Below are positions 1-59,201 of a DNA stretch of 59,201 bases, piece by piece. Source of the DNA: Candidatus Accumulibacter meliphilus (GTDB lineage Bacteria; Pseudomonadota; Gammaproteobacteria; Burkholderiales; Rhodocyclaceae); contig QPGA01000016.1 in NCBI GenBank assembly GCA_003332265.1, positions 1 to 59,201 of the forward strand, given 5' to 3'. A program made the translations under genes and the position numbers. Under the pieces are notes generated by a model, which saw only the letters and a list, made by a program, of their open reading frames with translations, made no database searches and was not told the DNA's origin. Each line of letters opens with the position of its first letter. The stretch's first letter is position 1.

Positions 1-465
1 TTCAAGCGGCCGCAAGATGCTCCCCATCTAAGGACGGACCTCAACCATGCGCGCAGCCTGCCGCCGCAAGCGGAACCGCTTGCCGCAGAGGAGGAGGCTT
101 CCGAGGCACGCAGCCTGCCGCTACAAGCGGAATCGCGTGGCGCAGAGCGTGAGGCTTTCGAGGTAAGCAGCCTGTCGCCACAGACGGACGCGCGTGTCGC
201 AGCGCAGGCGGCTTCTGCGTTGGAAGGGGGCGCGTCAGATCTTCTTGTGCTTCTGAGCAGCCTGCAGCAACACGCAGAACAGCGTGCTGGAGAGCAGGAG
301 GCTTCTGGGTCCGGAGGGGGCGGCTCAGCCCTTCTTGCCCTCGTGAATAAGCTGGCCGGTGTGTATCTGGAGGCGGCGAAGGCGGTTCAGCCGCAGATCG
401 CGGGGACGAACTGCTCAGCCTCGTCTGACGGCGTGATGGCCGACCTTGGATGTACGATTCGGTAA
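1..465 (+). CDS. C-terminal part of a repeat-rich hypothetical protein (5' end outside window)
   Basis: Frame +1 is open from the first base to the TAA at 463-465, so about 154 codons of a longer protein are present; the ATG at 220 is probably internal. The protein contains degenerate units of about 19 residues (57 bp): ARSLPPQAEPLAAEEEASE, ARSLPLQAESRGAEREAFE, then more diverged copies beginning SSLSPQ and SSLQQH. The last two are followed by a related Gly-rich plus (L)LxLL block. No signal peptide or domain is recognised. The Ala/Glu/Gln-rich repeats suggest a helical or low-complexity surface or structural protein, but no function is assigned. The conserved codon-length periodicity is the main argument that it is coding. 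Confidence 0.55.
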   Translation, partial: FKRPQDAPHLRTDLNHARSLPPQAEPLAAEEEASEARSLPLQAESRGAEREAFEVSSLSPQTDARVAAQAASALEGGASDLLVLLSSLQQHAEQRAGEQEASGSGGGGSALLALVNKLAGVYLEAAKAVQPQIAGTNCSASSDGVMADLGCTIR

Positions 466-530
466 TGATCGAGGTGTCGCCCTGCGCTTGTTGTGCGGGG
501 TAGGTGTGTCGCCGTCGGCCGCCACCCGGC

Positions 531-700
531 AACGCAAACCTTGTCGAGCGCCACGGCCGCTGAAGTGCCGCAGGCGCCGCGCGTGTGGTGTTGCTGGCAG
601 GGTCGAGCGAATGAATGTCAGGTAGCGCATGGGTTTCGCGCTGCTTTCTGGCTTGCTGAAAGTCTTGTTATAAAAGGAGCACTACCCCAGCTCGCAATGA
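531..700. repeat. Diverged copy of the csx16 3' end and its downstream DNA (copy 1)
   Basis: This stretch aligns with 1626-1791 at roughly 75-80 % by eye. Shared blocks include CTTGTCGA(G/A)CGCC, GAAGTGCCGC(A/C)GGCGCC, TTCGCGCTGC and AAAGGAGCACTA followed by CAGCTCGCA. The first ~30 bp correspond to the last codons and stop of csx16 (LVER then stop), so it looks like the scar of a second csx16-type unit. No gene is supported between 466 and 802. Confidence 0.5.
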
Positions 701-802
701 CGGTGAGCGGGGGATGGTTGCCGAAAGTCTCATCAAGAATCCAGCACTCCACTAGAATGCTTCGTTGCCAGCCAAAGGCGGCGATGGCTTCTGGAGAAAG
801 CG

Positions 803-988
803 ATGAATCTGCAGACATTCGATCTGAACGACATCACCCGTGAGCCCTCCGATGAACAACTCGATGCCTTGATGGAAGCCGTTGCCACCGAAGCACGCAG
901 GCAGTCGCAGGTGGCGCGCGAACAATTGCTGATTCGCCTGCGCGCCGAGATCTCGGCGATAGAACGGTATTCCGGCAAGAGCGCGTGA
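803..988 (+). CDS. Small hypothetical protein (61 aa)
   Basis: A 61-codon ORF starting MNLQTFDLNDITREP has a good ribosome-binding site (GGAG, 7 bases before the ATG at 803). The protein is acidic, predicted helical, with heptad-like spacing in the segment LDALMEAVATEARRQSQ to LLIRLRAEISAIERY. No signal peptide, membrane segment or known domain is seen. It lies between two copies of a duplicated segment and 370 bp upstream of csx16 in the same orientation, so it could be an accessory of the CRISPR neighbourhood or an unrelated small gene. Function unknown. The region 989-1360 has only weak overlapping ORFs that I do not support. Confidence 0.5.
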   Translation: MNLQTFDLNDITREPSDEQLDALMEAVATEARRQSQVAREQLLIRLRAEISAIERYSGKSA

Positions 989-1360
989 CCGAAGGCGCCA
1001 AGCCGCGCCGGCTGTCGTCGTCCAGTCCGCGCAGCGCGCAACCGAGATACGCGAAACCTTCTTGCGATACGGCGTCTTGGACGTGGCTGACCAAGCCGGG
1101 CGAGCTGCTGCTGGGCAAGCGCTGCGATGAAGGCAATCGTGAAAGGAGCCGAGCGCGAGCGGCAAGTCAGGACGCTTGGTCGCCTGGAACGGCAGTGCGA
1201 GTTGCCGATTGCCTGACCGTTACATCGGTCGATTATGCGCCTCTTGTCGTGCCTCGAAGACGACCGAAAATTCGGCGCAATCCGGTATGTTCTTTTCCGA
1301 CAATCGCCTTAAACCCCGGGCTTTTTCCGGCGATGCTTACTGGTTCGAGCGCGCCTTGAC

Positions 1361-1657
1361 ATGACTATCTGGTTCGTCTCCCGCCACCCGGGTGCCGTCG
1401 CCTGGGCTCAGCGGCAGGGCATCGCCGTTGATCGGCAGCTCGCCCATCTCGACCCGCAACAGGTTGCTACAGGTGACACGGTTATCGGCACCCTGCCGAT
1501 CAATCTTGCCGCCGAGGTTTGCGCGCGCGGAGCCCGTTACTACCATCTCACGCTGCGCCTGCCGTCCGCACTGCGTGGTACGGAACTCGATGCCGACCAG
1601 CTTGAGCAGCTCGGTGCCTGCATCGAAGCCTACCTTGTCGAACGCCGCAGCCCCTGA
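1361..1657 (+). CDS. csx16: Csx16 (VVA1548 family) CRISPR accessory protein
   Basis: The 98-residue product matches the Csx16 pattern: N-terminal TIWFVSRHPGAVAWAQRQG, central GDTVIGTLPINLAAEVCARG, and a C-terminal RGTELDADQLEQLGACIEAY helix. Family members occur almost only in type III loci and were predicted from comparative genomics to be ring nucleases that degrade cyclic oligoadenylate and switch off the response. The gene is on the plus strand, convergent with the cas1/cas2 end of the locus, so it must have its own promoter. There is no convincing Shine-Dalgarno before the ATG at 1361. Full length for the family; start chosen because family homology begins at residue 2. Ring-nuclease activity here is inference. 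Confidence 0.85.
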   Translation: MTIWFVSRHPGAVAWAQRQGIAVDRQLAHLDPQQVATGDTVIGTLPINLAAEVCARGARYYHLTLRLPSALRGTELDADQLEQLGACIEAYLVERRSP

Positions 1658-1791
1658 AGTGCCGCCGGCGCCGCGCGCTTGGTGTTGCGGGCCGGGTGGA
1701 GCGTAGGAATTCCAGCTACCGCACGGGGTTCGCGCTGCCTGCGGGCTTGCGCAAAGTCTCGTCATGAAAGGAGCACTAGCGCAGCTCGCAG
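1626..1791. repeat. csx16 3' end plus downstream segment (copy 2)
   Basis: This is the partner of the repeat at 531-700. It starts inside the last codons of csx16 and stops exactly where the MITE-like element at 1792 begins. The direct-repeat pair brackets about 0.9 kb including the 61-aa ORF, consistent with an old tandem duplication followed by decay of one copy. Confidence 0.5.
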
Positions 1792-1918
1792 GTCATTGCG
1801 AGGAGGCGAAGCCGACGCGGCAATCCAGAGGTTTGGCTCTTCGCGTGGCTGATACGGTCGAAAGTCAGCGAGAGGATGGCACCGGATTGCCAGCTCGGCT
1901 GCGCTTCGTCGCAATGAC
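1792..1918. mobile_element. MITE-like element, copy A (127 bp, terminal inverted repeats)
   Basis: The left end begins GTCATTGCGAGGAGGCGAAG and the right end reads as its reverse complement (CTGCGCTTCGTCGCAATGAC with a few changes), giving inverted ends of about 37 bp around a short core containing AGAGGTTTGGCTCT and GAGAGGATGGCAC. Copies at 17257-17383 and 20005-20107 share ends and core. It is too short to encode a transposase. 1919-2049 after it shows a short GACGGTGACGGTGACC tandem and nothing else. Confidence 0.75.
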
Positions 1919-2049
1919 GGTGTCGGTCACGGCGACGGTGACGGTGACCGAGTTGGTCAATAACGGCGTGCGGGACGCAGTCGGGTGTGCGATGCGGGCG
2001 GCGCTGCGGCTGGCACGGCCTGGCGCCTGGCAGCCTGCAGGCTCGCCGC

Positions 2050-2355
2050 TCAGGCGATTGCCGCGGGCAGCCCGGTCCACACGATTCCCTCCGGCAAACT
2101 GGCGCGCCCGATGCGGCCCTGAAAGCCGCGTGCGGGCAGCGGATAGCAGCGCACGTCGTCGTCGGCAAGTTCCATCAGCTCGGCAATCTCGTCCAGGCAG
2201 CGGTCCTTGTCGACTTCGCTGCCGACCAGCAGAAAGATGCTGTACTCGAGCGGCGCCGCGTGCTTGCACATCTCGCGATGGATGCGCTGCAAGCGGCGCT
2301 GGTTGCTGATGTCGTAGCCGATCACGAAGGCCTGCAAACTATTCGTCGAAGTCAT
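2050..2355 (-). CDS. cas2: Second Cas2-family protein (distal to cas1)
   Basis: The 101-residue product has the Cas2 ferredoxin-like start, FVIGYDISNQRRLQRIHREM, with the conserved Asp after the first strand, then SIFLLVGSEVDKDRCLDEIAE and a C-terminal RCYPLPARGFQGRIG strand region. Cas2 forms the core of the Cas1-Cas2 spacer integrase; nuclease activity is not needed for integration. The start chosen at 2355 (two adjacent ATG codons, 2358 and 2355) overlaps the end of cas1 by 17 bp, so translation is probably coupled. Its sequence is clearly different from the other Cas2 at 3401-3688; this is not a recent duplication. It is the last minus-strand gene of the locus. Confidence 0.85.
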   Translation of the reverse strand: MTSTNSLQAFVIGYDISNQRRLQRIHREMCKHAAPLEYSIFLLVGSEVDKDRCLDEIAELMELADDDVRCYPLPARGFQGRIGRASLPEGIVWTGLPAAIA

Positions 2356-3385
2356 CATCTTCGGCTTCGGCCAGCGTATCGAGGCCATCCGTAGCGAGTG
2401 GCGGCAGCAGCGCATGCGTATCCTTGCGCTGCGCGGGCGGCGCATCGACGGAACCCGCTTGGGTGATCGCTGCCGCCACGTCGGACACGCTTTCGGTGAG
2501 CAGTTTGCGCAGCCGCCCGGCCAGCGGCTCCCACTCGGCGTAGTAGCGGGCGCGTCCCGCCTTGCCGAGGAGGCAGCCGCCGTCAGTCTGTGAAAAATCG
2601 TCGGCGCGCAGTTTCTCCGAGCGAAAGAGCATCAGGGTGTGCTGATCGATCTCGACGCGCAGTGGTTCGACCAGATCACAGGCGAGCGACTCGCGGCCGA
2701 AATCCAGCCCATGATAGAACCCGACGAAAGGATCGAGCCCGGCGCCGTACAAGGCCAGGACTGCCTCAGCATGCAGCAGCGTGTACGAGAGCGAGAGCAC
2801 CGCGTTCACCGGGTCTCGCGGCGGCCGGCGGTTGCGGCCGGCAAACTTCAGGCGCTCGGGCAGCAGGTCGGCGAAGCCCTCGAAGTAGGCGGCGGCACCG
2901 GCGCCTTCGAGGCCGCGCAGCGAAGCAAGCGAATGCTGCTCGTCCACCGCCCCGATGCAGCTGGCGAGTTGCCGCAGGGACAGCGTCAGCAGATAGCGTG
3001 AACGCGGCTCGTTGTCGCGGCGGAGGGTGAGGAAGTCCGCCTGTGCGCGCAGCTTGGCTTCGACGATGGCCCGCGAAAAACGCAGGCAGAAGTTGGCGTC
3101 GAGCGACAGCCGGTACTGCGCCACTCGCCGCGCCGCGTCATTGTGCGGACGACCGAGCAGCATCGTCGGCAGCGCCTTGCGCCCGGAGAGAACGACCACC
3201 CCGATTCCACGCTCGCCGAGTTTGCCGAGCAGCGACGACGACAGCGTCACGTCGCCGCGGATGAAGACCCGCGATAAGGGCGCCAGCGGCACGGTGCCGA
3301 TGCGCTCGCCGTTCTCGTAGAACACCAGCGCCTCGCCGTCCGCCTTCAGCGTCACGCAGCGCCGGTCAACATACAGACTGGTCAT
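2339..3385 (-). CDS. cas1: Cas1 integrase
   Basis: Cas1 is the metal-dependent integrase that inserts new spacers at the leader-repeat junction. The 348-residue protein has the N-terminal beta domain (SLYVDRRCVTLKADGEALVF) and the C-terminal helical domain with the expected metal ligands: E160 in RGLEGAGAAAYF, H225 in GFYHGLDFGRESLACDLVEP and the acidic pair D237/E240. A C-terminal extension of about 50 residues ends in an acidic stretch, EAEDDDFDE, part of which overlaps the downstream cas2. The upstream cas2 ends 15 bp before the ATG at 3385, so cas2-cas1-cas2 is one transcription unit. No reverse-transcriptase or other fusion is present. Confidence 0.95.
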   Translation of the reverse strand: MTSLYVDRRCVTLKADGEALVFYENGERIGTVPLAPLSRVFIRGDVTLSSSLLGKLGERGIGVVVLSGRKALPTMLLGRPHNDAARRVAQYRLSLDANFCLRFSRAIVEAKLRAQADFLTLRRDNEPRSRYLLTLSLRQLASCIGAVDEQHSLASLRGLEGAGAAAYFEGFADLLPERLKFAGRNRRPPRDPVNAVLSLSYTLLHAEAVLALYGAGLDPFVGFYHGLDFGRESLACDLVEPLRVEIDQHTLMLFRSEKLRADDFSQTDGGCLLGKAGRARYYAEWEPLAGRLRKLLTESVSDVAAAITQAGSVDAPPAQRKDTHALLPPLATDGLDTLAEAEDDDFDE

Positions 3386-3400
3386 TGTTTCTCCTCCCCC

Positions 3401-3688
3401 TCAAATGATCAGAAAAACATCCGTCACCGGCTGTGTCGCCCGGCCCAACATGTCGCGCCGCATGCGCGGATCGAGCTGGAAGATGTGTGCCCGGTCTTCA
3501 CTTAAAGCGAGCAATTCGGCCAGCGTGTTGCGCACTTCACGAAGTTCAGCCGCGGTCAGCCAGCACTCGAAGAACGACTTTTGACCACCGACCTTGTAGC
3601 CCATCAAATACCGGTGCACCCGCCGCAGCCGCTTCGGCTCGCAGATGTCGTAACAGACCAGGTACAGCGTTCGCGCCACATCGTTCAT
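3401..3688 (-). CDS. cas2: Cas2 (array-proximal)
   Basis: The 95-residue product has the classical Cas2 opening TLYLVCYDICEPKRLRRVHR, a central SFFECWLTAAELREVRN segment and an end DRAHIFQLDPRMR. The start at 3688 gives a normal-length Cas2 beginning MNDVARTLYL; an upstream in-frame ATG at 3748 would add 20 residues with no family match. A GGAGG lies about 14 bases before the chosen start, rather far. It sits 99 bp downstream (in transcription order) of the last repeat of the array and 15 bp upstream of cas1. It is the more conventional of the two Cas2 proteins and the likely integrase partner, but sequence alone cannot show which one pairs with Cas1. Confidence 0.92.
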   Translation of the reverse strand: MNDVARTLYLVCYDICEPKRLRRVHRYLMGYKVGGQKSFFECWLTAAELREVRNTLAELLALSEDRAHIFQLDPRMRRDMLGRATQPVTDVFLII

Positions 3689-3787
3689 GTCGCCACGATA
3701 GGCCTCCGTGGCACTCCTGTCAGGTCCGGCAAGCTTGCCGAAAATCACTGATCGATACAGGCGGAAAAATGCAGCGGCGGGAATCGT

Positions 3788-6700
3788 CCGTCAATCCCTT
3801 TGATTTCAGGGCTGGTTACTGACCGCCCCAGGCGAGCGCATCACCTGGAGGGACGCGGTCTCAATCCCTTTGATTTCAGGGCTGGTTACTGACCGAGGCG
3901 ATGTGGAGGTCGCACGTGTGCAGGTTATCTCAATCCCTTTGATTTCAGGGCTGGTTACTGACCAAAACTATTCCGATCTGCTTGCCAACGTCCCGGGTCT
4001 CAATCCCTCTGATTTCAGGGCTGGTTACTGACTCACGAAACCAGCCGCAAAGAAAGCGTAAGGAGCGTCTCAATCCCTTTGATTTCAGGGCTGGTTACTG
4101 ACGTGATTTCGACGATTCAGGCAGCGACTCGTACCGTCTCAATCCCTTTGATTTCAGGGCTGGTTACTGACTCTGGCTCGGCTGCACGGTGGAGCACGCG
4201 AAAACGTCTCAATCCCTTTGATTTCAGGGCTGGTTACTGACTCGCATGAGGCCCCGCATGGACCAGTTTATCCGCGTCTCAATCCCTTTGATTTCAGGGC
4301 TGGTTACTGACACATGGAACCAAAAACACAACAAAACGGCGCCCGCGCGAAGGTCTCAATCCCTTTGATTTCAGGGCTGGTTACTGACGCAGAGCGGAAC
4401 CAGGCCGGACGTTGCCTTGAGGTCTCAATCCCTTTGATTTCAGGGCTGGTTACTGACAGCTTATCGACAAAGTGTCTGCCCTCACGGACGGTCTCAATCC
4501 CTTTGATTTCTGGGCTGGTTACTGACCCAAAACCGGCGCCTACCCGAAACAGATCGGCCGCGTCTCAATCCCTTTGATTTCAGGGCTGGTTACTGACCCC
4601 AGTTCGTGTCAGGAAGCTGGTTAATGGGAAGGTCTCAATCCCTTTGATTTCAGGGCTGGTTACTGACGACAACCGCACCTTGACGGCAGGTAATAAAACC
4701 GCGTCTCAATCCCTTTGATTTCAGGGCTGGTTACTGACGCCGTCAAAACCGCCAAGGTTGCAAAGGTTATCCGCGTCTCAATCCCTTTGATTTCAGGGCT
4801 GGTTACTGACGGAGGAAGTCGTCGAAGCTAAGCTCTCGGAGGGTCTCAATCCCTTTGATTTCAGGGCTGGTTACTGACAAAGCAGCAAGCGCGTACAGCT
4901 TCGTTGCTCTTGCGTCTCAATCCCTTTGATTTCAGGGCTGGTTACTGACTGTAAGGTCTTCGCGCCAGCAGGCAAGAATCTCAAGTCTCAATCCCTTTGA
5001 TTTCAGGGCTGGTTACTGACACGTGCTTCATTCTAGCGTTTCCCATTGTTAACACGTCTCAATCCCTTTGATTTCAGGGCTGGTTACTGACAAGGGCGCT
5101 TTGTGACCTTGCATCCGACTTAGGGAGTCTCAATCCCTTTGATTTCAGGGCTGGTTACTGACAAAAGCCTGTTCAACTTCAGGAGACAAAGCAATGTCTC
5201 AATCCCTTTGATTTCAGGGCTGGTTACTGACAGCGGATCGAGCGGTATGCCGCAACACTTCCGTCTCAATCCCTTTGATTTCAGGGCTGGTTACTGACAG
5301 CACACTAGCTTTGGTGTCGTCCTATGTTGATGTCTCAATCCCTTTGATTTCAGGGCTGGTTACTGACATAGCGAGCTTGCGCGCATCGCCGCTGTTGAAG
5401 TGTCTCAATCCCTTTGATTTCAGGGCTGGTTACTGACGGCCATTGAAACGGCAGCGCAACACGGTACGGGGGTCTCAATCCCTTTGATTTCAGGGCTGGT
5501 TACTGACGCAGTTGGGCTGCTTTGCCTGTTGATCTTGGGCGTCTCAATCCCTTTGATTTCAGGGCTGGTTACTGACCGAGTGCCGCCTGATGTACAACGC
5601 CAAGGATGGGTCTCAATCCCTTTGATTTCAGGGCTGGTTACTGACACCGTTCGTCCAGCACATGCTGAACCCAATAGAGCCGTCTCAATCCCTTTGATTT
5701 CAGGGCTGGTTACTGACCAGACCTCCTCAACACATTCGAGGACCACGTGAAGTCTCAATCCCTTTGATTTCAGGGCTGGTTACTGACGCTGCCAGTTCGG
5801 TAACGCGGGAATCCAACAACAGTCTCAATCCCTTTGATTTCAGGGCTGGTTACTGACTCCGGGCATACTGCAGCAACGCACGGCGCATCTTGTCTCAATC
5901 CCTTTGATTTCAGGGCTGGTTACTGACGCCATCGTCAAGATGCATGATGCGCGCACTCTTGCAGTCTCAATCCCTTTGATTTCAGGGCTGGTTACTGACC
6001 GAGGAGGGGATTATATAATGTACCACTTATTCCTGTCTCAATCCCTTTGATTTCAGGGCTGGTTACTGACCGCATTATGATAACGCAACGAACACCGAGG
6101 AGGGGTCTCAATCCCTTTGATTTCAGGGCTGGTTACTGACGCGGAAGGTTGTAATACGCCTGAAGCGATAGTAGTGGTCTCAATCCCTTTGATTTCAGGG
6201 CTGGTTACTGACTTTACGGCAGCGCTTTGGCCTATCACAGAAATAGTCTCAATCCCTTTGATTTCAGGGCTGGTTACTGACGACATCCGCTGTCAAGCGC
6301 GAAAGCGCGAACAAGTCTCAATCCCTTTGATTTCAGGGCTGGTTACTGACAAAAAGCCGCCAGCGCGGTTAAACGTGAGGCGTCGGTCTCAATCCCTTTG
6401 ATTTCAGGGCTGGTTACTGACTTCAATCATGGCTGCTCGTACAAACAACCTGAGTCTCAATCCCTTTGATTTCAGGGCTGGTTACTGACTGGCCAGAATC
6501 AGCGACGCCGCACCGGGCATTGCGTCTCAATCCCTTTGATTTCAGGGCTGGTTACTGACGAAGATTGTCTGGGTCATTGGCTGCTAACCACTGGTCTCAA
6601 TCCCTTTGATTTCAGGGCTGGTTACTGACCTCACGCCTTGAGCGCATCGAACGTTATGCTTCAGTCTCAATCCCTTTGATTTCAGGGCTGGTTACTGACC

Positions 6701-7110
6701 GCTTTGGCCAGTAAGACCATAGGCGATTTTGTCTCAATCCCTTTGATTTCAGGGCTGGTTACTGACGCAATGAGGAAGGAAGGCATGACTCCAACTGAGT
6801 CTCAATCCCTTTGATTTCAGGGCTGGTTACTGACCGTTTGACGAATACGATAACGCAGTCGAGGTAGAGTCTCAATCCCTTTGATTTCAGGGCTGGTTAC
6901 TGACACAATCGATAATCGCATATTGCGTATCGATAATCGGTCTCAATCCCTTTGATTTCAGGGCTGGTTACTGACCCAGCATTCGACGCATACGATAGCG
7001 CGGTTATGTCTCAATCCCTTTGATTTCAGGGCTGGTTACTGACGGAGGTTGCCGCTATCATCAAGCAGCATGATGTCTCAATCCCTTTGATTTCAGGGCT
7101 GGTTACTGAC
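3788..7110 (-). CRISPR. CRISPR array, 48 repeats of 36 bp, 47 spacers
   Basis: The 36-bp repeat, read on the plus strand, begins GTCTCAATCCCTTTGATTTC and ends AGGGCTGGTTACTGAC. I counted 48 copies; spacers are mostly 32-36 bp, with one of about 41 bp after the repeat at 4276. The reverse complement ends ATTGAGAC, close to the canonical 8-nt ATTGAAAC 5' handle, so crRNAs are read leftwards, in line with the cas genes. Degeneration lies at the left end: the copy at 3788 differs in its first three bases, that at 3927 in its first base, that at 3997 has CCCTCTG and that at 4491 has TTTCTGGG. The right end is therefore the young, leader-proximal end. It begins only 5 bp after the cas6 stop codon. 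Confidence 0.98.
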
Positions 7111-7115
7111 TGCAC

Positions 7116-8144
7116 CTACAGATTTAATTCTTGTGTTTCAGACACTTGGCGCTGGCAGTCGCGGGGTTTGTCGAGGCTGTCAGAGGTGTCTTCGTGGCGG
7201 TCCCGGGCCAACTGGTATTGGCCGAGCCCGAAGCTTGCTTCCTTGCCGACATGCAGCCATTCTCCGAGTTGCAGGAAAGGGGCGAACGGTGCCAGGGGAC
7301 CTTCGAGCCGCCAGGTGCCGATGACGCCACCGAGACTCATTTTCTGCTTTTGCCGCGACGAAAAGCGGGTCCAGTCAAGCCAGGTCAGACGCTTCTCTTC
7401 GCGGATCAGTGCAGCGGCTGTGCTGAGCTTCGTAAAGTCACTGGCCAGCGGGCCGTCAGCATGGAATTCGGCGATCAGGCTCGCACGCCGGGTCAAGGCC
7501 ATGAGCAGCGTGCGCGCCTGCAGTTTGTCGGGGGGCAGCGCGCGGCCGTTGTGCTGCAGGCGCAGCGGTGTTTCAAAGTGGAGCACGGCGGCGCCGGGCG
7601 TCGCGCTGTCGTCCGTGCCTTTCAGGACAACCGTCTGCGCATGCGTAGCGATCGTTCCGATTTCAGGGCGGTGAATCTCGTGCTCGCCGGCATCACCGCA
7701 ATGGATGACGCGGTGCAGATCCGCCGTTCCGTCGCCGGCGCCGACGCCGCGCGCGAACGCGCGTCGCCAGGCCAGGATGATCAGCGGCAGTTCCTGCAGC
7801 GCCTTGCCGATCAGCACCTGGTGGAAGATCAGCGTTTCACCTTCCGCGAGCACGCGGCTGCCCCATGCCGGCGGTTCGATGACGTAGGGCACCGGCAGCT
7901 GCGAGAACTGCTGCAGGCGGTGACTGGTCGGCGGGGGCGGCGCGAAGACGGCTGGATACGGGCAGGAAGCGATCAGCGGGCAAGCGGCGCAATCCTTCTG
8001 CCGGGTCATGCACGCAAGTTGGCGCAGCGCGTGGCCGAAAGCGCCACGCAGCATCGAGCCGGCGTAGTCAGGCAGACGAATCGGCTGCCTGACCTCGAAT
8101 TCGAATCGGTAGCGGGCGACCGGGAAAGAGCTTGTCGTGTTCAT
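7116..8144 (-). CDS. cas6: Cas6 pre-crRNA endoribonuclease (RAMP)
   Basis: The 342-residue protein resembles the Cas6 type annotated as 'CRISPR system precrRNA processing endoribonuclease RAMP protein'. It has YAGSMLRGAFGHALRQLAC, a Cys-containing segment KDCAACPLIASCPYPAVF, YVIEPP, and a C-terminal EASFGLGQYQLA Gly-rich loop. It would cut pre-crRNA within the repeat to leave the 8-nt handle. The ATG at 8144 overlaps the csm5 stop (ATGA), indicating coupled translation. After the usual C-terminal end the frame runs on for about 29 polar residues (RDRHEDTSDSLDKP to ELNL) up to the first repeat; this DNA occupies the place where the leader should be. A catalytic His cannot be assigned with certainty. 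Confidence 0.88.
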   Translation of the reverse strand: MNTTSSFPVARYRFEFEVRQPIRLPDYAGSMLRGAFGHALRQLACMTRQKDCAACPLIASCPYPAVFAPPPPTSHRLQQFSQLPVPYVIEPPAWGSRVLAEGETLIFHQVLIGKALQELPLIILAWRRAFARGVGAGDGTADLHRVIHCGDAGEHEIHRPEIGTIATHAQTVVLKGTDDSATPGAAVLHFETPLRLQHNGRALPPDKLQARTLLMALTRRASLIAEFHADGPLASDFTKLSTAAALIREEKRLTWLDWTRFSSRQKQKMSLGGVIGTWRLEGPLAPFAPFLQLGEWLHVGKEASFGLGQYQLARDRHEDTSDSLDKPRDCQRQVSETQELNL

Positions 8145-9781
8145 GGCGCACGCAATGCCGACAATTTGAGTTTCTTGCGCTCGTCCTTGAGCTCGACCTT
8201 GACCACTTTCGGCAGCCATTGTTCGATCGCGTCGGCGACCGCCATTCGCTCCTCATGGGTCCAGGCGACGGCATCCCGCGCGAGTGTCCTCGCCGCGTTG
8301 TGGCACACGGCGTTGGCGTTTTCCTTGTTGCCGCGCAGTTGCTCGGCACGCGCGGCGAAATCGGCAATGAATTCTTCGACACGGCGGCGATTCGGGCTCA
8401 TCTCGGCCAAAGCGCGAGCGTGGGCTTGCCGAGCTTCTACCTCGGCGCGGGCCGCCGCTTCCTCGGTTCGCTTGCGGCTGGCGAGCACGGCTGCGGCGGC
8501 AGCCCGCCGTTCGGCCTTCTCCTCAAGTAGCAGCAGGCGTTCCCGGTGTGCTTCGCGCAGCGGCCGGCTGTGCGCCGCGAGCCTCTGGCGGACGGCATCG
8601 GAAAGGTGGCGATGGGGGGCGTCGCAGGCGTCGACCCACAGCCAGCCAAAAGGCAGCAAGCCGTGGTCACCGGCCCTTGTGAGGCTGGCGTAGCGTTTTT
8701 CGGTACTATTCGCGCGAAAGTCGAACTGTTGCTTGCCGTCGACGCGTGCACCGAGAATCTTGATGCTGCGCACGCCGCCAAGGGTGACTGACTCAGCGCC
8801 CGAGTGACGGCCGACACGGAGCAGGAAGCCCTGCCGTGCCTTGATCAGGTCGCCGAGCTCTTCGCCGAGCAGGTGACTGATCATTTGTCGCCACTGGTGG
8901 TCGAGTCGCTGGCTGAGCACAGGATGATCCAGTTCTTCCTCCAGCTGCGGCCGGTAGAAGCCGTTGCAGGCATCGCACAGGGCATCCCACAGAATCGTCG
9001 CCCCAGGAGCAAAACGCATCTCGCCGAGGAAAGCGGCGGGCAGCGCCTCGGGGATCGTTTCGAGAAACACTTTCAGTTCAGGCGAAGGGCGTTCATCGGC
9101 ACGGGGCGGGCGCTTCTTTTTGCTGATCGCGTAGAGAACACGTGTTGGCGGTGGCGTGCTCTCGTCCGCGGGGTGGGCATCAGCGAGGGCCAGCTTGCGA
9201 AAAGGATCGTTTTCGAACTTGCCGGCAGCGTACTTCAGCAGACGCTGTTCGAGGTTCTGCGATGCGCGTCGCTTGTCTGCCGTTTCTGCGGAGTTGAGCG
9301 GCAAGTCGGCGTTCAAGTGGTTGAGCCAGGCGGTGCGGATACTGCCCTTGAGCGAACTGCCAGGCAGGTAGGGCGTACCGTCCACAGGCCTGAAGGCGGT
9401 ACGGGCCAGCTGAAAGCTGTTGTACGTCGCTTCGCCGCTTGGGTCGCGTTGTGTCGGCCGACCTGCCTTTTCTGCGTATTCACGGGCGAGCGCCTCGGCC
9501 ACGACCACTTGCTGGCGTGACAGGTCGGCAAAGCGTGCCGCCGAGTCGCGGAAAAAGCGCTGGATGGCGCCGACCGGCTCGCGCTGCTCGGCCAGCGCGG
9601 CAAGCCGTTTGTGCTCGGCGTCGCTCAGCGCGAGCGACAGGTCGGCGGGTTCGAGGACATGCAGCAGACCCGCGTGGATGACGAAGCCACTCGGCTCATA
9701 GACCTCGCCGCAACCGATATGGAGCGGCGATAGCGTCGAGATAGCCAGCGTGCGGCGATCGTTGCGTACCTGGGTAGTCAC
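8141..9781 (-). CDS. csm5: Csm5, with coiled-coil C-terminal extension
   Basis: Csm5 is the RAMP subunit that caps the 3' end of the crRNA in the type III-A complex and helps recruit trimming nucleases. The RAMP core shows ISTLSPLHIGCGEVYEPSGF, the G-rich loop YLPGSSLKGSIRTAWLN and LRVGRHSGAESVTLGG. The start is the GTG at 9781, which overlaps the csm4 stop (GTGA); the ORF continues upstream only in a different frame from csm4 and without homology. At 546 residues it is longer than typical Csm5. The last ~150 residues are rich in Arg, Glu and Ala (HRERLLLLEEKAERRAAAAA), predict a coiled coil and end with a basic segment ELKDERKKLKL. Confidence 0.88.
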   Translation of the reverse strand: MTTQVRNDRRTLAISTLSPLHIGCGEVYEPSGFVIHAGLLHVLEPADLSLALSDAEHKRLAALAEQREPVGAIQRFFRDSAARFADLSRQQVVVAEALAREYAEKAGRPTQRDPSGEATYNSFQLARTAFRPVDGTPYLPGSSLKGSIRTAWLNHLNADLPLNSAETADKRRASQNLEQRLLKYAAGKFENDPFRKLALADAHPADESTPPPTRVLYAISKKKRPPRADERPSPELKVFLETIPEALPAAFLGEMRFAPGATILWDALCDACNGFYRPQLEEELDHPVLSQRLDHQWRQMISHLLGEELGDLIKARQGFLLRVGRHSGAESVTLGGVRSIKILGARVDGKQQFDFRANSTEKRYASLTRAGDHGLLPFGWLWVDACDAPHRHLSDAVRQRLAAHSRPLREAHRERLLLLEEKAERRAAAAAVLASRKRTEEAAARAEVEARQAHARALAEMSPNRRRVEEFIADFAARAEQLRGNKENANAVCHNAARTLARDAVAWTHEERMAVADAIEQWLPKVVKVELKDERKKLKLSALRAP

Positions 9782-10737
9782 GGGGCAGGCTCCAGAGCAA
9801 GGGGGACAATGGGGGCATAAGCCTGATGTACGGTGGCGGCTTCGGCCTTCGACAGTAGCCCCGCGCCACCGATGCCCTGGCCGATAAACGAACGTGCAGC
9901 AGCAAGACCGCCAGCGGGTACCAGAACGGCGCCGGTTGCGGCCAGAAGTACCGGTGTCTTGAACGGATGGGCGCTGAGCGCCAGCGCGTTGCCATGGCGA
10001 CCGAAGCGCGTGAGTACGCGCCAGTAGCTCTCGCTGCCGACAAAGCCCTGACCTTGCGGCGCACACGGTGCCAGCGTCCACCAGGCATTCGCAGCGGCGG
10101 GGGCGGTGAAGGCCGCCGCTTCAATGTTTTGCAAGCTGAACTTGCCGAGGCCGACACTGGCATCGCGGCCAAAGCCGCCGCTGCCGAGCGCGGTCAGCAG
10201 CGAGCCCGCCTCGTCGGCGCTGACGCGCTCGCTGTCGAGGACCAGGTAGACGTCGATGCGCTGCTCCTTGGCGTGGAAGGTCTGGGCCACAGAGTAGGGT
10301 GCGAAAGCTCCTTCACCGGTGGTGCCGCTCAGACGGTTGAGCGTGTTGTGTGCCTGCACGCTTTGCTGTGGCGGCTTGCCGGCGTAGGCTTGCTGGTCAT
10401 TGACGGCGCCTGCCAGTTGCTCGGCGAGAGCTTTGCCGGTTCGGTCGACGGGTAGCCAGTGCCGCTTCCTTGCCGCCTTGCGCTGGGCTGGATCGGCAAC
10501 GGGCGCTGAAAAATGCTGCGGCAAGGTTGGTCGCGGCAGGTAGCCCGCCGGGAAGCCGTCGGAGACTACCAGCCAGGGACGGCCGCTGGTATAGCCGTCC
10601 AGGCGGCGGCCAAGTTCGGCCTCGCCGGCGGCTTCGCGCAGCGCCCAGCAGAGCTGACCGAACAGCGTGTCACCGGCCAGGGGCGTGCCGAGCGCCGTGT
10701 GCAGCGCCAGGGTGGCGCGATGAAGGGTGTGCGGCAT
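9778..10737 (-). CDS. csm4: Csm4 (Cas5-like subunit)
   Basis: Csm4 binds the 5' handle of the crRNA and contacts Cas10. The 319-residue protein begins with the RAMP strand HTLHRATLALHTALGTPLAGD followed by the typical TLFGQLCWALREAAGE helix. It carries LNRLSGTTGEGAFAPYSVAQTFH and the Gly-rich loop ALGSGGFGRDASVGLGKFSL. The start at 10737 is 3 bp after the csm3 stop and its end overlaps csm5 by 4 bases. Length and order (csm2-csm3-csm4-csm5) are those of a standard III-A operon. Confidence 0.93.
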   Translation of the reverse strand: MPHTLHRATLALHTALGTPLAGDTLFGQLCWALREAAGEAELGRRLDGYTSGRPWLVVSDGFPAGYLPRPTLPQHFSAPVADPAQRKAARKRHWLPVDRTGKALAEQLAGAVNDQQAYAGKPPQQSVQAHNTLNRLSGTTGEGAFAPYSVAQTFHAKEQRIDVYLVLDSERVSADEAGSLLTALGSGGFGRDASVGLGKFSLQNIEAAAFTAPAAANAWWTLAPCAPQGQGFVGSESYWRVLTRFGRHGNALALSAHPFKTPVLLAATGAVLVPAGGLAAARSFIGQGIGGAGLLSKAEAATVHQAYAPIVPLALEPAP

Positions 10738-10740
10738 GAC

Positions 10741-11451
10741 TCAGGCAGCCGTGGCGAAGGGTTGCAGGGTATCGAAGTCGGCCTGGATCGACTGCCCGTC
10801 GAGCGCCAGCCCGCTGAGAGCAAGCTTGCCGTAGCCGCGCGAGCCGGAGCCACCCAGGCTGTCCAGTTCGAGCAGTTTCAGTCCACGCAGCAGCAGTGGC
10901 AGCAGGTCCTCGTTGTCGATCACTTTCAGCGACAAGCGGAAGTCGAACTCGGCGCCAGCGATTACGCGCTCGGTGAAGCGTGGGTTTTCGGCAACACCGG
11001 CGATGCGGTTGATCGAGTTCTCGCTCTTGGCTTCGGTGCTCAGGAGGTTGCGGGCACGGATTCCTTCCACCCAGTCACCGTTCAGCGCGCAGTCCCAGAA
11101 CGCACTGCGTGTCGGGCCGATCTGCTTGACCAGATCGTCGACCTCGCCGCCCGGCGCGCCACCGAACAAGCGCAGCAGATCGCGCGCCTCGGGTCTGTCG
11201 TGTTTGGCGAGGTGTTGAAACGAGAACGGATATCCGTTCGCTGGCGTCACCAGTCCGAGCTGCCATTCGAGCAGCGAGCGGATCTTGCCTTTCAGGGACG
11301 AGCCGGGGATGTAGGGCTGACCGTTAAGCGGGCTCTTGACGACCGGATTGTCGGTGCCGCCGATGCGCATTTCGGTGTCGCCAGCGCCAATATGCAGACC
11401 GGTCTTGAGGATCAGAGTGGCGGTGATTTGCTTGATTCGGGTGAGTTGCAT
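10741..11451 (-). CDS. csm3: Csm3 backbone RAMP ribonuclease
   Basis: Csm3 (Cas7-type) polymerises along the crRNA and cuts target RNA every 6 nt. The 236-residue protein starts MQLTRIKQITATLIL and contains LHIGAGDTEMRIGGTDNPVV; D34 in GGTDNP matches the catalytic Asp of the family (D33 in characterised Csm3). The crRNA-binding loop PYIPGSSLKGKIRSLLEW and the C-terminal GLKLLELDSLGGSGSRGYGK are intact. The ATG at 11451 is chosen because the in-frame region upstream runs into csm2 sequence without homology. Csm2 ends 20 bp upstream. Confidence 0.95.
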   Translation of the reverse strand: MQLTRIKQITATLILKTGLHIGAGDTEMRIGGTDNPVVKSPLNGQPYIPGSSLKGKIRSLLEWQLGLVTPANGYPFSFQHLAKHDRPEARDLLRLFGGAPGGEVDDLVKQIGPTRSAFWDCALNGDWVEGIRARNLLSTEAKSENSINRIAGVAENPRFTERVIAGAEFDFRLSLKVIDNEDLLPLLLRGLKLLELDSLGGSGSRGYGKLALSGLALDGQSIQADFDTLQPFATAA

Positions 11452-11471
11452 GGTTTGTGCTCCGTGGCAGG

Positions 11472-11843
11472 TCAGGGACGAAGTGCCTTGAGAAATCCGA
11501 GGACGGCTTCGAAGTGCAGGCGAAAGTGGTCGAGGGCCCTGGCGCTGGTCGTGGCCTTGAGACATCCGCGAAACCACGTCTCGAATTCGCCATCGACCAG
11601 ACCGCGCCCCTTGGCGTAGGCAACCTTGGCGTTGAGCATTCGAATGAAGGCGAGGTATTGCTCAAACTTGCCGTCGTCACCGGCGATACGTTCCTGCCAG
11701 CCGACCAGCTCGTCATAGAAGCGGCGAATCTGCGTCGATTTGTTCAGATGGCGAGCGGCCTGAGCGAGCCGGTTGGCGACCCGCTCGGCCTCTTCATTGA
11801 AGAGCTCGGCATCGGGTGGAAAGCTGGCCAGATTGATGGACAT
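11472..11843 (-). CDS. csm2: Csm2 small subunit
   Basis: This is a 123-residue, all-helical small subunit of the type III-A complex that lines the target-RNA groove. The segment STQIRRFYDELVGWQER and later FIRMLNAKVAYAKGRGLV are the conserved Csm2 features, and it ends HFRLHFEAVLGFLKALRP. The start at 11843 follows an AGGAG ribosome-binding site (reverse strand of 11850-11858). It lies between cas10 (80 bp gap) and csm3 (20 bp gap). Confidence 0.92.
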   Translation of the reverse strand: MSINLASFPPDAELFNEEAERVANRLAQAARHLNKSTQIRRFYDELVGWQERIAGDDGKFEQYLAFIRMLNAKVAYAKGRGLVDGEFETWFRGCLKATTSARALDHFRLHFEAVLGFLKALRP

Positions 11844-11923
11844 CGTTGCTTCTCCTTTTTGGTATCGTGTGTCATGTGCATTTCATTGTCAGCTGCGGCA
11901 AGCTTGCCGTAGCCGCTTGCCGA

Positions 11924-14596
11924 TTACTCACGCTGCCGGTAGAGCAGTACCGACAGCGGCAGGCGGTAGGCGCCCTTGTGCGTGCCCAGGGCGCCGCCGA
12001 TTTCGCGGATGGCGTCCCGCAGTAGCTGTTCGCGGCGCGTGCGCGCGGCCTCGTCGCCCTTGACCCGGTCGCGAAAGAAGCGCGTCAGGCGGTAATGAAG
12101 CTGCGAGCGCCAGATGGCGTCTTCCGGCCGCGTGCTTTCGGCGCGGTCGGCCAATTGCAGCAGTGCGTAGGCCAGGCCGCTGGAGAAGGTCGCACCGTGA
12201 CTGTCGGCTCGCGCCATCAGATCTTCAAGGGCGGCCCGACGCTCTACCATCAGTGTCTGCCAGTCCGCCCAGCCGACGCTGCGCTGCCAGAGACTCACCG
12301 CGTTCTTGCCGGGACGGGCCTTGGCAGCGCTCAGTGCCGTTGCGGTGGAACGGCCGAGCTGGCGGATCGGCGTCTTTGGCTGCGTCATGGCCAGCCCGGC
12401 CGAGAAGCTGATGTGCGGGTTGGCGACGTAGGCTGCGAACTTCTCGCGCAAGATGGTTGCGAGCGCGAGGGTCGACTCCCAGGGGCCGATCAGGAAGAAA
12501 TCGTCGCCACCGGCAAAGACGGTGTAGGTGTTGCGGTAGCGCGGGACGCCGTTCTCGTCATGGCCGTGCTCGCAGAACCACGGCAGCCAGAGGGCGAAGA
12601 AAGCGTTGATTTGCCGCGAAAGAGAGGCCATCTTGGCGAAGGTCGGCTTCTCGAGGCCGCGCTGGAAGAGGCTGCCCAGGTCATCGATGTCGCCCTTGAT
12701 GGTGACCAGGGCGATCTCTCCCTGCCAACGTTCCCCAGCAGTCAGGCGGCGATCCTCGCAGGCGATGTGATGCAGCGTCTTGATGGTGGCAGAACGCAGC
12801 GGGTCGCCGTCGGTTTCGTGCGCGAAATCCTCTTCACCCTGCCACTTGCCGTACTTGCCGGCGGTCTGGACATCGCTGGCGTCGAAGCGCGGCACGTAGC
12901 TGTTGACGAAGCGTCTGGCGTAGCCGCGCCAGAGCGTGCCGTCGGCTTCGGCGGCGTCGAAGTCCCAGACGCGCAACAGCGTCCCGTTGCGCGCGAGTTC
13001 GCCGTACTTGCCCGATTCCTCGCCGCTGCGGACGATCGCCAGGCGATAGCCGAAATAGTCGAGGCCGAGGACCGGCAACGTGCTGGCGTCGCGGGCGACG
13101 AGCAGCCGCGCGTCGCGAGTCAGTTGCTCGCCAATCCGAATCTGGTCGTCAGCAAGCTTCGACAAGGAATAGCCGCGCCTAGCCGATGCCTCGCGATCGG
13201 CCGGGTGACGGCCGTTAATGGCGCAGACGCCGAGCGTATTGTCGAAGCTGTCGAGAAAACCGTCGAAAGCTGTCGTCGCCTCGTCGGCGCAGAGATCGAA
13301 GCGCTGGTGTTTGGCGGTGTCGAGCGCTGCGAACAGACGTTTGGTCAGGTCGCCGAAGCGACCGCTCGCGAAGTCGTTGCACGAAGCTGGCGTGCTGGCG
13401 AGGCCGACGCCGATCTCGCCGTAGGTGTGCTTCAGGCACCAATCGTTGAGCTCCTGCCGACAGCGGCTGACGGCAGCATGCGCTGTGGCGGTGTTCGGCG
13501 CGACGATCAGGAACTTGCCGGCGGCATTGATGATCTGCGCCGTCGGGGGTAGTTCGAGTGCTTCGAGCAGCTTCAAGGCGGCGCATTCGGCGAGCAGGGA
13601 AACCTGGAAGGAACGGCCACGCAGCAACTTGTGGGCGTTCTTCTGCGTTGCGCCGCCTTCGGCAAAGATGAAGTCCTGGATGCCGAAGAAGTCACCCTGG
13701 ACGAGCAGGAACTTCGCGGCGGACCAGCCGTCGCGCAACGCACGCACGCTGCGCAGCTCTTCATCACTCTGCTCGTGGTGCCAGCGCCAGAGCGCCGTGG
13801 CCAGCGCGGCGGTGGCTTTGCTGTGATCGTAGAGCGAGACTTCCGGCTTGGTACCGAAAGCGGTTGCCGCGGGGATGGCGTGCGTGATCGTCAGCCACAG
13901 GCTGTCGAAGTGGTCCAACCACAAGGGCAGGGTGCTGACGTGAGCTTTTGGGATGTGGTGAATTCCGGCGAGTAGCGCTTCCCACAGCGTCAGGTACTCG
14001 GCGCGCGCAGCGGCGTTGTCGCGCGGGGTGCACGCGTCGGCGCGTTGCGGAAAGATGCTCTCCGGCGCCAGCGGCCGCAGCGCGTAGCGCCATTCGAGCT
14101 CGCCTTCAATGATCGGGCCGCGGCCGATCTGCTCGAAGAGTGTCAGCAGACGCGCGCGGTAGTGGTTCTCGCGTTCTTTCTTGTTGTTGTACTCGCTATC
14201 AAACTTGTCGCGTTCGAAGCCCGAGGCCACGCGATCGGCGGTGGCGACGATCCACTGCAGGAAGGTGTCCGGCCGATGGTGCGCGCTGGCGGCGTTGACC
14301 GCCGAGTCGGTGGCGTTGTCGTCGGTTGACGTCGAGAATGGCGGCGCGTCGCGGCGAAGATCGGGGAAATGTCCCGTCGCTTCGAGTTCGTCCCAGGCGA
14401 GGCCGGTGTAGGCGGCGTGGATATGGCTGTGATAGCCACGCCGCGGGTCGCTGCCCTCCTGGTGCCAGGGGCAATAGAGCGTGCGATGCGCATCGAGGCG
14501 ACCGTGATGATCGATGCCGGCGCGCTCGGCGAGCTTGCCGACGTCGTGCAGGAAGGCGGCCAAGGCGACGCGTGCCGATTGTTCGAGAAACTTCAT
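11924..14596 (-). CDS. cas10: Cas10/Csm1 with intact HD and GGDD sites
   Basis: Cas10 is the signature subunit: its HD domain cuts ssDNA and its Palm domain converts ATP to cyclic oligoadenylate when target RNA is bound. The 890-residue protein begins FLEQSARVALAAFLHDVGKL, with H17-D18 as the HD pair. The second Palm domain carries GGDD at residues 696-699 in YTVFAGGDDFFLIGPWES. A CPWH site near residue 49 and the pre-Palm segment FLLVQGDFFGIQDFIF are also typical. Both activities should be present. The ATG at 14596 is 18 bp downstream of the csx1-like gene, so effector and synthase are co-transcribed. Confidence 0.96.
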   Translation of the reverse strand: MKFLEQSARVALAAFLHDVGKLAERAGIDHHGRLDAHRTLYCPWHQEGSDPRRGYHSHIHAAYTGLAWDELEATGHFPDLRRDAPPFSTSTDDNATDSAVNAASAHHRPDTFLQWIVATADRVASGFERDKFDSEYNNKKERENHYRARLLTLFEQIGRGPIIEGELEWRYALRPLAPESIFPQRADACTPRDNAAARAEYLTLWEALLAGIHHIPKAHVSTLPLWLDHFDSLWLTITHAIPAATAFGTKPEVSLYDHSKATAALATALWRWHHEQSDEELRSVRALRDGWSAAKFLLVQGDFFGIQDFIFAEGGATQKNAHKLLRGRSFQVSLLAECAALKLLEALELPPTAQIINAAGKFLIVAPNTATAHAAVSRCRQELNDWCLKHTYGEIGVGLASTPASCNDFASGRFGDLTKRLFAALDTAKHQRFDLCADEATTAFDGFLDSFDNTLGVCAINGRHPADREASARRGYSLSKLADDQIRIGEQLTRDARLLVARDASTLPVLGLDYFGYRLAIVRSGEESGKYGELARNGTLLRVWDFDAAEADGTLWRGYARRFVNSYVPRFDASDVQTAGKYGKWQGEEDFAHETDGDPLRSATIKTLHHIACEDRRLTAGERWQGEIALVTIKGDIDDLGSLFQRGLEKPTFAKMASLSRQINAFFALWLPWFCEHGHDENGVPRYRNTYTVFAGGDDFFLIGPWESTLALATILREKFAAYVANPHISFSAGLAMTQPKTPIRQLGRSTATALSAAKARPGKNAVSLWQRSVGWADWQTLMVERRAALEDLMARADSHGATFSSGLAYALLQLADRAESTRPEDAIWRSQLHYRLTRFFRDRVKGDEAARTRREQLLRDAIREIGGALGTHKGAYRLPLSVLLYRQRE

Positions 14597-14614
14597 GAGG
14601 GTCGGGGCTCCTGG

Positions 14615-15868
<1,254 letters not shown>

Positions 15869-17035
15869 CTATGCCAGATCCCATTCGACATTAGGGGAGT
15901 TTTCGATCTTGCCGTAACTGACCGCCGTCGGGCGCAAGCCCAGGCTGTAGCGACGCGGACGGCTGCCACCGTCGCTGATCAGGTAGGCCTCGGCGGCGGG
16001 GCCGAGCTCGCGCCTGAGGATCTTCTTGAGTTTCGACAGGTGCGCCGAGAAGTAACCACCGTCCATGCCTTTGCGCAGGGCGCGTTCGGTCTCGTCGAGG
16101 TCTTTCATCGGCCCGGCGATCCAGCGCAACTCAACCAGATAGCGATTTTTCCAGTCGCTGTCGGGGAGTTCCTTGGCCGGCGCCGGCAATGGCTCTTCAC
16201 CGTGCTGCGCGCGACGGGCGAAGACGCTGAGCAGGGCGAGTTCGGCCGGCGGCAAGGAAAAGACTTTGCCGCCGGCCTCGACGCGGCGTGTCGCCAGGTC
16301 AATCTGCAGTCGTGCCGGCGCGAGGGCGCGGCGGGCCGCTGCGACGGTTTCGTTGTAGCTGGCGAGGCCAGTGAGCAGCGCTTCGGGCAGGCCGTGGCGC
16401 AGACTGACGAAAGGCAGTTCGGCGAGGGTCACTTGTGCCTGTGCGCTGTCGACCAGGCGGCCACCGGGCATTTCAATGACCCGGCTCGATGGCGTCGGGT
16501 AGTAGAAGCCAATGCTGGACTCGAAAGGCTCGGAGACCAGGACATGTGACAACTGGTCCTGCGGGCGGCCGTAGAGGGACAGCGCATAGCCGACAAAAAA
16601 GCCCATGGTTTTGCGCCCGCCGGCGATCGACACGTGCAGCGCGCAGTCGGGGTCGGCGGTGAACTGGCGGATGAGGGCGGTGATGCCGTCGGCGGCGCGG
16701 CGGTTGTCTGCCGGCGAGCGGATGTCGTCGAGTGGCTTGCCGTCAGCGCCTTCCAGAACATGGATGGTGTCGGGAGTGAAGTGGATTGCCGGTAGCGCGT
16801 AGTCGTGGCAGAGGCGGTGGAACCAGCCCGGTTCGTCGGAGAGCAGTGCCAGGCGTGCTTTCTCGGCGCCGCTGCGCGTGGTGATCAAATGCACTTCGGT
16901 GGGGATGAACGCGGCTCCCAATGGCTCAACCGCAAGCGCGTACAGGGTCTCGGTGACAATTTGTGGCGAGAGGCCGGTGACGGCGACGAGAATGCGGCGT
17001 GGGTATGCATGGGGGCTTTCGGTGGTCGTGAGCAT
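15869..17035 (-). CDS. CARF-wHTH protein, TIGR02584 (NE0113/'Csm6 ring nuclease') family
   Basis: Residues ~12-230 match the TIGR02584 CARF type: RRILVAVTGLSPQIVTETLY, VHLITTRSGAEKARLAL, CALHVSIAGGRKTMGFFVGY and LSHVLVSEPFESS. No HEPN RxxxxH motif is present. Instead residues ~255-375 resemble an OmpR-like winged helix: LQIDLATRRVEAGGKVFSLP, PPAELALLSVFARR, then FSAHLSKLKKILRRELG and a hairpin LISDGGSRPRRYSLGL. It is thus a cOA-sensing protein that may cleave cOA (the family name says ring nuclease) and may bind DNA. It is the first gene of the locus, as expected for an autoregulator. Both activities are inference. Confidence 0.85.
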   Translation of the reverse strand: MLTTTESPHAYPRRILVAVTGLSPQIVTETLYALAVEPLGAAFIPTEVHLITTRSGAEKARLALLSDEPGWFHRLCHDYALPAIHFTPDTIHVLEGADGKPLDDIRSPADNRRAADGITALIRQFTADPDCALHVSIAGGRKTMGFFVGYALSLYGRPQDQLSHVLVSEPFESSIGFYYPTPSSRVIEMPGGRLVDSAQAQVTLAELPFVSLRHGLPEALLTGLASYNETVAAARRALAPARLQIDLATRRVEAGGKVFSLPPAELALLSVFARRAQHGEEPLPAPAKELPDSDWKNRYLVELRWIAGPMKDLDETERALRKGMDGGYFSAHLSKLKKILRRELGPAAEAYLISDGGSRPRRYSLGLRPTAVSYGKIENSPNVEWDLA

Positions 17036-17256
17036 GGCTTCGGCTGGGCGGTGGTTGGATTGGCGACCATTGTGCGTGCTTCTGTCTGCTCGGCGGCGGA
17101 TGGCAAGCTTGCGATGCGGCGAGGATCGCCTCTGACGGGCGGCACTGCAGGGCTACCGGCCCTCCATTGATCGGCGCTCGATCCATCGGCCTTCCATTCC
17201 TGTCTGCGTTGCCGAAAGTCTCGTCAATAATGCAGCAGCGCTACAGCCGCCGACGC

Positions 17257-17383
17257 GTCATTGCGCGGAGGTGTCGCCAACGTGGCCCTGCGGAGGTTTG
17301 GCTCTGCGGCTTGTCGAGGCGACGGAAAGGCAGTGAGAGGATGGCACTGGATTGCCGCGTCGGCTGCGCCTCCTCGCAATGAC
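17257..17383. mobile_element. MITE-like element, copy B
   Basis: Same ends and length (127 bp) as copy A at 1792-1918: starts GTCATTGCGCGGAGG, ends CCTCCTCGCAATGAC, core GGAGGTTTGGCTCTG and GAGAGGATGGCACTGGATTG. It lies in the 566-bp gap 17036-17601 upstream of the CRISPR operon. The same gap also holds a motif TTGCCGAAAGTCTCGTCAA (17212) shared with 718. No gene is supported there. Confidence 0.75.
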
Positions 17384-17601
17384 GGTGGGTGTGGGAGGGG
17401 GGCCGGGACGGGAATAGGGAGCTCGATAGCGTGAGCCAGGCAAGCATCGGCCGTGCTGCAAGTTGACCATGCAGACGGGTGCTTACGGGGCGGCTCCCTC
17501 AGTCAATGGTCGTGCATTCATCGCCACTCCTGAGCCCGCCCACCGCGGCGCGCCTGCGAAACACGGCAAGCATGGAAGGGCAAGGCCTGCGCTCGACGCT
17601 T

Positions 17602-18834
17602 TCACGGCCGCAGCAGCTTTTCTCGCAGCCACCTGCCAAGTCGTGACGGGTGGAGGGTGGAACGGACAAGCCGGGTGCTCGGGTGCTTGGGGTCGATTTC
17701 GCACATCAGATCATAGGATTTTTGCGCCAGCTCCTGCTTGCCCTGGGCATGAAAGTAGCGCGCGAGAATACTCTGGAAGCCCAAGACCTCCGACAGGTGG
17801 AAGCGCACACGATCGGGGTAGAGCAGTCTGAGATCGAGTTTGTGCTCGAAGATCTCGGCGATCCTGGCCGTTTCGCCGCGACTCAGGCAGTCCTCGGCCC
17901 AGGCGATGCGGCCGAACAGGTAATCGGGGAAACGCTGCACCGTCTCCTCCCTGACGCGCGCGGCTTCGGCGTGCTCGCCCATGTTGTGGCAAGCGGCGTA
18001 CAGGTAGTTGTACAGCTGGGCAATGTCGGGATACTGCTCGATGAGGACGCGCACCTCGGCCAGCGCTTCCCGTGGTCGGCTCTTCAATACTTTCGGGTAG
18101 AGGGCGTTGATCCGTTCCTGCACCTCGGCGGGCAGTCGGTCGAAGGCGGCGTCGGGGATGGGCTGGTCGGTGATTTCGTAGCTGCACACGGTCAGCGGCC
18201 CTGTCACTTCGCCGCTAAGGCCCGCGTGCTGGGGGTCGCCAGCGGTCAGGAAGTGGAAGCCCTTGGTTCCCAGGCGGCGGGTCAGGGTTTCCAGGATGTG
18301 CCGCGACTGCGCTGGCGTGTCTTCAGGCCCGCTTACGTACAGTGGCTTGTCGTCCTTGCCGTAGGTGTAGCGCTGCGCACACGTGGCGGCGTCGATGTTC
18401 CCGAAGAGGGCGGCGGCACGGGCGTAGTCGGCATGCGGGGCGAAGCCCAGATCGCGGGCGTAGGCGACCGCGCCCTCGATCAGCTTGCGCAGGCAGCCGG
18501 GATCGATCGCTTCGAGGTCGAGGCGCTGCGCGAAGGCCGCCCATTCGTCTGCTGAGAGGATGCCGGAGCGGGCCCTCTTGACGCCCAGGCAGTAGACGTC
18601 CACCACAAACGTGGCCATGGCCACCTGGCCGTCGGGCAGCTTGCGCGCCAGGGCGAGCATGCCGATGCCCTTGGCAAACAGGTTTTTGGTCGCCAGAGCC
18701 GCGTGGATCGGCAGCAGCGGCGCCGGCGGCAGCGGCTGGGCGTTGCGCGGCTGCTGCGGCACAGGCTTGCGGGCGGCGTGGCTTTTGCGCTTCCTGGCGA
18801 GCATTTTCTGCCGGCGTTTTTCGTCGACGGTCAT
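17602..18834 (-). CDS. TPR-repeat protein, function unknown
   Basis: The 410-residue protein has a basic, low-complexity N-terminus (DEKRRQKMLARKRKSHAARK, then Pro/Gln-rich). A conserved-looking core follows: GIGMLALARKLPDGQVAMAT, VVDVYCLGVKRA. The C-terminal half reads as helical TPR-type repeats (REALAEVRVLIEQYPDIAQL, HAEAARVREETVQRFPDYLF, GKQELAQKSYDLMCEIDPKH). No signal peptide. The ATG at 18834 is preferred because residues upstream have no clear coding character. It is divergent in function from, but on the same strand as, the CRISPR operon, 566 bp upstream of it, and there is no evidence that it belongs to it. Confidence 0.75.
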   Translation of the reverse strand: MTVDEKRRQKMLARKRKSHAARKPVPQQPRNAQPLPPAPLLPIHAALATKNLFAKGIGMLALARKLPDGQVAMATFVVDVYCLGVKRARSGILSADEWAAFAQRLDLEAIDPGCLRKLIEGAVAYARDLGFAPHADYARAAALFGNIDAATCAQRYTYGKDDKPLYVSGPEDTPAQSRHILETLTRRLGTKGFHFLTAGDPQHAGLSGEVTGPLTVCSYEITDQPIPDAAFDRLPAEVQERINALYPKVLKSRPREALAEVRVLIEQYPDIAQLYNYLYAACHNMGEHAEAARVREETVQRFPDYLFGRIAWAEDCLSRGETARIAEIFEHKLDLRLLYPDRVRFHLSEVLGFQSILARYFHAQGKQELAQKSYDLMCEIDPKHPSTRLVRSTLHPSRLGRWLREKLLRP

Positions 18835-18929
18835 CGTTTTATCGCTCGCCGGCACGCGTTGCCGGGCAGGCCGGAATGCGCACAGCGCACTGCGCACCGC
18901 CAGTGCGAGGGGCCACCAAGCCTAGTACC

Positions 18930-19622
18930 CTAGTACACGTTGAGCACACGCATGCCGAACTGCTTGCCGCCGAGGTGATCGAGGATGCGGATGCTTGCCT
19001 GGCGCGGGACGAAGCCGCGCGGCATCGGCAGGCTGCCCTGGGCGATTTCGTATTCGCCGACTTTGACGGCAACCGGGTCGAGCGCAATCGTCGTTTCGGT
19101 GCCGCCGGCCGTTTTGCCGGCGATGTGCAATTGCATCACGCCGGCAAATGGGGCGCCTTTCGCCTGGGCCCGTGTGAATACCATGTCATAGCCGAGCTGG
19201 TCTTCGTCGACCTTGAAGCGCGCGGCACGAATCCCGACAATGCCGTCGCGCGGGTCAGACGGCAGCGCGGCGAGCAAAGCCTCGACATGCTCACGCTGCC
19301 TGCCAAGGTCGGCATGGTTGGCAGCGAGTTCGCCAGACATGCGCGTCTGCGTGGCAAGCGCGTCTTCAAGCTGCTTATTGGCCTGCGCCAGTTCGGCGGC
19401 GAGACGCGAACGCTCCTGTTCTGCCGTATCCATGGCCGCGCGCAGCTGACTGGCCTCGGCGGCTGAGAGCCGCGGCGGCAGCAGTTGGTGCTGCGCGTAG
19501 AACAAAGCGCCGGCGCCGATCGCGATGCCGAAAAGCAGCAGCCACAGCCAGTTCGGGATCAGCTTGCGCGAGCGGCGCGATTCATAGCGATCGAAGACAA
19601 CGGGTTTGGATCGTCCGAACAT
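18930..19622 (-). CDS. Membrane-anchored coiled-coil protein (DUF6776-like)
   Basis: The 230-residue protein has a short cytoplasmic N-terminus, one transmembrane segment (IPNWLWLLLFGIAIGAGALF, residues ~22-42), a coiled coil of about 65 residues (AEASQLRAAMDTAEQERSRL onward) and a beta-rich C-terminal domain ending GKQFGMRVLNVY. This architecture matches the DUF6776 family of betaproteobacterial inner-membrane proteins; the family name is from memory and tentative. No enzymatic motif is seen. 95 bp separate it from the TPR gene downstream on the same strand. Confidence 0.7.
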   Translation of the reverse strand: MFGRSKPVVFDRYESRRSRKLIPNWLWLLLFGIAIGAGALFYAQHQLLPPRLSAAEASQLRAAMDTAEQERSRLAAELAQANKQLEDALATQTRMSGELAANHADLGRQREHVEALLAALPSDPRDGIVGIRAARFKVDEDQLGYDMVFTRAQAKGAPFAGVMQLHIAGKTAGGTETTIALDPVAVKVGEYEIAQGSLPMPRGFVPRQASIRILDHLGGKQFGMRVLNVY

Positions 19623-19663
19623 TGATTCTCGAATTCTCGAATTCTTGCAATCTTGCGTAAATA

Positions 19664-19785
19664 TGAAAGTCGCGTCTGCGACTCACGAAGCTCCCTTCTC
19701 CCCTCGTGGGAGAAGGGTTGGGGAAGAGGGGGAAACGGTCATGACTTTCATGATCGGGGGTATCTCGACAAGTCATGACCGTTAA
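19664..19785 (-). repeat. ~120-bp dispersed element, copy 1 (inverted relative to copy 2)
   Basis: Read on the minus strand it is TTAACGGTCATGAC...GTCATGACCGT (a palindrome-bounded ~50-bp head), then a hairpin CCTTCTCCC/GGGAGAAGG and a tail CGTGAGTCG...GCGACTTTCA. Copy 2 at 23099-23219 has the same order on the plus strand. A partial tail copy (TGAAAGTCGCATAGGCGCC) follows at once at 19787. The remaining stretch to 20207 holds MITE copy C and no gene. Confidence 0.7.
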
Positions 19786-20004
19786 TGTGAAAGTCGCATA
19801 GGCGCCTCAGGAAACTCCTGTCTCCCCTTGCGCCAGCAGGGCCAGGGCGCGCACCACGGTGCCCCGCAGACCCTGCCGATGAACCCGCTATCGATCGCTT
19901 CCCGGGCCTCGAAGGACTTGAAATCCAACAAAACCGACGAGAGTGTATGAGCTTCGACCAAGAGGCGTCAATCTCTCGGATGTGTAAAGTGGCCGCGGCG
20001 GATG

Positions 20005-20107
20005 ATCCAGAGGTTTGGCTTTTTGCGTTGTCACCATGCCCATGCGGCGGGAAATGGTGAGAGGATGGAACTGGATTGCCACGTCGGCTGCGCCTCCTCG
20101 CAATGAC
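20005..20107. mobile_element. MITE-like element, copy C (left end lost)
   Basis: It carries the core ATCCAGAGGTTTGGCT and the full right end (GGATTGCCACGTCGGC to CCTCGCAATGAC) of the elements at 1792 and 17257 but lacks the outer ~30 bp of the left inverted repeat. It ends 100 bp before the arginase gene. Confidence 0.65.
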
Positions 20108-20207
20108 CTGCGGGCTGGTGTGGCCGCGCATACGACCCGCTTGCGCTCGTCGTGGCGGGTTTCGGCCGATTTCATTGATGACGAACACCAAAACTGCCAG
20201 GGCTGCC

Positions 20208-21131
20208 ATGACCATTCTTCCCGTTAGCATCATCGGCGTGCCCACCGACGTCGGCGCCGGAACGCCGGGAGCCCGCATGGGGCCGGAAGCCTTGCGCGTT
20301 GCCGGCATCGTCGCGGCCATCGCCCACTTTGGTGTCGAGGTCAGGGACTGCGGCAACCTGGGCGGCCCAGGCAATCCCGATCTGCTGGCGGTCGATGGCT
20401 TCCGCCACATGCAGGAAGTCGTGGCCTGGAACCGCAGCGTGCACGCTGCGGTGTACGCCGAGCTGCAGGACGGGCGCCTGCCGATCATGCTCGGCGGCGA
20501 CCACTGTCTGGCCATCGGTTCGATCAGCGCCGTTGCCCGGCACTGCCGCGCGAGTGGACGCCGGCTGCGTGTGCTGTGGTTCGACGCGCACGCGGATTTC
20601 AACACCGCCATCATGACTCCCAGTGGCAACATCCACGGCATGCCGGGCGCTTTCCTGTGTGGCTATGGTCCATCGCCACTGACCGAAATCGGTGGCCATG
20701 TGCCGGCCCTGTTGCCGCAGGACATTCGCCAGATCGGCATTCGTAGTGTGGATGACGGTGAAAAGCGCTTCCTGGCTGAAATCGGGATCGAGGTCTTCGA
20801 CATGCGCTATGTCGACGAGGTCGGCATGCGCGAAACGATGGAGCAGGCGCTCGCGGGCGTCGGTTCGGAAACGCACCTGCACGTCAGCCTCGACGTCGAT
20901 TTTCTCGACCCTGAAATCGCCCCGGGAGTGGGTACCACGGTACGCGGTGGTCCGACTTATCGTGAGGCGCAGCTGTGCATGGAAATGATTGCCGATACCG
21001 GGCGGCTTCGCTCGCTCGATATTGTTGAACTCAACCCGGCGCTCGATCTGCGCAACATGACCGCAGAACTGGCGGTGGATCTGGTCGAGAGCCTGTTTGG
21101 CAAGAGCACCCTGATGCGCCTGCACCGGTAG
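20208..21131 (+). CDS. rocF: Arginase (ureohydrolase family)
   Basis: Arginase hydrolyses L-arginine to ornithine and urea at a binuclear Mn site. The 307-residue protein starts TILPVSIIGVPTDVGAGTPG and has all metal-binding motifs: GGDHC, DAHADFN and SLDVDFLDP, plus NIHGMPGAF that reads the substrate alpha-amino group in arginases. That last motif favours arginase over agmatinase. The ATG at 20208 is chosen because family homology begins there; the ribosome-binding site is weak (CAGGG), and an upstream in-frame ATG at 20178 cannot be excluded. No urease or ornithine genes lie nearby, so it appears to be a single-gene unit. Confidence 0.88.
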   Translation: MTILPVSIIGVPTDVGAGTPGARMGPEALRVAGIVAAIAHFGVEVRDCGNLGGPGNPDLLAVDGFRHMQEVVAWNRSVHAAVYAELQDGRLPIMLGGDHCLAIGSISAVARHCRASGRRLRVLWFDAHADFNTAIMTPSGNIHGMPGAFLCGYGPSPLTEIGGHVPALLPQDIRQIGIRSVDDGEKRFLAEIGIEVFDMRYVDEVGMRETMEQALAGVGSETHLHVSLDVDFLDPEIAPGVGTTVRGGPTYREAQLCMEMIADTGRLRSLDIVELNPALDLRNMTAELAVDLVESLFGKSTLMRLHR

Positions 21132-21378
21132 CCAGGGGCGGGAGGAGGGCGTTGCCGGCGGGAATCGGTCGAGCGGGGGCGGTGTTGCGCTCGGCTGGCG
21201 CGGCCCGGCTTGCCCGGATTTGGCGTATGCTCGTCGCTCATGGCCTCTTGGACAGCCGGCTTCTGCCGAAAAATCAAGGCCATGTTTGGAACCGTTTTGC
21301 GCAGAGTCGCCGTGCCGGGCACGCTGGCGCGGGTCGCCTGCCTTGACAATGGTGCTTGCACTGCAAAGGAGAGGACCG

Positions 21379-21993
21379 ATGAATACGAAGACCAGATCTC
21401 GAAATCCAGTTGCTCGGGCGATGCTTTCGGCCGGCCTGATGGCGGCGACCCTCGGCAGCCCCCTGCTTGCCACGGCGGCCTGCAGTCCCTGTGCGGCGAG
21501 GAATCGCAGTGGCCGGGTGAGCAATCCATGCGCTGCGAAGAATCCCTGCGCTGCGAAGAACCCGTGTGCTGCGAAAAATCCCTGCGCTGCCAAGGAGCTG
21601 ACTCGTCCCGCCAATTACCGGCCCTACGTGGGCGACCAGGGCGAGCTGATCAAGCTTGGCGAAGCCCTGTTCAAGGACAGCAAGCTGTCTACCAATGGCA
21701 TGTCGTGCAATACCTGCCATCAGAACTACGGCGCTTTTCAGCCTTCCTTCGCGCAGCCTTATCCGCACGTCGTGCAAATGGCGAAGAGCGCCGGGATGAG
21801 CCAGGTGCACCTCGACGAGTTCGTCCAGTTCTGCGTTGTCAACCCGCTCGCGGCGAAGCCCCTGCCCTGGGAATCGAAAGAGCTGGCTGCGCTGACGGCC
21901 TATGTGGCGGATCTCCAGAAGGGCTATCGGCCGCCTGCCACGAAAGCCAATCCCTGCGCGGCGAAGAACCCCGGCGCCGCTGCCAGCTATTGA
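21379..21993 (+). CDS. Secreted mono-heme c-type cytochrome with NPCAAK repeats
   Basis: A signal peptide (LSAGLMAATLGSPLLATAA) precedes a mature region that contains five or so NPCAAK-type hexapeptides, encoded by 18-bp tandem units at about 21523-21594, with another NPCAAK near the C-terminus. The cytochrome domain begins YRPYVGDQGELIKLGEALFK and carries one heme site, CNTCH, with a likely Met distal ligand later (VVQMAKSAGMSQ). The 204-residue product should be periplasmic and transfer electrons. A clear AAAGGAG site precedes the ATG at 21379. The Cys-rich repeats could bind metal; this is inference. It stands alone, 55 bp upstream of the DUF6969-like gene. Confidence 0.8.
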   Translation: MNTKTRSRNPVARAMLSAGLMAATLGSPLLATAACSPCAARNRSGRVSNPCAAKNPCAAKNPCAAKNPCAAKELTRPANYRPYVGDQGELIKLGEALFKDSKLSTNGMSCNTCHQNYGAFQPSFAQPYPHVVQMAKSAGMSQVHLDEFVQFCVVNPLAAKPLPWESKELAALTAYVADLQKGYRPPATKANPCAAKNPGAAASY

Positions 21994-22047
21994 ACGGCCG
22001 GCCTCCGTGAGCTTCTTTCACCGCAGTTTACTCTGCAGCTTGCCGAC

Positions 22048-22761
22048 ATGAAGCTTTCCCCCAGCCTGGACAGTCTGAGTCCTCAGCGCCGCGCCTCGAT
22101 GCTCGCTGCCGCCCGCGAGATTCGCGAGTGTTACCGCGTTCTCGAAAAGGCGGGCATCAATCTCGTTGGCGAGGTCCTGCGCGGGCAGGGCGAGTTCGTT
22201 GAACTCGAACACTATCCCCGTGACGACGTTTTCGATAGCCAAACGCACGCGCAGTACTACTACCATACGCATCGCGACGGCGAGCTCGAGCATGGCCATT
22301 TCCATCTCTTCCTTCGCGCTGGTGGCATGCCGCCGGGCTGTCGTCCGCTTGACTACCCGCAAGCCAGCGATGCCTGGCCGGCGGGCGACGAAGCGCTTGG
22401 CCACCTGGTGGCGATTTCCATGGACGGCTGGGGTTTCCCGATCGGTCTTTTCTGCACCAATCGCTGGGTGACCGCGGAAACGTGGTATCCGGCCGAGCAG
22501 ATGATCGCCATGCTCGACCGCTTCGCCATCGACCATGCCTTCCCCAACTGGGCAGTGAATCGCTGGCTGACGGCGATGCTGCGGCTCTACCGTCCGCAGG
22601 TCGAGTTGCTGATTCGGCAGCGCGACGAGGTAGTCGCCGCGTGGCAGGACAGGCAGCCGGGCGCGGACGTTTTCGAGGACCGGAAGCTGGAGATTACCGG
22701 CTACCTGCCGATCGATGTCGAGGCACTGACCCTGGCGCTGGAAGCGGCGGCTGGGGAATGA
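22048..22761 (+). CDS. Conserved hypothetical protein (DUF6969-like)
   Basis: The 237-residue soluble protein has a His-rich core: QYYYHTHRDGELEHGHFHLF, followed by DEALGHLVAISMDGWGFPIG and CTNRWVTAETWYPAEQM. These clustered His/Glu/Asp residues suggest a metal site, but no characterised enzyme is recognised; DUF6969 is a tentative family name. There is no signal peptide. It follows the cytochrome gene by 55 bp on the same strand and could be co-transcribed. Start at 22048 is the first ATG and is followed at once by coding-like sequence. Confidence 0.7.
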   Translation: MKLSPSLDSLSPQRRASMLAAAREIRECYRVLEKAGINLVGEVLRGQGEFVELEHYPRDDVFDSQTHAQYYYHTHRDGELEHGHFHLFLRAGGMPPGCRPLDYPQASDAWPAGDEALGHLVAISMDGWGFPIGLFCTNRWVTAETWYPAEQMIAMLDRFAIDHAFPNWAVNRWLTAMLRLYRPQVELLIRQRDEVVAAWQDRQPGADVFEDRKLEITGYLPIDVEALTLALEAAAGE

Positions 22762-23244
22762 AATCCGGCGCGCACTTCAGCGCCCTGCACAGGGCCGCAG
22801 CCGCTCGACTGGATTCAGTTGTAAGAAGTGAAGATCTCACGCGACTGTTACAAGTATCCCGGCCATGGCTTGCATTGAGGCATTTTTTGCACCGCTCGGC
22901 AATCGGGCGCTTGCTGAGTGGCGAGCATTTTCGCCGCTGAGTCGGCGAGCGTGATCGTCGCTGGAGCGAGCCGGCAACGGGTGAAATAACGGATAATCGC
23001 AAGTTTTCCGGGGGAGGTCGGCCGCCTTGCTGCCTGCGCTTCTCCTGAGTTGAAGGCTTTCCAATGGCCTCGCGTGCGAGTACGCGAGGCCTGACAACCA
23101 ACGGTCATGACATGTCGAAACACCCCTGATGATGAAAGCCATGACCGTTCCCCTCTTCCCCTGACCCTTCTCCCGCGAGGGGAGAAGGGAGTTTCGTGAG
23201 TCGCTTGCGCGACTTTCACATTAACGCTGCTTCGGAGAACATAG
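22762..23244. other. Intergenic region with hairpin and dispersed element
   Basis: No gene is supported. A perfect 10-bp hairpin, GGCCTCGCGT/ACGCGAGGCC, sits at 23066-23091 and the dispersed element copy 2 follows at 23099. The rest shows no clear structure. Confidence 0.6.
23099..23219 (+). repeat. ~120-bp dispersed element, copy 2
   Basis: Begins ACGGTCATGACATGTCG, returns GCCATGACCGT, then a CCTTCTCCC/GGGAGAAGG hairpin and a CGTGAGTCGC...GCGACTTTCA tail. It is the inverted partner of 19664-19785; the two enclose the arginase-cytochrome-DUF6969 block. A third, head-only copy lies at 58885-58933. Confidence 0.7.
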
Positions 23245-23442
23245 ATGTTGACTTGCCGGGAGGTCACCCAATTGCTGTCCGAAGGGCAGGAGCGCCAGTT
23301 GACGGTCGGCGAAGGCCTGCGCCTGCGGGTGCATCTGGTGATGTGCCAGGGTTGCGCCAATTTCAAGAAGCAGATGAGCTTCCTGCATGAGGCCTGCCGT
23401 CGCTTCGTCGTCGAGCCGGCAAGCAAAGAGCGTGGCGAGTAG
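23245..23442 (+). CDS. Small zf-HC2-type (anti-sigma-like zinc finger) protein
   Basis: The 65-residue protein starts MLTCREVTQLLSEGQERQL and carries the HxxxCxxC zinc motif HLVMCQGCANFKKQM typical of zf-HC2 anti-sigma domains. It has no transmembrane tail, and no sigma factor gene is adjacent, so the partner is unknown. A GGAG site lies 7 bases before the ATG at 23245. The gene begins only 25 bp after the dispersed element. Confidence 0.75.
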   Translation: MLTCREVTQLLSEGQERQLTVGEGLRLRVHLVMCQGCANFKKQMSFLHEACRRFVVEPASKERGE

Positions 23443-23492
23443 TTTCCGACGGCGCTGCCGCTCTTGGCGTGATGAGTGATGAGCGATGAGCG

Positions 23493-24209
23493 ATGAGTGA
23501 CGGTTGCGCCGGGCGCCCGCCCTTGCTGTCGCTGATTCTGCCGGTGCTCAACGAAGCGACGACGGTCGTGGCGCAATTGGCGAAGCTGCAGGCGCTGCGT
23601 GCCTGCGGTGCCGAGCTGCTGGTGGTCGATGGTGGCAGCAACGATGGCACGGCGGCGCTGGCGGCGGCCGGCGCCGACCGGCTGCTCGACGCGCCGCGCG
23701 GGCGAGCGCTGCAGATGAACGTCGGTGCGCGGGCCAGTCGCGGCGAAGTGCTGCTTTTCGTGCATGCCGATACGACGCTACCGCCTGACGCCGACGCGCT
23801 GATTGGCGCGGCGATTGCCGGCGGCGCGGTGTGGGGGCGCTTCGACGTTTCTATCGACGGCCGCCATCCCCTGCTGCCGCTCGTCGCGGCGATGATGAAC
23901 TGGCGCTCACGCTGGACCGGGATCGCCACCGGCGATCAGGCGATGTTCGTGCGCCGCGATGCTTTCCTGGCGGTTGGCGCTTTTCCGGAAGTCGCGTTGA
24001 TGGAGGACATCGCGCTTTCCAGGCGGCTCAAAGCTGTCGCGCGACCGGCGTGTTTGCGCGCCCGCGTGCGTACCTCGGGGCGGCGCTGGGAGAAGCATGG
24101 CGTGCTGCGCACCATCGTCCTGATGTGGCGCTTGCGGGCGAGCTATTTTTTTGGCGCCGACCCGCAGCAGCTGGCCGTTCGCTATGGCTATTCTCCGCGC
24201 CAGCCCTGA
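23493..24209 (+). CDS. TIGR04283-type family 2 glycosyltransferase (arsenosugar-type)
   Basis: The 238-residue GT-A enzyme has LSLILPVLNEATTVVAQLAK, the nucleotide-sugar site LLVVDGGSNDGT, the DXD-like VHADTTLPPDA and MEDIALSRRLK. This matches the TIGR04283 'arsenosugar biosynthesis / selenodomain-associated transferase 2' family. It overlaps the next gene, of the partner TIGR04282 family, by 26 bp, so the two form an operon. The radical-SAM partner often found with them is not in the window. The start region is unusual: four ATG codons at 23472, 23479, 23486 and 23493 lie in 7-bp tandem repeats, and only the last opens the long frame. Confidence 0.85.
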   Translation: MSDGCAGRPPLLSLILPVLNEATTVVAQLAKLQALRACGAELLVVDGGSNDGTAALAAAGADRLLDAPRGRALQMNVGARASRGEVLLFVHADTTLPPDADALIGAAIAGGAVWGRFDVSIDGRHPLLPLVAAMMNWRSRWTGIATGDQAMFVRRDAFLAVGAFPEVALMEDIALSRRLKAVARPACLRARVRTSGRRWEKHGVLRTIVLMWRLRASYFFGADPQQLAVRYGYSPRQP

Positions 24210-24861
24210 GCTGCCGGCGCTGGCCGTTTTTGCGCGTGCGCCGCAGGCCGGCGCCGCCAAGACGCGGCTGATTCCAGCCCTCGGCGCCGCCGGTGCGGCA
24301 CGCTTGCAGCGCCGGTTGACGTTGCGCGCGCTGGCGGTGGCCAGGCGCGCGGCCTTGGGCGACGTTAGCCTGTGGGTCGCACCGGACGGCCAGCACCGTT
24401 TTTTTCGGGCGCTTCGTCGGTGTTGTGGAATCGAGTGTCGCGAGCAATCCGGCGACGACCTCGGCGCCCGCATGGCGGCGGCTTTTGCCGCCCACGCCGC
24501 GCCGCTGTTATTGATCGGAACAGACTGTCCGGCACTGCAGTCGGAGCATCTCGCGGCGGCGGCCAGGGCGCTGAGCGACGGGCAGCCGGGCCGCAATGAT
24601 GCGGTCTTCATTCCGGCCGAAGACGGCGGCTACGTGCTGCTTGGCTTGCGTTGCCCGCAGCCCGGCCTCTTCGAAGGCGTCGATTGGGGCAGCGAACGGG
24701 TCATGGCCCAGACGCGGCAGCGCCTGTTGGCGCTGGGCCTGCGCTGGTGCGAGCTGCCGGCTCTCTGGGACGTCGATCGGCCCGCCGATCTGACACGGCT
24801 GGCGACGCTTCCAGGTTTCGGGGCGAACAAGGCTGATAGGGCTGACACGGCTCACCGCTGA
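24184..24861 (+). CDS. TIGR04282-type glycosyltransferase (arsenosugar-type)
   Basis: The 225-residue protein begins LPALAVFARAPQAGAAKTRL and contains LLIGTDCPALQSEHL, VFIPAEDGGYVLLGL and LFEGVDWGSERVMAQTRQRL, the hallmarks of TIGR04282 (DUF2064) nucleotidyl/glycosyltransferases. It acts in the cytoplasm, probably in the same pathway as the overlapping TIGR04283 gene; the actual substrate is not known from sequence. The start at 24184 overlaps the upstream gene; the alternative ATG at 24151 adds 11 residues without family match. Confidence 0.85.
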   Translation: MAILRASPELPALAVFARAPQAGAAKTRLIPALGAAGAARLQRRLTLRALAVARRAALGDVSLWVAPDGQHRFFRALRRCCGIECREQSGDDLGARMAAAFAAHAAPLLLIGTDCPALQSEHLAAAARALSDGQPGRNDAVFIPAEDGGYVLLGLRCPQPGLFEGVDWGSERVMAQTRQRLLALGLRWCELPALWDVDRPADLTRLATLPGFGANKADRADTAHR

Positions 24862-24938
24862 CGCTGACGCCGGCTGACGCCAGGCGCCAGCAACAACAGT
24901 TGCCTGCAGTTGCTGGCGCTCGGGCGTCAGACCACCCG

Positions 24939-25919
24939 CTATTGCACCTGTTGAATACCGGCCAGTAGCCAGCCGGCCTTGCCTTGCCGTGGCTTGACGA
25001 GATGCCATACCTCGTCGATGGGCTCGGCGGCTGCGTCCTGGTCTTCCCGGATCAGACCGGAGAAACGGACGCTGACCACGTAGCGGTTGGCCTCTTCTGC
25101 GACGTCGAGCACGTCGGCTTCGATGGTCACCACGTCGGTTTCCTGCGCTGCGTCGCCGCGCTCGGCGATGTTCATGCTGATCTCGGCAAACATCTCGGGA
25201 GTGGTGAACTCGCGGATGTCGTCGAGGTTGGCGGCATCATTGGCGGCCTGCAGTCGAATGAAGCTGACTTTGGCGTTGCGCACGAAGCCGGCGGCGTCGA
25301 AGTCGAGCGGGATGTTGCCGCTGCTCGCGCCGGGCGCTTCGGCTGCCGCTGGCGAAGCGGAAGCTGCGCCAGACAGCGCCGACGCCACAGGCGCAGCCGG
25401 GGCGGCAGAGCTGCCGGAAAAGGATGCGTCGGTCGGCGTGGACGGCAGCAGCGGCGAATCACTGCGGCCGCGATTCGTCGCCGCGCTGGCGGGGCCGGTC
25501 GCGGCGTATTGCAGGCCGCCCGGAGCACCAATGCCGGCCTGTCGGGCGGCGGCGCGGCGACGCATGATGAAGCCGATGACCAGTACCGCGGCCATCACCA
25601 GCAGGCCGATCATCAGCATCGAGGCCATTTCCTCGCCGAAGCCGAGGTGCGAAGCCAGGGCCGCCAGTCCGAGGCCGGCGGCGAGACCGGCGAGCGGACC
25701 CATCCACGAACGCTTGGGCTGCGCTTGCGGCGCAGCCGCCGCTGCCGGCGCCTTGGCAGCGCCCGGTGCTGCGTCGGCAGACTTGTTCGTGCTCATCGAG
25801 TCGCGCTGCATGCCCGAGGATTTGCCGGCGCCGAAGCGCTTGCCAGCGGCGTCTGCATCGCCGACAGTCAATGTCAAGCCGAGAGCCAGAATGGCTGCCA
25901 GCAAGGAGAAGGTTTTCAT
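24939..25919 (-). CDS. Tim44-like domain membrane protein
   Basis: The 326-residue protein has a signal peptide or anchor (KTFSLLAAILALGLTLTVGD), a low-complexity Ala/Ser/Lys spacer, two close transmembrane segments (WMGPLAGLAAGLGLAALASH and MLMIGLLVMAAVLVIGFIM) followed by basic MRRRAAARQ, an Ala/Ser/Pro linker, and a C-terminal Tim44-like domain (FDAAGFVRNAKVSFIRLQAA, LDDIREFTTPEMFAEI, VSVRFSGLIRED, WHLVKPR). Bacterial relatives are inner-membrane proteins of unknown role. The start at 25919 follows an AGAGGACG site. Its end faces the glycosyltransferase operon, 77 bp away. Confidence 0.85.
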   Translation of the reverse strand: MKTFSLLAAILALGLTLTVGDADAAGKRFGAGKSSGMQRDSMSTNKSADAAPGAAKAPAAAAAPQAQPKRSWMGPLAGLAAGLGLAALASHLGFGEEMASMLMIGLLVMAAVLVIGFIMRRRAAARQAGIGAPGGLQYAATGPASAATNRGRSDSPLLPSTPTDASFSGSSAAPAAPVASALSGAASASPAAAEAPGASSGNIPLDFDAAGFVRNAKVSFIRLQAANDAANLDDIREFTTPEMFAEISMNIAERGDAAQETDVVTIEADVLDVAEEANRYVVSVRFSGLIREDQDAAAEPIDEVWHLVKPRQGKAGWLLAGIQQVQ

Positions 25920-26089
25920 GGTCGTCCTCTGAAGTCCCGATTGAAGAGGGGCCAGCATAGACCGACGAAATTCTGCAGAAAAGCAGAAATATTTACAAAG
26001 ATACATCGAAAATTCCGAAGTGTTCGCGCGCCCGGCCGTGTTTGCCGACGCCGCCCGGCGAGGGAGCAGTGCCCGCTTGTTGGCGAGGC

Positions 26090-27100
26090 TCAGGAGGCAT
26101 CCCCGGACGACCGCGAGCGAGCGCGTGAGCGTGCCGGTTTAACTGCCGTCTCGGCCGCAGCTTGACTGGCTTTTGCGGAGCGCCGTGGGGCGCGTTTGAT
26201 GGCGCCAAAAACCTTGTCGCGCGCCTCCTGAATGACGGCGACGATGGCCGGATGGCTCAGGCGCCGCTCGGTAGTGATCGCGAACAGCTGTTCGGCGATC
26301 GAGTCGATACGACCGACGGCCTGGACGCGATACTGATCGCTGACGTAGGCGGCGATCGCCGTCGGTGCGACGAAGAGACCGGCTCCGGCCTGACCGAATG
26401 ACTTGAGCAGCGCGCTGTCGTCGAATTCGCCGACGATGCGCGGGTGCAGGCGGCTGGCTTCGAACCACTGTTCAAGGCGCAAGCGGATCGCCACGTCGTC
26501 GCCAGGCATCAGAAACGGGGCGCCGTTGAGCAGTGCGGGAAAGCGGCCGTTCAAGGTGGCGAGCAAGCCTGGTGCGCCGAAGACGGTGAGGTCGCTTTCG
26601 CCGAGTGGGTGGCTGTAGCCGCGCACATTCAGATTCGCCGGCATCGGTCGGTCGGCGATCACCATGTCCAGGCGATGCACGGCGAGGTCGGCGAGCAATC
26701 CGGTCAGGCGTCCTTCACGGAAGATCAGGCGGACTGCTTCCGGCAGGTGCAGCACCGGTTCCACGAGCCGCAGGGCGACCGACTTGGCCACCGAATCGGC
26801 AATGCCCACGGCGAAGGGCAGGCTCTGGGTCATCGTCTGGTCACGAGCAACTTCCAGCAATTCATCACCAATGGCGAATATCTCGTCGGCGTAGCTGAGG
26901 ATGCGCCGCCCGGCGCCGGTGAGTTCCAGGCCGCGGCCGACGCGGCGAAACAACTCGACGCCGAGTGATTCTTCCAGCTCGCGCAACTGGCCGCTGACTG
27001 CCTGCGGCGTCAGGTGCAGCTGTTCGCAGGCGCGAGCGATGGCGCCGCACTTGGCGACCATCCAGAAATAACGCAGGTGTTTGTAATTGAGCGAGGCCAT
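26090..27100 (-). CDS. nhaR: NhaR-like LysR-family regulator
   Basis: The N-terminal winged helix-turn-helix, LNYKHLRYFWMVAKCGAIAR and ACEQLHLTPQAVSGQLRELE, is characteristic of NhaR rather than of general LysR proteins. An effector-binding domain follows, and the C-terminus has a basic tail (RAPRRSAKASQ, KPARSRARSRSS). NhaR responds to sodium in E. coli and activates Na+/H+ antiporter genes; no antiporter lies nearby. The 336-residue start at 27100 matches the family; longer upstream readings run through the divergent promoter region. It is divergent from the HPF gene. Confidence 0.85.
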   Translation of the reverse strand: MASLNYKHLRYFWMVAKCGAIARACEQLHLTPQAVSGQLRELEESLGVELFRRVGRGLELTGAGRRILSYADEIFAIGDELLEVARDQTMTQSLPFAVGIADSVAKSVALRLVEPVLHLPEAVRLIFREGRLTGLLADLAVHRLDMVIADRPMPANLNVRGYSHPLGESDLTVFGAPGLLATLNGRFPALLNGAPFLMPGDDVAIRLRLEQWFEASRLHPRIVGEFDDSALLKSFGQAGAGLFVAPTAIAAYVSDQYRVQAVGRIDSIAEQLFAITTERRLSHPAIVAVIQEARDKVFGAIKRAPRRSAKASQAAAETAVKPARSRARSRSSGDAS

Positions 27101-27232
27101 GAGCGTCCGTAAAAAACAGGCAAGCAAAACAGGAAAGAAAAAATGATCTATCGAGACAGTATATTCGATTGGTCGGATGTCTCGGCATGTCCTAGACTGC
27201 CTCTTCCGATCAACGCAGAAGAGGAGACATGC

Positions 27233-27619
27233 ATGCATATCGACACCCAAGCCAGGGGCTTTGAGCTCAGCGCGGAAGTACGCGATCACGTTCAGCGGCG
27301 CCTCGGCTTCTCGATCGACTGGGCACACGACCGGGTCAATAGTGTCTCGGTGGTTCTATCCGATATCAACGGGCCGCGCGGCGGCAAGGACAAGCGCTGC
27401 CGCATTCAGGTCGCCGTTGCCGGCGCCGCCGACGTGCGCATCGATGACACCCAGGCCGATCTCTACCTGGCCATCGATCGTGCTGTCGATCGTGCCGGGC
27501 GGGCGCTGGCCCGCCAGGTAGCGCGGCAGCGCCAGCGGCAGCCTGGCCGCAGCAGGGACGCCCGCGCGGCTCTGTCCGTGGCTGTGCCGCCGGCAGACCT
27601 CACCACAACGACCGTTTGA
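27233..27619 (+). CDS. HPF/RaiA-type ribosome-associated protein
   Basis: The 128-residue protein begins MHIDTQARGFELSAEVRDHV and contains VVLSDINGPRGGKDKRCRIQ and the end helix AIDRAVDRAGRALARQVARQ, the beta-alpha-beta-alpha pattern of hibernation-promoting factors. Its C-terminal tail is short, Arg/Gln-rich and lacks the dimerisation domain of long HPF. A GAGGAG site is 7 bases before the ATG at 27233. It probably binds the 30S subunit in slow growth. Confidence 0.8.
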   Translation: MHIDTQARGFELSAEVRDHVQRRLGFSIDWAHDRVNSVSVVLSDINGPRGGKDKRCRIQVAVAGAADVRIDDTQADLYLAIDRAVDRAGRALARQVARQRQRQPGRSRDARAALSVAVPPADLTTTTV

Positions 27620-27645
27620 GCCGCCTGCGGCATGCCCGCAGCGGC
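27620..27645 (+). terminator. Hairpin after the HPF gene
   Basis: GCCGCCTGCGG and CCGCAGCGGC form a stem of about 10 bp just past the stop codon, followed by TTCAAATCTTTT. It fits a rho-independent terminator with a weak T tract. Confidence 0.6.
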
Positions 27646-27674
27646 TTCAAATCTTTTCCCAACAGGAGTTCAGA

Positions 27675-28358
27675 ATGAGTACTTTCAATACCCAGACCGC
27701 GACCCGCGTCGCGCAGAGCCGCAGCGAGTCGGCAATTGCCACCAATACGGTGATTCGCAACACCTATTTGCTGCTGTCGATGACTTTGCTGTTCGCGGCC
27801 CTCACCGCCGGCGTCTCGGTGGCCCTGAAGCTGCCGCATCCCGGGCTGATCGTGACCCTGGTCGGCTACTTTGGCCTGCTCTTCCTCACCAACCGGCTGC
27901 GCAACAGCGGCTGGGGCGTGGCCTCGGTGTTCGCCCTGACCGGCTTCATGGGTTATACCCTGGGGCCGATCATCGGTCATTACCTCGGCCTGGCCAATGG
28001 CGGCCAGACGGTGATGATGGCCATGGCCGGCACGGCGACGATCTTCGTCGGTCTGTCGGGCTATGCGCTGACGACGCGCAAGGACTTCAGCTTCATGGGC
28101 GGCTTCCTGATGGTCGGCGTGCTGCTTGCTTTCCTGGCCGGGCTGGGGGCCATTTTCTTCGAGATTCCGGCGCTCTCGCTGACCGTCTCGGCGGCCTTCG
28201 TGCTGCTGATGTCGGGGCTGATCCTGTATGAAACCTCGAACATCATTCACGGTGGCGAAACCAACTACGTGATGGCCACGGTGACCTTGTTCGTCGCCAT
28301 CTTCAACCTCTTCACCAGCCTGCTGCACCTGCTGGGTTTCATGAACGGCGACGATTGA
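27675..28358 (+). CDS. Bax inhibitor-1/YccA family membrane protein
   Basis: The 227-residue protein has seven hydrophobic segments starting with IRNTYLLLSMTLLFAALTAG. It includes the family signatures FALTGFMGYTLGPI and LILYETSNIIHGGETNYVMA with the conserved acidic residues, and ends FNLFTSLLHLLGFMNGDD. E. coli relatives (YccA, YbhL) are inner-membrane proteins; YccA modulates FtsH, and family members may conduct Ca2+. A CAGGAG site precedes the ATG at 27675. The hairpin upstream suggests separate expression from HPF. Confidence 0.9.
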   Translation: MSTFNTQTATRVAQSRSESAIATNTVIRNTYLLLSMTLLFAALTAGVSVALKLPHPGLIVTLVGYFGLLFLTNRLRNSGWGVASVFALTGFMGYTLGPIIGHYLGLANGGQTVMMAMAGTATIFVGLSGYALTTRKDFSFMGGFLMVGVLLAFLAGLGAIFFEIPALSLTVSAAFVLLMSGLILYETSNIIHGGETNYVMATVTLFVAIFNLFTSLLHLLGFMNGDD

Positions 28359-28398
28359 GTCGGTAGCCGCTTTTTCACCTGCGCTGTAACCGCCGTCA

Positions 28399-28461
28399 GG
28401 CAGGGCTGGTGTGGTCACCAGCCCTGCCGCCTGCCTGGCCACCACGGGCGGCCAGGCAGGC
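28399..28461. terminator. Two consecutive perfect hairpins
   Basis: The first stem is GGCAGGGCTGGTG/CACCAGCCCTGCC (28399-28428, loop TGGT) and the second is GCCTGCCTGGCC/GGCCAGGCAGGC (28429-28461, loop of 9). They touch end to end between the Bax-inhibitor gene and moaA. No T tract follows, so a terminator or RNA-stabilising role is inferred. Confidence 0.5.
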
Positions 28462-28494
28462 GCTCACGAGTGCGTCGGAGTGGGGCAAAGTTCG

Positions 28495-28500
28495 CTATAA
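28495..28500 (+). promoter_or_regulatory. Possible -10 box for moaA
   Basis: TATAAT at 28495-28500 lies 69 bp before the moaA ATG and 34 bp after the tandem hairpins. No good -35 match is visible at 16-18 bp, so confidence is modest. Confidence 0.35.
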
Positions 28501-28568
28501 TCCGCTGCGAACCGTTCTCATCTTGACCACTTCACGCCGCCACAGGCAGGCCCCAGGGAGCCTCTCCC

Positions 28569-29648
28569 ATGCGCAACGAATCGCTGACCCCGGAGGCCAT
28601 TCCGGATTCGCTGGTCGGCTTCACCCCGCCGACTTCACCGGCCAGCTCGCGGCATGCCGCCGGGACGCTGGTGGACAAGTACGGCCGGCACGTGACCTAT
28701 GTTCGCCTGTCGATTACCGACCGTTGCGACTTCCGTTGCAGCTACTGCATGGCCGAGGAAATGACTTTCCTGCCGCGGGCGCAGGTGCTGACACTCGAGG
28801 AATGCCTGCGTCTGGCCAGCACTTTCGTCGATCTCGGCGTGACCAAGCTGCGCGTCACCGGCGGTGAGCCGCTGGTTCGTCAAAACGTCGTCTGGTTGCT
28901 CGAACGACTCGCCGTCCTGCCCGGGTTGAAGGAGCTGGTGATGACCACCAACGGTTCGCAGCTCGATCGCTTTGCACCGGCCTTGCTGGCCGCCGGCGTC
29001 AAACGCCTCAACATCAGTCTCGATACCCTGCGTGCCGAGCGCTTCAAGGCGATCACGCGCGTCGGTGAACTGGCCAAGGTGCTGCGCGGTCTCGATGCCG
29101 CGCAGGCCGCCGGTTTCCAGCGCCTCAAGCTGAACACGGTGATGATGCGCGGCACCAACGACGACGAGTTTCCCGAGATGGTCGAGTTTGCCGTTGAGCG
29201 CGGGATCGATATTTCCTTTATCGAGGAAATGCCGCTCGGCGAAATCGGCCACGCGCGCCAGTCGACCTACATCAGCAGCGAGGAAGCGATGCAACGGCTG
29301 GCGGAGCGTTTCGTGCTGCTGCCGTCGACCGAAAGCTCGGGCGGGCCGGCGCGCTACTGGCGCATTCCGGGAAGCTCGACGCGCGTCGGTTTCATCTCCC
29401 CGCACAGCCACAATTTCTGCGACAGCTGCAACCGGGTGCGCATCACCGCGCGCGGCGAACTCTATCCCTGCCTTGGCAACAACGACGCCAGCCATCTGCT
29501 GCCGCTGCTGCGCGCGCATCCGACCGACGATCGCCCGCTGCGCGCGGCCATCGTCCACAGCATGGGCATCAAGGCCAAAGGCCACGACTTCAGCAATCAG
29601 ATGAACGCCCCGCAGGTAGTGCGCTTCATGTCCATGACCGGCGGCTGA
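28569..29648 (+). CDS. moaA: MoaA, GTP 3',8-cyclase (molybdopterin synthesis)
   Basis: MoaA is a radical-SAM enzyme that, with MoaC, converts GTP to cyclic pyranopterin monophosphate. The 359-residue protein has the N-terminal cluster motif CDFRCSYC (CxxxCxxC), the SAM site VTGGEPLVR and the C-terminal cluster CDSCNRVRITARGELYPCLG. The GG end (MTGG) needed by MoaA is intact. Residues 1-35 form an extension before DKYGRHVTYVRLSITDRC. It is 89 bp upstream of moeA and presumably in one operon. Confidence 0.96.
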   Translation: MRNESLTPEAIPDSLVGFTPPTSPASSRHAAGTLVDKYGRHVTYVRLSITDRCDFRCSYCMAEEMTFLPRAQVLTLEECLRLASTFVDLGVTKLRVTGGEPLVRQNVVWLLERLAVLPGLKELVMTTNGSQLDRFAPALLAAGVKRLNISLDTLRAERFKAITRVGELAKVLRGLDAAQAAGFQRLKLNTVMMRGTNDDEFPEMVEFAVERGIDISFIEEMPLGEIGHARQSTYISSEEAMQRLAERFVLLPSTESSGGPARYWRIPGSSTRVGFISPHSHNFCDSCNRVRITARGELYPCLGNNDASHLLPLLRAHPTDDRPLRAAIVHSMGIKAKGHDFSNQMNAPQVVRFMSMTGG

Positions 29649-29737
29649 GCGCGGCTGGCTGACGTTGCTTGTCGGTCGGGCGCCATCGCTGCGCGCTGCG
29701 AGTCACTAATCACCATCATCCTTCAAGGCCCGTCGCC

Positions 29738-31048
29738 ATGAGTCTCACTGCCCGTTTCAGCTGCCTGAGCGATTACGACCCCGACGCCCTGTCGGTCGAG
29801 CAGGCGCGTGCCTTCATTCGCAGCCAGCTCACCCCGGTACGTACCCAGGAGCGTGTGGCGCTACGCAGCGCCCTGGGTCGCGTGCTGGCCAGCGACGTGA
29901 TCGCGCCCTTCAATGTCCCGGCGCACGACAATTCGGCAATGGACGGTTACGCGCTGCGCCAGGCCGATCTCGCGGGCAGCGGCGAGACGCGCCTGCGCGT
30001 GATCGGTACGGCGCTGGCCGGCAAGGTTTTCGCGGGCGCCGTCGGCACCGCTGAATGCGTGCGCATCATGACCGGCGCACTGCCGCCGGCGGGATGTGAC
30101 ACGGTCGTGATCCAGGAGGTGGTCGAGCTCGACGGCGATCAGGTCATCGTCCCGGCCGGCCAGCGCGCCGGCCAGAATATCCGCCTGGCGGGCGAGGACC
30201 TGGCTGCCGGCAAGCCGGCGCTTGCCGCCGGGCGCTTGATCCGCCCGGCAGAACTCGGCCTGATGGCGTCGCTCGGCTGTGCCGAGGTCAGCGTTTACCG
30301 CCGTCTGCGCGTCGCTTTCTTCTCGACCGGCGACGAGCTGTGCTCGATCGGTACCCCGCTCGCCGACGGCGAAGTCTATGACAGCAACCGCTACACCATT
30401 TTCGGCATGCTCACTCGCCTCGGCTGCGAGGTCCTCGACCTCGGTGTCGTCCGCGACGATCCCGCGACTCTCGAAGCTGCCTTCCGCGCCGCCGCCGCCG
30501 CGGCCGATGTGGTGATCACCAGCGGTGGCGTTTCGGTCGGCGAGGCCGATTTCGTCAAGCCGCTGATGGCGCAGCTCGGCGAAGTGCTGTTCTGGAAGAT
30601 CGCCATGAAACCCGGCCGCCCGATGGCCTTCGGTCGCCTCGGCGCTCGCGGCGGCGGTGAGGGGGGTGATGGTGGGGAGGGTGGTGATCGGCACGCGGCC
30701 TGGCTGTTCGGCCTGCCGGGAAATCCGGTCGCGGTGATGGCCGCTTTCTACCAGTTCGTGCGCGACGCACTGCAGCTGCTGATGGGCGCCAATCCGCTGC
30801 CCCGCGTGCCGCTGCTGCCGGCGGTGAGCAGGGTGGCGATGAAAAAAGCCCCTGGACGCACCGAGTTCCAGCGCGGCATTCTCAGCCACGCGGATGGCCA
30901 ATGGAGCGTCCGCCCGGCCGGCGCCCAGGGCTCCGGCGTCCTGCGCTCGATGTCCGACGCCAATTGCTTCATCGTCCTGGAACATGAGCGCGGCTCCGTC
31001 GCCGTCGGTGATACGGTGCAGGTGCAGCTCTTTGACGGGCTGGTCTGA
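29738..31048 (+). CDS. moeA: MoeA, molybdopterin molybdenumtransferase
   Basis: MoeA inserts molybdate into adenylylated molybdopterin. The 436-residue protein has VPAHDNSAMDGYALR, GTALAGKVFAG, IMTGALPPAGCDTVVIQE, VITSGGVSVGEADFV and LFGLPGNPVAVM, all family signatures. Between MAFGRLGAR and the GLPGNP loop is a Gly/Asp/Glu-rich insert (GGGEGGDGGEGGD, 30649-30690) not usual in MoeA. The start at 29738 begins MSLTARFSCLSDYDPDALSV, a typical MoeA N-terminus. It follows moaA without a terminator. Confidence 0.95.
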   Translation: MSLTARFSCLSDYDPDALSVEQARAFIRSQLTPVRTQERVALRSALGRVLASDVIAPFNVPAHDNSAMDGYALRQADLAGSGETRLRVIGTALAGKVFAGAVGTAECVRIMTGALPPAGCDTVVIQEVVELDGDQVIVPAGQRAGQNIRLAGEDLAAGKPALAAGRLIRPAELGLMASLGCAEVSVYRRLRVAFFSTGDELCSIGTPLADGEVYDSNRYTIFGMLTRLGCEVLDLGVVRDDPATLEAAFRAAAAAADVVITSGGVSVGEADFVKPLMAQLGEVLFWKIAMKPGRPMAFGRLGARGGGEGGDGGEGGDRHAAWLFGLPGNPVAVMAAFYQFVRDALQLLMGANPLPRVPLLPAVSRVAMKKAPGRTEFQRGILSHADGQWSVRPAGAQGSGVLRSMSDANCFIVLEHERGSVAVGDTVQVQLFDGLV

Positions 31049-31067
31049 GGCGCGCCGTCATCGCTGC

Positions 31068-31121
31068 GGTTCCCGTGGTTCCCGTGGTTCCCGTGGTTCC
31101 GGTGGTTCCCGTGGTTCCGGT
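31068..31121. repeat. Six tandem 9-bp units, GGTTCC(C/G)GT
   Basis: Six adjoining copies of a 9-bp unit, four GGTTCCCGT and two GGTTCCGGT, follow the moeA stop codon by 19 bp. This is a simple-sequence tract with likely copy-number variation. Confidence 0.85.
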
Positions 31122-31127
31122 GCTTTT

Positions 31128-31159
31128 CGTAGGTTGGGCTGAGCCTGCGAAGCCCAACG
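31128..31159. repeat. Short inverted-repeat element (TTGGGCT type)
   Basis: CGTAGGTTGGGCT and AGCCCAACG form a hairpin resembling the small REP-like elements with TTGGGCT/AGCCCAA arms found in many proteobacteria. It may act as the moeA transcript end. Confidence 0.45.
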
Positions 31160-31211
31160 ATTCACCTCTCTAAGCTCTCGCCTGACCATGAGGTTTGCTA
31201 AGGAGTAGCAC

Positions 31212-31442
31212 ATGGGACAACTTGATCGCATCACCCAGCAGCCCGACGTGATGGGTGGCAAGGCATGCATCCGCGGGATGCGTATCACGGTCGGCATGGT
31301 CGTGGGGCAAGTCGGCGCGGGGCACAGCGTCGAGGAAGTTCTGACCGATTATCCTTACCTTGAACGCGAGGACGTCATGCAAGCCATTCGCTATGCCGCG
31401 CGGCGTGCCGAAGAACGCGAGGTAATGCTGCTCATCGCATGA
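31212..31442 (+). CDS. DUF433-family antitoxin-like protein
   Basis: The 76-residue protein has DRITQQPDVMGGKACIRGMR, TVGMVVGQVGAGHSVEEVL and YPYLEREDVMQAIRYAARRA, the DUF433 helix-turn-helix-like pattern. Such genes pair with a DUF5615 (PIN-like) toxin. Here the stop codon overlaps the ATG of the next ORF (ATGA), but that partner is truncated. AAGGAG precedes the ATG at 31212. Confidence 0.88.
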   Translation: MGQLDRITQQPDVMGGKACIRGMRITVGMVVGQVGAGHSVEEVLTDYPYLEREDVMQAIRYAARRAEEREVMLLIA

Positions 31443-31522
31443 AACTCCTCGTCGATATGAACCTGTCGCCGCGCCGGGTCGAAATGCTGGCCGATGCCGG
31501 ATTCGAAGCGGCGCACTGCTAA
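31439..31522 (+). pseudogene. Truncated DUF5615-family toxin
   Basis: Only 27 codons remain: MKLLVDMNLSPRRVEMLADA, then GFEAAHC and a TAA. The start matches DUF5615 PIN-like proteins (normally about 110-120 residues), including the first catalytic Asp in LVDMNL. Downstream DNA to 31753 shows no continuation in another frame, so the 3' three quarters were lost, not just frameshifted. Confidence 0.7.
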
Positions 31523-31753
31523 CTCCTCGCCACCGGCGGGTGGGGGCGCCCGAAGGGCTCGGCGGAGCCATCCGCCTCACTGGCGGCGGTTCCACACGAA
31601 ACGACCTAAACCCGTTGCGCAACGCGGTTAAAATCGGGGCGCCAGTACACACCGAGTTAAAGGAACAGGGATTCTGCCCGCCAAGTTTATGGATAAACGC
31701 TATCCTCATGCATCATCAATAAGCGCAATCCAAAACAGCACAGAACACCATCA

Positions 31754-32803
31754 ATGACTGAACGAGAAATCGAGCAAGCCCTGATCGAGAAACTGGGCGA
31801 CCTCAAATACACCAACCGCAAGGACATCCGCGATCGCGCCGCGCTGGAACACAACTTCCGCCATCACTTCGAGGCGCTCAATCGCGTTCACCTTACCGAC
31901 ACCGAATTCGCCCGCCTGCTGGAATCCATCGTCACCCCGGACGTGTTCGCTGCCGCCCGCCACCTGCGCGAGCGCAACAGCTTCGAGCGCGACGACGGCA
32001 CGCCGCTCTACTACACGCTGGTAAACATCAAGGACTGGTGCAAGAACAGCTTCGAAGTGGTCAACCAGCTCCGCATCAGCACCGACTACAGCCACCACCG
32101 TTTCGACGTGATCCTGCTCATCAACGGCATTCCGGCCGTCCAGATCGAGCTGAAGACCCTGCAAATCAGCCCGCGCCGGGCCATGCAGCAGATTGTCGAT
32201 TACAAGAACGACCCCGGCAATGGCTACAGCAGAACCCTGCTTTGCTTCCTGCAGCTGTTCATCGTCAGCAACCGCAGCGACACCTGGTACTTCGCCAACA
32301 ACAACAGCCGCCATTTCAGCTTCAATGCCGACGAACGCTTCCTGCCGCTGTACCAGTTCGCGGACGTGGACAACACCAGGATCACCCATCTGGACAGCTT
32401 CGCCGACGCCTTCCTCGCCAAATGCACCTTGGGCGAGATGATCAGCCGCTACATGGTGCTGGTCGCCAGCGAGCAAAAGCTGCTGATGATGCGGCCGTAT
32501 CAAATCTATGCCGTCAAGGCGATTGTCGATTGCATCCATCAGCGCTGCGGCAACGGCTACATCTGGCACACCACCGGCAGCGGCAAGACACTCACCTCGT
32601 TCAAGGCCTCCACCCTGCTCAACGACACCAAGCCCTACGGCAACATTCTCGACTTCCGCCAGCAAAAGACGCCGTGGACAACCGCCATCGGCCTCTTCTC
32701 CGGCCAGGCCGGCAAACCGGCCAAGGAAATCTGGCTGGTGGACCCTGCCCCGGTGGTGATTGAAAAATACAGAAAGCAGTTGCGGCGATGGAGCAGTATA
32801 TGA
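31754..32803 (+). pseudogene. hsdR: hsdR remnant: N-terminal nuclease and motor start, helicase core deleted
   Basis: The reading frame starts as a normal type I restriction subunit: MTEREIEQALIEKLGDLKYT, the PD-(D/E)xK nuclease region FDVILLINGIPAVQIELKTL and Walker A WHTTGSGKTLTSFKAS. It then jumps from TLL directly to NDTKPYGNILDFR and DPAPVVIEKYRKQ, which belong after the helicase domains, so motifs II-VI are missing (normal length about 1000 residues). The frame is then lost at an A run (32773-32775): adding one A would give YRKAVAAMEQYMK and continue into the next ORF. This subunit cannot translocate or cut. Confidence 0.88.
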
Positions 32804-33513
32804 AGCAAAGGAACCTGGTTTGCGAGCCTCAAGCCGTCTACAACTTAAAGGGTGATGCAGCGCGTATCGAATTCATCAACCGGTTCAAGGAAGTGCAGCG
32901 CCTCAAGACCCAACGCGACCAATATACCGACATTGATGAAGCGCAAGAGCAAACAATCAATGCCATTTTGCCCGAGGATGAGTTGCGTTCTCTGAGAGCT
33001 TCCTATCTGGAAACCGCCCAGCGACTCAAAGCCCAGCAGGGCAACGTTGAAGCTATTGCGGAATTCGGCGGCAATAAAAAAGTACGCAGGGGTGACATTG
33101 CTTACAACATGATGCGGATGTGGCAAGGGGCGTTTGGTGTGGCTAAGGAAGACTGCATGGTTAGCCCCGCTTACGTCGTGTTTTCGCCAGAAAGCGATAC
33201 ATGCCCAGATTTCTTTGGGTATTTATTTAAGTTACCAAAGTACTTGCAACTTCTCACGTCCCATTCGCAAGGTCTAACACTGGATAGATTGAGGCTTTAT
33301 TACAAAGACTTCGCGCGAATTTCCGTCTTGATTCCCTCGCCGCTTGAACAACAAGAAATCGCCAACTGCCTCGCGTCCCTCGACGACCTCCTCACCGCCC
33401 AAACCCAAAAACTCGCCGCGCTCAAGACTCATAAAAAAGGCCTGATGCAGCAGATCTTCCCCGGGCTGGCGCGTCAGCCGGTGCCGCGCCAAGTGGACAA
33501 GGTACCGGCATGA
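32788..33513 (+). pseudogene. Fusion of hsdR C-terminus with hsdS C-terminal half
   Basis: Residues 1-86 (VCEPQAVYNLKGDAARIEFI to LETAQRLKAQQGN) continue hsdR after the frameshift. From about 33046 the sequence becomes an HsdS specificity subunit: KKVRRGDIAYNMMRMWQGAF, VSPAYVVFSP, then the conserved spacer IPSPLEQQEIANCLASLDDL and KGLMQQIF. The first target-recognition domain of hsdS and the end of hsdR are gone, so a deletion fused the two genes in frame. A product could be made from the ATG at 32788, but a specificity subunit with one half only would be unusual. Confidence 0.85.
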
Positions 33514-34550
33514 CCGATCAACACACGGATTCAACGGCTCCGGCTGGCCAGATGCTGATCTACCAGACCGAGGACGGTCGCCTGAAGGTGGAAGCGCGGC
33601 TGGAGAATGAAACCCTGTGGCTGACCCAGCAGCAGATGGCGGAGTTGTTCCAGACCTCGCGCACCAATGTGGTGGAGCATATTCAGCATATCTACGACGA
33701 GGGCGAGCTGGAGGAGGCGGCAAGCTGTCGGGATTTCCGACAGGTTCGCACGGAGGGCGCGCGAGCGGTGGCGCGCAACATGGCGTTTTATAACCTCGAC
33801 ATGATTTTGTCGGTGGGCTACCGGGTGAAGAGCGCGGTGGCGACGCGCTTTCGCATCTGGGCGACGCAACGGCTGCGCGAGTATATCGTCAAGGGCTTTG
33901 TGCTGGATGACGAGCGCCTGAAAAACCCGGATCAGCCCTTCGACTATTTCGATGAGCTGCTGAGGCGCATTCAGGACATCCGCACCAGTGAGCGGCGCTT
34001 CTATCAAAAGATTACCGACATCTACGCCACCAGCGTCGATTACGACCCCACCCAGCCGGAGAGCATCGCGTTTTTCCAGACGGTACAAAACAAGATGCAC
34101 TGGGCCATTACCGGGCAGACGGCGGCGGAGATCATCCACCGCCGCGCCGACAAGCATCAGCCCAACATGGGGTTGACCAACTGGCGGGGCGGCAAGGTGC
34201 GTAAGGCCGACGTGGGCATCGCCAAGAATTACCTCAATGCCGACGAACTGGCCGCGCTCAACAATCTGGTAGAGCAGTATCTGGTGTTCGCCGAAGGTCA
34301 GGCGATGCGCCGCGTCCCCATGCACATGAGCGACTGGATCGCCAAGCTGCATGGCTTTTTGTCCATCAACGACCGCGACATCCTCAACCACGCCGGCAAA
34401 ATCTCGCACGACATGGCCAAGGCCTTTGCTGAGGCCGAGTACGAACAATTCAACACGGCCCGTAGTGCCCACGCCGACACACGGGAGACCGATTTCGACC
34501 GGGCAGTGAAACAGTTGCCCAAGACACCGAGTAAAAAGAAGAACACATGA
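33510..34550 (+). CDS. rhuM: RhuM-family protein
   Basis: The 346-residue protein matches the 'virulence RhuM' family: LIYQTEDGRLKVEARLENET, WLTQQQMAELFQTSRTNVVE, a winged-helix-like start, then ILSVGYRVKSAVATRFRIWA (Bro/KilA-like) and a long helical C-terminal part. RhuM genes are often inserted in type I restriction operons; their function is not established. ATG at 33510 overlaps the upstream stop codon, and its end overlaps hsdM (ATGA), so the operon structure is conserved although hsdR/hsdS are broken. Confidence 0.9.
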   Translation: MTDQHTDSTAPAGQMLIYQTEDGRLKVEARLENETLWLTQQQMAELFQTSRTNVVEHIQHIYDEGELEEAASCRDFRQVRTEGARAVARNMAFYNLDMILSVGYRVKSAVATRFRIWATQRLREYIVKGFVLDDERLKNPDQPFDYFDELLRRIQDIRTSERRFYQKITDIYATSVDYDPTQPESIAFFQTVQNKMHWAITGQTAAEIIHRRADKHQPNMGLTNWRGGKVRKADVGIAKNYLNADELAALNNLVEQYLVFAEGQAMRRVPMHMSDWIAKLHGFLSINDRDILNHAGKISHDMAKAFAEAEYEQFNTARSAHADTRETDFDRAVKQLPKTPSKKKNT

Positions 34551-36193
34551 CCGATCAAGACCAAAAGCAATTGGGCAACACCCTGTGGAGCATTGCCGAC
34601 CAACTGCGTGGGGCGATGAACGCGGACGACTTCCGCGATTACATGCTCTCCTTCCTGTTCCTGCGCTACCTGTCGGACAACTACGAGACGGCGGCGCAAA
34701 AAGAACTGGGGCCGGATTACCCCAAGCTGGACAAGTCCAAGGACGGCGGCGACCGCCGCACGCCGCTGGCCGTGTGGTACGCGCAGAACCCGGACGACAC
34801 CACCGAGTTTGAAAAACAGATGCGCCGCAAGACGCATTACGTGGTCCAGCCCGCCTACCTTTGGGGCAGCATCTCGGAGATGGCGCGCACGCAAGACGGG
34901 GAGTTGCTGCACAACCTGCAAAAAGGCTTCGACTATATCGAGAACGAATCCTTCGCCAGCACCTTCGGCGGCTTGTTCTCCGAGATCAATCTGAATTCGG
35001 AAAAGTTGGGCAAGGCCTACGAAGCGCGTAATGCCAAGCTTTGCACCATCATCAAGGCCATTGCCGAGGGGCTGGCGCAGTTTTCCACCAACAAGGACAG
35101 GCTGGGCGACGCCTATGAATATCTGATTGGCCAGTTTGCCGCCGGCTCCGGCAAAAAGGCGGGCGAGTTTTATACGCCGCAACAGATTTCCAGCATCTTG
35201 TCGGGCATCGTCACCCTGGACAGCCAGGAACCGACCACAGGACCCAAGAAGCATTTGGACAGCGTATTCGACTTTGCCTGTGGCTCGGGCTCGCTGCTTC
35301 TGAACATTCGCAAACGACTTAAGGACGCAGGCGGCACCATCGGCAAGATATTCGGGCAGGAAAAAAACATCACCACCTACAACCTGGCGCGCATGAACAT
35401 GCTGCTGCACGGGGTGAAGGATTCCGAGTTCGAGATTTATCACGGCGACACGCTCACCAACGACTGGCACATGCTGCGCGCGATGAACCCGGCCCGGATG
35501 CCGAAGTTCGATGCGGTGGTGGCCAATCCGCCGTTCAGCTACCGCTGGCAGCCGACCGACGCGCTGGGCGAGGACATGCGCTTCAAGAACTACGGCCTGG
35601 CCCCCAAGTCCGCCGCCGACTTCGCCTTTTTGCTGCACGGTTTCCACTACCTGAAGCAGGATGGCGTGATGGCCATCATCCTGCCCCACGGTGTCCTGTT
35701 CCGTGGCGGCGCGGAAGAGCGCATCCGCAGAAAGCTGCTGAAAGACGGCCATATCGACACGGTGATCGGCCTGCCCGCCAATCTGTTCTTCTCCACCGGT
35801 ATTCCGGTGTGCATTCTCGTGCTGAAAAGATGCAAGAAGCCTGATGACGTGCTGTTCATCAATGCCGCCGAGCACTTCGAGAAAGACAAGCGGCAAAACC
35901 GCCTGCTGCCCGAGCACATCGACAAGATCATCGCCACCTACCAGTTCCGCCGCGAAGAAGAACGCTACGCCCGCCGCGTGCCGATGGACGAGATCGAAGC
36001 CAACGGCTACAACCTGAACATCTCGCGCTATATCAGCACGGCGCAGGCGGACGCGGAAGTCGATTTGCCGGCGGTCAATGCCAAGTTGCTCACTTTGGCG
36101 GAGACATCGAGAAGGCAAGGGAAAAACACAATGCCTTTCTCAAAGAGCTTGGCTTGCCAGTCTTGCCGTGACTTTCGGAGCGGTTCACTTTGA
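34547..36193 (+). CDS. hsdM: HsdM, type I methyltransferase subunit with frameshifted C-terminus
   Basis: HsdM methylates adenine using SAM in complex with HsdS. The N-terminal helical domain (GNTLWSIADQLRGAMNADDF) and the catalytic motifs are intact: SAM motif I FDFACGSGSLLLN and motif IV NPPFSY. The ORF reads 548 residues, but the last ~30 (TSRRQGKNTMPFSKSL to SGSL) are out of frame. One extra base near 36097 restores DIEKAREKHNAFLKELGLP, the normal HsdM end, with a stop at 36169-36171. The domain that contacts HsdS is thus altered and activity is doubtful. Confidence 0.88.
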   Translation: MTDQDQKQLGNTLWSIADQLRGAMNADDFRDYMLSFLFLRYLSDNYETAAQKELGPDYPKLDKSKDGGDRRTPLAVWYAQNPDDTTEFEKQMRRKTHYVVQPAYLWGSISEMARTQDGELLHNLQKGFDYIENESFASTFGGLFSEINLNSEKLGKAYEARNAKLCTIIKAIAEGLAQFSTNKDRLGDAYEYLIGQFAAGSGKKAGEFYTPQQISSILSGIVTLDSQEPTTGPKKHLDSVFDFACGSGSLLLNIRKRLKDAGGTIGKIFGQEKNITTYNLARMNMLLHGVKDSEFEIYHGDTLTNDWHMLRAMNPARMPKFDAVVANPPFSYRWQPTDALGEDMRFKNYGLAPKSAADFAFLLHGFHYLKQDGVMAIILPHGVLFRGGAEERIRRKLLKDGHIDTVIGLPANLFFSTGIPVCILVLKRCKKPDDVLFINAAEHFEKDKRQNRLLPEHIDKIIATYQFRREEERYARRVPMDEIEANGYNLNISRYISTAQADAEVDLPAVNAKLLTLAETSRRQGKNTMPFSKSLACQSCRDFRSGSL

Positions 36194-36517
36194 CCGCAGA
36201 GTATTGCGCCGTAACAGACAACAATTCCGCTGCGCTCCATTGCCGCCGGTGAACCTGAACGTGGAGTGATAGCAATTTGCTGGATACGAAAGGTCTGAAT
36301 TACCGACGTGCTGCCCTTGAGAGGTAGGACGTGCCACTGCTCCATTCGGTTAGCTGCAGTTGGATAATTGAAGCGACAGACGGCTGCAAGGGGTCGACAA
36401 GCGACGATCATGCGCTGACAGTCAGCGATCAGCAAACGCTGCTATATTGCACAAGCCCAAATAGATCTCAACTACGACTTGGTGTAAACGCCTGGCCCGA
36501 TCGGCGCCCGCCCGCTC
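36194..36517. other. Intergenic remnant region
   Basis: No gene is supported. The stretch lies between the frameshifted hsdM and the attH-like pseudogene and is locally less GC-rich than its surroundings. No repeat or RNA structure was recognised. Confidence 0.5.
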
Positions 36518-36782
36518 CTACATCTGCAGGCGACCGGTGTAGCCGGTCATTTCCAGGTCGCCGCGGCCGCTGAGGCTGCCTTCCAGACGCACCAGACCTT
36601 CCCAATAGACGACGGGCAGCGGCCGGCTGGTCGAAAGCTCCTGATCGTCGAGAATCGGTCGCGTGCGCACGCTGAGCTCGCCGAGACGGATTTCGATCTG
36701 CACCGGGTAGCTGGCGCACCGGCGCGGCCAGGGCCAGCGTCGGCAGGAGCAGGGGAGTGCACAGGAAGCTGCGGCGGCGCAC
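36518..36782 (-). pseudogene. AttH/CrtC-like lipocalin hydrolase remnant
   Basis: From the GTG at 36782 (AAAGGAAA site upstream) it begins with a signal-peptide-like RRRSFLCTPLLLPTLALAAP, then changes frame to a C-terminal tail IEIRLGELSVRTRPILDDQE and YWEGLVRLEGSLSGRGDLEM, which resembles the end of lipocalin-like carotenoid 1,2-hydratase/AttH proteins (about 350 residues). The middle ~270 residues are deleted. It follows the permease fragment by 18 bp, as in intact ABC-FtsX-AttH operons. Confidence 0.7.
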
Positions 36783-36800
36783 GAGTCGGTTTCCTTTCGC

Positions 36801-37571
36801 CTACTGGGCGTTGGCCAGAACCTGCGCGACCGGCAGTCGGGTCGCCTGGCGCGCCGCGTAGCGACTGGCGAGTACCGCTGCCGCCAGAGTGATGGCGGCG
36901 CCAGCACAGACCGCCGTCCAGGGAATCGCCAGCGCCATTCGCCAGTGAAAAGCCTGCGGATTGACGACGTGCGTCAGGATGGAACCGATGGCGACGCCGC
37001 AGGCCATGCCGATGAGCAGGCCGACGGCGGCGATCAGCGCGCCTTCGACCATCACCGCGTGGCTCAGCATGCGGCGGTCGAAACCGAGCGCGCCGAGCGT
37101 CGCCAGTTCACGGGCGCGCAGCCAGACGCTGGCGGCCAGCGTTACCGCCAGCCCGAACAGGCCGATCAGCGTCGCTGCGGCTTCGAGCGCGTAGGTCACG
37201 GCGAAGCTCTTGTCGAAAATCGACAGGCTCAAGCGGCGAATGGTGGCGCTGTCGGCGATTTCCAGGCCGTACCTGTCAGCCCACGGCGCCAGCCAGGCGC
37301 TGGCCTGCGCCTCATGCCCGGGTAGCGGCCACAGTGCCAGATCGGTGGGCTGGAAATCGCCACCGAGTTGCTGATAATCCTGGCGGCTGATGACCACGGC
37401 GCCGGGCTTGGCGCTCAGCCAGCCGAAAAGCAGCTGCGTGAGCAGCTGCGCGCTGGCAATGCCGACGACCAGCACCAGGGCGACCGACGCATAGCCGGCG
37501 AGCGGCAGTTCGAACAGCGGTGGCAACTGCGTCAGCGCGAACGCGGCCAGTGCCAGCAGCAGCGGCAGCAC
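36801..37571 (-). pseudogene. FtsX-type ABC permease, C-terminal fragment
   Basis: About 256 residues of the C-terminal part of a large (about 830-residue) ABC transport permease remain. The FtsX domain shows FAVTYALEAAATLIGLFGLA, LGALGFDRRMLSHAVMVEGA and a last transmembrane helix AGAAITLAAAVLASRYAAR. The frame is closed by a TGA at 37581-37583, just beyond a sequence junction, and the first two thirds of the gene are not in the window. The DNA 37575-37680 (GGGGTCAGATCGTGAC and CCCCAAAAAGTGGG motifs) looks like a patchwork junction. Confidence 0.75.
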
Positions 37572-37744
37572 GGGGCGGGGTCAGATCGTGACTTTTCCCC
37601 AAGGCACTGGGAAAAACCTGACCCTCAAAAAGTGGGCGTGACCCCAAAAAGTGGGTGCGTCAGATGACCGACACGTGGGAACGCCTTGACCGTGAACAAA
37701 CATCAAACCATAATGATCGCCATGGTTATGCTAAAGAGGTTACC

Positions 37745-38038
37745 GTGATTACCGAAACCAGCGCAGTCAACTTCAGGCAGAACTTGGGCGAAATGATCAA
37801 TTGCGTGCAGTACCGGCACGACAGCATCGTCATCAACAAAGATGGCAAACCAGTCGCCGCGCTGGTCGATGCGCGCTTGTTCGAGCGCATTCGTCGCATG
37901 CAAGGCCGCTTCGACGCTCTATGTCAGCGCATCGAAACGGGTTTTTCGGATGTGCCCGAGGCGAGCGGCTTGGCCGAAATCGAGGCCGCCGTCGCGCTTG
38001 AACGGACGTCGGTACGCGCATCCACAAACAAGCCTTGA
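37745..38038 (+). CDS. Phd/YefM-family antitoxin
   Basis: The 97-residue protein from the GTG at 37745 (AAGAGG site upstream) begins VITETSAVNFRQNLGEMINC and continues HDSIVINKDGKPVAALVDAR, the Phd/YefM DNA-binding fold. The C-terminal half is helical and should wrap the toxin. It is 6 bp upstream of a PIN toxin. Antitoxins of this type repress their own operon. Confidence 0.88.
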   Translation: MITETSAVNFRQNLGEMINCVQYRHDSIVINKDGKPVAALVDARLFERIRRMQGRFDALCQRIETGFSDVPEASGLAEIEAAVALERTSVRASTNKP

Positions 38039-38044
38039 ACCGCC

Positions 38045-38476
38045 GTGGCGACGCTGCGCGTAGTGCTCGATACCAATGTTCTGCTTTCGGGCATTGCGTA
38101 CCCGGCCAGTGTGCCCGGCAAGATCCTGGCGGCGTGGCGCCACGGTTCGGTCGATGTGCTGCTGTCCGCCTATATCCTCGACGAGTTGCGACGCGTGCTG
38201 CCCCGCCTGGCACACCGCCATGGCTTGACATCGGCTGAGATCGACGACCTGGTCGACGCTCTTTCCATTCAAGCCGAAGTCATCGAACCGCTGCCAGACC
38301 TGGAACCAGACTTGCGCGACTTCGATGATCAGGCCGTCCTGGGCACTTTGCTCGCCGCACTCGAGGCATCGGGCGCTAACTACCTCATCACCGGTGACAA
38401 GGACTTGCTGGCGATGCCTGAACGCTACCCGATCGTCGCTCCAGCGGCCTTCTGGGCCACTCATGCGGGACTTTGA
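38045..38476 (+). CDS. PIN-domain toxin (COG1569 type)
   Basis: The 143-residue protein from a GTG at 38045 starts ATLRVVLDTNVLLSGIAYPA, with the first catalytic Asp in LDTN. It has ILDELRRVLPRL (second acidic residue) and the C-terminal ASGANYLITGDKDLLAMP containing the final Asp pair. PIN toxins cleave RNA, often tRNA. The pair with the preceding Phd-like antitoxin appears intact and sits directly before a cassette-like gene cluster. Confidence 0.9.
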   Translation: MATLRVVLDTNVLLSGIAYPASVPGKILAAWRHGSVDVLLSAYILDELRRVLPRLAHRHGLTSAEIDDLVDALSIQAEVIEPLPDLEPDLRDFDDQAVLGTLLAALEASGANYLITGDKDLLAMPERYPIVAPAAFWATHAGL

Positions 38477-38699
38477 TCGCTACAGCGCAAAGGCAGGCCC
38501 GCGTTGACCGTCGGCAGTCGGCCAACAAGAGACGGTGGAGAAGGCTGCCGAAAGCGGCCATTGGAGCGGCCTAGGTGTATGCTATCGACCTATCCTGCGA
38601 AGTGCTGCTTTTCACGATCTGTTAGAGCTGTATTGCATCAGCGTATAGGGCGGAAAGCCTGCTGCAATAAGTTAGTTGCCAACAACACGGAGCCACGCC

Positions 38700-39107
38700 A
38701 TGAAAATCACTGTTGAAACCATCGTCAAAGCTCCCGTTGCCAAAGTCTGGAGCGCCTACACAACACCCGACGACATCAAGCAGTGGAATACCGCTTCTGA
38801 CGATTGGCACACAACCAAATCCACTGTGGATTTGCGCGTAGATGGAGCGTTTACATCGCGCATGGAAGCCAAAGACGGTAGCTTCGGATTTGACTTTGCC
38901 GGAACGTACACCAAGCTCGTACCCAACGAGTTAATTGAGTATTCGTTCGGAGACCGTACTTGTGCAGTTGAATTCCTGACCGGTGAAAACGGTGTCACGG
39001 TGCGCGTCACGTTCGATGCTGAGTCCGAAAACCCTGTGGAACAACAGCGTCAGGGATGGCAAGCCATCCTGAATAGTTTTGCCAAGCATGTTGAAGCGCG
39101 TCAGTGA
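38700..39107 (+). CDS. SRPBCC/AHSA1-family protein (cassette-like gene)
   Basis: The 135-residue protein begins MKITVETIVKAPVAKVWSAY, then PDDIKQWNTASDDWHTTKST and DFAGTYTKLVPNELIEYSFG, and ends GWQAILNSFAKHVEARQ, the START-like AHSA1 fold that binds small hydrophobic ligands. It is flanked on the left by GTTAGTT (38671) and on the right by an attC-like site at 39129, with little space, as in integron cassettes. Base composition is lower in GC than the chromosome around it. Substrate unknown. Confidence 0.85.
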   Translation: MKITVETIVKAPVAKVWSAYTTPDDIKQWNTASDDWHTTKSTVDLRVDGAFTSRMEAKDGSFGFDFAGTYTKLVPNELIEYSFGDRTCAVEFLTGENGVTVRVTFDAESENPVEQQRQGWQAILNSFAKHVEARQ

Positions 39108-39128
39108 AGCAGTAGTATCAGCAATGGC

Positions 39129-39191
39129 AACTAACATGGCGTTCGAGAGGGGCGCGCCTAAAGCGGCACGCCCCTCAACTTTACGTTAGGT
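39129..39191 (+). repeat. attC-like site 1
   Basis: ACTAAC at the left and CGTTAGGT at the right are complementary outer boxes; between them GAGGGGCG/CGCCCCTC makes a strong inner stem. Its position just after the stop codon and its ~60-bp length match integron attC sites. Confidence 0.7.
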
Positions 39192-39227
39192 AATTCCGTC
39201 ACTATCACTTCTGTTAGGAGATATGCC

Positions 39228-39716
39228 ATGAATCAAAATTTCTTTAACTATCCGCCCATGAGTCCTTACCTCACCGTGAAGGACGCAAGCAAGGCTATCG
39301 AATTTTATACAGCCGCGTTCGGTGCAACCGAAATCTTCCGCCTCACCGACGCAAGAACCGGAGCTATCGGTCATGCAGAACTCGTGGTTAACGGCAGTCA
39401 CATTATGCTTGCCGACGAGAATCCAGCGTGGGGTAATAAATCCCCGTTAGGCCTTGGCGGCACTGCCGTGAGTTTCAGCTTGATGGTGGAGAATGCTGAC
39501 GCAGCCGCAGAACGTGCAAGCGCGGCCGGCGCAACTGTCGAAATGCCACCAACTGATATGTTCTATGGCTTCCGCAGTGCCGGAATCAGCGATCCTTTTG
39601 GGCACAAATGGATGCTTCAGCATCGGATTGAAAACGTCTCGCAGGAAGAAATGCAGAAACGTTGGGATGCAATGGTGGCTTCTGGAGATACGGGCTGCCC
39701 TAACTCAGACAGGTAA
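39228..39716 (+). CDS. VOC/glyoxalase-family protein (PhnB-like; cassette-like gene)
   Basis: The 162-residue protein has MSPYLTVKDASKAIEFYTAA, GHAELVVNGSHIMLADENP and a C-terminal half SFSLMVENADAAAERASAAG, YGFRSAGISDPFGHKWMLQH, the paired beta-alpha-beta-beta-beta modules of the vicinal oxygen chelate fold. Such PhnB/YdeI-like proteins are common in gene cassettes; some confer antibiotic or toxin resistance by binding or modification, but nothing specific can be claimed. A TTAGGAG site precedes the ATG at 39228. It begins 37 bp after attC-like site 1. Confidence 0.88.
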   Translation: MNQNFFNYPPMSPYLTVKDASKAIEFYTAAFGATEIFRLTDARTGAIGHAELVVNGSHIMLADENPAWGNKSPLGLGGTAVSFSLMVENADAAAERASAAGATVEMPPTDMFYGFRSAGISDPFGHKWMLQHRIENVSQEEMQKRWDAMVASGDTGCPNSDR

Positions 39717-39744
39717 CGATGGCAAATCATCTAACGTATTTCCA

Positions 39745-39789
39745 GCCTAACATTCCGCTCTATCGGTCGGCTTAGCGCTACGGTAGGCG
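39745..39789 (+). repeat. attC-like site 2 (short, degenerate)
   Basis: GCCTAAC at 39745 and GGTAGGC at 39782 are near-complementary outer boxes (one mismatch) around CCGCTC...AGCGCT. It is only about 45 bp, so less certain than sites 1 and 3. Confidence 0.4.
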
Positions 39790-39811
39790 CAACCACGCTG
39801 GAGTTCATATC

Positions 39812-40201
39812 ATGAAAGACCAGGTTGAGATTCAGCAATTACTAGAACGATGGGCTTTAAATACCAGAACTGGAAAGCAAGACAACATCCTAGAAAATCA
39901 TTCTGAATCTGTTGTTGTTTATGATGTGCTGCCCCCTATGAAATATGAGAGCGCAGAAGAATATCGCAAAAGCTGGGATGAGTGGCAACCAGAAACAACA
40001 GGAGAAAGCCTGTTCAACCTTCATGATTTAAAGGTGGTTGCTGGCAGTGATGTCGCATTCGCTTATGGATTAATTCATTGTGGCGGCACGTTACCTGATG
40101 GAATAAATTTTGAAGATTGGGTCAGAGCAACATTTTGTCTTGAAAAAAATGGTGGTAAATGGGTTGTCACTCACCAACATATTTCAATGCCGCGCGGCTA
40201 A
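39812..40201 (+). CDS. SnoaL/NTF2-like protein (cassette-like gene)
   Basis: The 129-residue protein begins MKDQVEIQQLLERWALNTRT and contains DNILENHSESVVVYDVLPPM, FNLHDLKVVAGSDVAFAYGL and KNGGKWVVTHQHISMP, the cone-shaped NTF2-like/SnoaL fold. No catalytic residues can be assigned. The gene is clearly AT-richer than the window average, a sign of foreign origin, and its stop codon lies within the next attC-like site (GGCTAAC), as is usual for cassettes. Confidence 0.85.
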   Translation: MKDQVEIQQLLERWALNTRTGKQDNILENHSESVVVYDVLPPMKYESAEEYRKSWDEWQPETTGESLFNLHDLKVVAGSDVAFAYGLIHCGGTLPDGINFEDWVRATFCLEKNGGKWVVTHQHISMPRG

Positions 40202-40275
40202 CAAGGCAAATGCACTCGGACAGCCAAAAGCGTCGCTTCGCTCCGTTTTGCCTGCCGGTGATTTGCGACGTTCCT
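40196..40275 (+). repeat. attC-like site 3
   Basis: GGCTAACAAGGCAAATGCAC at the left and GGTGATTTGCGACGTT at the right form the outer arms. CCAAAAGCG/CGCTCCGTTTTG makes an inner stem with loop TCGCTT. Length about 80 bp. The right box (ACGTTCC) departs from GTTRRRY. Confidence 0.65.
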
Positions 40276-40304
40276 GAACGTCCGCTATCTCAGTCGGCGT
40301 ATGT

Positions 40305-40440
40305 CCGCAAAGGGTCGTCAGCACTCGGTGATGAATGGCCGCTTTCGGGAAGCGAAACATCACTGACCGCTTTCCGGCGACGAAGTCGACGAGAGGTCGG
40401 TCGCATCACGACCCTCAGCGGCTGGTCGAACCGTCAGGGG
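40305..40440. repeat. Dispersed repeat D, copy 1
   Basis: AAGGGTCG...CTCGGTGA, GGGAA(G)CGAAA, GACCGCTTTCCGGCGA and GGTCGCAT...CGACC occur in the same order at 57805-57930. The interval 40276-40817 holds this repeat, a CTGTTAGAG motif (40514, also at 38619) and no supported gene. Confidence 0.5.
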
Positions 40441-40817
40441 TTCAACGACAGGTATCCGAGTGGAGCAGCCGCCCGACGCGGCCACTCACGGACAGCAACT
40501 CGGCCTCAGCGGTCTGTTAGAGTGCACACTGTGAGCGTCTGGTGCTTCTTCCAAAGCGGACGCATAAACTTGGGTATCACTGGTGCTAGTGGACTGAGAA
40601 ACATTTAGTGGCCGCCAATAGATGAGCAAATCCCTTGCCCATTCTTAAGTTCAACATCCAAGCAATCCCCATCATTGGCCTTTCTCTAATCGCCAGCCTT
40701 ATGTTTATTGCAACCAACGCGTTTGCGAACAATTATCAGATATAAATAAAACAATCTGATAATCCAGTAAGCTTGTCACACTTCATCCCCTTAACAAAAG
40801 AAAGGAAAGCACTAATT

Positions 40818-42446
40818 ATGCAGATCCCCAGACGACTGACAGTATGGACGGCCCTTGTCGTGCTTGCCTTGCCTGGCTTGGCCGCGACAGTACAGGCCGA
40901 AGTATCGAAAAAGGCGGTTGACTCACTTGGCGCGCCCGACAGCGTCGAGACATCGATCGGAACGCTGAACTTCAAGGACGGCGCGCCCAGCGCCGACACT
41001 GCTCAAAAGGTATTCGATACGCTCGCCTTCACCCGCGCGCTGAACGTATACAACAACAGCTTTCGCGGCGCCTCCGCCCTGGGCTTCCACAAGGGCTTCC
41101 AGAGCATCGGCGCCAACTACAACGACGTTGTCATTACGCCTGAACTGCTCGACTCTGCGTCCCTATTCCTGACCGGAAACGCCGACACCGTCTACTACCT
41201 CTCCGTCATCGACCTTTCGAAGGGGCCGATGGTGATCGAACAGCCTTCGGATGGCGTCGGGACCATCAACGACATGTGGTTCTCGTGGATCATCGACGTC
41301 GGTGGCCCCGGACCAGATCGCGGCCGGGGTGGCAAGTATCTAATCGTCGGTCCGGATTACGATGGGCCGCTGCCCAAGGGTGGATACTTCGTCGCCCACT
41401 CCAAGACGAACCGGGTTCTCTACGCGTCGCGCGCCTATCTGGTTAATAACGATCCCAAGCCGGCGGTCGAGAACGTCAAGGCGAACATGAAGATCTACCC
41501 CTATGCCGCGGGCGGTTACGGCACCAGCATCGCCGAGGCGCTGACCGGCGCGGTCCGCCTCGGGGGAGACCCGAAGATCCCCGACACCAAGTTCATCGAT
41601 GCGAGCAATCTGTCGTTCAATACCATCCCGCCCAGCGATTTTGGCTTTTACGAATGGATCAACGAAAACGTCCAGGCCGAGCCCGCCGCCAGCTATGATG
41701 TGGAGCTCTCCGGGCAACTCGCCGCCATCGGCATCGTCAAGGGTAAAAAGTTCGCGCCTGACGAACGAATGAAGAAGATCCTCACCGATGCCGCCGTTGT
41801 AGGCCAGGCAGCCGGACGGGTGCTGAACTGGCGCCCCTTCGAGGCTCACCCAGACTGGGCCTACTACCCGAACTCGATGTGGGGAAACATGCTCTGGGAA
41901 GGCGGCGCCTTCTTCGAGACCCCACCACCCGCGTTCAAGGACGGGGCATTCAAACCGCTGCCGCCGACCGGTGCCCGCACCCTGGATTCGCGCACGGCCT
42001 TCTACTACGGCTACACCCTCGACAGCCCCGGCATGATCATGAACATCCCCGGCGTGGGATCGCAGTATCTGATGGGTTTCCTGGATGCCAACGGCGATGT
42101 GTTCGATGGGTCGAAAGCTTACAAAGTGACGCTGCCAAAGGGTATCCCGGCCAAGGCGTTCTGGTCGTTCACGCTCTACGATAACCAGACACGGTCGATG
42201 TTGCAGACGCCCCAGAAATATCCGCGCGCCGGGTCGCAGAGCTACCCTTCACCGGCGGCGAAGGCGGCTGAAGGCGGTACCACCACGATCTGGTTCAGTC
42301 CTGAACAGCCAGGCGGCGTGGATCGCGGCAACTGGATCCAGACCGATCCTAAGAAGGGCTGGTTTACGATCCTTCGGCTCTACAGCCCGCTTCCGTCGTT
42401 CTTCGACAAGTCCTGGCGGCCGAGCGAGATCGAATTGGTCCGGTGA
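40818..42446 (+). CDS. Secreted DUF1254/DUF1214 protein (paralog 1)
   Basis: The 542-residue protein has a signal peptide (LTVWTALVVLALPGLAATVQA) and the DUF1254 N-terminal domain (TLNFKDGAPSADTAQKVFDT, LTGNADTVYYLSVIDLSKGP, GGKYLIVGPDYDGPLPKGGY). The C-terminal DUF1214 domain has GVGSQYLMGFLDANGDVFDG, FWSFTLYDNQTRSMLQT and KKGWFTILRLYSPLPSFFDK. Proteins of this family are exported and of unknown biochemical role. AAAGGAAAG precedes the ATG at 40818. It is about 40-45 % identical by eye to the gene at 42911. Confidence 0.88.
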   Translation: MQIPRRLTVWTALVVLALPGLAATVQAEVSKKAVDSLGAPDSVETSIGTLNFKDGAPSADTAQKVFDTLAFTRALNVYNNSFRGASALGFHKGFQSIGANYNDVVITPELLDSASLFLTGNADTVYYLSVIDLSKGPMVIEQPSDGVGTINDMWFSWIIDVGGPGPDRGRGGKYLIVGPDYDGPLPKGGYFVAHSKTNRVLYASRAYLVNNDPKPAVENVKANMKIYPYAAGGYGTSIAEALTGAVRLGGDPKIPDTKFIDASNLSFNTIPPSDFGFYEWINENVQAEPAASYDVELSGQLAAIGIVKGKKFAPDERMKKILTDAAVVGQAAGRVLNWRPFEAHPDWAYYPNSMWGNMLWEGGAFFETPPPAFKDGAFKPLPPTGARTLDSRTAFYYGYTLDSPGMIMNIPGVGSQYLMGFLDANGDVFDGSKAYKVTLPKGIPAKAFWSFTLYDNQTRSMLQTPQKYPRAGSQSYPSPAAKAAEGGTTTIWFSPEQPGGVDRGNWIQTDPKKGWFTILRLYSPLPSFFDKSWRPSEIELVR

Positions 42447-42613
42447 GACACGGTTCAGCCAGCCAACATCCGCATTCACCTGACTGGCTACAGCGGGCTT
42501 CGCCCGCCTCCGCCGGCAGGTGGTGTGGGACATTGAAGGTCTGATCCGCAGTCGACCAGTAAAAAGTTCATAGCGGACGTATTTGATGTGCCGTGCAAAA
42601 GACCGTTGAGGCC

Positions 42614-42646
42614 GAATTGCTCGCGTAGAGCATCTGGCAGGCTACG
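42614..42646. repeat. 33-bp direct repeat E, left copy
   Basis: GAATTGCTCGCGTAGAGCAT and CTGGCAGGCTACG recur at 44882-44914 with two changes. The pair brackets the second DUF1254 gene and the MITE. 42447-42910 contains no gene. Confidence 0.85.
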
Positions 42647-42910
42647 TTATGGCGCGCGAGAGTTTTTTGCCAGGGCGATCATAGTCCCTTGCAGTCGTTC
42701 AAAGTCTATTCGGTCAATAGGCTGTCCTGTTTGATCAACGAGGCGCTCGGAGATGTCTGCCAATTTGGTGGGTCTCATTACCCTTGCACTTTTCTGCAAT
42801 CGTTGCTGTCGGATCTCGCCGGAAGCCGGCCTCCTAATTTTTCCGTTTTGATAAAGTCATTGGACATATTTTGCGAATGACCTCACACTTAATTTTCACA
42901 TTGGACCCTC

Positions 42911-44428
42911 ATGGAAAAACAATTTAAACCATTGACAGCACTATTAGTCGCTTCAGTCTTGAACCTGCCTTTTCTTGAGGCAGCGAGAGCTGAGGTGTCA
43001 CAGAAATCACTGAAATCCATCTCAATACCCAACAGAGTCGAGACGCCGGTCGGGTCGCTTGATTTCTTCGATGGAGTGCCGTCGAAGGCAACGGCCGAGA
43101 AGGTCTACGACAACCTCGACCGCATGCGCGCCACAGGGGTGTTTCTCGACAATGTCGGCGCCGTATCGATGTACAGCGTTCGAACCGGCCTGGCCGATGC
43201 CGGGTCCAAGGGGGCGAACAGGATCGCCTTGTTCTCGCAGTTGTTGGACTCGCAGACCCTGGTTGTCACCGCCAACACCTCGACCTTGTATGCCTACACC
43301 TATACCGATCTCGCCCTGGATGGCCCGACCGTCATCGAGATCCCGCCCGGCATGCTCGGCTTTCTCGACGACGCCTGGCAGCGATTTGTTGGCAACATGG
43401 GCGTCACCGGGCCGGACAAAGGCAAGGGTGGCAAGTACCTCGTGCTGCCGCCAGGCTACACCGGCAAGGTTCCTCAGGGCTATTTCCTGCTCAAGCCGCC
43501 GACGAACCGAAACTTCCTGTTCCTGCGTGGTTCGATCAAGAACGGCCTGAAACCTGCGGTCGAGAACATCACCTCGAAGCTCAAAGTCTATCCGCTGAAA
43601 GACGCGGCAAAGCCGACCCCAACCGAATTCGTCGATATGTCCGGCAAGGCCTTCAACACCGTCTTCCCCAGCGACTTCAGTTACTTTGAAAACCTCAATC
43701 AGATCGTTCAGGAAGAGCCGATCGACGCCATCAGCCCTGAGGTACGCGGCGCAATCGCCGCCATCGGCATCGTCAAGGGTCAGCCTTTCGCCCCCGATGC
43801 ACGAATGAAAAAATTGTTGACCGAGGCGGCGCTGCTTGGCAACGCCACGTCGCGGTCCATCACGTACTACCCCAGGTTTGCGGGCGTCAAGATCTATCCG
43901 GACGACCCCAAGAGCGTCTGGTCCACGGCCTTCGCCAACAAGAACACCAGTTTTGAAGCCAATGGGGTGATGGGCCTGGACGCGCGCGTGCTCTATTACT
44001 TCAACGCCGGGGGCGTCACACCCGCCATGGCCGCCACTCGCGCCGGCGAAGGCTCGGATTACGCTTTGGCGGTTCTTGATGCCAGCCAACTGGCTTTCGA
44101 CGGATCAAAAACCTACAAACTGCACCTGCCGCCGAATGTGCCGGTGAACGACTTCTGGGCTGTCACGATATATGACACACAGACGCGCTCACAACTGCAG
44201 ACCAGTCAGAAGTTCCCGACGGTTGGCAGCCAGACAGAAGGCATGAAGAAAAACGCCGACGGCTCGTACGACGTCTATTTCGCGCCGAAGGCACCCCAAG
44301 GCATGGAAGGTAATTGGCTGCAAACGGTACCGGGCAAGAGCTGGTTCACCATCCTGCGCATGTACGGTCCGCTGGAACCTTGGATCAACAAGACTTGGCG
44401 GCCAAGCGAGATAGAACTGGTGAAATGA
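42911..44428 (+). CDS. Secreted DUF1254/DUF1214 protein (paralog 2)
   Basis: The 505-residue protein has a signal peptide (LTALLVASVLNLPFLEAARA), the DUF1254 region (SLDFFDGVPSKATAEKVYDN, TANTSTLYAYTYTDLALDGP, GGKYLVLPPGYTGKVPQGYF) and DUF1214 end (FWAVTIYDTQTRSQLQT, PGKSWFTILRMYGPLEPWIN). It shares the terminal KTWRPSEIEL motif with paralog 1. The ribosome-binding site is poor. Flanked by the 33-bp repeats E and followed by an attC-like hairpin, it may have moved as a unit. Confidence 0.86.
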   Translation: MEKQFKPLTALLVASVLNLPFLEAARAEVSQKSLKSISIPNRVETPVGSLDFFDGVPSKATAEKVYDNLDRMRATGVFLDNVGAVSMYSVRTGLADAGSKGANRIALFSQLLDSQTLVVTANTSTLYAYTYTDLALDGPTVIEIPPGMLGFLDDAWQRFVGNMGVTGPDKGKGGKYLVLPPGYTGKVPQGYFLLKPPTNRNFLFLRGSIKNGLKPAVENITSKLKVYPLKDAAKPTPTEFVDMSGKAFNTVFPSDFSYFENLNQIVQEEPIDAISPEVRGAIAAIGIVKGQPFAPDARMKKLLTEAALLGNATSRSITYYPRFAGVKIYPDDPKSVWSTAFANKNTSFEANGVMGLDARVLYYFNAGGVTPAMAATRAGEGSDYALAVLDASQLAFDGSKTYKLHLPPNVPVNDFWAVTIYDTQTRSQLQTSQKFPTVGSQTEGMKKNADGSYDVYFAPKAPQGMEGNWLQTVPGKSWFTILRMYGPLEPWINKTWRPSEIELVK

Positions 44429-44436
44429 GTCAGGCA

Positions 44437-44499
44437 CGCTAACAAGCCCATGCAGCGGTGCCACACATGATGTGGCTCGCTGTTGGATCGTGTTAAACG
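44437..44499 (+). repeat. attC-like hairpin after DUF1254 paralog 2
   Basis: GCTAACAAGCCCATG starts 9 bp past the stop codon; CAGCG-GCCACA/TGTGGC-CGCTG forms the inner stem; the right end GTTAAAC fits GTTRRRY. The outer boxes pair only partly. Confidence 0.45.
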
Positions 44500-44606
44500 C
44501 CTGCTTCTGAAAATGCCGAACGTCGGTAAAGGGTCGTGAGTGTTAGTTTGCCATCTTAGATGCGACATTCAGCTTGAATTTCTAATCAACGACTGCTGTT
44601 TAACGT

Positions 44607-44841
44607 CTAGCAGACTGTCGGACTTTCCGAAAAGATACTTCCGATGGAAATACATAGACTTAGAGCAATCTCATGGTCCGCAAGAGTCTCTAGATAATGC
44701 GTTATGCATCTTTCGGGGTGATTTTCGCCAAAAAGTCGGGCTCACAACCGCTGTAATACCCGAGCTTGCCAACAACAATGCCATTCAATCAATAGGTTGC
44801 GTATGGCATATTTGAGATTCCTAAGTCCGACAGGCTGCTAG
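44607..44841. mobile_element. 235-bp MITE with 19-bp inverted ends
   Basis: CTAGCAGACTGTCGGACTT at 44607-44625 is mirrored by AAGTCCGACAGGCTGCTAG at 44823-44841 (one mismatch). The interior is AT-rich compared with the flanks and contains no transposase; a 91-codon ORF across it (44540-44815) has no recognisable domain. The 19-bp ends resemble insertion-sequence termini. Confidence 0.7.
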
Positions 44842-44881
44842 CAGACCTAGCTTTCCCAGAACGCCACCGGCGGTTATGACC

Positions 44882-44914
44882 GAACTGCTCGCGTAGAGCA
44901 TCTGGCAGGTTACG
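44882..44914. repeat. 33-bp direct repeat E, right copy
   Basis: GAACTGCTCGCGTAGAGCAT and CTGGCAGGTTACG, two changes from the copy at 42614-42646. It lies just outside the MITE. 44915-45203 shows no gene. Confidence 0.85.
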
Positions 44915-45203
44915 GAGCGGAACAGCCGTTCGAATGACGGCTGTGTGGAAATGGCGACCGGCAACAGTTGGCCGACTCCGGCCAATTTCTCCTGCATTGC
45001 GGTCTGGCGGCTGCTTGCCGAAATCGTCAATGCGTACTTCCGACCCAGAGCAAACTGATGCCTCCTCAAGCGATCTGGCAGCGAGATGATGTTACAGCTG
45101 CCGATCAAAAGGAGTGGTCCTGGCGGGAAAATTGCCCGTCGCTGGCTGGAACGGTAATCGCGGCTTTCTCAAGAGAAAGAACGAGTGCCTGCGGGAGGGA
45201 AAC

Positions 45204-46103
45204 TCACTGCAATGCGGTATCTGCCCGCAGCCTTTCCACAGCCAGATCGACGAAACTTCTAACCTTGGCCGATCCGTGGCGCCCCTCCCGATGTATCACT
45301 TGAATCGGCATCGACGCCTCGTCAAACTCCGCCAGCACTACCTCGAGCGTGCCAGTCGCCACTTCGCTTGCCACCTGGTAGGAAAGCAGCCGCGTCAGGC
45401 CAAACCCGCTCCTGGCGGCTTCGAAGGCTCCGTCATTCGTATTCACCAGAATCCGCGGCAGGAGCTTGATGCCGACCTTTTCCGTCCCTCTTGTGAACGT
45501 CCATTCGGAACCGGTGGATACTGAAGTGGCTGCAATGATCTGATGGTGCGCAAGATCCGCCGGGGTTTGGGGATTGCCGTACTTTTTCAAGTAGGCCGGC
45601 GATGCACAGACAACACGACGCACCTGCCCGACCCGAATGGCCCTTAGGGAGGAATCGGGCAGTACCCCGATGCGGATGCCGACATCGAGACCTTCATCCA
45701 TCAGATTGACCACGCGATCGACGAAGAGCGCCGACACGGTGGTTTCCTTGAACGTCGTTTGGTAGGCCGTGATGACGGGAATCACGTAAATTTTGCCAAA
45801 CAGCACCGGCGCCGTGATCGCAAGGTGTCCGCGCGGCGTGGCATTGATGCCGGCCGCCGCATCATCGGCCTCGTCCGCCTCGAGCAGGATGCGCCGCGCG
45901 TCCCCAAGATAGCGGACGCCGGCGTCGGTGGTCCGTACCAAGCGGGTGGTGCGTGTCAGGAGCCGCACGCCCAGCCGTTCTTCAAGGAAAGCAACTGCAC
46001 GGGTCACGGCCGGTGGCGACAGGCGCAGTCGCCGCGCTGCGGCGGCGAAGCTTTCCTCTTCGGCCACGGCGACAAACACGGTCATGAGATGAAATCGATC
46101 CAT
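45204..46103 (-). CDS. LysR-family transcriptional regulator
   Basis: The 299-residue protein begins MDRFHLMTVFVAVAEEESFA, with the helix-turn-helix AAARRLRLSPPAVTRAVAFL, and a periplasmic-binding-protein-like effector domain (APVLFGKIYVIPVITAYQTT, VDVGIRIGVLPDSSLRAI-type). It is divergent from a carboxymuconolactone-decarboxylase/oxidoreductase operon 131 bp away and probably controls it. A near-perfect dyad lies 6 bp upstream of its start. The effector is unknown. Confidence 0.92.
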   Translation of the reverse strand: MDRFHLMTVFVAVAEEESFAAAARRLRLSPPAVTRAVAFLEERLGVRLLTRTTRLVRTTDAGVRYLGDARRILLEADEADDAAAGINATPRGHLAITAPVLFGKIYVIPVITAYQTTFKETTVSALFVDRVVNLMDEGLDVGIRIGVLPDSSLRAIRVGQVRRVVCASPAYLKKYGNPQTPADLAHHQIIAATSVSTGSEWTFTRGTEKVGIKLLPRILVNTNDGAFEAARSGFGLTRLLSYQVASEVATGTLEVVLAEFDEASMPIQVIHREGRHGSAKVRSFVDLAVERLRADTALQ

Positions 46104-46108
46104 GTTTT

Positions 46109-46125
46109 ATTCCGTCAAATGGAAT
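46109..46125. promoter_or_regulatory. Likely LysR operator, ATTCC-N7-GGAAT
   Basis: ATTCCGTCAAATGGAAT is a perfect 5-bp dyad with the T-N11-A layout of LysR boxes. It sits between the divergent LysR gene and the CMD operon, only 6 bp before the regulator ATG, fitting autoregulation. Confidence 0.55.
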
Positions 46126-46234
46126 AGTAAATTAGATTATATGGCTATTCTTATATCCATGGGACTTTGGCAAAGTGACAACCGTCGGCAGCACGACGAC
46201 ACACCCAAACCCAGGACCAAACAGGAGAATCATC

Positions 46235-46780
46235 ATGGCACGCATCAATCTCGTTACCGCCGAATCGGCCAATCCGGAACAGAAAGCTCTCTTCGACGCA
46301 ATCCATGCCAAGCTCGGCATGGTGCCCAACTTCCTCAAGGCCTTTGCCAACTCGCCGGCCGCCCTCAAGGCCTTTCTGGGACTGCACGGCATCGCCGACG
46401 ACGGTTCGCTCGACCCGCAGACGCGCGAGCGCATCGCCCTTGCCCTAGCCCAGCAAAACAGCTGCGAGTATTGCCTGTCGGCGCACACGGCGATCGGCCG
46501 AAAGGCTGGCCTGGATGGCAACGAGATCGAGGCCAATCGTTCCGGTACTAGTCGCGATGAAAAAGCGGCAGTCGCCGTCAGGTTTGCCCGCTCGCTGGTC
46601 GCCCACATGGGCGAAGTCACCACCGCCGAACTGTTGGAAATGCGCACCGCCGGCTACAGCGAATCTGACATCGTCGAGGTCATCACTCACGTCGGCATGA
46701 ACATCCTGACCAACCTGCTGGGCAAGGCCGGACGCGTCGACATTGACTTCCCGAAAGTCGAACTGAAGCTTGCCGCCTGA
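46235..46780 (+). CDS. Carboxymuconolactone decarboxylase-family (AhpD-like) protein
   Basis: The 181-residue protein has PEQKALFDAIHAKLGMVPNF, RERIALALAQQNSCEYCLSA and the active-site CEYCLSAH (CxxC...H) of peroxidase-related CMD proteins, then MGEVTTAELLEMRTAGYSES and a C-terminal helical repeat. AhpD-type members reduce disulfides or peroxides; the redox CxxC is intact. A CAGGAG site precedes the ATG at 46235. Its stop is 2 bp before the next gene, so they are co-translated. Confidence 0.9.
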   Translation: MARINLVTAESANPEQKALFDAIHAKLGMVPNFLKAFANSPAALKAFLGLHGIADDGSLDPQTRERIALALAQQNSCEYCLSAHTAIGRKAGLDGNEIEANRSGTSRDEKAAVAVRFARSLVAHMGEVTTAELLEMRTAGYSESDIVEVITHVGMNILTNLLGKAGRVDIDFPKVELKLAA

Positions 46781-46782
46781 TC

Positions 46783-48123
46783 ATGTCAACCAAAACCGGG
46801 GGCCACGCCCCCGGGGCCGCATGGAGGTTCCCCATGGCACGTGCATTCGCAAAGATCGCCTTCACCCCGAGAGTTCAAGCCGCCCAGGCGCGGATGGGCA
46901 GCCGCGACGCCTACCGTTCAACCGAGCTGGGCGATGCCGAAACGGTTGAGCTCAGCCCCGTCGAGATCGAGTTCATCGGTGCACGTGACAGCTTCTACCA
47001 GGGCACCGTGGGCGAGAACGGCTGGCCCTACGTCCAGCACCGCGGCGGACCGATGGGTTTTCTGAAGGTACTGGGACCACGGACGATCGGCTATGCCGAC
47101 TTCTCTGGCAACCGCCAATACATCTCGGTCGGCAACATCGACGGGGATGACCGGGTCAGCCTGTTCCTGATGGACTATCCCGCGCAGCGCCGGCTCAAGA
47201 TTTGGGGACGCGCACGCCTGATCGACGAGGACACGGAGCCGGCACTCGTTGCCCGCCTTGAGTCGCCCGACTATCGGGCACGGGTCGAGCGTGGGGTGAT
47301 CATCACGGTGGAGGCGTTCGACTGGAACTGCCCGAAATACATTACACCGCGCTTTACCGAGCGCGAAGTCAGGGGGCTCGTCACCGGTTGGCAGCGGGAG
47401 GCGGAACAACGCAATACCGCCGCCGCAAGCGCCGAAGAGATCGGTCGCGGCGCGCTGAAGCTTGTCGTTGCGGGCATACGCCAGATGACGCCACGCGTCC
47501 GGGCCTATGAACTGCGTGCCCCCGACTGGACCGAGTTGCCTCCGGTCACGGCAGGCGCGCATCTCGCCGTGCCTGTGCGGCTTCCGGACGGCGCTGTGGT
47601 CACCCGGCAGTATTCGCTGGCAACCCATCCGCACCGGCGCGACAGGTACGAGATTGCCGTGCTGCACGAGCAGTCAGGACGCGGCGGCTCGGCGGCCATC
47701 CATTTGTCGTGGCAGATTGGCACCCGACTCGCTGTCGATCATCCGGCCAATCAGTTCCCGCTCCATGATGACGATCGCCCGGCCATTCTGATCGCCGGCG
47801 GGATCGGCATCACGCCGATCAAGGCGATGGGCCAGGTGCTCAAGGCGCGTGGCAACACCTTCGAGCTGCACTACAGCGGCAGGAGCGGCGCCGAGATGGC
47901 CTATCGGGATCGGCTCGAAGTCGAGTTTCCCGGGCAGCTGCATCTGTATTTCACGCGCGTCCCAGGGGGAGCCCGCATCGACTTGCATGCGGTGATGCGT
48001 GCCGCCCCGGCTGACGCGCTGTTTTACGTCTGCGGCCCCCGCCGCTTGATCGAAGCCGCCGAATCAGCAGCACACGAACTGGCAATCAGCGCCGGGCGTG
48101 TGCAGTACGAGAGTTTTGAATGA
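46783..48123 (+). CDS. PPOX-FNR fusion oxidoreductase lacking a 2Fe-2S domain
   Basis: Residues ~45-195 are a pyridoxamine-5'-phosphate-oxidase-like flavin domain (SPVEIEFIGARDSFYQGTVG, WPYVQHRGGPMGFLKVLGPR, GDDRVSLFLMDYPAQRRLKI). Residues ~225-446 are a ferredoxin-reductase-type FAD/NAD module (TRQYSLATHPHRRDRYEIAV, DRPAILIAGGIGITPIKAMG, ADALFYVCGPRRLIEA). Related proteins usually end with a plant-type 2Fe-2S ferredoxin domain; here the protein stops at RVQYESFE. It would pass electrons from NAD(P)H between flavins; acceptor unknown. Operon partner of the CMD gene. Confidence 0.85.
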   Translation: MSTKTGGHAPGAAWRFPMARAFAKIAFTPRVQAAQARMGSRDAYRSTELGDAETVELSPVEIEFIGARDSFYQGTVGENGWPYVQHRGGPMGFLKVLGPRTIGYADFSGNRQYISVGNIDGDDRVSLFLMDYPAQRRLKIWGRARLIDEDTEPALVARLESPDYRARVERGVIITVEAFDWNCPKYITPRFTEREVRGLVTGWQREAEQRNTAAASAEEIGRGALKLVVAGIRQMTPRVRAYELRAPDWTELPPVTAGAHLAVPVRLPDGAVVTRQYSLATHPHRRDRYEIAVLHEQSGRGGSAAIHLSWQIGTRLAVDHPANQFPLHDDDRPAILIAGGIGITPIKAMGQVLKARGNTFELHYSGRSGAEMAYRDRLEVEFPGQLHLYFTRVPGGARIDLHAVMRAAPADALFYVCGPRRLIEAAESAAHELAISAGRVQYESFE

Positions 48124-48200
48124 ACGTGGGCGTGCTGGACAACGGCTGGCACGCCCAGGCGCGAATTGTTTTTTCCGACCCGCTCACAATGAGGTGATCC

Positions 48201-48668
48201 ATGGAAACCAGACCCCCGGTCCCACCCTTTACCGAAGATTCTGCAAGACAGAAGGTTCGTATGGCCGAAGACGCCTGGAATTCGCGCGATCCCGATCGCG
48301 TGGTGCTGGTCTATACGCCGAATACTCGCTGGCGAAATCGCGCCGAGTTTCCCGTCGGGCGCGACGAAGTGCACCAGTTCCTCACCCGCAAGTGGGCGAA
48401 GGAACTGGACTACCGGTTGATCAAGGAGTTGTGGGCCTGCGCTGGCAACCGCATTGCTGTGCGTTTTGCCTATGAATGGCACGACGACTCCGGGCAGTGG
48501 TTTCGCTCCTACGGCAACGAGAACTGGGAGTTCAATGAACAGGGGTTCATGAAGCGCCGCTATGCCAGCATCAACGACCTCCCGATCAAGGCCACCGACC
48601 GCAAGTTTTTCTGGCCTCTGGGACGACGCCCTGACGAGCATCCGGGCCTCAGCGATCTGGACCTGTGA
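48201..48668 (+). CDS. DUF1348 (NTF2-like) protein
   Basis: The 155-residue protein contains [60 protein letters not shown] and [13 protein letters not shown], the DUF1348/SnoaL-like fold found near oxidoreductases. Its catalytic role is unknown. An AGGTGATCC stretch precedes the ATG at 48201; it is 77 bp downstream of the oxidoreductase gene and is probably in the same transcription unit. Confidence 0.88.
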
Positions 48669-49384
48669 TCAGAGCAAATACGGGATCTTGTGTATCCGCC
48701 CGTGACCGCGAAGGCCGATCAATAGCCCGACGCCCAACAGTGCAGAGCGGCCGGTATCTGATGGGCGAGCAGCCGTTCGCGAAGCTCGGTTTCTGGGGCC
48801 TGCTACGGCCGGTTCTGGCCGGGTGTGTGAGATCACGAACGGCAGCTTTGTAGCAACGAAACCCGCGGAAGCCCAGTCTGCCTGAGTGACAGCTTCAGAG
48901 AAGTCCGGATGGCCCCTTTGGGTCGGAACCTGCCATTGGGGGATTCGCAGAGACGGAGCATGATGCTAAAGTCATGCCGAACGACAGCAGCCGGCCATAA
49001 GCCGCCGGTCGTGGTTACATTTCGATTTCAAGAGGCGGGACCCGCCCCATCCACTTGAGTGGCCGGTTTTCGGCGAGCAAATTGACGACTGCACTGCCTC
49101 GCACCGGCCATGAACCGGCAGCCCCCCGGAATGGCCCTTAAATGACCGGGCAACCCCTGTAGACCACAGCCGCGCTGTGGCAGCGCACCCCTTCAGGACA
49201 AAGCGCCGCGGCATCGCGTCGCCGTGCCGCTTCATGCGGACGCGGCGGTCAAGTGCTACTCGAGCCGTGACGGCTGTTACCACGCGGCTCGCAGCGGGCC
49301 GCGCCCGACGGCGCCAACAGAAAAACCGCCCGCGGCAGATGGTGCGCGGGGTCTTATTGTGGCGGCTACCGTGCGGTGGCCCGA
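48669..49384. other. 716-bp region without a supported gene
   Basis: Short ORFs on both strands overlap each other and have no recognisable domain. The part around 49120-49160 (GGAATGGCCCTTAAATGACC) recalls small dispersed repeats of related genomes. It separates the DUF1348 gene from the convergent two-component operon. Confidence 0.5.
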
Positions 49385-50119
49385 TCAGTCGGCCGCTGGC
49401 CATTCGAACGAGTAGCCGACGCCGTATACCGAGCGGATCGGGTCGATGCCCTGGGTCACGGTGGCGAGCTTGCGGCGCAGGTTGCGTACGTGGCTGTCGA
49501 TGACGCGGTCGGTGACAGCGCGGCCGTCGTCGTGCAGGTGGTCCAGCAGCTGCTGGCGAGAAAATACACGTCCGGGCGCTGCATGCAGGGTGTGCAGCAG
49601 CCGCACTTCGGCAGGGGTCAGGTCCACCGGCTCGCCGTCCAGGTGCACGCGCCAGTTCGTGATGTTGATGTCCAGCACCCGGGCGCCTGTGCCGTCAGGC
49701 CCGCTGGTCGCGGGCATGTTCCTGGGCACGCCATCCTGCGCCCATTGTACGCGGCGCAATTGAGCCTTGACGCGGGCCATCACTTCGCGCGGGCTATAGG
49801 GTTTGCAGATGTAGTCGTCGGCCCCGGCTTCGAGGCCGATCAGGCGATCGATCTCGTCGATGCGGGCTGTCATCATGACAATGGGTACGGTGCTGGCGGC
49901 GCGCAGATCGCGGCAGACGCTGACGCCGTCGCGCCCGGGCAGGTTCAGGTCGAGCAGCACCAGCGCGGGCCGGTGCTGTGCAAAAGCTTCCAGCGCAGCC
50001 AGGCCGTCGTGCACGATGACCGGGGTCATGCCACTGTCTCGCAGGTAGACGGCCAGCAATTTGGCGAGCCTGGGTTCGTCTTCCACCACCAAGATGCAGG
50101 GTAGGCTGGTGGCGTTCAT
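49385..50119 (-). CDS. OmpR-family response regulator (BaeR-like)
   Basis: The 244-residue protein has a receiver domain (CILVVEDEPRLAKLLAVYLR, phospho-acceptor D57 in VLLDLNLPG, and K in YICKPYSPREV). An OmpR-type winged helix follows (VDLTPAEVRLLHTLHAAPGR, VIDSHVRNLRRKLATV, SVYGVGYSFEW). Its start overlaps the stop of the sensor kinase by 4 bases. Divergent placement next to an RND efflux operon resembles BaeSR/AdeRS systems that induce efflux. Confidence 0.92.
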   Translation of the reverse strand: MNATSLPCILVVEDEPRLAKLLAVYLRDSGMTPVIVHDGLAALEAFAQHRPALVLLDLNLPGRDGVSVCRDLRAASTVPIVMMTARIDEIDRLIGLEAGADDYICKPYSPREVMARVKAQLRRVQWAQDGVPRNMPATSGPDGTGARVLDINITNWRVHLDGEPVDLTPAEVRLLHTLHAAPGRVFSRQQLLDHLHDDGRAVTDRVIDSHVRNLRRKLATVTQGIDPIRSVYGVGYSFEWPAAD

Positions 50120-51507
50120 GTGGCCGCCGGCAGGGTAAGGGCCACGCAGACGCCGCCCAGCGGTGATGGTCTGGCGGCGATTTCGCCTTGGTGGGCGTGA
50201 ACGATGTTGCGCGCGATGGCCAGGCCCAAGCCGACGCCACCCGTCTCACGGTTGCGCGAGGTGTCCACGCGGTAGAGGCGGTCGAACAGGCGGCCGAGTT
50301 CGGCCGCGGGCACGCTGGGTGCGCTGTCGCTCACGGCCAGGTGCGCCCGGCTTGCCGACGCCGCGACGCTCAGCTCGACCCGGCCCGGCGCGTCGGTGTA
50401 GCGCGCGCTGTTGGTGAGCAGGTTGTCGATCAGCTGGCGCAGGCGGGCCGCGTCGCCATGCACGGGGACGGGCATCTCGGGCAGATCCAGCCGCAGCGTC
50501 AGGCCCAGGCGCTGCAGAGCGGCCTGGTGCGGGGTGGCGACCTGGCGCGCCAGTTCGGCCAAGTCCAGCCGTTCCATGCGATAGCTTAGCGCGCCCACGT
50601 CGCTCAGCGCGAGGTCATTCAGGTCGTTGACCAGTTTCTCCAGCTGCATGACCTCGACCTGCAGCGCGGCGATGCCGTCGCACGTGAGCGGCATCAGGCC
50701 GTCTTGCAGTGCTTCCATCTCGCCACGAAGCACGGCCAGCGGAGTGCGCAGTTCGTGCGAAACGTCGGCCAGAAACTCCTTGCGCAGGGTCTGGTTACGT
50801 TCCAGGGTTTCGGCCAGGCGGTTGAAGTCGTCGGCCAGCACGCCGATCTCGTCGCGTCGGTCCAGCTTCACGCGCACGTCATGGTGCCCTGCGGCCAGCC
50901 GGTGGGTGGCGCGGGTCAGTTGCGTCACCGGCCGCGTCAGGCGGCGCGACAGCCCCCAGGCCAGGACGGCCGCCATCGACAACGCCAGCAAGGCGACGCC
51001 GGCAAGGCTGCGCGTCTGGCTGCGCTGGAAGCGGCGGTCGGCGTCTGCAGTGCCTTCCTCGAACGGCGCCAGCACCAGCCAGCCGACGGTGTTGCCGTTC
51101 ACCACCACGGCTTGCTTGGGAAAGGCTTCGTTGATCTGGCGATAGCCGGCGACGAACTGTTTCTGCGCATCCAGCAGGCCCAGGCGCACCACGGCACCGC
51201 TGAGGTCGGAGTCGGGCGGCGGCGGCCGGATGGCGATGTCATTGCCGCGCCATTCGACCAGGTCGGACGGGCGCATCAACGCGAACCAGGCCTCTCGGTT
51301 GTCGCGCAGGAAGTCCCAGTTGCCGTGCAGGGCGTAGGCCTGCTGCACGCGGGGTAGCACTTCGACGGTGCGGGTCTGGGCCTGTTCGTTGAGGTAGCCG
51401 ATGAAGCCCCTTTCGAAGCTCCAGCGCGTGGCCAGCCCCATGACCGCGACAACGACGGCGAGGGTGGCGAGGATGGCCAGGAAGAACCGGGTAGAGATAT
51501 TGCGCAC
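50116..51507 (-). CDS. Sensor histidine kinase (BaeS-like)
   Basis: The 463-residue kinase starts at a GTG (51507, GGAAAG upstream) with an N-terminal helix (FFLAILATLAVVVAVMGLA), a periplasmic domain of about 130 residues, a second helix (SLAGVALLALSMAAVLAWGL), a HAMP domain, the H-box DVSHELRTPLAV with H251, an N-box NLLTNSARYT and a G-box region DSAPSVPAAELGRLFDRLYR. DSAP rather than DxGxG in the first G-box is also seen in BaeS. It phosphorylates the regulator encoded next. 64 bp separate it from the divergent efflux operon, which must hold both promoters. Confidence 0.92.
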   Translation of the reverse strand: MRNISTRFFLAILATLAVVVAVMGLATRWSFERGFIGYLNEQAQTRTVEVLPRVQQAYALHGNWDFLRDNREAWFALMRPSDLVEWRGNDIAIRPPPPDSDLSGAVVRLGLLDAQKQFVAGYRQINEAFPKQAVVVNGNTVGWLVLAPFEEGTADADRRFQRSQTRSLAGVALLALSMAAVLAWGLSRRLTRPVTQLTRATHRLAAGHHDVRVKLDRRDEIGVLADDFNRLAETLERNQTLRKEFLADVSHELRTPLAVLRGEMEALQDGLMPLTCDGIAALQVEVMQLEKLVNDLNDLALSDVGALSYRMERLDLAELARQVATPHQAALQRLGLTLRLDLPEMPVPVHGDAARLRQLIDNLLTNSARYTDAPGRVELSVAASASRAHLAVSDSAPSVPAAELGRLFDRLYRVDTSRNRETGGVGLGLAIARNIVHAHQGEIAARPSPLGGVCVALTLPAAT

Positions 51508-51571
51508 TTTTGATCTTTCCTGCACATTTGCGGCGCAGCATCGGATCCAGTCCCAAGAACCGGAGTCGTCC

Positions 51572-52822
51572 ATGCTGCACCTGCCCCATCAACCGCAACC
51601 GTCGGCCTACCGCGTGGCCATCCGCGCGGTGGCGCTGACCGCCGCCACCCTGATTTTGGCCGCCTGCGGCCAGAGCGCCGCCACCCAGCCCGCCCCCAAG
51701 GCCGCAGAGGTGGGCGTCGTCACCCTCAAGTCCCAAGCGCTGGACGTGACCCGCGAACTGCCCGGGCGCACCGTGGCCGCCGAAACGGCCGAGATTCGGC
51801 CGCAGATCAGCGGCATTGTGCAGTCGCGCCTGTTTGCCGAGGGCAGCGCAGTCAAAGCGGGCCAGACACTCTACCAGATCGACCCGGCCAGCTACCAGGT
51901 CACGCTGGACGGCGCCAACGCGGCGGTGGCGAAGGCCCGGGCGACGCTGCAGTCGGCCCGGCTGACGGCCGCGCGCCAGGCCAGCCTGCTGGCGGCCGAC
52001 GCCGGCTCGCGCCAGGACAACGAAACCGCCCAGGCCGCGCTATTGGAAGCGCAAGCCGAGCTGAAGTCGGCTCAGGCCAGTGCAGCCGGTGCCCGGCTGG
52101 ACCTGCAGCGTACCCGCATCACGGCGCCCATCGGCGGCCGCGTGGGCATCTCCACCGTGACGGCGGGTGCGCTTGTCACGGCCAACCAGACGACGGCGCT
52201 CACCACCGTGCAACAGACCGACCCGATGTGGGTGAACGTCAGCCAGAGCAGCGGCGAGTTGCTGAAGATGCGTCAGCAGATTGCAAACGGCAGCCTGCGC
52301 AGCGGCGCGCTGGCGGTGCGCCTGCAGCTGGAAGACGGCAGCACCTACGAACACGCCGGTGAGTTGGCGGTGAGCGGTGTGTCGGTCGACACCAGCACCG
52401 GCGCCGTGACGCTGCGTGTCAAGGTGCCCAACCCCGAAGGCCTGCTGATGCCCGGCATGTATGTGCACGTGCAGGTGGCGCAGGCCCATGCGCCCGAAGC
52501 CGTGCTGGCGCCACAGACCGGCGTGCAGCGCGACACCAGCGGCGGCGCCAGCGCGCTGGTGGTGGGCGCTGACGGCACGGTGGAAAAGCGCGCCGTCGAA
52601 GTGGCCGAAGTGCACGGTACGCAATGGCGAGTGACCAGCGGCCTGGCCGCGGGCGACCGCTTGATCGTGCAAGGCAACGGCAAGGTACGGCCGGGCCAGA
52701 TCGTCAGCGCCTTGGAGGTGGGCGCAGCCAGCGCCGAACAAGCCGCCAGCGCGGCGCTGGCCGCGACACCGGCGCCAGCCAGCACGCCATCCGCCGCCAC
52801 CCGCGTGGCCCTCAAGAACTGA
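51572..52822 (+). CDS. RND efflux periplasmic adaptor (MexA/AcrA type)
   Basis: The 416-residue lipoprotein has a lipobox ending at C32 (LTAATLILAAC), the lipoyl/hairpin region (RPQISGIVQSRLFAEGSAVK, LYQIDPASYQVTLDGANAAV and RTRITAPIGGRVG), a beta-barrel and a membrane-proximal domain (VPNPEGLLMPGMYVHVQV, VVGADGTVEKRAVEV). It links the inner-membrane pump to the outer-membrane channel. CGGAG lies before the ATG at 51572. It is 15 bp upstream of the pump gene. Confidence 0.94.
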   Translation: MLHLPHQPQPSAYRVAIRAVALTAATLILAACGQSAATQPAPKAAEVGVVTLKSQALDVTRELPGRTVAAETAEIRPQISGIVQSRLFAEGSAVKAGQTLYQIDPASYQVTLDGANAAVAKARATLQSARLTAARQASLLAADAGSRQDNETAQAALLEAQAELKSAQASAAGARLDLQRTRITAPIGGRVGISTVTAGALVTANQTTALTTVQQTDPMWVNVSQSSGELLKMRQQIANGSLRSGALAVRLQLEDGSTYEHAGELAVSGVSVDTSTGAVTLRVKVPNPEGLLMPGMYVHVQVAQAHAPEAVLAPQTGVQRDTSGGASALVVGADGTVEKRAVEVAEVHGTQWRVTSGLAAGDRLIVQGNGKVRPGQIVSALEVGAASAEQAASAALAATPAPASTPSAATRVALKN

Positions 52823-52837
52823 CGCCGGAGCCCTGTC

Positions 52838-55800
52838 ATGTCACGATTCTTCATCGACCGGCCCATCTTCGCCTGGGTCATCTCCATCGTCATCATGCTG
52901 ACCGGCACGCTGGCCATAACGCAGCTGCCGCTCGAGCAGTACCCCGACATCGCGCCGACCAGCATCGCCGTCACCACCACCTACACTGGTGCGTCGGCGC
53001 AGACGGTGGAGGATTCGGTCACCCAGGTCATCGAGCAGCGCATGCAGGGCCTGGATGGCCTGCAGAGCATGTCGTCCGAATCCACTTCGGCCGGTCGCTC
53101 GCGCGTCTCGCTGAGCTTCGTCGCCGGCACCGATGCCGACGTGGCGCAGATGCAGGTGCAGAACAAGGTGCAGTTGGCGCTGACCCAACTGCCCGAGTCG
53201 GTGCAGGACCAGGGCGTGACGGTGACCAAGTCGGGCACTGACTTCCTGATGATCCTGACCTTGACCTCCGACGACCCCAGCGTGGGCTCGGTGGACATCG
53301 GTGACTATGTGGCCACCAGCCTGCAGGACACCATCAGCCGCATCGACGGCGTTGGCGAGGTGCAGACCCTGGGCTCGGGCTACGCGATGCGCATCTGGCT
53401 CGACCCGGCCAAGCTCGACCGCTTCCAGCTGATGCCCTCGGACGTGATCAGCGCCATTTCGGCGCAGAACACCCAGGTCTCGGCCGGTCAGGTTGGCGCG
53501 CTGCCCGCCACATCGGGCCAGCAACTCAACGCGGTGATCACGGCGCGCAGCAAGCTGCGCACGGTCGACCAATTCAACGATGTGCTGGTGAAGTCGTCCA
53601 CCGACGGCGCCATCGTGCGCCTGGCCGACGTGGCCCGTGTCGAGTTGGGCAACGAGAGCTACGCCATGCAGGCCCGCTTCAATCGCAAGCCTTCGTCGGG
53701 CATGGGCATCCGCCTGGCCTCGGGTGGCGACGCGCTGGCCGTGGCCGACGCGGTGAAGGCCAAGCTCGAAGAACTGGCACCGTTTTTTCCGAACCAGATC
53801 CGCTACGACATCGGCTACGACACCACACCCTTCGTGAAGGTCTCGGTGGACGAGGTGGTGCTGACCCTGGCCATGGCGATGGTTCTGGTGGTGTTGATCA
53901 TCAGCCTCTTTCTGCAAAGCTGGCGCGCCACGCTGATCCCGGCCGTCGCCGTGCCGGTGGTGCTGCTCGGTACCTTCGGCGTACTGGCCGCGGCCGGCTA
54001 TTCGATCAACACCCTGGTGCTGTTCGGCATGGTGCTGGCGATCGGCCTGCTGGTCGACGATGCCATCGTGGTGGTGGAAAACGTCGAGCGCGTGATGCAC
54101 GAGGAAGGCCTGGGCCCCCGCCAGGCGACGCGCAAGAGCATGGGCGAGGTGACGCCCGCGCTGGTCGGCATTTCGCTGGTGCTGTCGGCGGTGTTCGTTC
54201 CGATGGCCTTCTTCGGCGGTTCGACCGGTGTGATCTATCGTCAGTTTTCCATCACCATCGTCGCGGCGATGGCACTGAGCGTGCTTGTGGCGCTGACGCT
54301 CACCCCCGCGATGTGTGCCACCTTGCTGCGCCCTCAGCAAGCCGCCGCGCCGAAGGGGCCGGTCGGACGCCTCATGCAGCGCTTCTTCGGCGGCTTCAAC
54401 CGCGGCTTCGAGCGCAACAGCACGCGTTACCGACAAGGTGTGCAGACCATGCTGGGCCGCGCCGGCCGCATGATGGTGATCTACGCGGTGCTGCTGGCAG
54501 GCTTGGTCTTTGCGTTCACACGACTGCCCACGGCGTTCTTGCCCGACGAAGACCAGGGCGTGCTGATGGTCATGATCAACCTGCCGTCGGGCGCGGCCGA
54601 TGCGCGGCTGGATGCCTCGGTGCAGCAGGTCGAGGCTTACTTCCAGAAGCAATCCGAGGTCGCCGGCGTGTTGTCGCTGCGCGGACTCAGCGGCGACCAG
54701 GCCAGCGGCAACATGTTCATCCGCCTGAAGGACTGGTCCGAGCGAACCGGCGAAGGCCAGGACGCGCAGTCGCTGGTGGCCCGGTTCAACCGCGAACTGG
54801 CCGCGACGCGCGACGCCAAGGTGTTCGTCTTGCTGCCGCCGGCGGTGCGCGGCCTGGGCAGCAACGCCGGCTTCACCCTCAAGCTGCAGGACCTGGGGGG
54901 CGTTGGCCAGACCGTGCTGACGCAGGCGCGCGAGACCTTGATTGAAAAGGCGAATGAAGACCCACGCTTGAGCGCGGTACGTGCCAGCGGCCTGCCCGAT
55001 GCGGCGCAGATCGAGGTGAACATAGACGACCGCAAGGCCGCCGCGCTGGGTTTGAGCACGTCCGACGTCAACAGCACGCTGTCGGTCGCAATGGGCGGCT
55101 CCTACGTCAACGACTTCATCAACAAGTCGCGTGTGAAGAAGGTCTATGTGCAAGGCGATGCGCCATATCGCATGACGCCGAACAACATCCTGCAGTGGAA
55201 GGTGCGCAACAGCGCTGGCGACATGGTGGCGTTCAGCACCTTCGCCACCGTCGGCTGGAGCAGCGGCGCTGCCAAGCTCGAGCGGTATGGCGGCCTGTCG
55301 GCCTACGAGATCGTCGGTTCGGCTGCCGAGGGCGTGAGCTCGGGCGATGCGATGGCGGCGATGGAAGAGTTGATCGCCACTTTGCCGCAGGGTATCGGCT
55401 TTGAGTGGTCGGGCCAGTCCTACCAGGAGCGTCTGTCGGGCAAGCAGGCGCCGATGCTCTACGCGATCTCGCTGCTGTTCGTGTTCCTGTGCCTTGCGGC
55501 GCTATACGAGAGCTGGTCGATTCCGTTCTCGGTGATGTTGGTCGTGCCGTTGGGAGTGATCGGCGCCGTGCTGGCCACCTGGGTCACCGGCTTGGACAAC
55601 GATGTGTACTTCCAGATCGGGCTGCTGACCACGGTGGGACTCTCTGCCAAGAACGCCATCCTGATCGTCGAGTTTGCTCAGCAGCTGGAGCAACAAGGCA
55701 AGCAGCTGATGGAGGCCACGCTGGAGGCCGTGAAACTGCGCCTGCGCCCGATCCTGATGACCTCCCTCGCCTTCGGCTTCGGTGTGCTGCCGCTGGCGCT

Positions 55801-55984
55801 GGCCAGCGGCGCCGGATCGGCCAGCCGGCGAGCCATCGGCACCGGTGTGCTCGGCGGCATGATCGCCGCCACGCTGCTCGGACTGGTGTTCGTGCCCTTG
55901 TTCTACGTGGTGATCCGCCGCTTCTTTGCCCGCCGCGACGATGCCGTGGCCGCAGTGCCTGCGGCGTTGCCGAGCGCCGCCTGA
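52838..55984 (+). CDS. RND efflux pump (AcrB/MexB, HAE1 type)
   Basis: The 1048-residue inner-membrane protein has the AcrB start MSRFFIDRPIFAWVISIVIM, the pore and docking domains, and proton-relay residues: the Asp pair in GLLVDDAIVVVENVERVMHE (TM4) and Lys in TTVGLSAKNAILIVEFAQQL (TM10). Full length for the family, with no frameshift. It uses proton entry to expel hydrophobic and amphipathic compounds. Long antisense ORFs here are compositional shadows. Confidence 0.97.
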   Translation: MSRFFIDRPIFAWVISIVIMLTGTLAITQLPLEQYPDIAPTSIAVTTTYTGASAQTVEDSVTQVIEQRMQGLDGLQSMSSESTSAGRSRVSLSFVAGTDADVAQMQVQNKVQLALTQLPESVQDQGVTVTKSGTDFLMILTLTSDDPSVGSVDIGDYVATSLQDTISRIDGVGEVQTLGSGYAMRIWLDPAKLDRFQLMPSDVISAISAQNTQVSAGQVGALPATSGQQLNAVITARSKLRTVDQFNDVLVKSSTDGAIVRLADVARVELGNESYAMQARFNRKPSSGMGIRLASGGDALAVADAVKAKLEELAPFFPNQIRYDIGYDTTPFVKVSVDEVVLTLAMAMVLVVLIISLFLQSWRATLIPAVAVPVVLLGTFGVLAAAGYSINTLVLFGMVLAIGLLVDDAIVVVENVERVMHEEGLGPRQATRKSMGEVTPALVGISLVLSAVFVPMAFFGGSTGVIYRQFSITIVAAMALSVLVALTLTPAMCATLLRPQQAAAPKGPVGRLMQRFFGGFNRGFERNSTRYRQGVQTMLGRAGRMMVIYAVLLAGLVFAFTRLPTAFLPDEDQGVLMVMINLPSGAADARLDASVQQVEAYFQKQSEVAGVLSLRGLSGDQASGNMFIRLKDWSERTGEGQDAQSLVARFNRELAATRDAKVFVLLPPAVRGLGSNAGFTLKLQDLGGVGQTVLTQARETLIEKANEDPRLSAVRASGLPDAAQIEVNIDDRKAAALGLSTSDVNSTLSVAMGGSYVNDFINKSRVKKVYVQGDAPYRMTPNNILQWKVRNSAGDMVAFSTFATVGWSSGAAKLERYGGLSAYEIVGSAAEGVSSGDAMAAMEELIATLPQGIGFEWSGQSYQERLSGKQAPMLYAISLLFVFLCLAALYESWSIPFSVMLVVPLGVIGAVLATWVTGLDNDVYFQIGLLTTVGLSAKNAILIVEFAQQLEQQGKQLMEATLEAVKLRLRPILMTSLAFGFGVLPLALASGAGSASRRAIGTGVLGGMIAATLLGLVFVPLFYVVIRRFFARRDDAVAAVPAALPSAA

Positions 55985-56005
55985 TTTCGTTTTTGGAGAT
56001 ACCCG

Positions 56006-57436
56006 ATGCTGTTCCAACACCTTCGAAACCCCCGCAGTGCGGCGGCTGTCGCGGCGCTGCTGTTTCTGAGCGCCTGCGCCAGCGCGCCACCGGGCGCCGC
56101 GCCTTCCAGCGAACCGCTGATCGGCAGCGTGGTGCCCGCACGGCTGGATGGTGCCAGCGGCAGCGCCACCGATGAGGCCCTGCCCGACACCGCAGCGACT
56201 TCCTGGCAGCACCTGATTCAGGACGCGCGTCTGCGCGCTGTTGTCTCCCTGGCCCTGGCCCACAACCGCGACCTGCGGCTGGCGGCGCTGAACATCGACG
56301 CCGCGCGCGCTCGGTACCGCATCACCGACGCAGCCCGCTGGCCCACCGTCACCGCCGGCCTGGGTGGATTGGTCTCGCGCGGCTCCACGGCAGCCGGCGA
56401 TTCGGGCGACATCTCGCGGCAGCTGACGGCGTCTCTGGCCATTACGTCATGGGAGCTGGACCTGTGGGGCCGCCTTGGCCAGCTCAAGGACGCTGCCCTG
56501 AACCGCTACCTCGCCACCGAGGCCGCCCGTGACGGCGTGCAGTCCGCACTGATCGCCGAGGTGGCGCAAGCCTGGCTGACCGTGCAGGCCAACCAAACCT
56601 TGGCCGAGCTGGTGCAGCAAACGGTGGATAGCCGCGAACGCAGCCTGGATGTGACCCAGCGCCGCTACAGCGCGGGCGCGCTCTCGGGCCTGGACACGGC
56701 CGCCGCCCAGGCAGCGCTGGAAACGGCGCTCGGCGACCGTGCCTCGGCCCAGACCAGCCTGACGCAATCGCTCAATGCGCTCCGTTTGCTGGTGGGCGCC
56801 GACGTGCCCACCGATTTGTTGCCCCAGGCTGACGCCACAGCCGACTCGGTGGCCCTGGCCGCGGTGCCGGGTGGCCTGTCATCTGAGGTGCTGCTGCAGC
56901 GTCCAGATGTGAAGGCGGACTATCGGTCGGTGCAGGCCGCCCTGGCCGAGGTGGGTGCTGCGCGTGCGGCCTTGCTGCCGACCATCACGCTCACGGCTGT
57001 GACGGGCAGCGCCAGCCAGGCGCTGACCGAGCTGTTCAGCGCCGGCTCGGGCCCTTGGTCGTTGGCGCCGTCGCTGCGCCTGCCGCTGCTGGATGGCGGC
57101 GCATCGAGCGCCAACGTGGAGGTGGCCGAGGTCAACCGCCAGATCGAATTCACCACCTACGAGCGCACGGTGCAGACCGCTTTCAAGGAAGTGGCCGATG
57201 CGCTGGCGGTGCGCGAGCATCTGGACGCCCGCTTGCAGGCCCAGGAAAAGCTGGTGGATGCCTACCAGCGCAGCCTCCTGCTCACCGAGCGTCAATACCA
57301 GGCGGGCTCGGTCAACGCGCTGATCGTACTGGATGCGCAACGCTCGCTGTATGCCGCACAGCAGGGTCTGATTGGGCTGCGCCTGACCGAGCAGGCCAAC
57401 CGGCTTGCGCTCTACAAGGCGCTGGGCGGGGCTTGA
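56006..57436 (+). CDS. Outer-membrane efflux channel (OprM/NodT lipoprotein)
   Basis: The 476-residue lipoprotein has a lipobox ending at C24 (LLFLSACAS), then the two-fold TolC-like repeats: ARYRITDAARWPTVTAGLGG, SLAITSWELDLWGRLGQLKD, SRERSLDVTQRRYSAGALSG, and in the second half LLQRPDVKADYRSVQAALAE and LTERQYQAGSVNALIVLDAQ. It completes the tripartite pump; 21 bp follow the pump stop codon, within which TTTTTGGAG is the ribosome-binding site. No terminator is evident downstream. Confidence 0.95.
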   Translation: MLFQHLRNPRSAAAVAALLFLSACASAPPGAAPSSEPLIGSVVPARLDGASGSATDEALPDTAATSWQHLIQDARLRAVVSLALAHNRDLRLAALNIDAARARYRITDAARWPTVTAGLGGLVSRGSTAAGDSGDISRQLTASLAITSWELDLWGRLGQLKDAALNRYLATEAARDGVQSALIAEVAQAWLTVQANQTLAELVQQTVDSRERSLDVTQRRYSAGALSGLDTAAAQAALETALGDRASAQTSLTQSLNALRLLVGADVPTDLLPQADATADSVALAAVPGGLSSEVLLQRPDVKADYRSVQAALAEVGAARAALLPTITLTAVTGSASQALTELFSAGSGPWSLAPSLRLPLLDGGASSANVEVAEVNRQIEFTTYERTVQTAFKEVADALAVREHLDARLQAQEKLVDAYQRSLLLTERQYQAGSVNALIVLDAQRSLYAAQQGLIGLRLTEQANRLALYKALGGA

Positions 57437-57995
57437 AGGGTCGGTAGTCCGAGCGCGCTGCAGACAAAGCGATGCTGGGGTCCGCTGGGTGGGGCAAAGG
57501 CCGGTGGCACGCATGAAGCGGCGGCGTCGCGCGCGCTCGCCGGTCGAGGGTGGGGGCCGCTCACCCGTCCCCGCGAACAGAAGGCCGAAGTCGGGCGACT
57601 GAAGGCAGTGCTGCATCCGAGCCGCAGCGAACTGTCTACGCCGAATCGCAGCGCGCCGCGAAAGTTCTGTGTGTGCAGGACCGATTCGACGTCAAACCGC
57701 CCTGGGATTGGAAGAGCGGCGACTGAATGAAAACGGAGCTATGATTTCTGCCATACCACCAGCTTCATCGATCGCTTCGCTGCGCTCTCCCCAGTGCAGT
57801 GAATGTCGCTGAAGGGTCGCAAATACTCGGTGACAGACAGGCCACTTCCAGGGAACGAAATTTCATCGACCGCTTTCCGGCGATGAATTCGAAGAGATGG
57901 CGGTCGCGTCGCGACCCAGAAGAGCCATTCGAGCTTTTCGGATACATGTCGGTTTTCTTTACACGTTTGACTCGTTTTTCCACAGAAAGGCCGTT
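57437..57995. other. Intergenic region with dispersed repeat D, copy 2
   Basis: No gene is supported. At 57805-57930 the motifs AAGGGTCGCAAA, GGGAACGAAATT, GACCGCTTTCCGGCGATGAA and GGTCGCGTCGCGACC parallel the repeat at 40305-40440. The 3' part becomes AT-rich toward the PEP-CTERM promoter. Confidence 0.5.
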
Positions 57996-58041
57996 TGCCA
58001 CAAATAATTGTTTGATTATATGGAACAATATTTTTGTGGCA
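57996..58041. promoter_or_regulatory. Long imperfect palindrome upstream of the PEP-CTERM gene
   Basis: TGCCACAAATAATTGTT and AACAATATTTTTGTGGCA are near-complementary arms (one extra base on the right) around an 11-bp AT-rich centre. The right arm overlaps the -24 element at 58037. It looks like the site of a dimeric activator or repressor. Confidence 0.6.
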
Positions 58042-58052
58042 CGAAACATGCT
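58037..58052 (+). promoter_or_regulatory. Sigma-54 (RpoN) promoter
   Basis: TGGCACGAAACATGCT has GG (58038-58039), ten bases, GC (58050-58051), the strict -24/-12 spacing, with the full TGGCAC box. It lies 52 bp before the PEP-CTERM gene start. In exosortase-containing bacteria PEP-CTERM genes are known to be driven by RpoN with the PrsK/PrsR pair. Confidence 0.7.
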
Positions 58053-58103
58053 TTGAACGGACGAAAGCGAGCTGTGCAGCCGCCAAAACCGAGGAGAAAC
58101 TAC

Positions 58104-58670
58104 ATGACTATTCGTCGACTTGACATCAAGGCCTTGCTCGCAGCGGGCGCTGTTGCAACACTGCTGCTCGCAGCGCCTGCCGCACAGGCAACGCTGATCG
58201 GCGACACTGTAAATTGCGCGACTACCGGCCCGGATCACTGGGTTTGCAATCAAGCGAGCGCTGTCGTCGGTTCGGGGTCTGAGTTCAAACTCTCGTCGTT
58301 GGGTACGGAAGTGTTCAATGTCGACATCGGTGCGTCGTCGATACGCATTGACTACACGGGTTCCGGCGATCTGGGTACCGGTGCGAACGAACGGCTGATC
58401 CTCAGCGATCTCGACTGGGTGGGTATGGCCGGCAGCATCATCGGCATCGCCAATTTTGCCACCGCGAACACGCTTAGAATGGAAGCCAGCGACGTGGCCT
58501 TCTCCGCGCACGGAGTCGACATTGACTTCAATAGTGCGAGTTTTTCCCCGGGAGCCTTCCTCTCGTTCGACCTCGTCACCCGGCACCAAGTACCGGAACC
58601 GGCAAGTGCAGTGCTCGTCGGACTGGGCATGATGGCACTCGCCATTCGACGCCGTCGCGCTACGGACTGA
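58104..58670 (+). CDS. PEP-CTERM sorting-domain protein
   Basis: The 188-residue exported protein has a signal peptide (DIKALLAAGAVATLLLAAPA, cleaved near AQA), a beta-rich Ser/Gly/Asn-rich body with two Cys (CATTGPDHWVC), and the tripartite C-terminal signal: VPEPASAVLVGLGMMALA followed by RRRR. The VPEP motif is recognised by exosortase (EpsH/XrtA), which cleaves the tail and delivers the protein to the envelope or exopolysaccharide matrix. A GAGGAG site is 7 bases upstream. No exosortase gene is in the window. Confidence 0.93.
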   Translation: MTIRRLDIKALLAAGAVATLLLAAPAAQATLIGDTVNCATTGPDHWVCNQASAVVGSGSEFKLSSLGTEVFNVDIGASSIRIDYTGSGDLGTGANERLILSDLDWVGMAGSIIGIANFATANTLRMEASDVAFSAHGVDIDFNSASFSPGAFLSFDLVTRHQVPEPASAVLVGLGMMALAIRRRRATD

Positions 58671-58679
58671 ACTTCCTTC

Positions 58680-58708
58680 GGGCCGGACCCCGCAACGGGC
58701 TCCGGCCC
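58680..58708 (+). terminator. Hairpin after the PEP-CTERM gene
   Basis: GGGCCGGA/TCCGGCCC stem with a 13-nt interior begins 10 bp past the stop codon. No T tract follows, so termination is only probable. Confidence 0.5.
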
Positions 58709-58884
58709 GCGCGACGCATCAGGATGTCGAGGGTTTCCGCGTAAGAGAGTCGCGACCGGGACCTCCGTACCTCGGAATGGCCGCTCCATTGTCTTAACAG
58801 CCATTTGCGCCGGAGACGTCAACGGCTGCCGCTGGCCGGGAGGGTGAGGCCGCCAACGGCTGCTTCGTAGACGCGAAGTCTATC

Positions 58885-58933
58885 TAACGGTCATGACAGT
58901 CGAGGCACCCCAGATGATGAAAGTCATGACCGT
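58885..58933 (+). repeat. Dispersed element, copy 3 (head only)
   Basis: TAACGGTCATGAC, CGAGGCACCCCAGATGATGA and GTCATGACCGT match the palindrome-bounded head of the elements at 19664 and 23099; the hairpin and tail are absent. Confidence 0.7.
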
Positions 58934-58949
58934 CTGTTCGCAGTAACAG

Positions 58950-59201
58950 CAGTAAGTCTAGCGGATTGAAGTCCCGTCTGGGGAGTTGTCCGTACGCCCC
59001 GGTAGCATGAGGAAGCGGCGTCGTGGTGACACGGGGTCGTGAGTTTCCAAACAGCAAGAGAGCAGGCCGTAACGTAAGTGAACCTATGAGTAGCCTCGTA
59101 AATGAGCTGGAGAAGCCGACCCTGTGGACGGAAGGGGAAGGCCGTTGGGTGGGCGCTGGAATAACGGAAGTGGCGTCAATCGACTCCCGGGGTAGCAGGG
59201 A
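58950..59201 (+). ncRNA. Probable group II intron 5' region (runs off the window)
   Basis: Non-coding sequence with the look of group II intron domain I: GCAGGCCGTAACGTAAGTGA, ACCTATGAGTAGCCTCGTA, GAAGCCGACCCTGTGGACGG and GGAATAACGGAAGTGGCGTC. I recognise these blocks from intron RNAs that precede LtrA-type reverse transcriptase genes. The exact 5' splice site (GUGYG-like) cannot be placed, and no maturase ORF is reached before the window ends. Confidence 0.45.

Follow-up and report, generated by a model that had tools for sequence, protein, structure and literature searches.

A putative CRISPR leader within the cas6 reading frame of a type III-A locus of Candidatus Accumulibacter, in a frame that appears to be kept open

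Organization of the locus and polarity of the array

The window, by which we mean the whole stretch of 59,201 nucleotides that was analysed, is placed by its named relatives (the best 80 of 256 loci were named) in the genus Candidatus Accumulibacter. It carries on its minus strand, in order, genes for a CARF protein and a TM1812-family protein, csm1, csm2, csm3, csm4, csm5, cas6, a 48-repeat array, cas2, cas1 and a second cas2. The locus was assigned to type III-A on Cas10/Csm1, Csm2, Csm3, Csm4 and Csm5, all five of which scored above the NCBIfam cut-off. The features are as follows.

8141..14596, minus strand: csm5, csm4, csm3, csm2 and csm1/cas10, type III-A effector genes (NCBIfam)
7116..8144, minus strand: cas6, 342 aa (Pfam PF10040, PADLOC, AlphaFold2), with a core to about residue 312
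7111..7208, minus strand: putative leader, 98 bp from the end of the Cas6 core (residue 312) to the first repeat, encoding Cas6 residues 313-342 and the stop
7185..7190, minus strand: leader motif A, GACAYC, at −80 and 42 bp before motif B
7139..7148, minus strand: leader motif B, CAAn4YTG, placed at −38 relative to the repeat and shared with non-coding leaders
7111..7118, minus strand: leader end TAGGTGCA, adjoining the repeat and containing the cas6 stop TAG, with little or no change in most Accumulibacter loci
3788..7110, minus strand: type III CRISPR array with 48 repeats (36 nt each) separated by 47 spacers, leader-side end at 7110, taken as transcribed leftward
2050..3748, minus strand: cas2, cas1 and second cas2 past the far end of the array, on the same strand as the array

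The cas6 gene, the array and the cas2-cas1 genes thus share one strand. On that strand the repeat finishes 3′ in ATTGAGAC, with close variants in the arrays of relatives. Type III-A systems are also marked by Cas6 processing and an 8-nt 5′ tag on the crRNA, for which the locus offers a cas6 gene and this repeat end. The cas6 stop codon TAG (7116-7118, minus strand) is separated from the first repeat (7075-7110) by a gap of 5 bp, exactly as an earlier note on this DNA had claimed. No further match to the repeat was found in the own genome with up to 3 mismatches allowed. Four repeats are variant, all in the far third of the array: that at 3788 (3 mismatches) and those at 3927, 3997 and 4491 (1 each). 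One spacer (4312-4352) is 41 bp long, the others among the 47 being 31 to 36 bp. The two cas2 genes that flank cas1 (2050-2445 and 3401-3748) are different from each other, a layout with similar counterparts in L092, L105 and L141.

Repeat decay was pooled over 15 arrays, the window's included, these being the complete ones with ten or more repeats among 21 that were chosen by hand; two of the pooled arrays, L120 and L139, are separated from cas6 by 1.8 and 3.4 kb. The five leader-side repeats had 0 mismatches to the consensus and the five far-end repeats 41, of which 26 came from L139 and from the poorly matching last repeat of L093, leaving 15 versus 0 without them. Decay was at the far end in 9 of the 15 arrays and at neither end in 6. 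Since the pooled decay is at the far end, the leader side of the array is the cas6 side, in agreement with the earlier note, which had placed the leader at the right.

Comparison between strains, also proposed there, could draw on one near relative only. This nearest relative (L088; Cas6 identity, 98%; same contig as G015:C52) has a 98-bp leader identical to that of the window, with 11 differences across 1,034 bases of cas6 and junction, and its degenerate last repeat is identical as well; however, none of the 47 window spacers was shared with its readable spacers at either array end. At the leader end, one such spacer was whole and one was cut; at the far end, two were whole and one was cut, so that spacer sharing was uninformative about polarity either way.

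The leader within the 3′ end of cas6

CRISPR leaders are usually taken as intergenic. In the window, the last residue matched to the Cas6 family is 310 by Pfam and 313 by the best PADLOC match, and the last predicted strand stops at residue 312. This leaves a tail of about 29 to 30 residues, whose codons, with the stop, reach to 5 bp from the first repeat. Within the genus, 17 of 28 genomes had a relative of this Cas6, and within the family 59 of 395; at E 1e-20, the order sample gave 13 of 399 and the class sample 36 of 369. The order and class samples gave two more usable abutting arrays, L172 and L169, the latter from a second copy of the genome of L127; the array of L207 abuts cas6 too, and its Cas6 match is partial. 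Viral contigs searched with the Cas6 alignment yielded 15 stretches that fit a pattern, and none encoded a relative. We distinguished loci in which the cas6 frame runs on through the leader (read-through) from those in which it ends soon after the core (early-stop). Where loci agreed in their last 120 bases, the boxA scan, the motif scan and the boxA and phase statistics counted them as one. The early-stop group numbers 13 in both of the following cases: L207 is among the loci of the motif scan and of the phase and boxA statistics, from which L169 is absent, and L169 is among the rows of the boxA tree contrasts, from which L207 is absent. The start of the repeat was shifted by one base in L096 (trimmed from the detected repeat) and by six in L133.

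At −38 (±2), motif B was present in 18 of 21 read-through loci and in 8 of 13 early-stop ones (control scan further upstream, 0.01 and 0), and motif A at −80 in 14 of 21 and 4 of 13, respectively (upstream control, 0.067 and 0.015). Because the non-coding leaders of early-stop loci carry both motifs, neither is derived from Cas6 coding. Motif B appears to resemble the core of the IHF consensus. Leader function would hold the bases of the two motifs and of the junction with the repeat, presumably for spacer integration. The distance from core end to repeat was exactly 98 bp in 18 loci (13 from Accumulibacter and L096, L057, L115, L022 and L106), a spacing that is not due to chance; it was 83, 85 or 86 bp in the other read-through loci and 95 bp in a locus with an interrupted cas6. 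In this last locus (L086, G007 contig 143), the cas6 frame is broken near residues 177 to 181, and the leader motifs and an array of 40 repeats persist; it was kept as read-through in the boxA scan, the motif scan and the phase statistics.

The stretch thus has what marks a CRISPR leader, lying on the side of the intact repeats and bearing motifs at a fixed distance in coding and non-coding relatives alike. As the motifs recur in non-coding leaders and the 98-bp spacing holds in 18 loci, the sequence identifies the last 28 to 29 or so codons of cas6 as the leader of the array. No second copy of the leader was found in the own genome. A leader-repeat hairpin was rejected as a candidate, the leader with the first repeat and spacer folding no better than shuffles (z = 0.21). 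A leader within a cas6 frame was found described nowhere in the open-licence literature, as judged from titles and abstract openings among the matches listed.

Constraint on the frame through the leader

Differences among 12 Accumulibacter loci were spread evenly over codon positions 1, 2 and 3 in the tail (0.368, 0.437 and 0.393), whereas the adjoining core showed the pattern of a coding sequence (0.144, 0.093 and 0.485). Amino acid identity in the tail was 0.362 when read in the cas6 frame, and 0.371 and 0.436 when read in the remaining frames. By these two measures, no amino acid-level constraint was detectable in the tail. The flat codon-position pattern, together with the motifs in the non-coding leaders of relatives, bears out the proposal of the earlier note that the tail is translated leader DNA. 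Its further proposal that leader recognition and Cas6 coding constrain the same bases held by half: the protein sequence places no detectable constraint on them, but DNA motifs, spacing and an open frame are kept. Of what marks DNA that serves protein coding and regulation at once, a frame kept open beyond chance was found here, and constraint at the protein level was not.

A lone open frame would mean little, because 13 of 36 frames were open by chance over 83 nt in 12 early-stop, non-coding leaders. We therefore moved the parsimony substitutions on the Cas6 tree to other sites that carry an identical base, each site being weighted by its variability, using one quick tree and leaving out the read-through loci of 83 to 86 bp. 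Over the 18 loci of 98-bp spacing, the cas6 frame gained no stop against about 6 expected (5.3 to 8.2 by version), with P averaging 0.0007 and at most 0.005 over 15 reconstructions, while stop gains in the other two frames were near expectation (4 versus 7.0 and 10 to 11 versus 8.8). Omitting the first five codons gave a P of 0.0025; in the 13 Accumulibacter loci alone the avoidance was weaker (P = 0.0065, 0.0205 and 0.028 by version). None of the loci examined for the core-to-repeat distance combined 98 bp with an early stop. Furthermore, this distance was 2 mod 3 in 20 of 21 read-through versus 3 of 13 early-stop loci, the loci being related, so that these are not 20 events. From these comparisons, the translatability of the leader, not its sequence as protein, appears to be under selection.

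The foremost alternative is that an ancestral cas6 lost its stop and the frame ran by chance through a GC-rich leader, with only leader function being selected. Frames open by chance are indeed fairly common in non-coding leaders, the tail has no detectable amino acid constraint, and the frame terminates at various places: of 20 read-through loci, 11 have the stop 5 bp ahead of the repeat and 1 has it 8 bp ahead, and in the remaining 8 it ends 4, 10, 22, 25 or 56 bases past the repeat start (deeper in the repeat in L022, L057, L106 and L141). Such drift would, however, leave unexplained why stop gains are missing from the cas6 frame only, and why the distances share one phase, related though the loci are; we consider it unlikely, yet still to be reckoned with.

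In L114, L124 and L132, bases 2 to 4 of the first repeat supply the cas6 stop, which would be renewed at each spacer insertion. In L130 (Candidatus Accumulibacter iunctus), the stop lies in the newest spacer, so that the end of Cas6 would change with every acquisition; two extra bases seem to sit ahead of the first repeat in this locus.

Transcription of the array and boxA

No sigma-70-like site, the one promoter type scanned, was found at 7050-8300 (shuffles, 0.0), nor was a terminator-like site in the same stretch (shuffles, 1.4), and cas6 and the array probably form one transcript. Together with the shared strand, these negatives are consistent with the proposal of the earlier note that the array would be transcribed as the 3′ end of the cas mRNA. 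The array could instead have a promoter of its own inside the cas6 tail, a TAnAAT-like element some 14 to 19 bp before the repeat, and cas6 translation would then be irrelevant to it. Several Accumulibacter loci do have TACAAT, TATAAT or TAGAAT at that place; against this, the scan for the one promoter type gave no match in the window, the element is missing by eye in L063, L065 and L058, and an own promoter would not account for the avoidance of stops. We regard it as improbable.

The boxA sequence TCTTTAACA, sought up to 400 nt from the repeat, was present in 8 of 13 early-stop rows versus 0 of 24 read-through rows (Fisher P = 3e-5), a count in which one of the 8, L169, comes from a second copy of the genome of L127. 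L155 has its boxA on the upstream side of the cas6 stop. Neither boxA nor read-through was found in 5 of the 13 early-stop rows. Tree contrasts, made without the interrupted cas6 of L086 (G007) and without Cas6 rows that were identical or partial, gave three independent comparisons, of which one or two differed in boxA, all in the expected direction. In the window, no boxA with up to 1 mismatch was found within 400 nt upstream of the array or on the strand of the cas operon from 7111 to about 17300. L105, L127 and L128 have a perfect boxA core at −41 or −42, where other loci have motif B.

Rho sites are expected to be rich in C and poor in G. The leader is not clearly so, and an excess of C over G in read-through leaders was rejected as a candidate feature, as these did not differ from early-stop leaders (P = 0.25).

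Taken together, these observations are consistent with an account in which the leader lies within cas6, cas6 and array form one transcript, and the leader is kept free of stops so that ribosomes translating cas6 would reach the first repeat, leaving no long ribosome-free RNA ahead of the repeats for Rho to load on; several early-stop relatives would use a boxA antitermination site instead. We give this account as a whole a probability of roughly 0.55. The sequence itself shows the polarity of the array, the identity of its leader, constraint at the DNA rather than the protein level and stop avoidance. That the open leader serves against Rho, with cas6 translation as the likely substitute for boxA, is suggested by the sequence tentatively, at somewhat less than even odds. 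It is more doubtful that cas6 translation acts as the array's own means of antitermination, replacing boxA and coupling the supply of crRNA to the translation of cas6; selection would then preserve the translatability of the leader, though not its amino acids, to let ribosomes follow RNA polymerase as far as the first repeat. As the 3.3-kb array itself is untranslated, the mechanism would need processing by Cas6 to protect the remainder. If true, it would be a second solution, besides boxA, by which long untranslated CRISPR arrays escape Rho.

The Cas6 tail as protein

The earlier note had suggested looking at where Cas6 homologues end; most of those without a near array stop soon after the core. 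The median tail after the core was 4 residues in rows without a near array, 3 in early-stop rows and 30 in read-through rows. Tails of 28 to 46 residues were present in all 24 read-through rows, while in 90 rows without a near array the tail was 15 residues or less in 76 and more than 20 in 12. A long Cas6 tail is, by these counts, typical of abutting arrays, though not unique to them. Residues 315 to 342 are predicted to be disordered (AlphaFold2 pLDDT under 50). Among solved structures, all matches to Cas6 were weak, the best being MMB-1 Cas6 (E = 0.0044).

The long tails of every read-through row, those of the 12 array-less rows and the avoidance of stops could also fit a tail that is a functional part of Cas6, with the leader elsewhere or shorter. 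This reading is very improbable, as it is at odds with the flat codon-position differences and the lack of a frame preference in amino acid identity, with the predicted disorder, with the other relatives that stop a median of 3 to 4 residues past the core and with the motifs at the same distance in non-coding leaders. The chance of a leader at the other end of the array (3788), with the array running rightward, is close to nil: nothing was found in its favour, and it is contradicted by the repeat decay pooled over 15 arrays, by the same degenerate last repeat in G015 and by the motifs conserved at the cas6 end. The tail of Cas6 is best explained, with slightly better than even confidence, as an unstructured by-product of the translated leader, without a selected sequence of its own.

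Comparison with known systems

Ordinary intergenic leaders, as in the early-stop relatives L070, L076/L145, L158 and L166, and the type II-A leaders downstream of csn2 (PMC5382924) are likewise short motif-bearing DNA beside the first repeat; unlike either, the putative leader of the window lies inside the cas6 reading frame. Arrays antiterminated through boxA (Stringer et al., as cited in PMC7862264) are alike in being long, non-coding and in need of full transcription; unlike them, none of the 24 read-through rows, the window among them, has boxA in the scanned stretch, and cas6 translation is proposed in its place. Others have placed boxA ahead of a synthetic array with the aim of increasing the amount of crRNA precursor (PMC7862264). 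With the leader-repeat hairpin of type VI systems (PMC13187072), the window shares leader RNA directly 5′ of the first repeat on the transcript, but it differs in being of type III-A, with a coding leader and folding no better than shuffles.

The leader would be a natural case in which the same bases are leader DNA and mRNA kept translatable without a selected protein sequence. Annotation of cas6 would hide such a leader.
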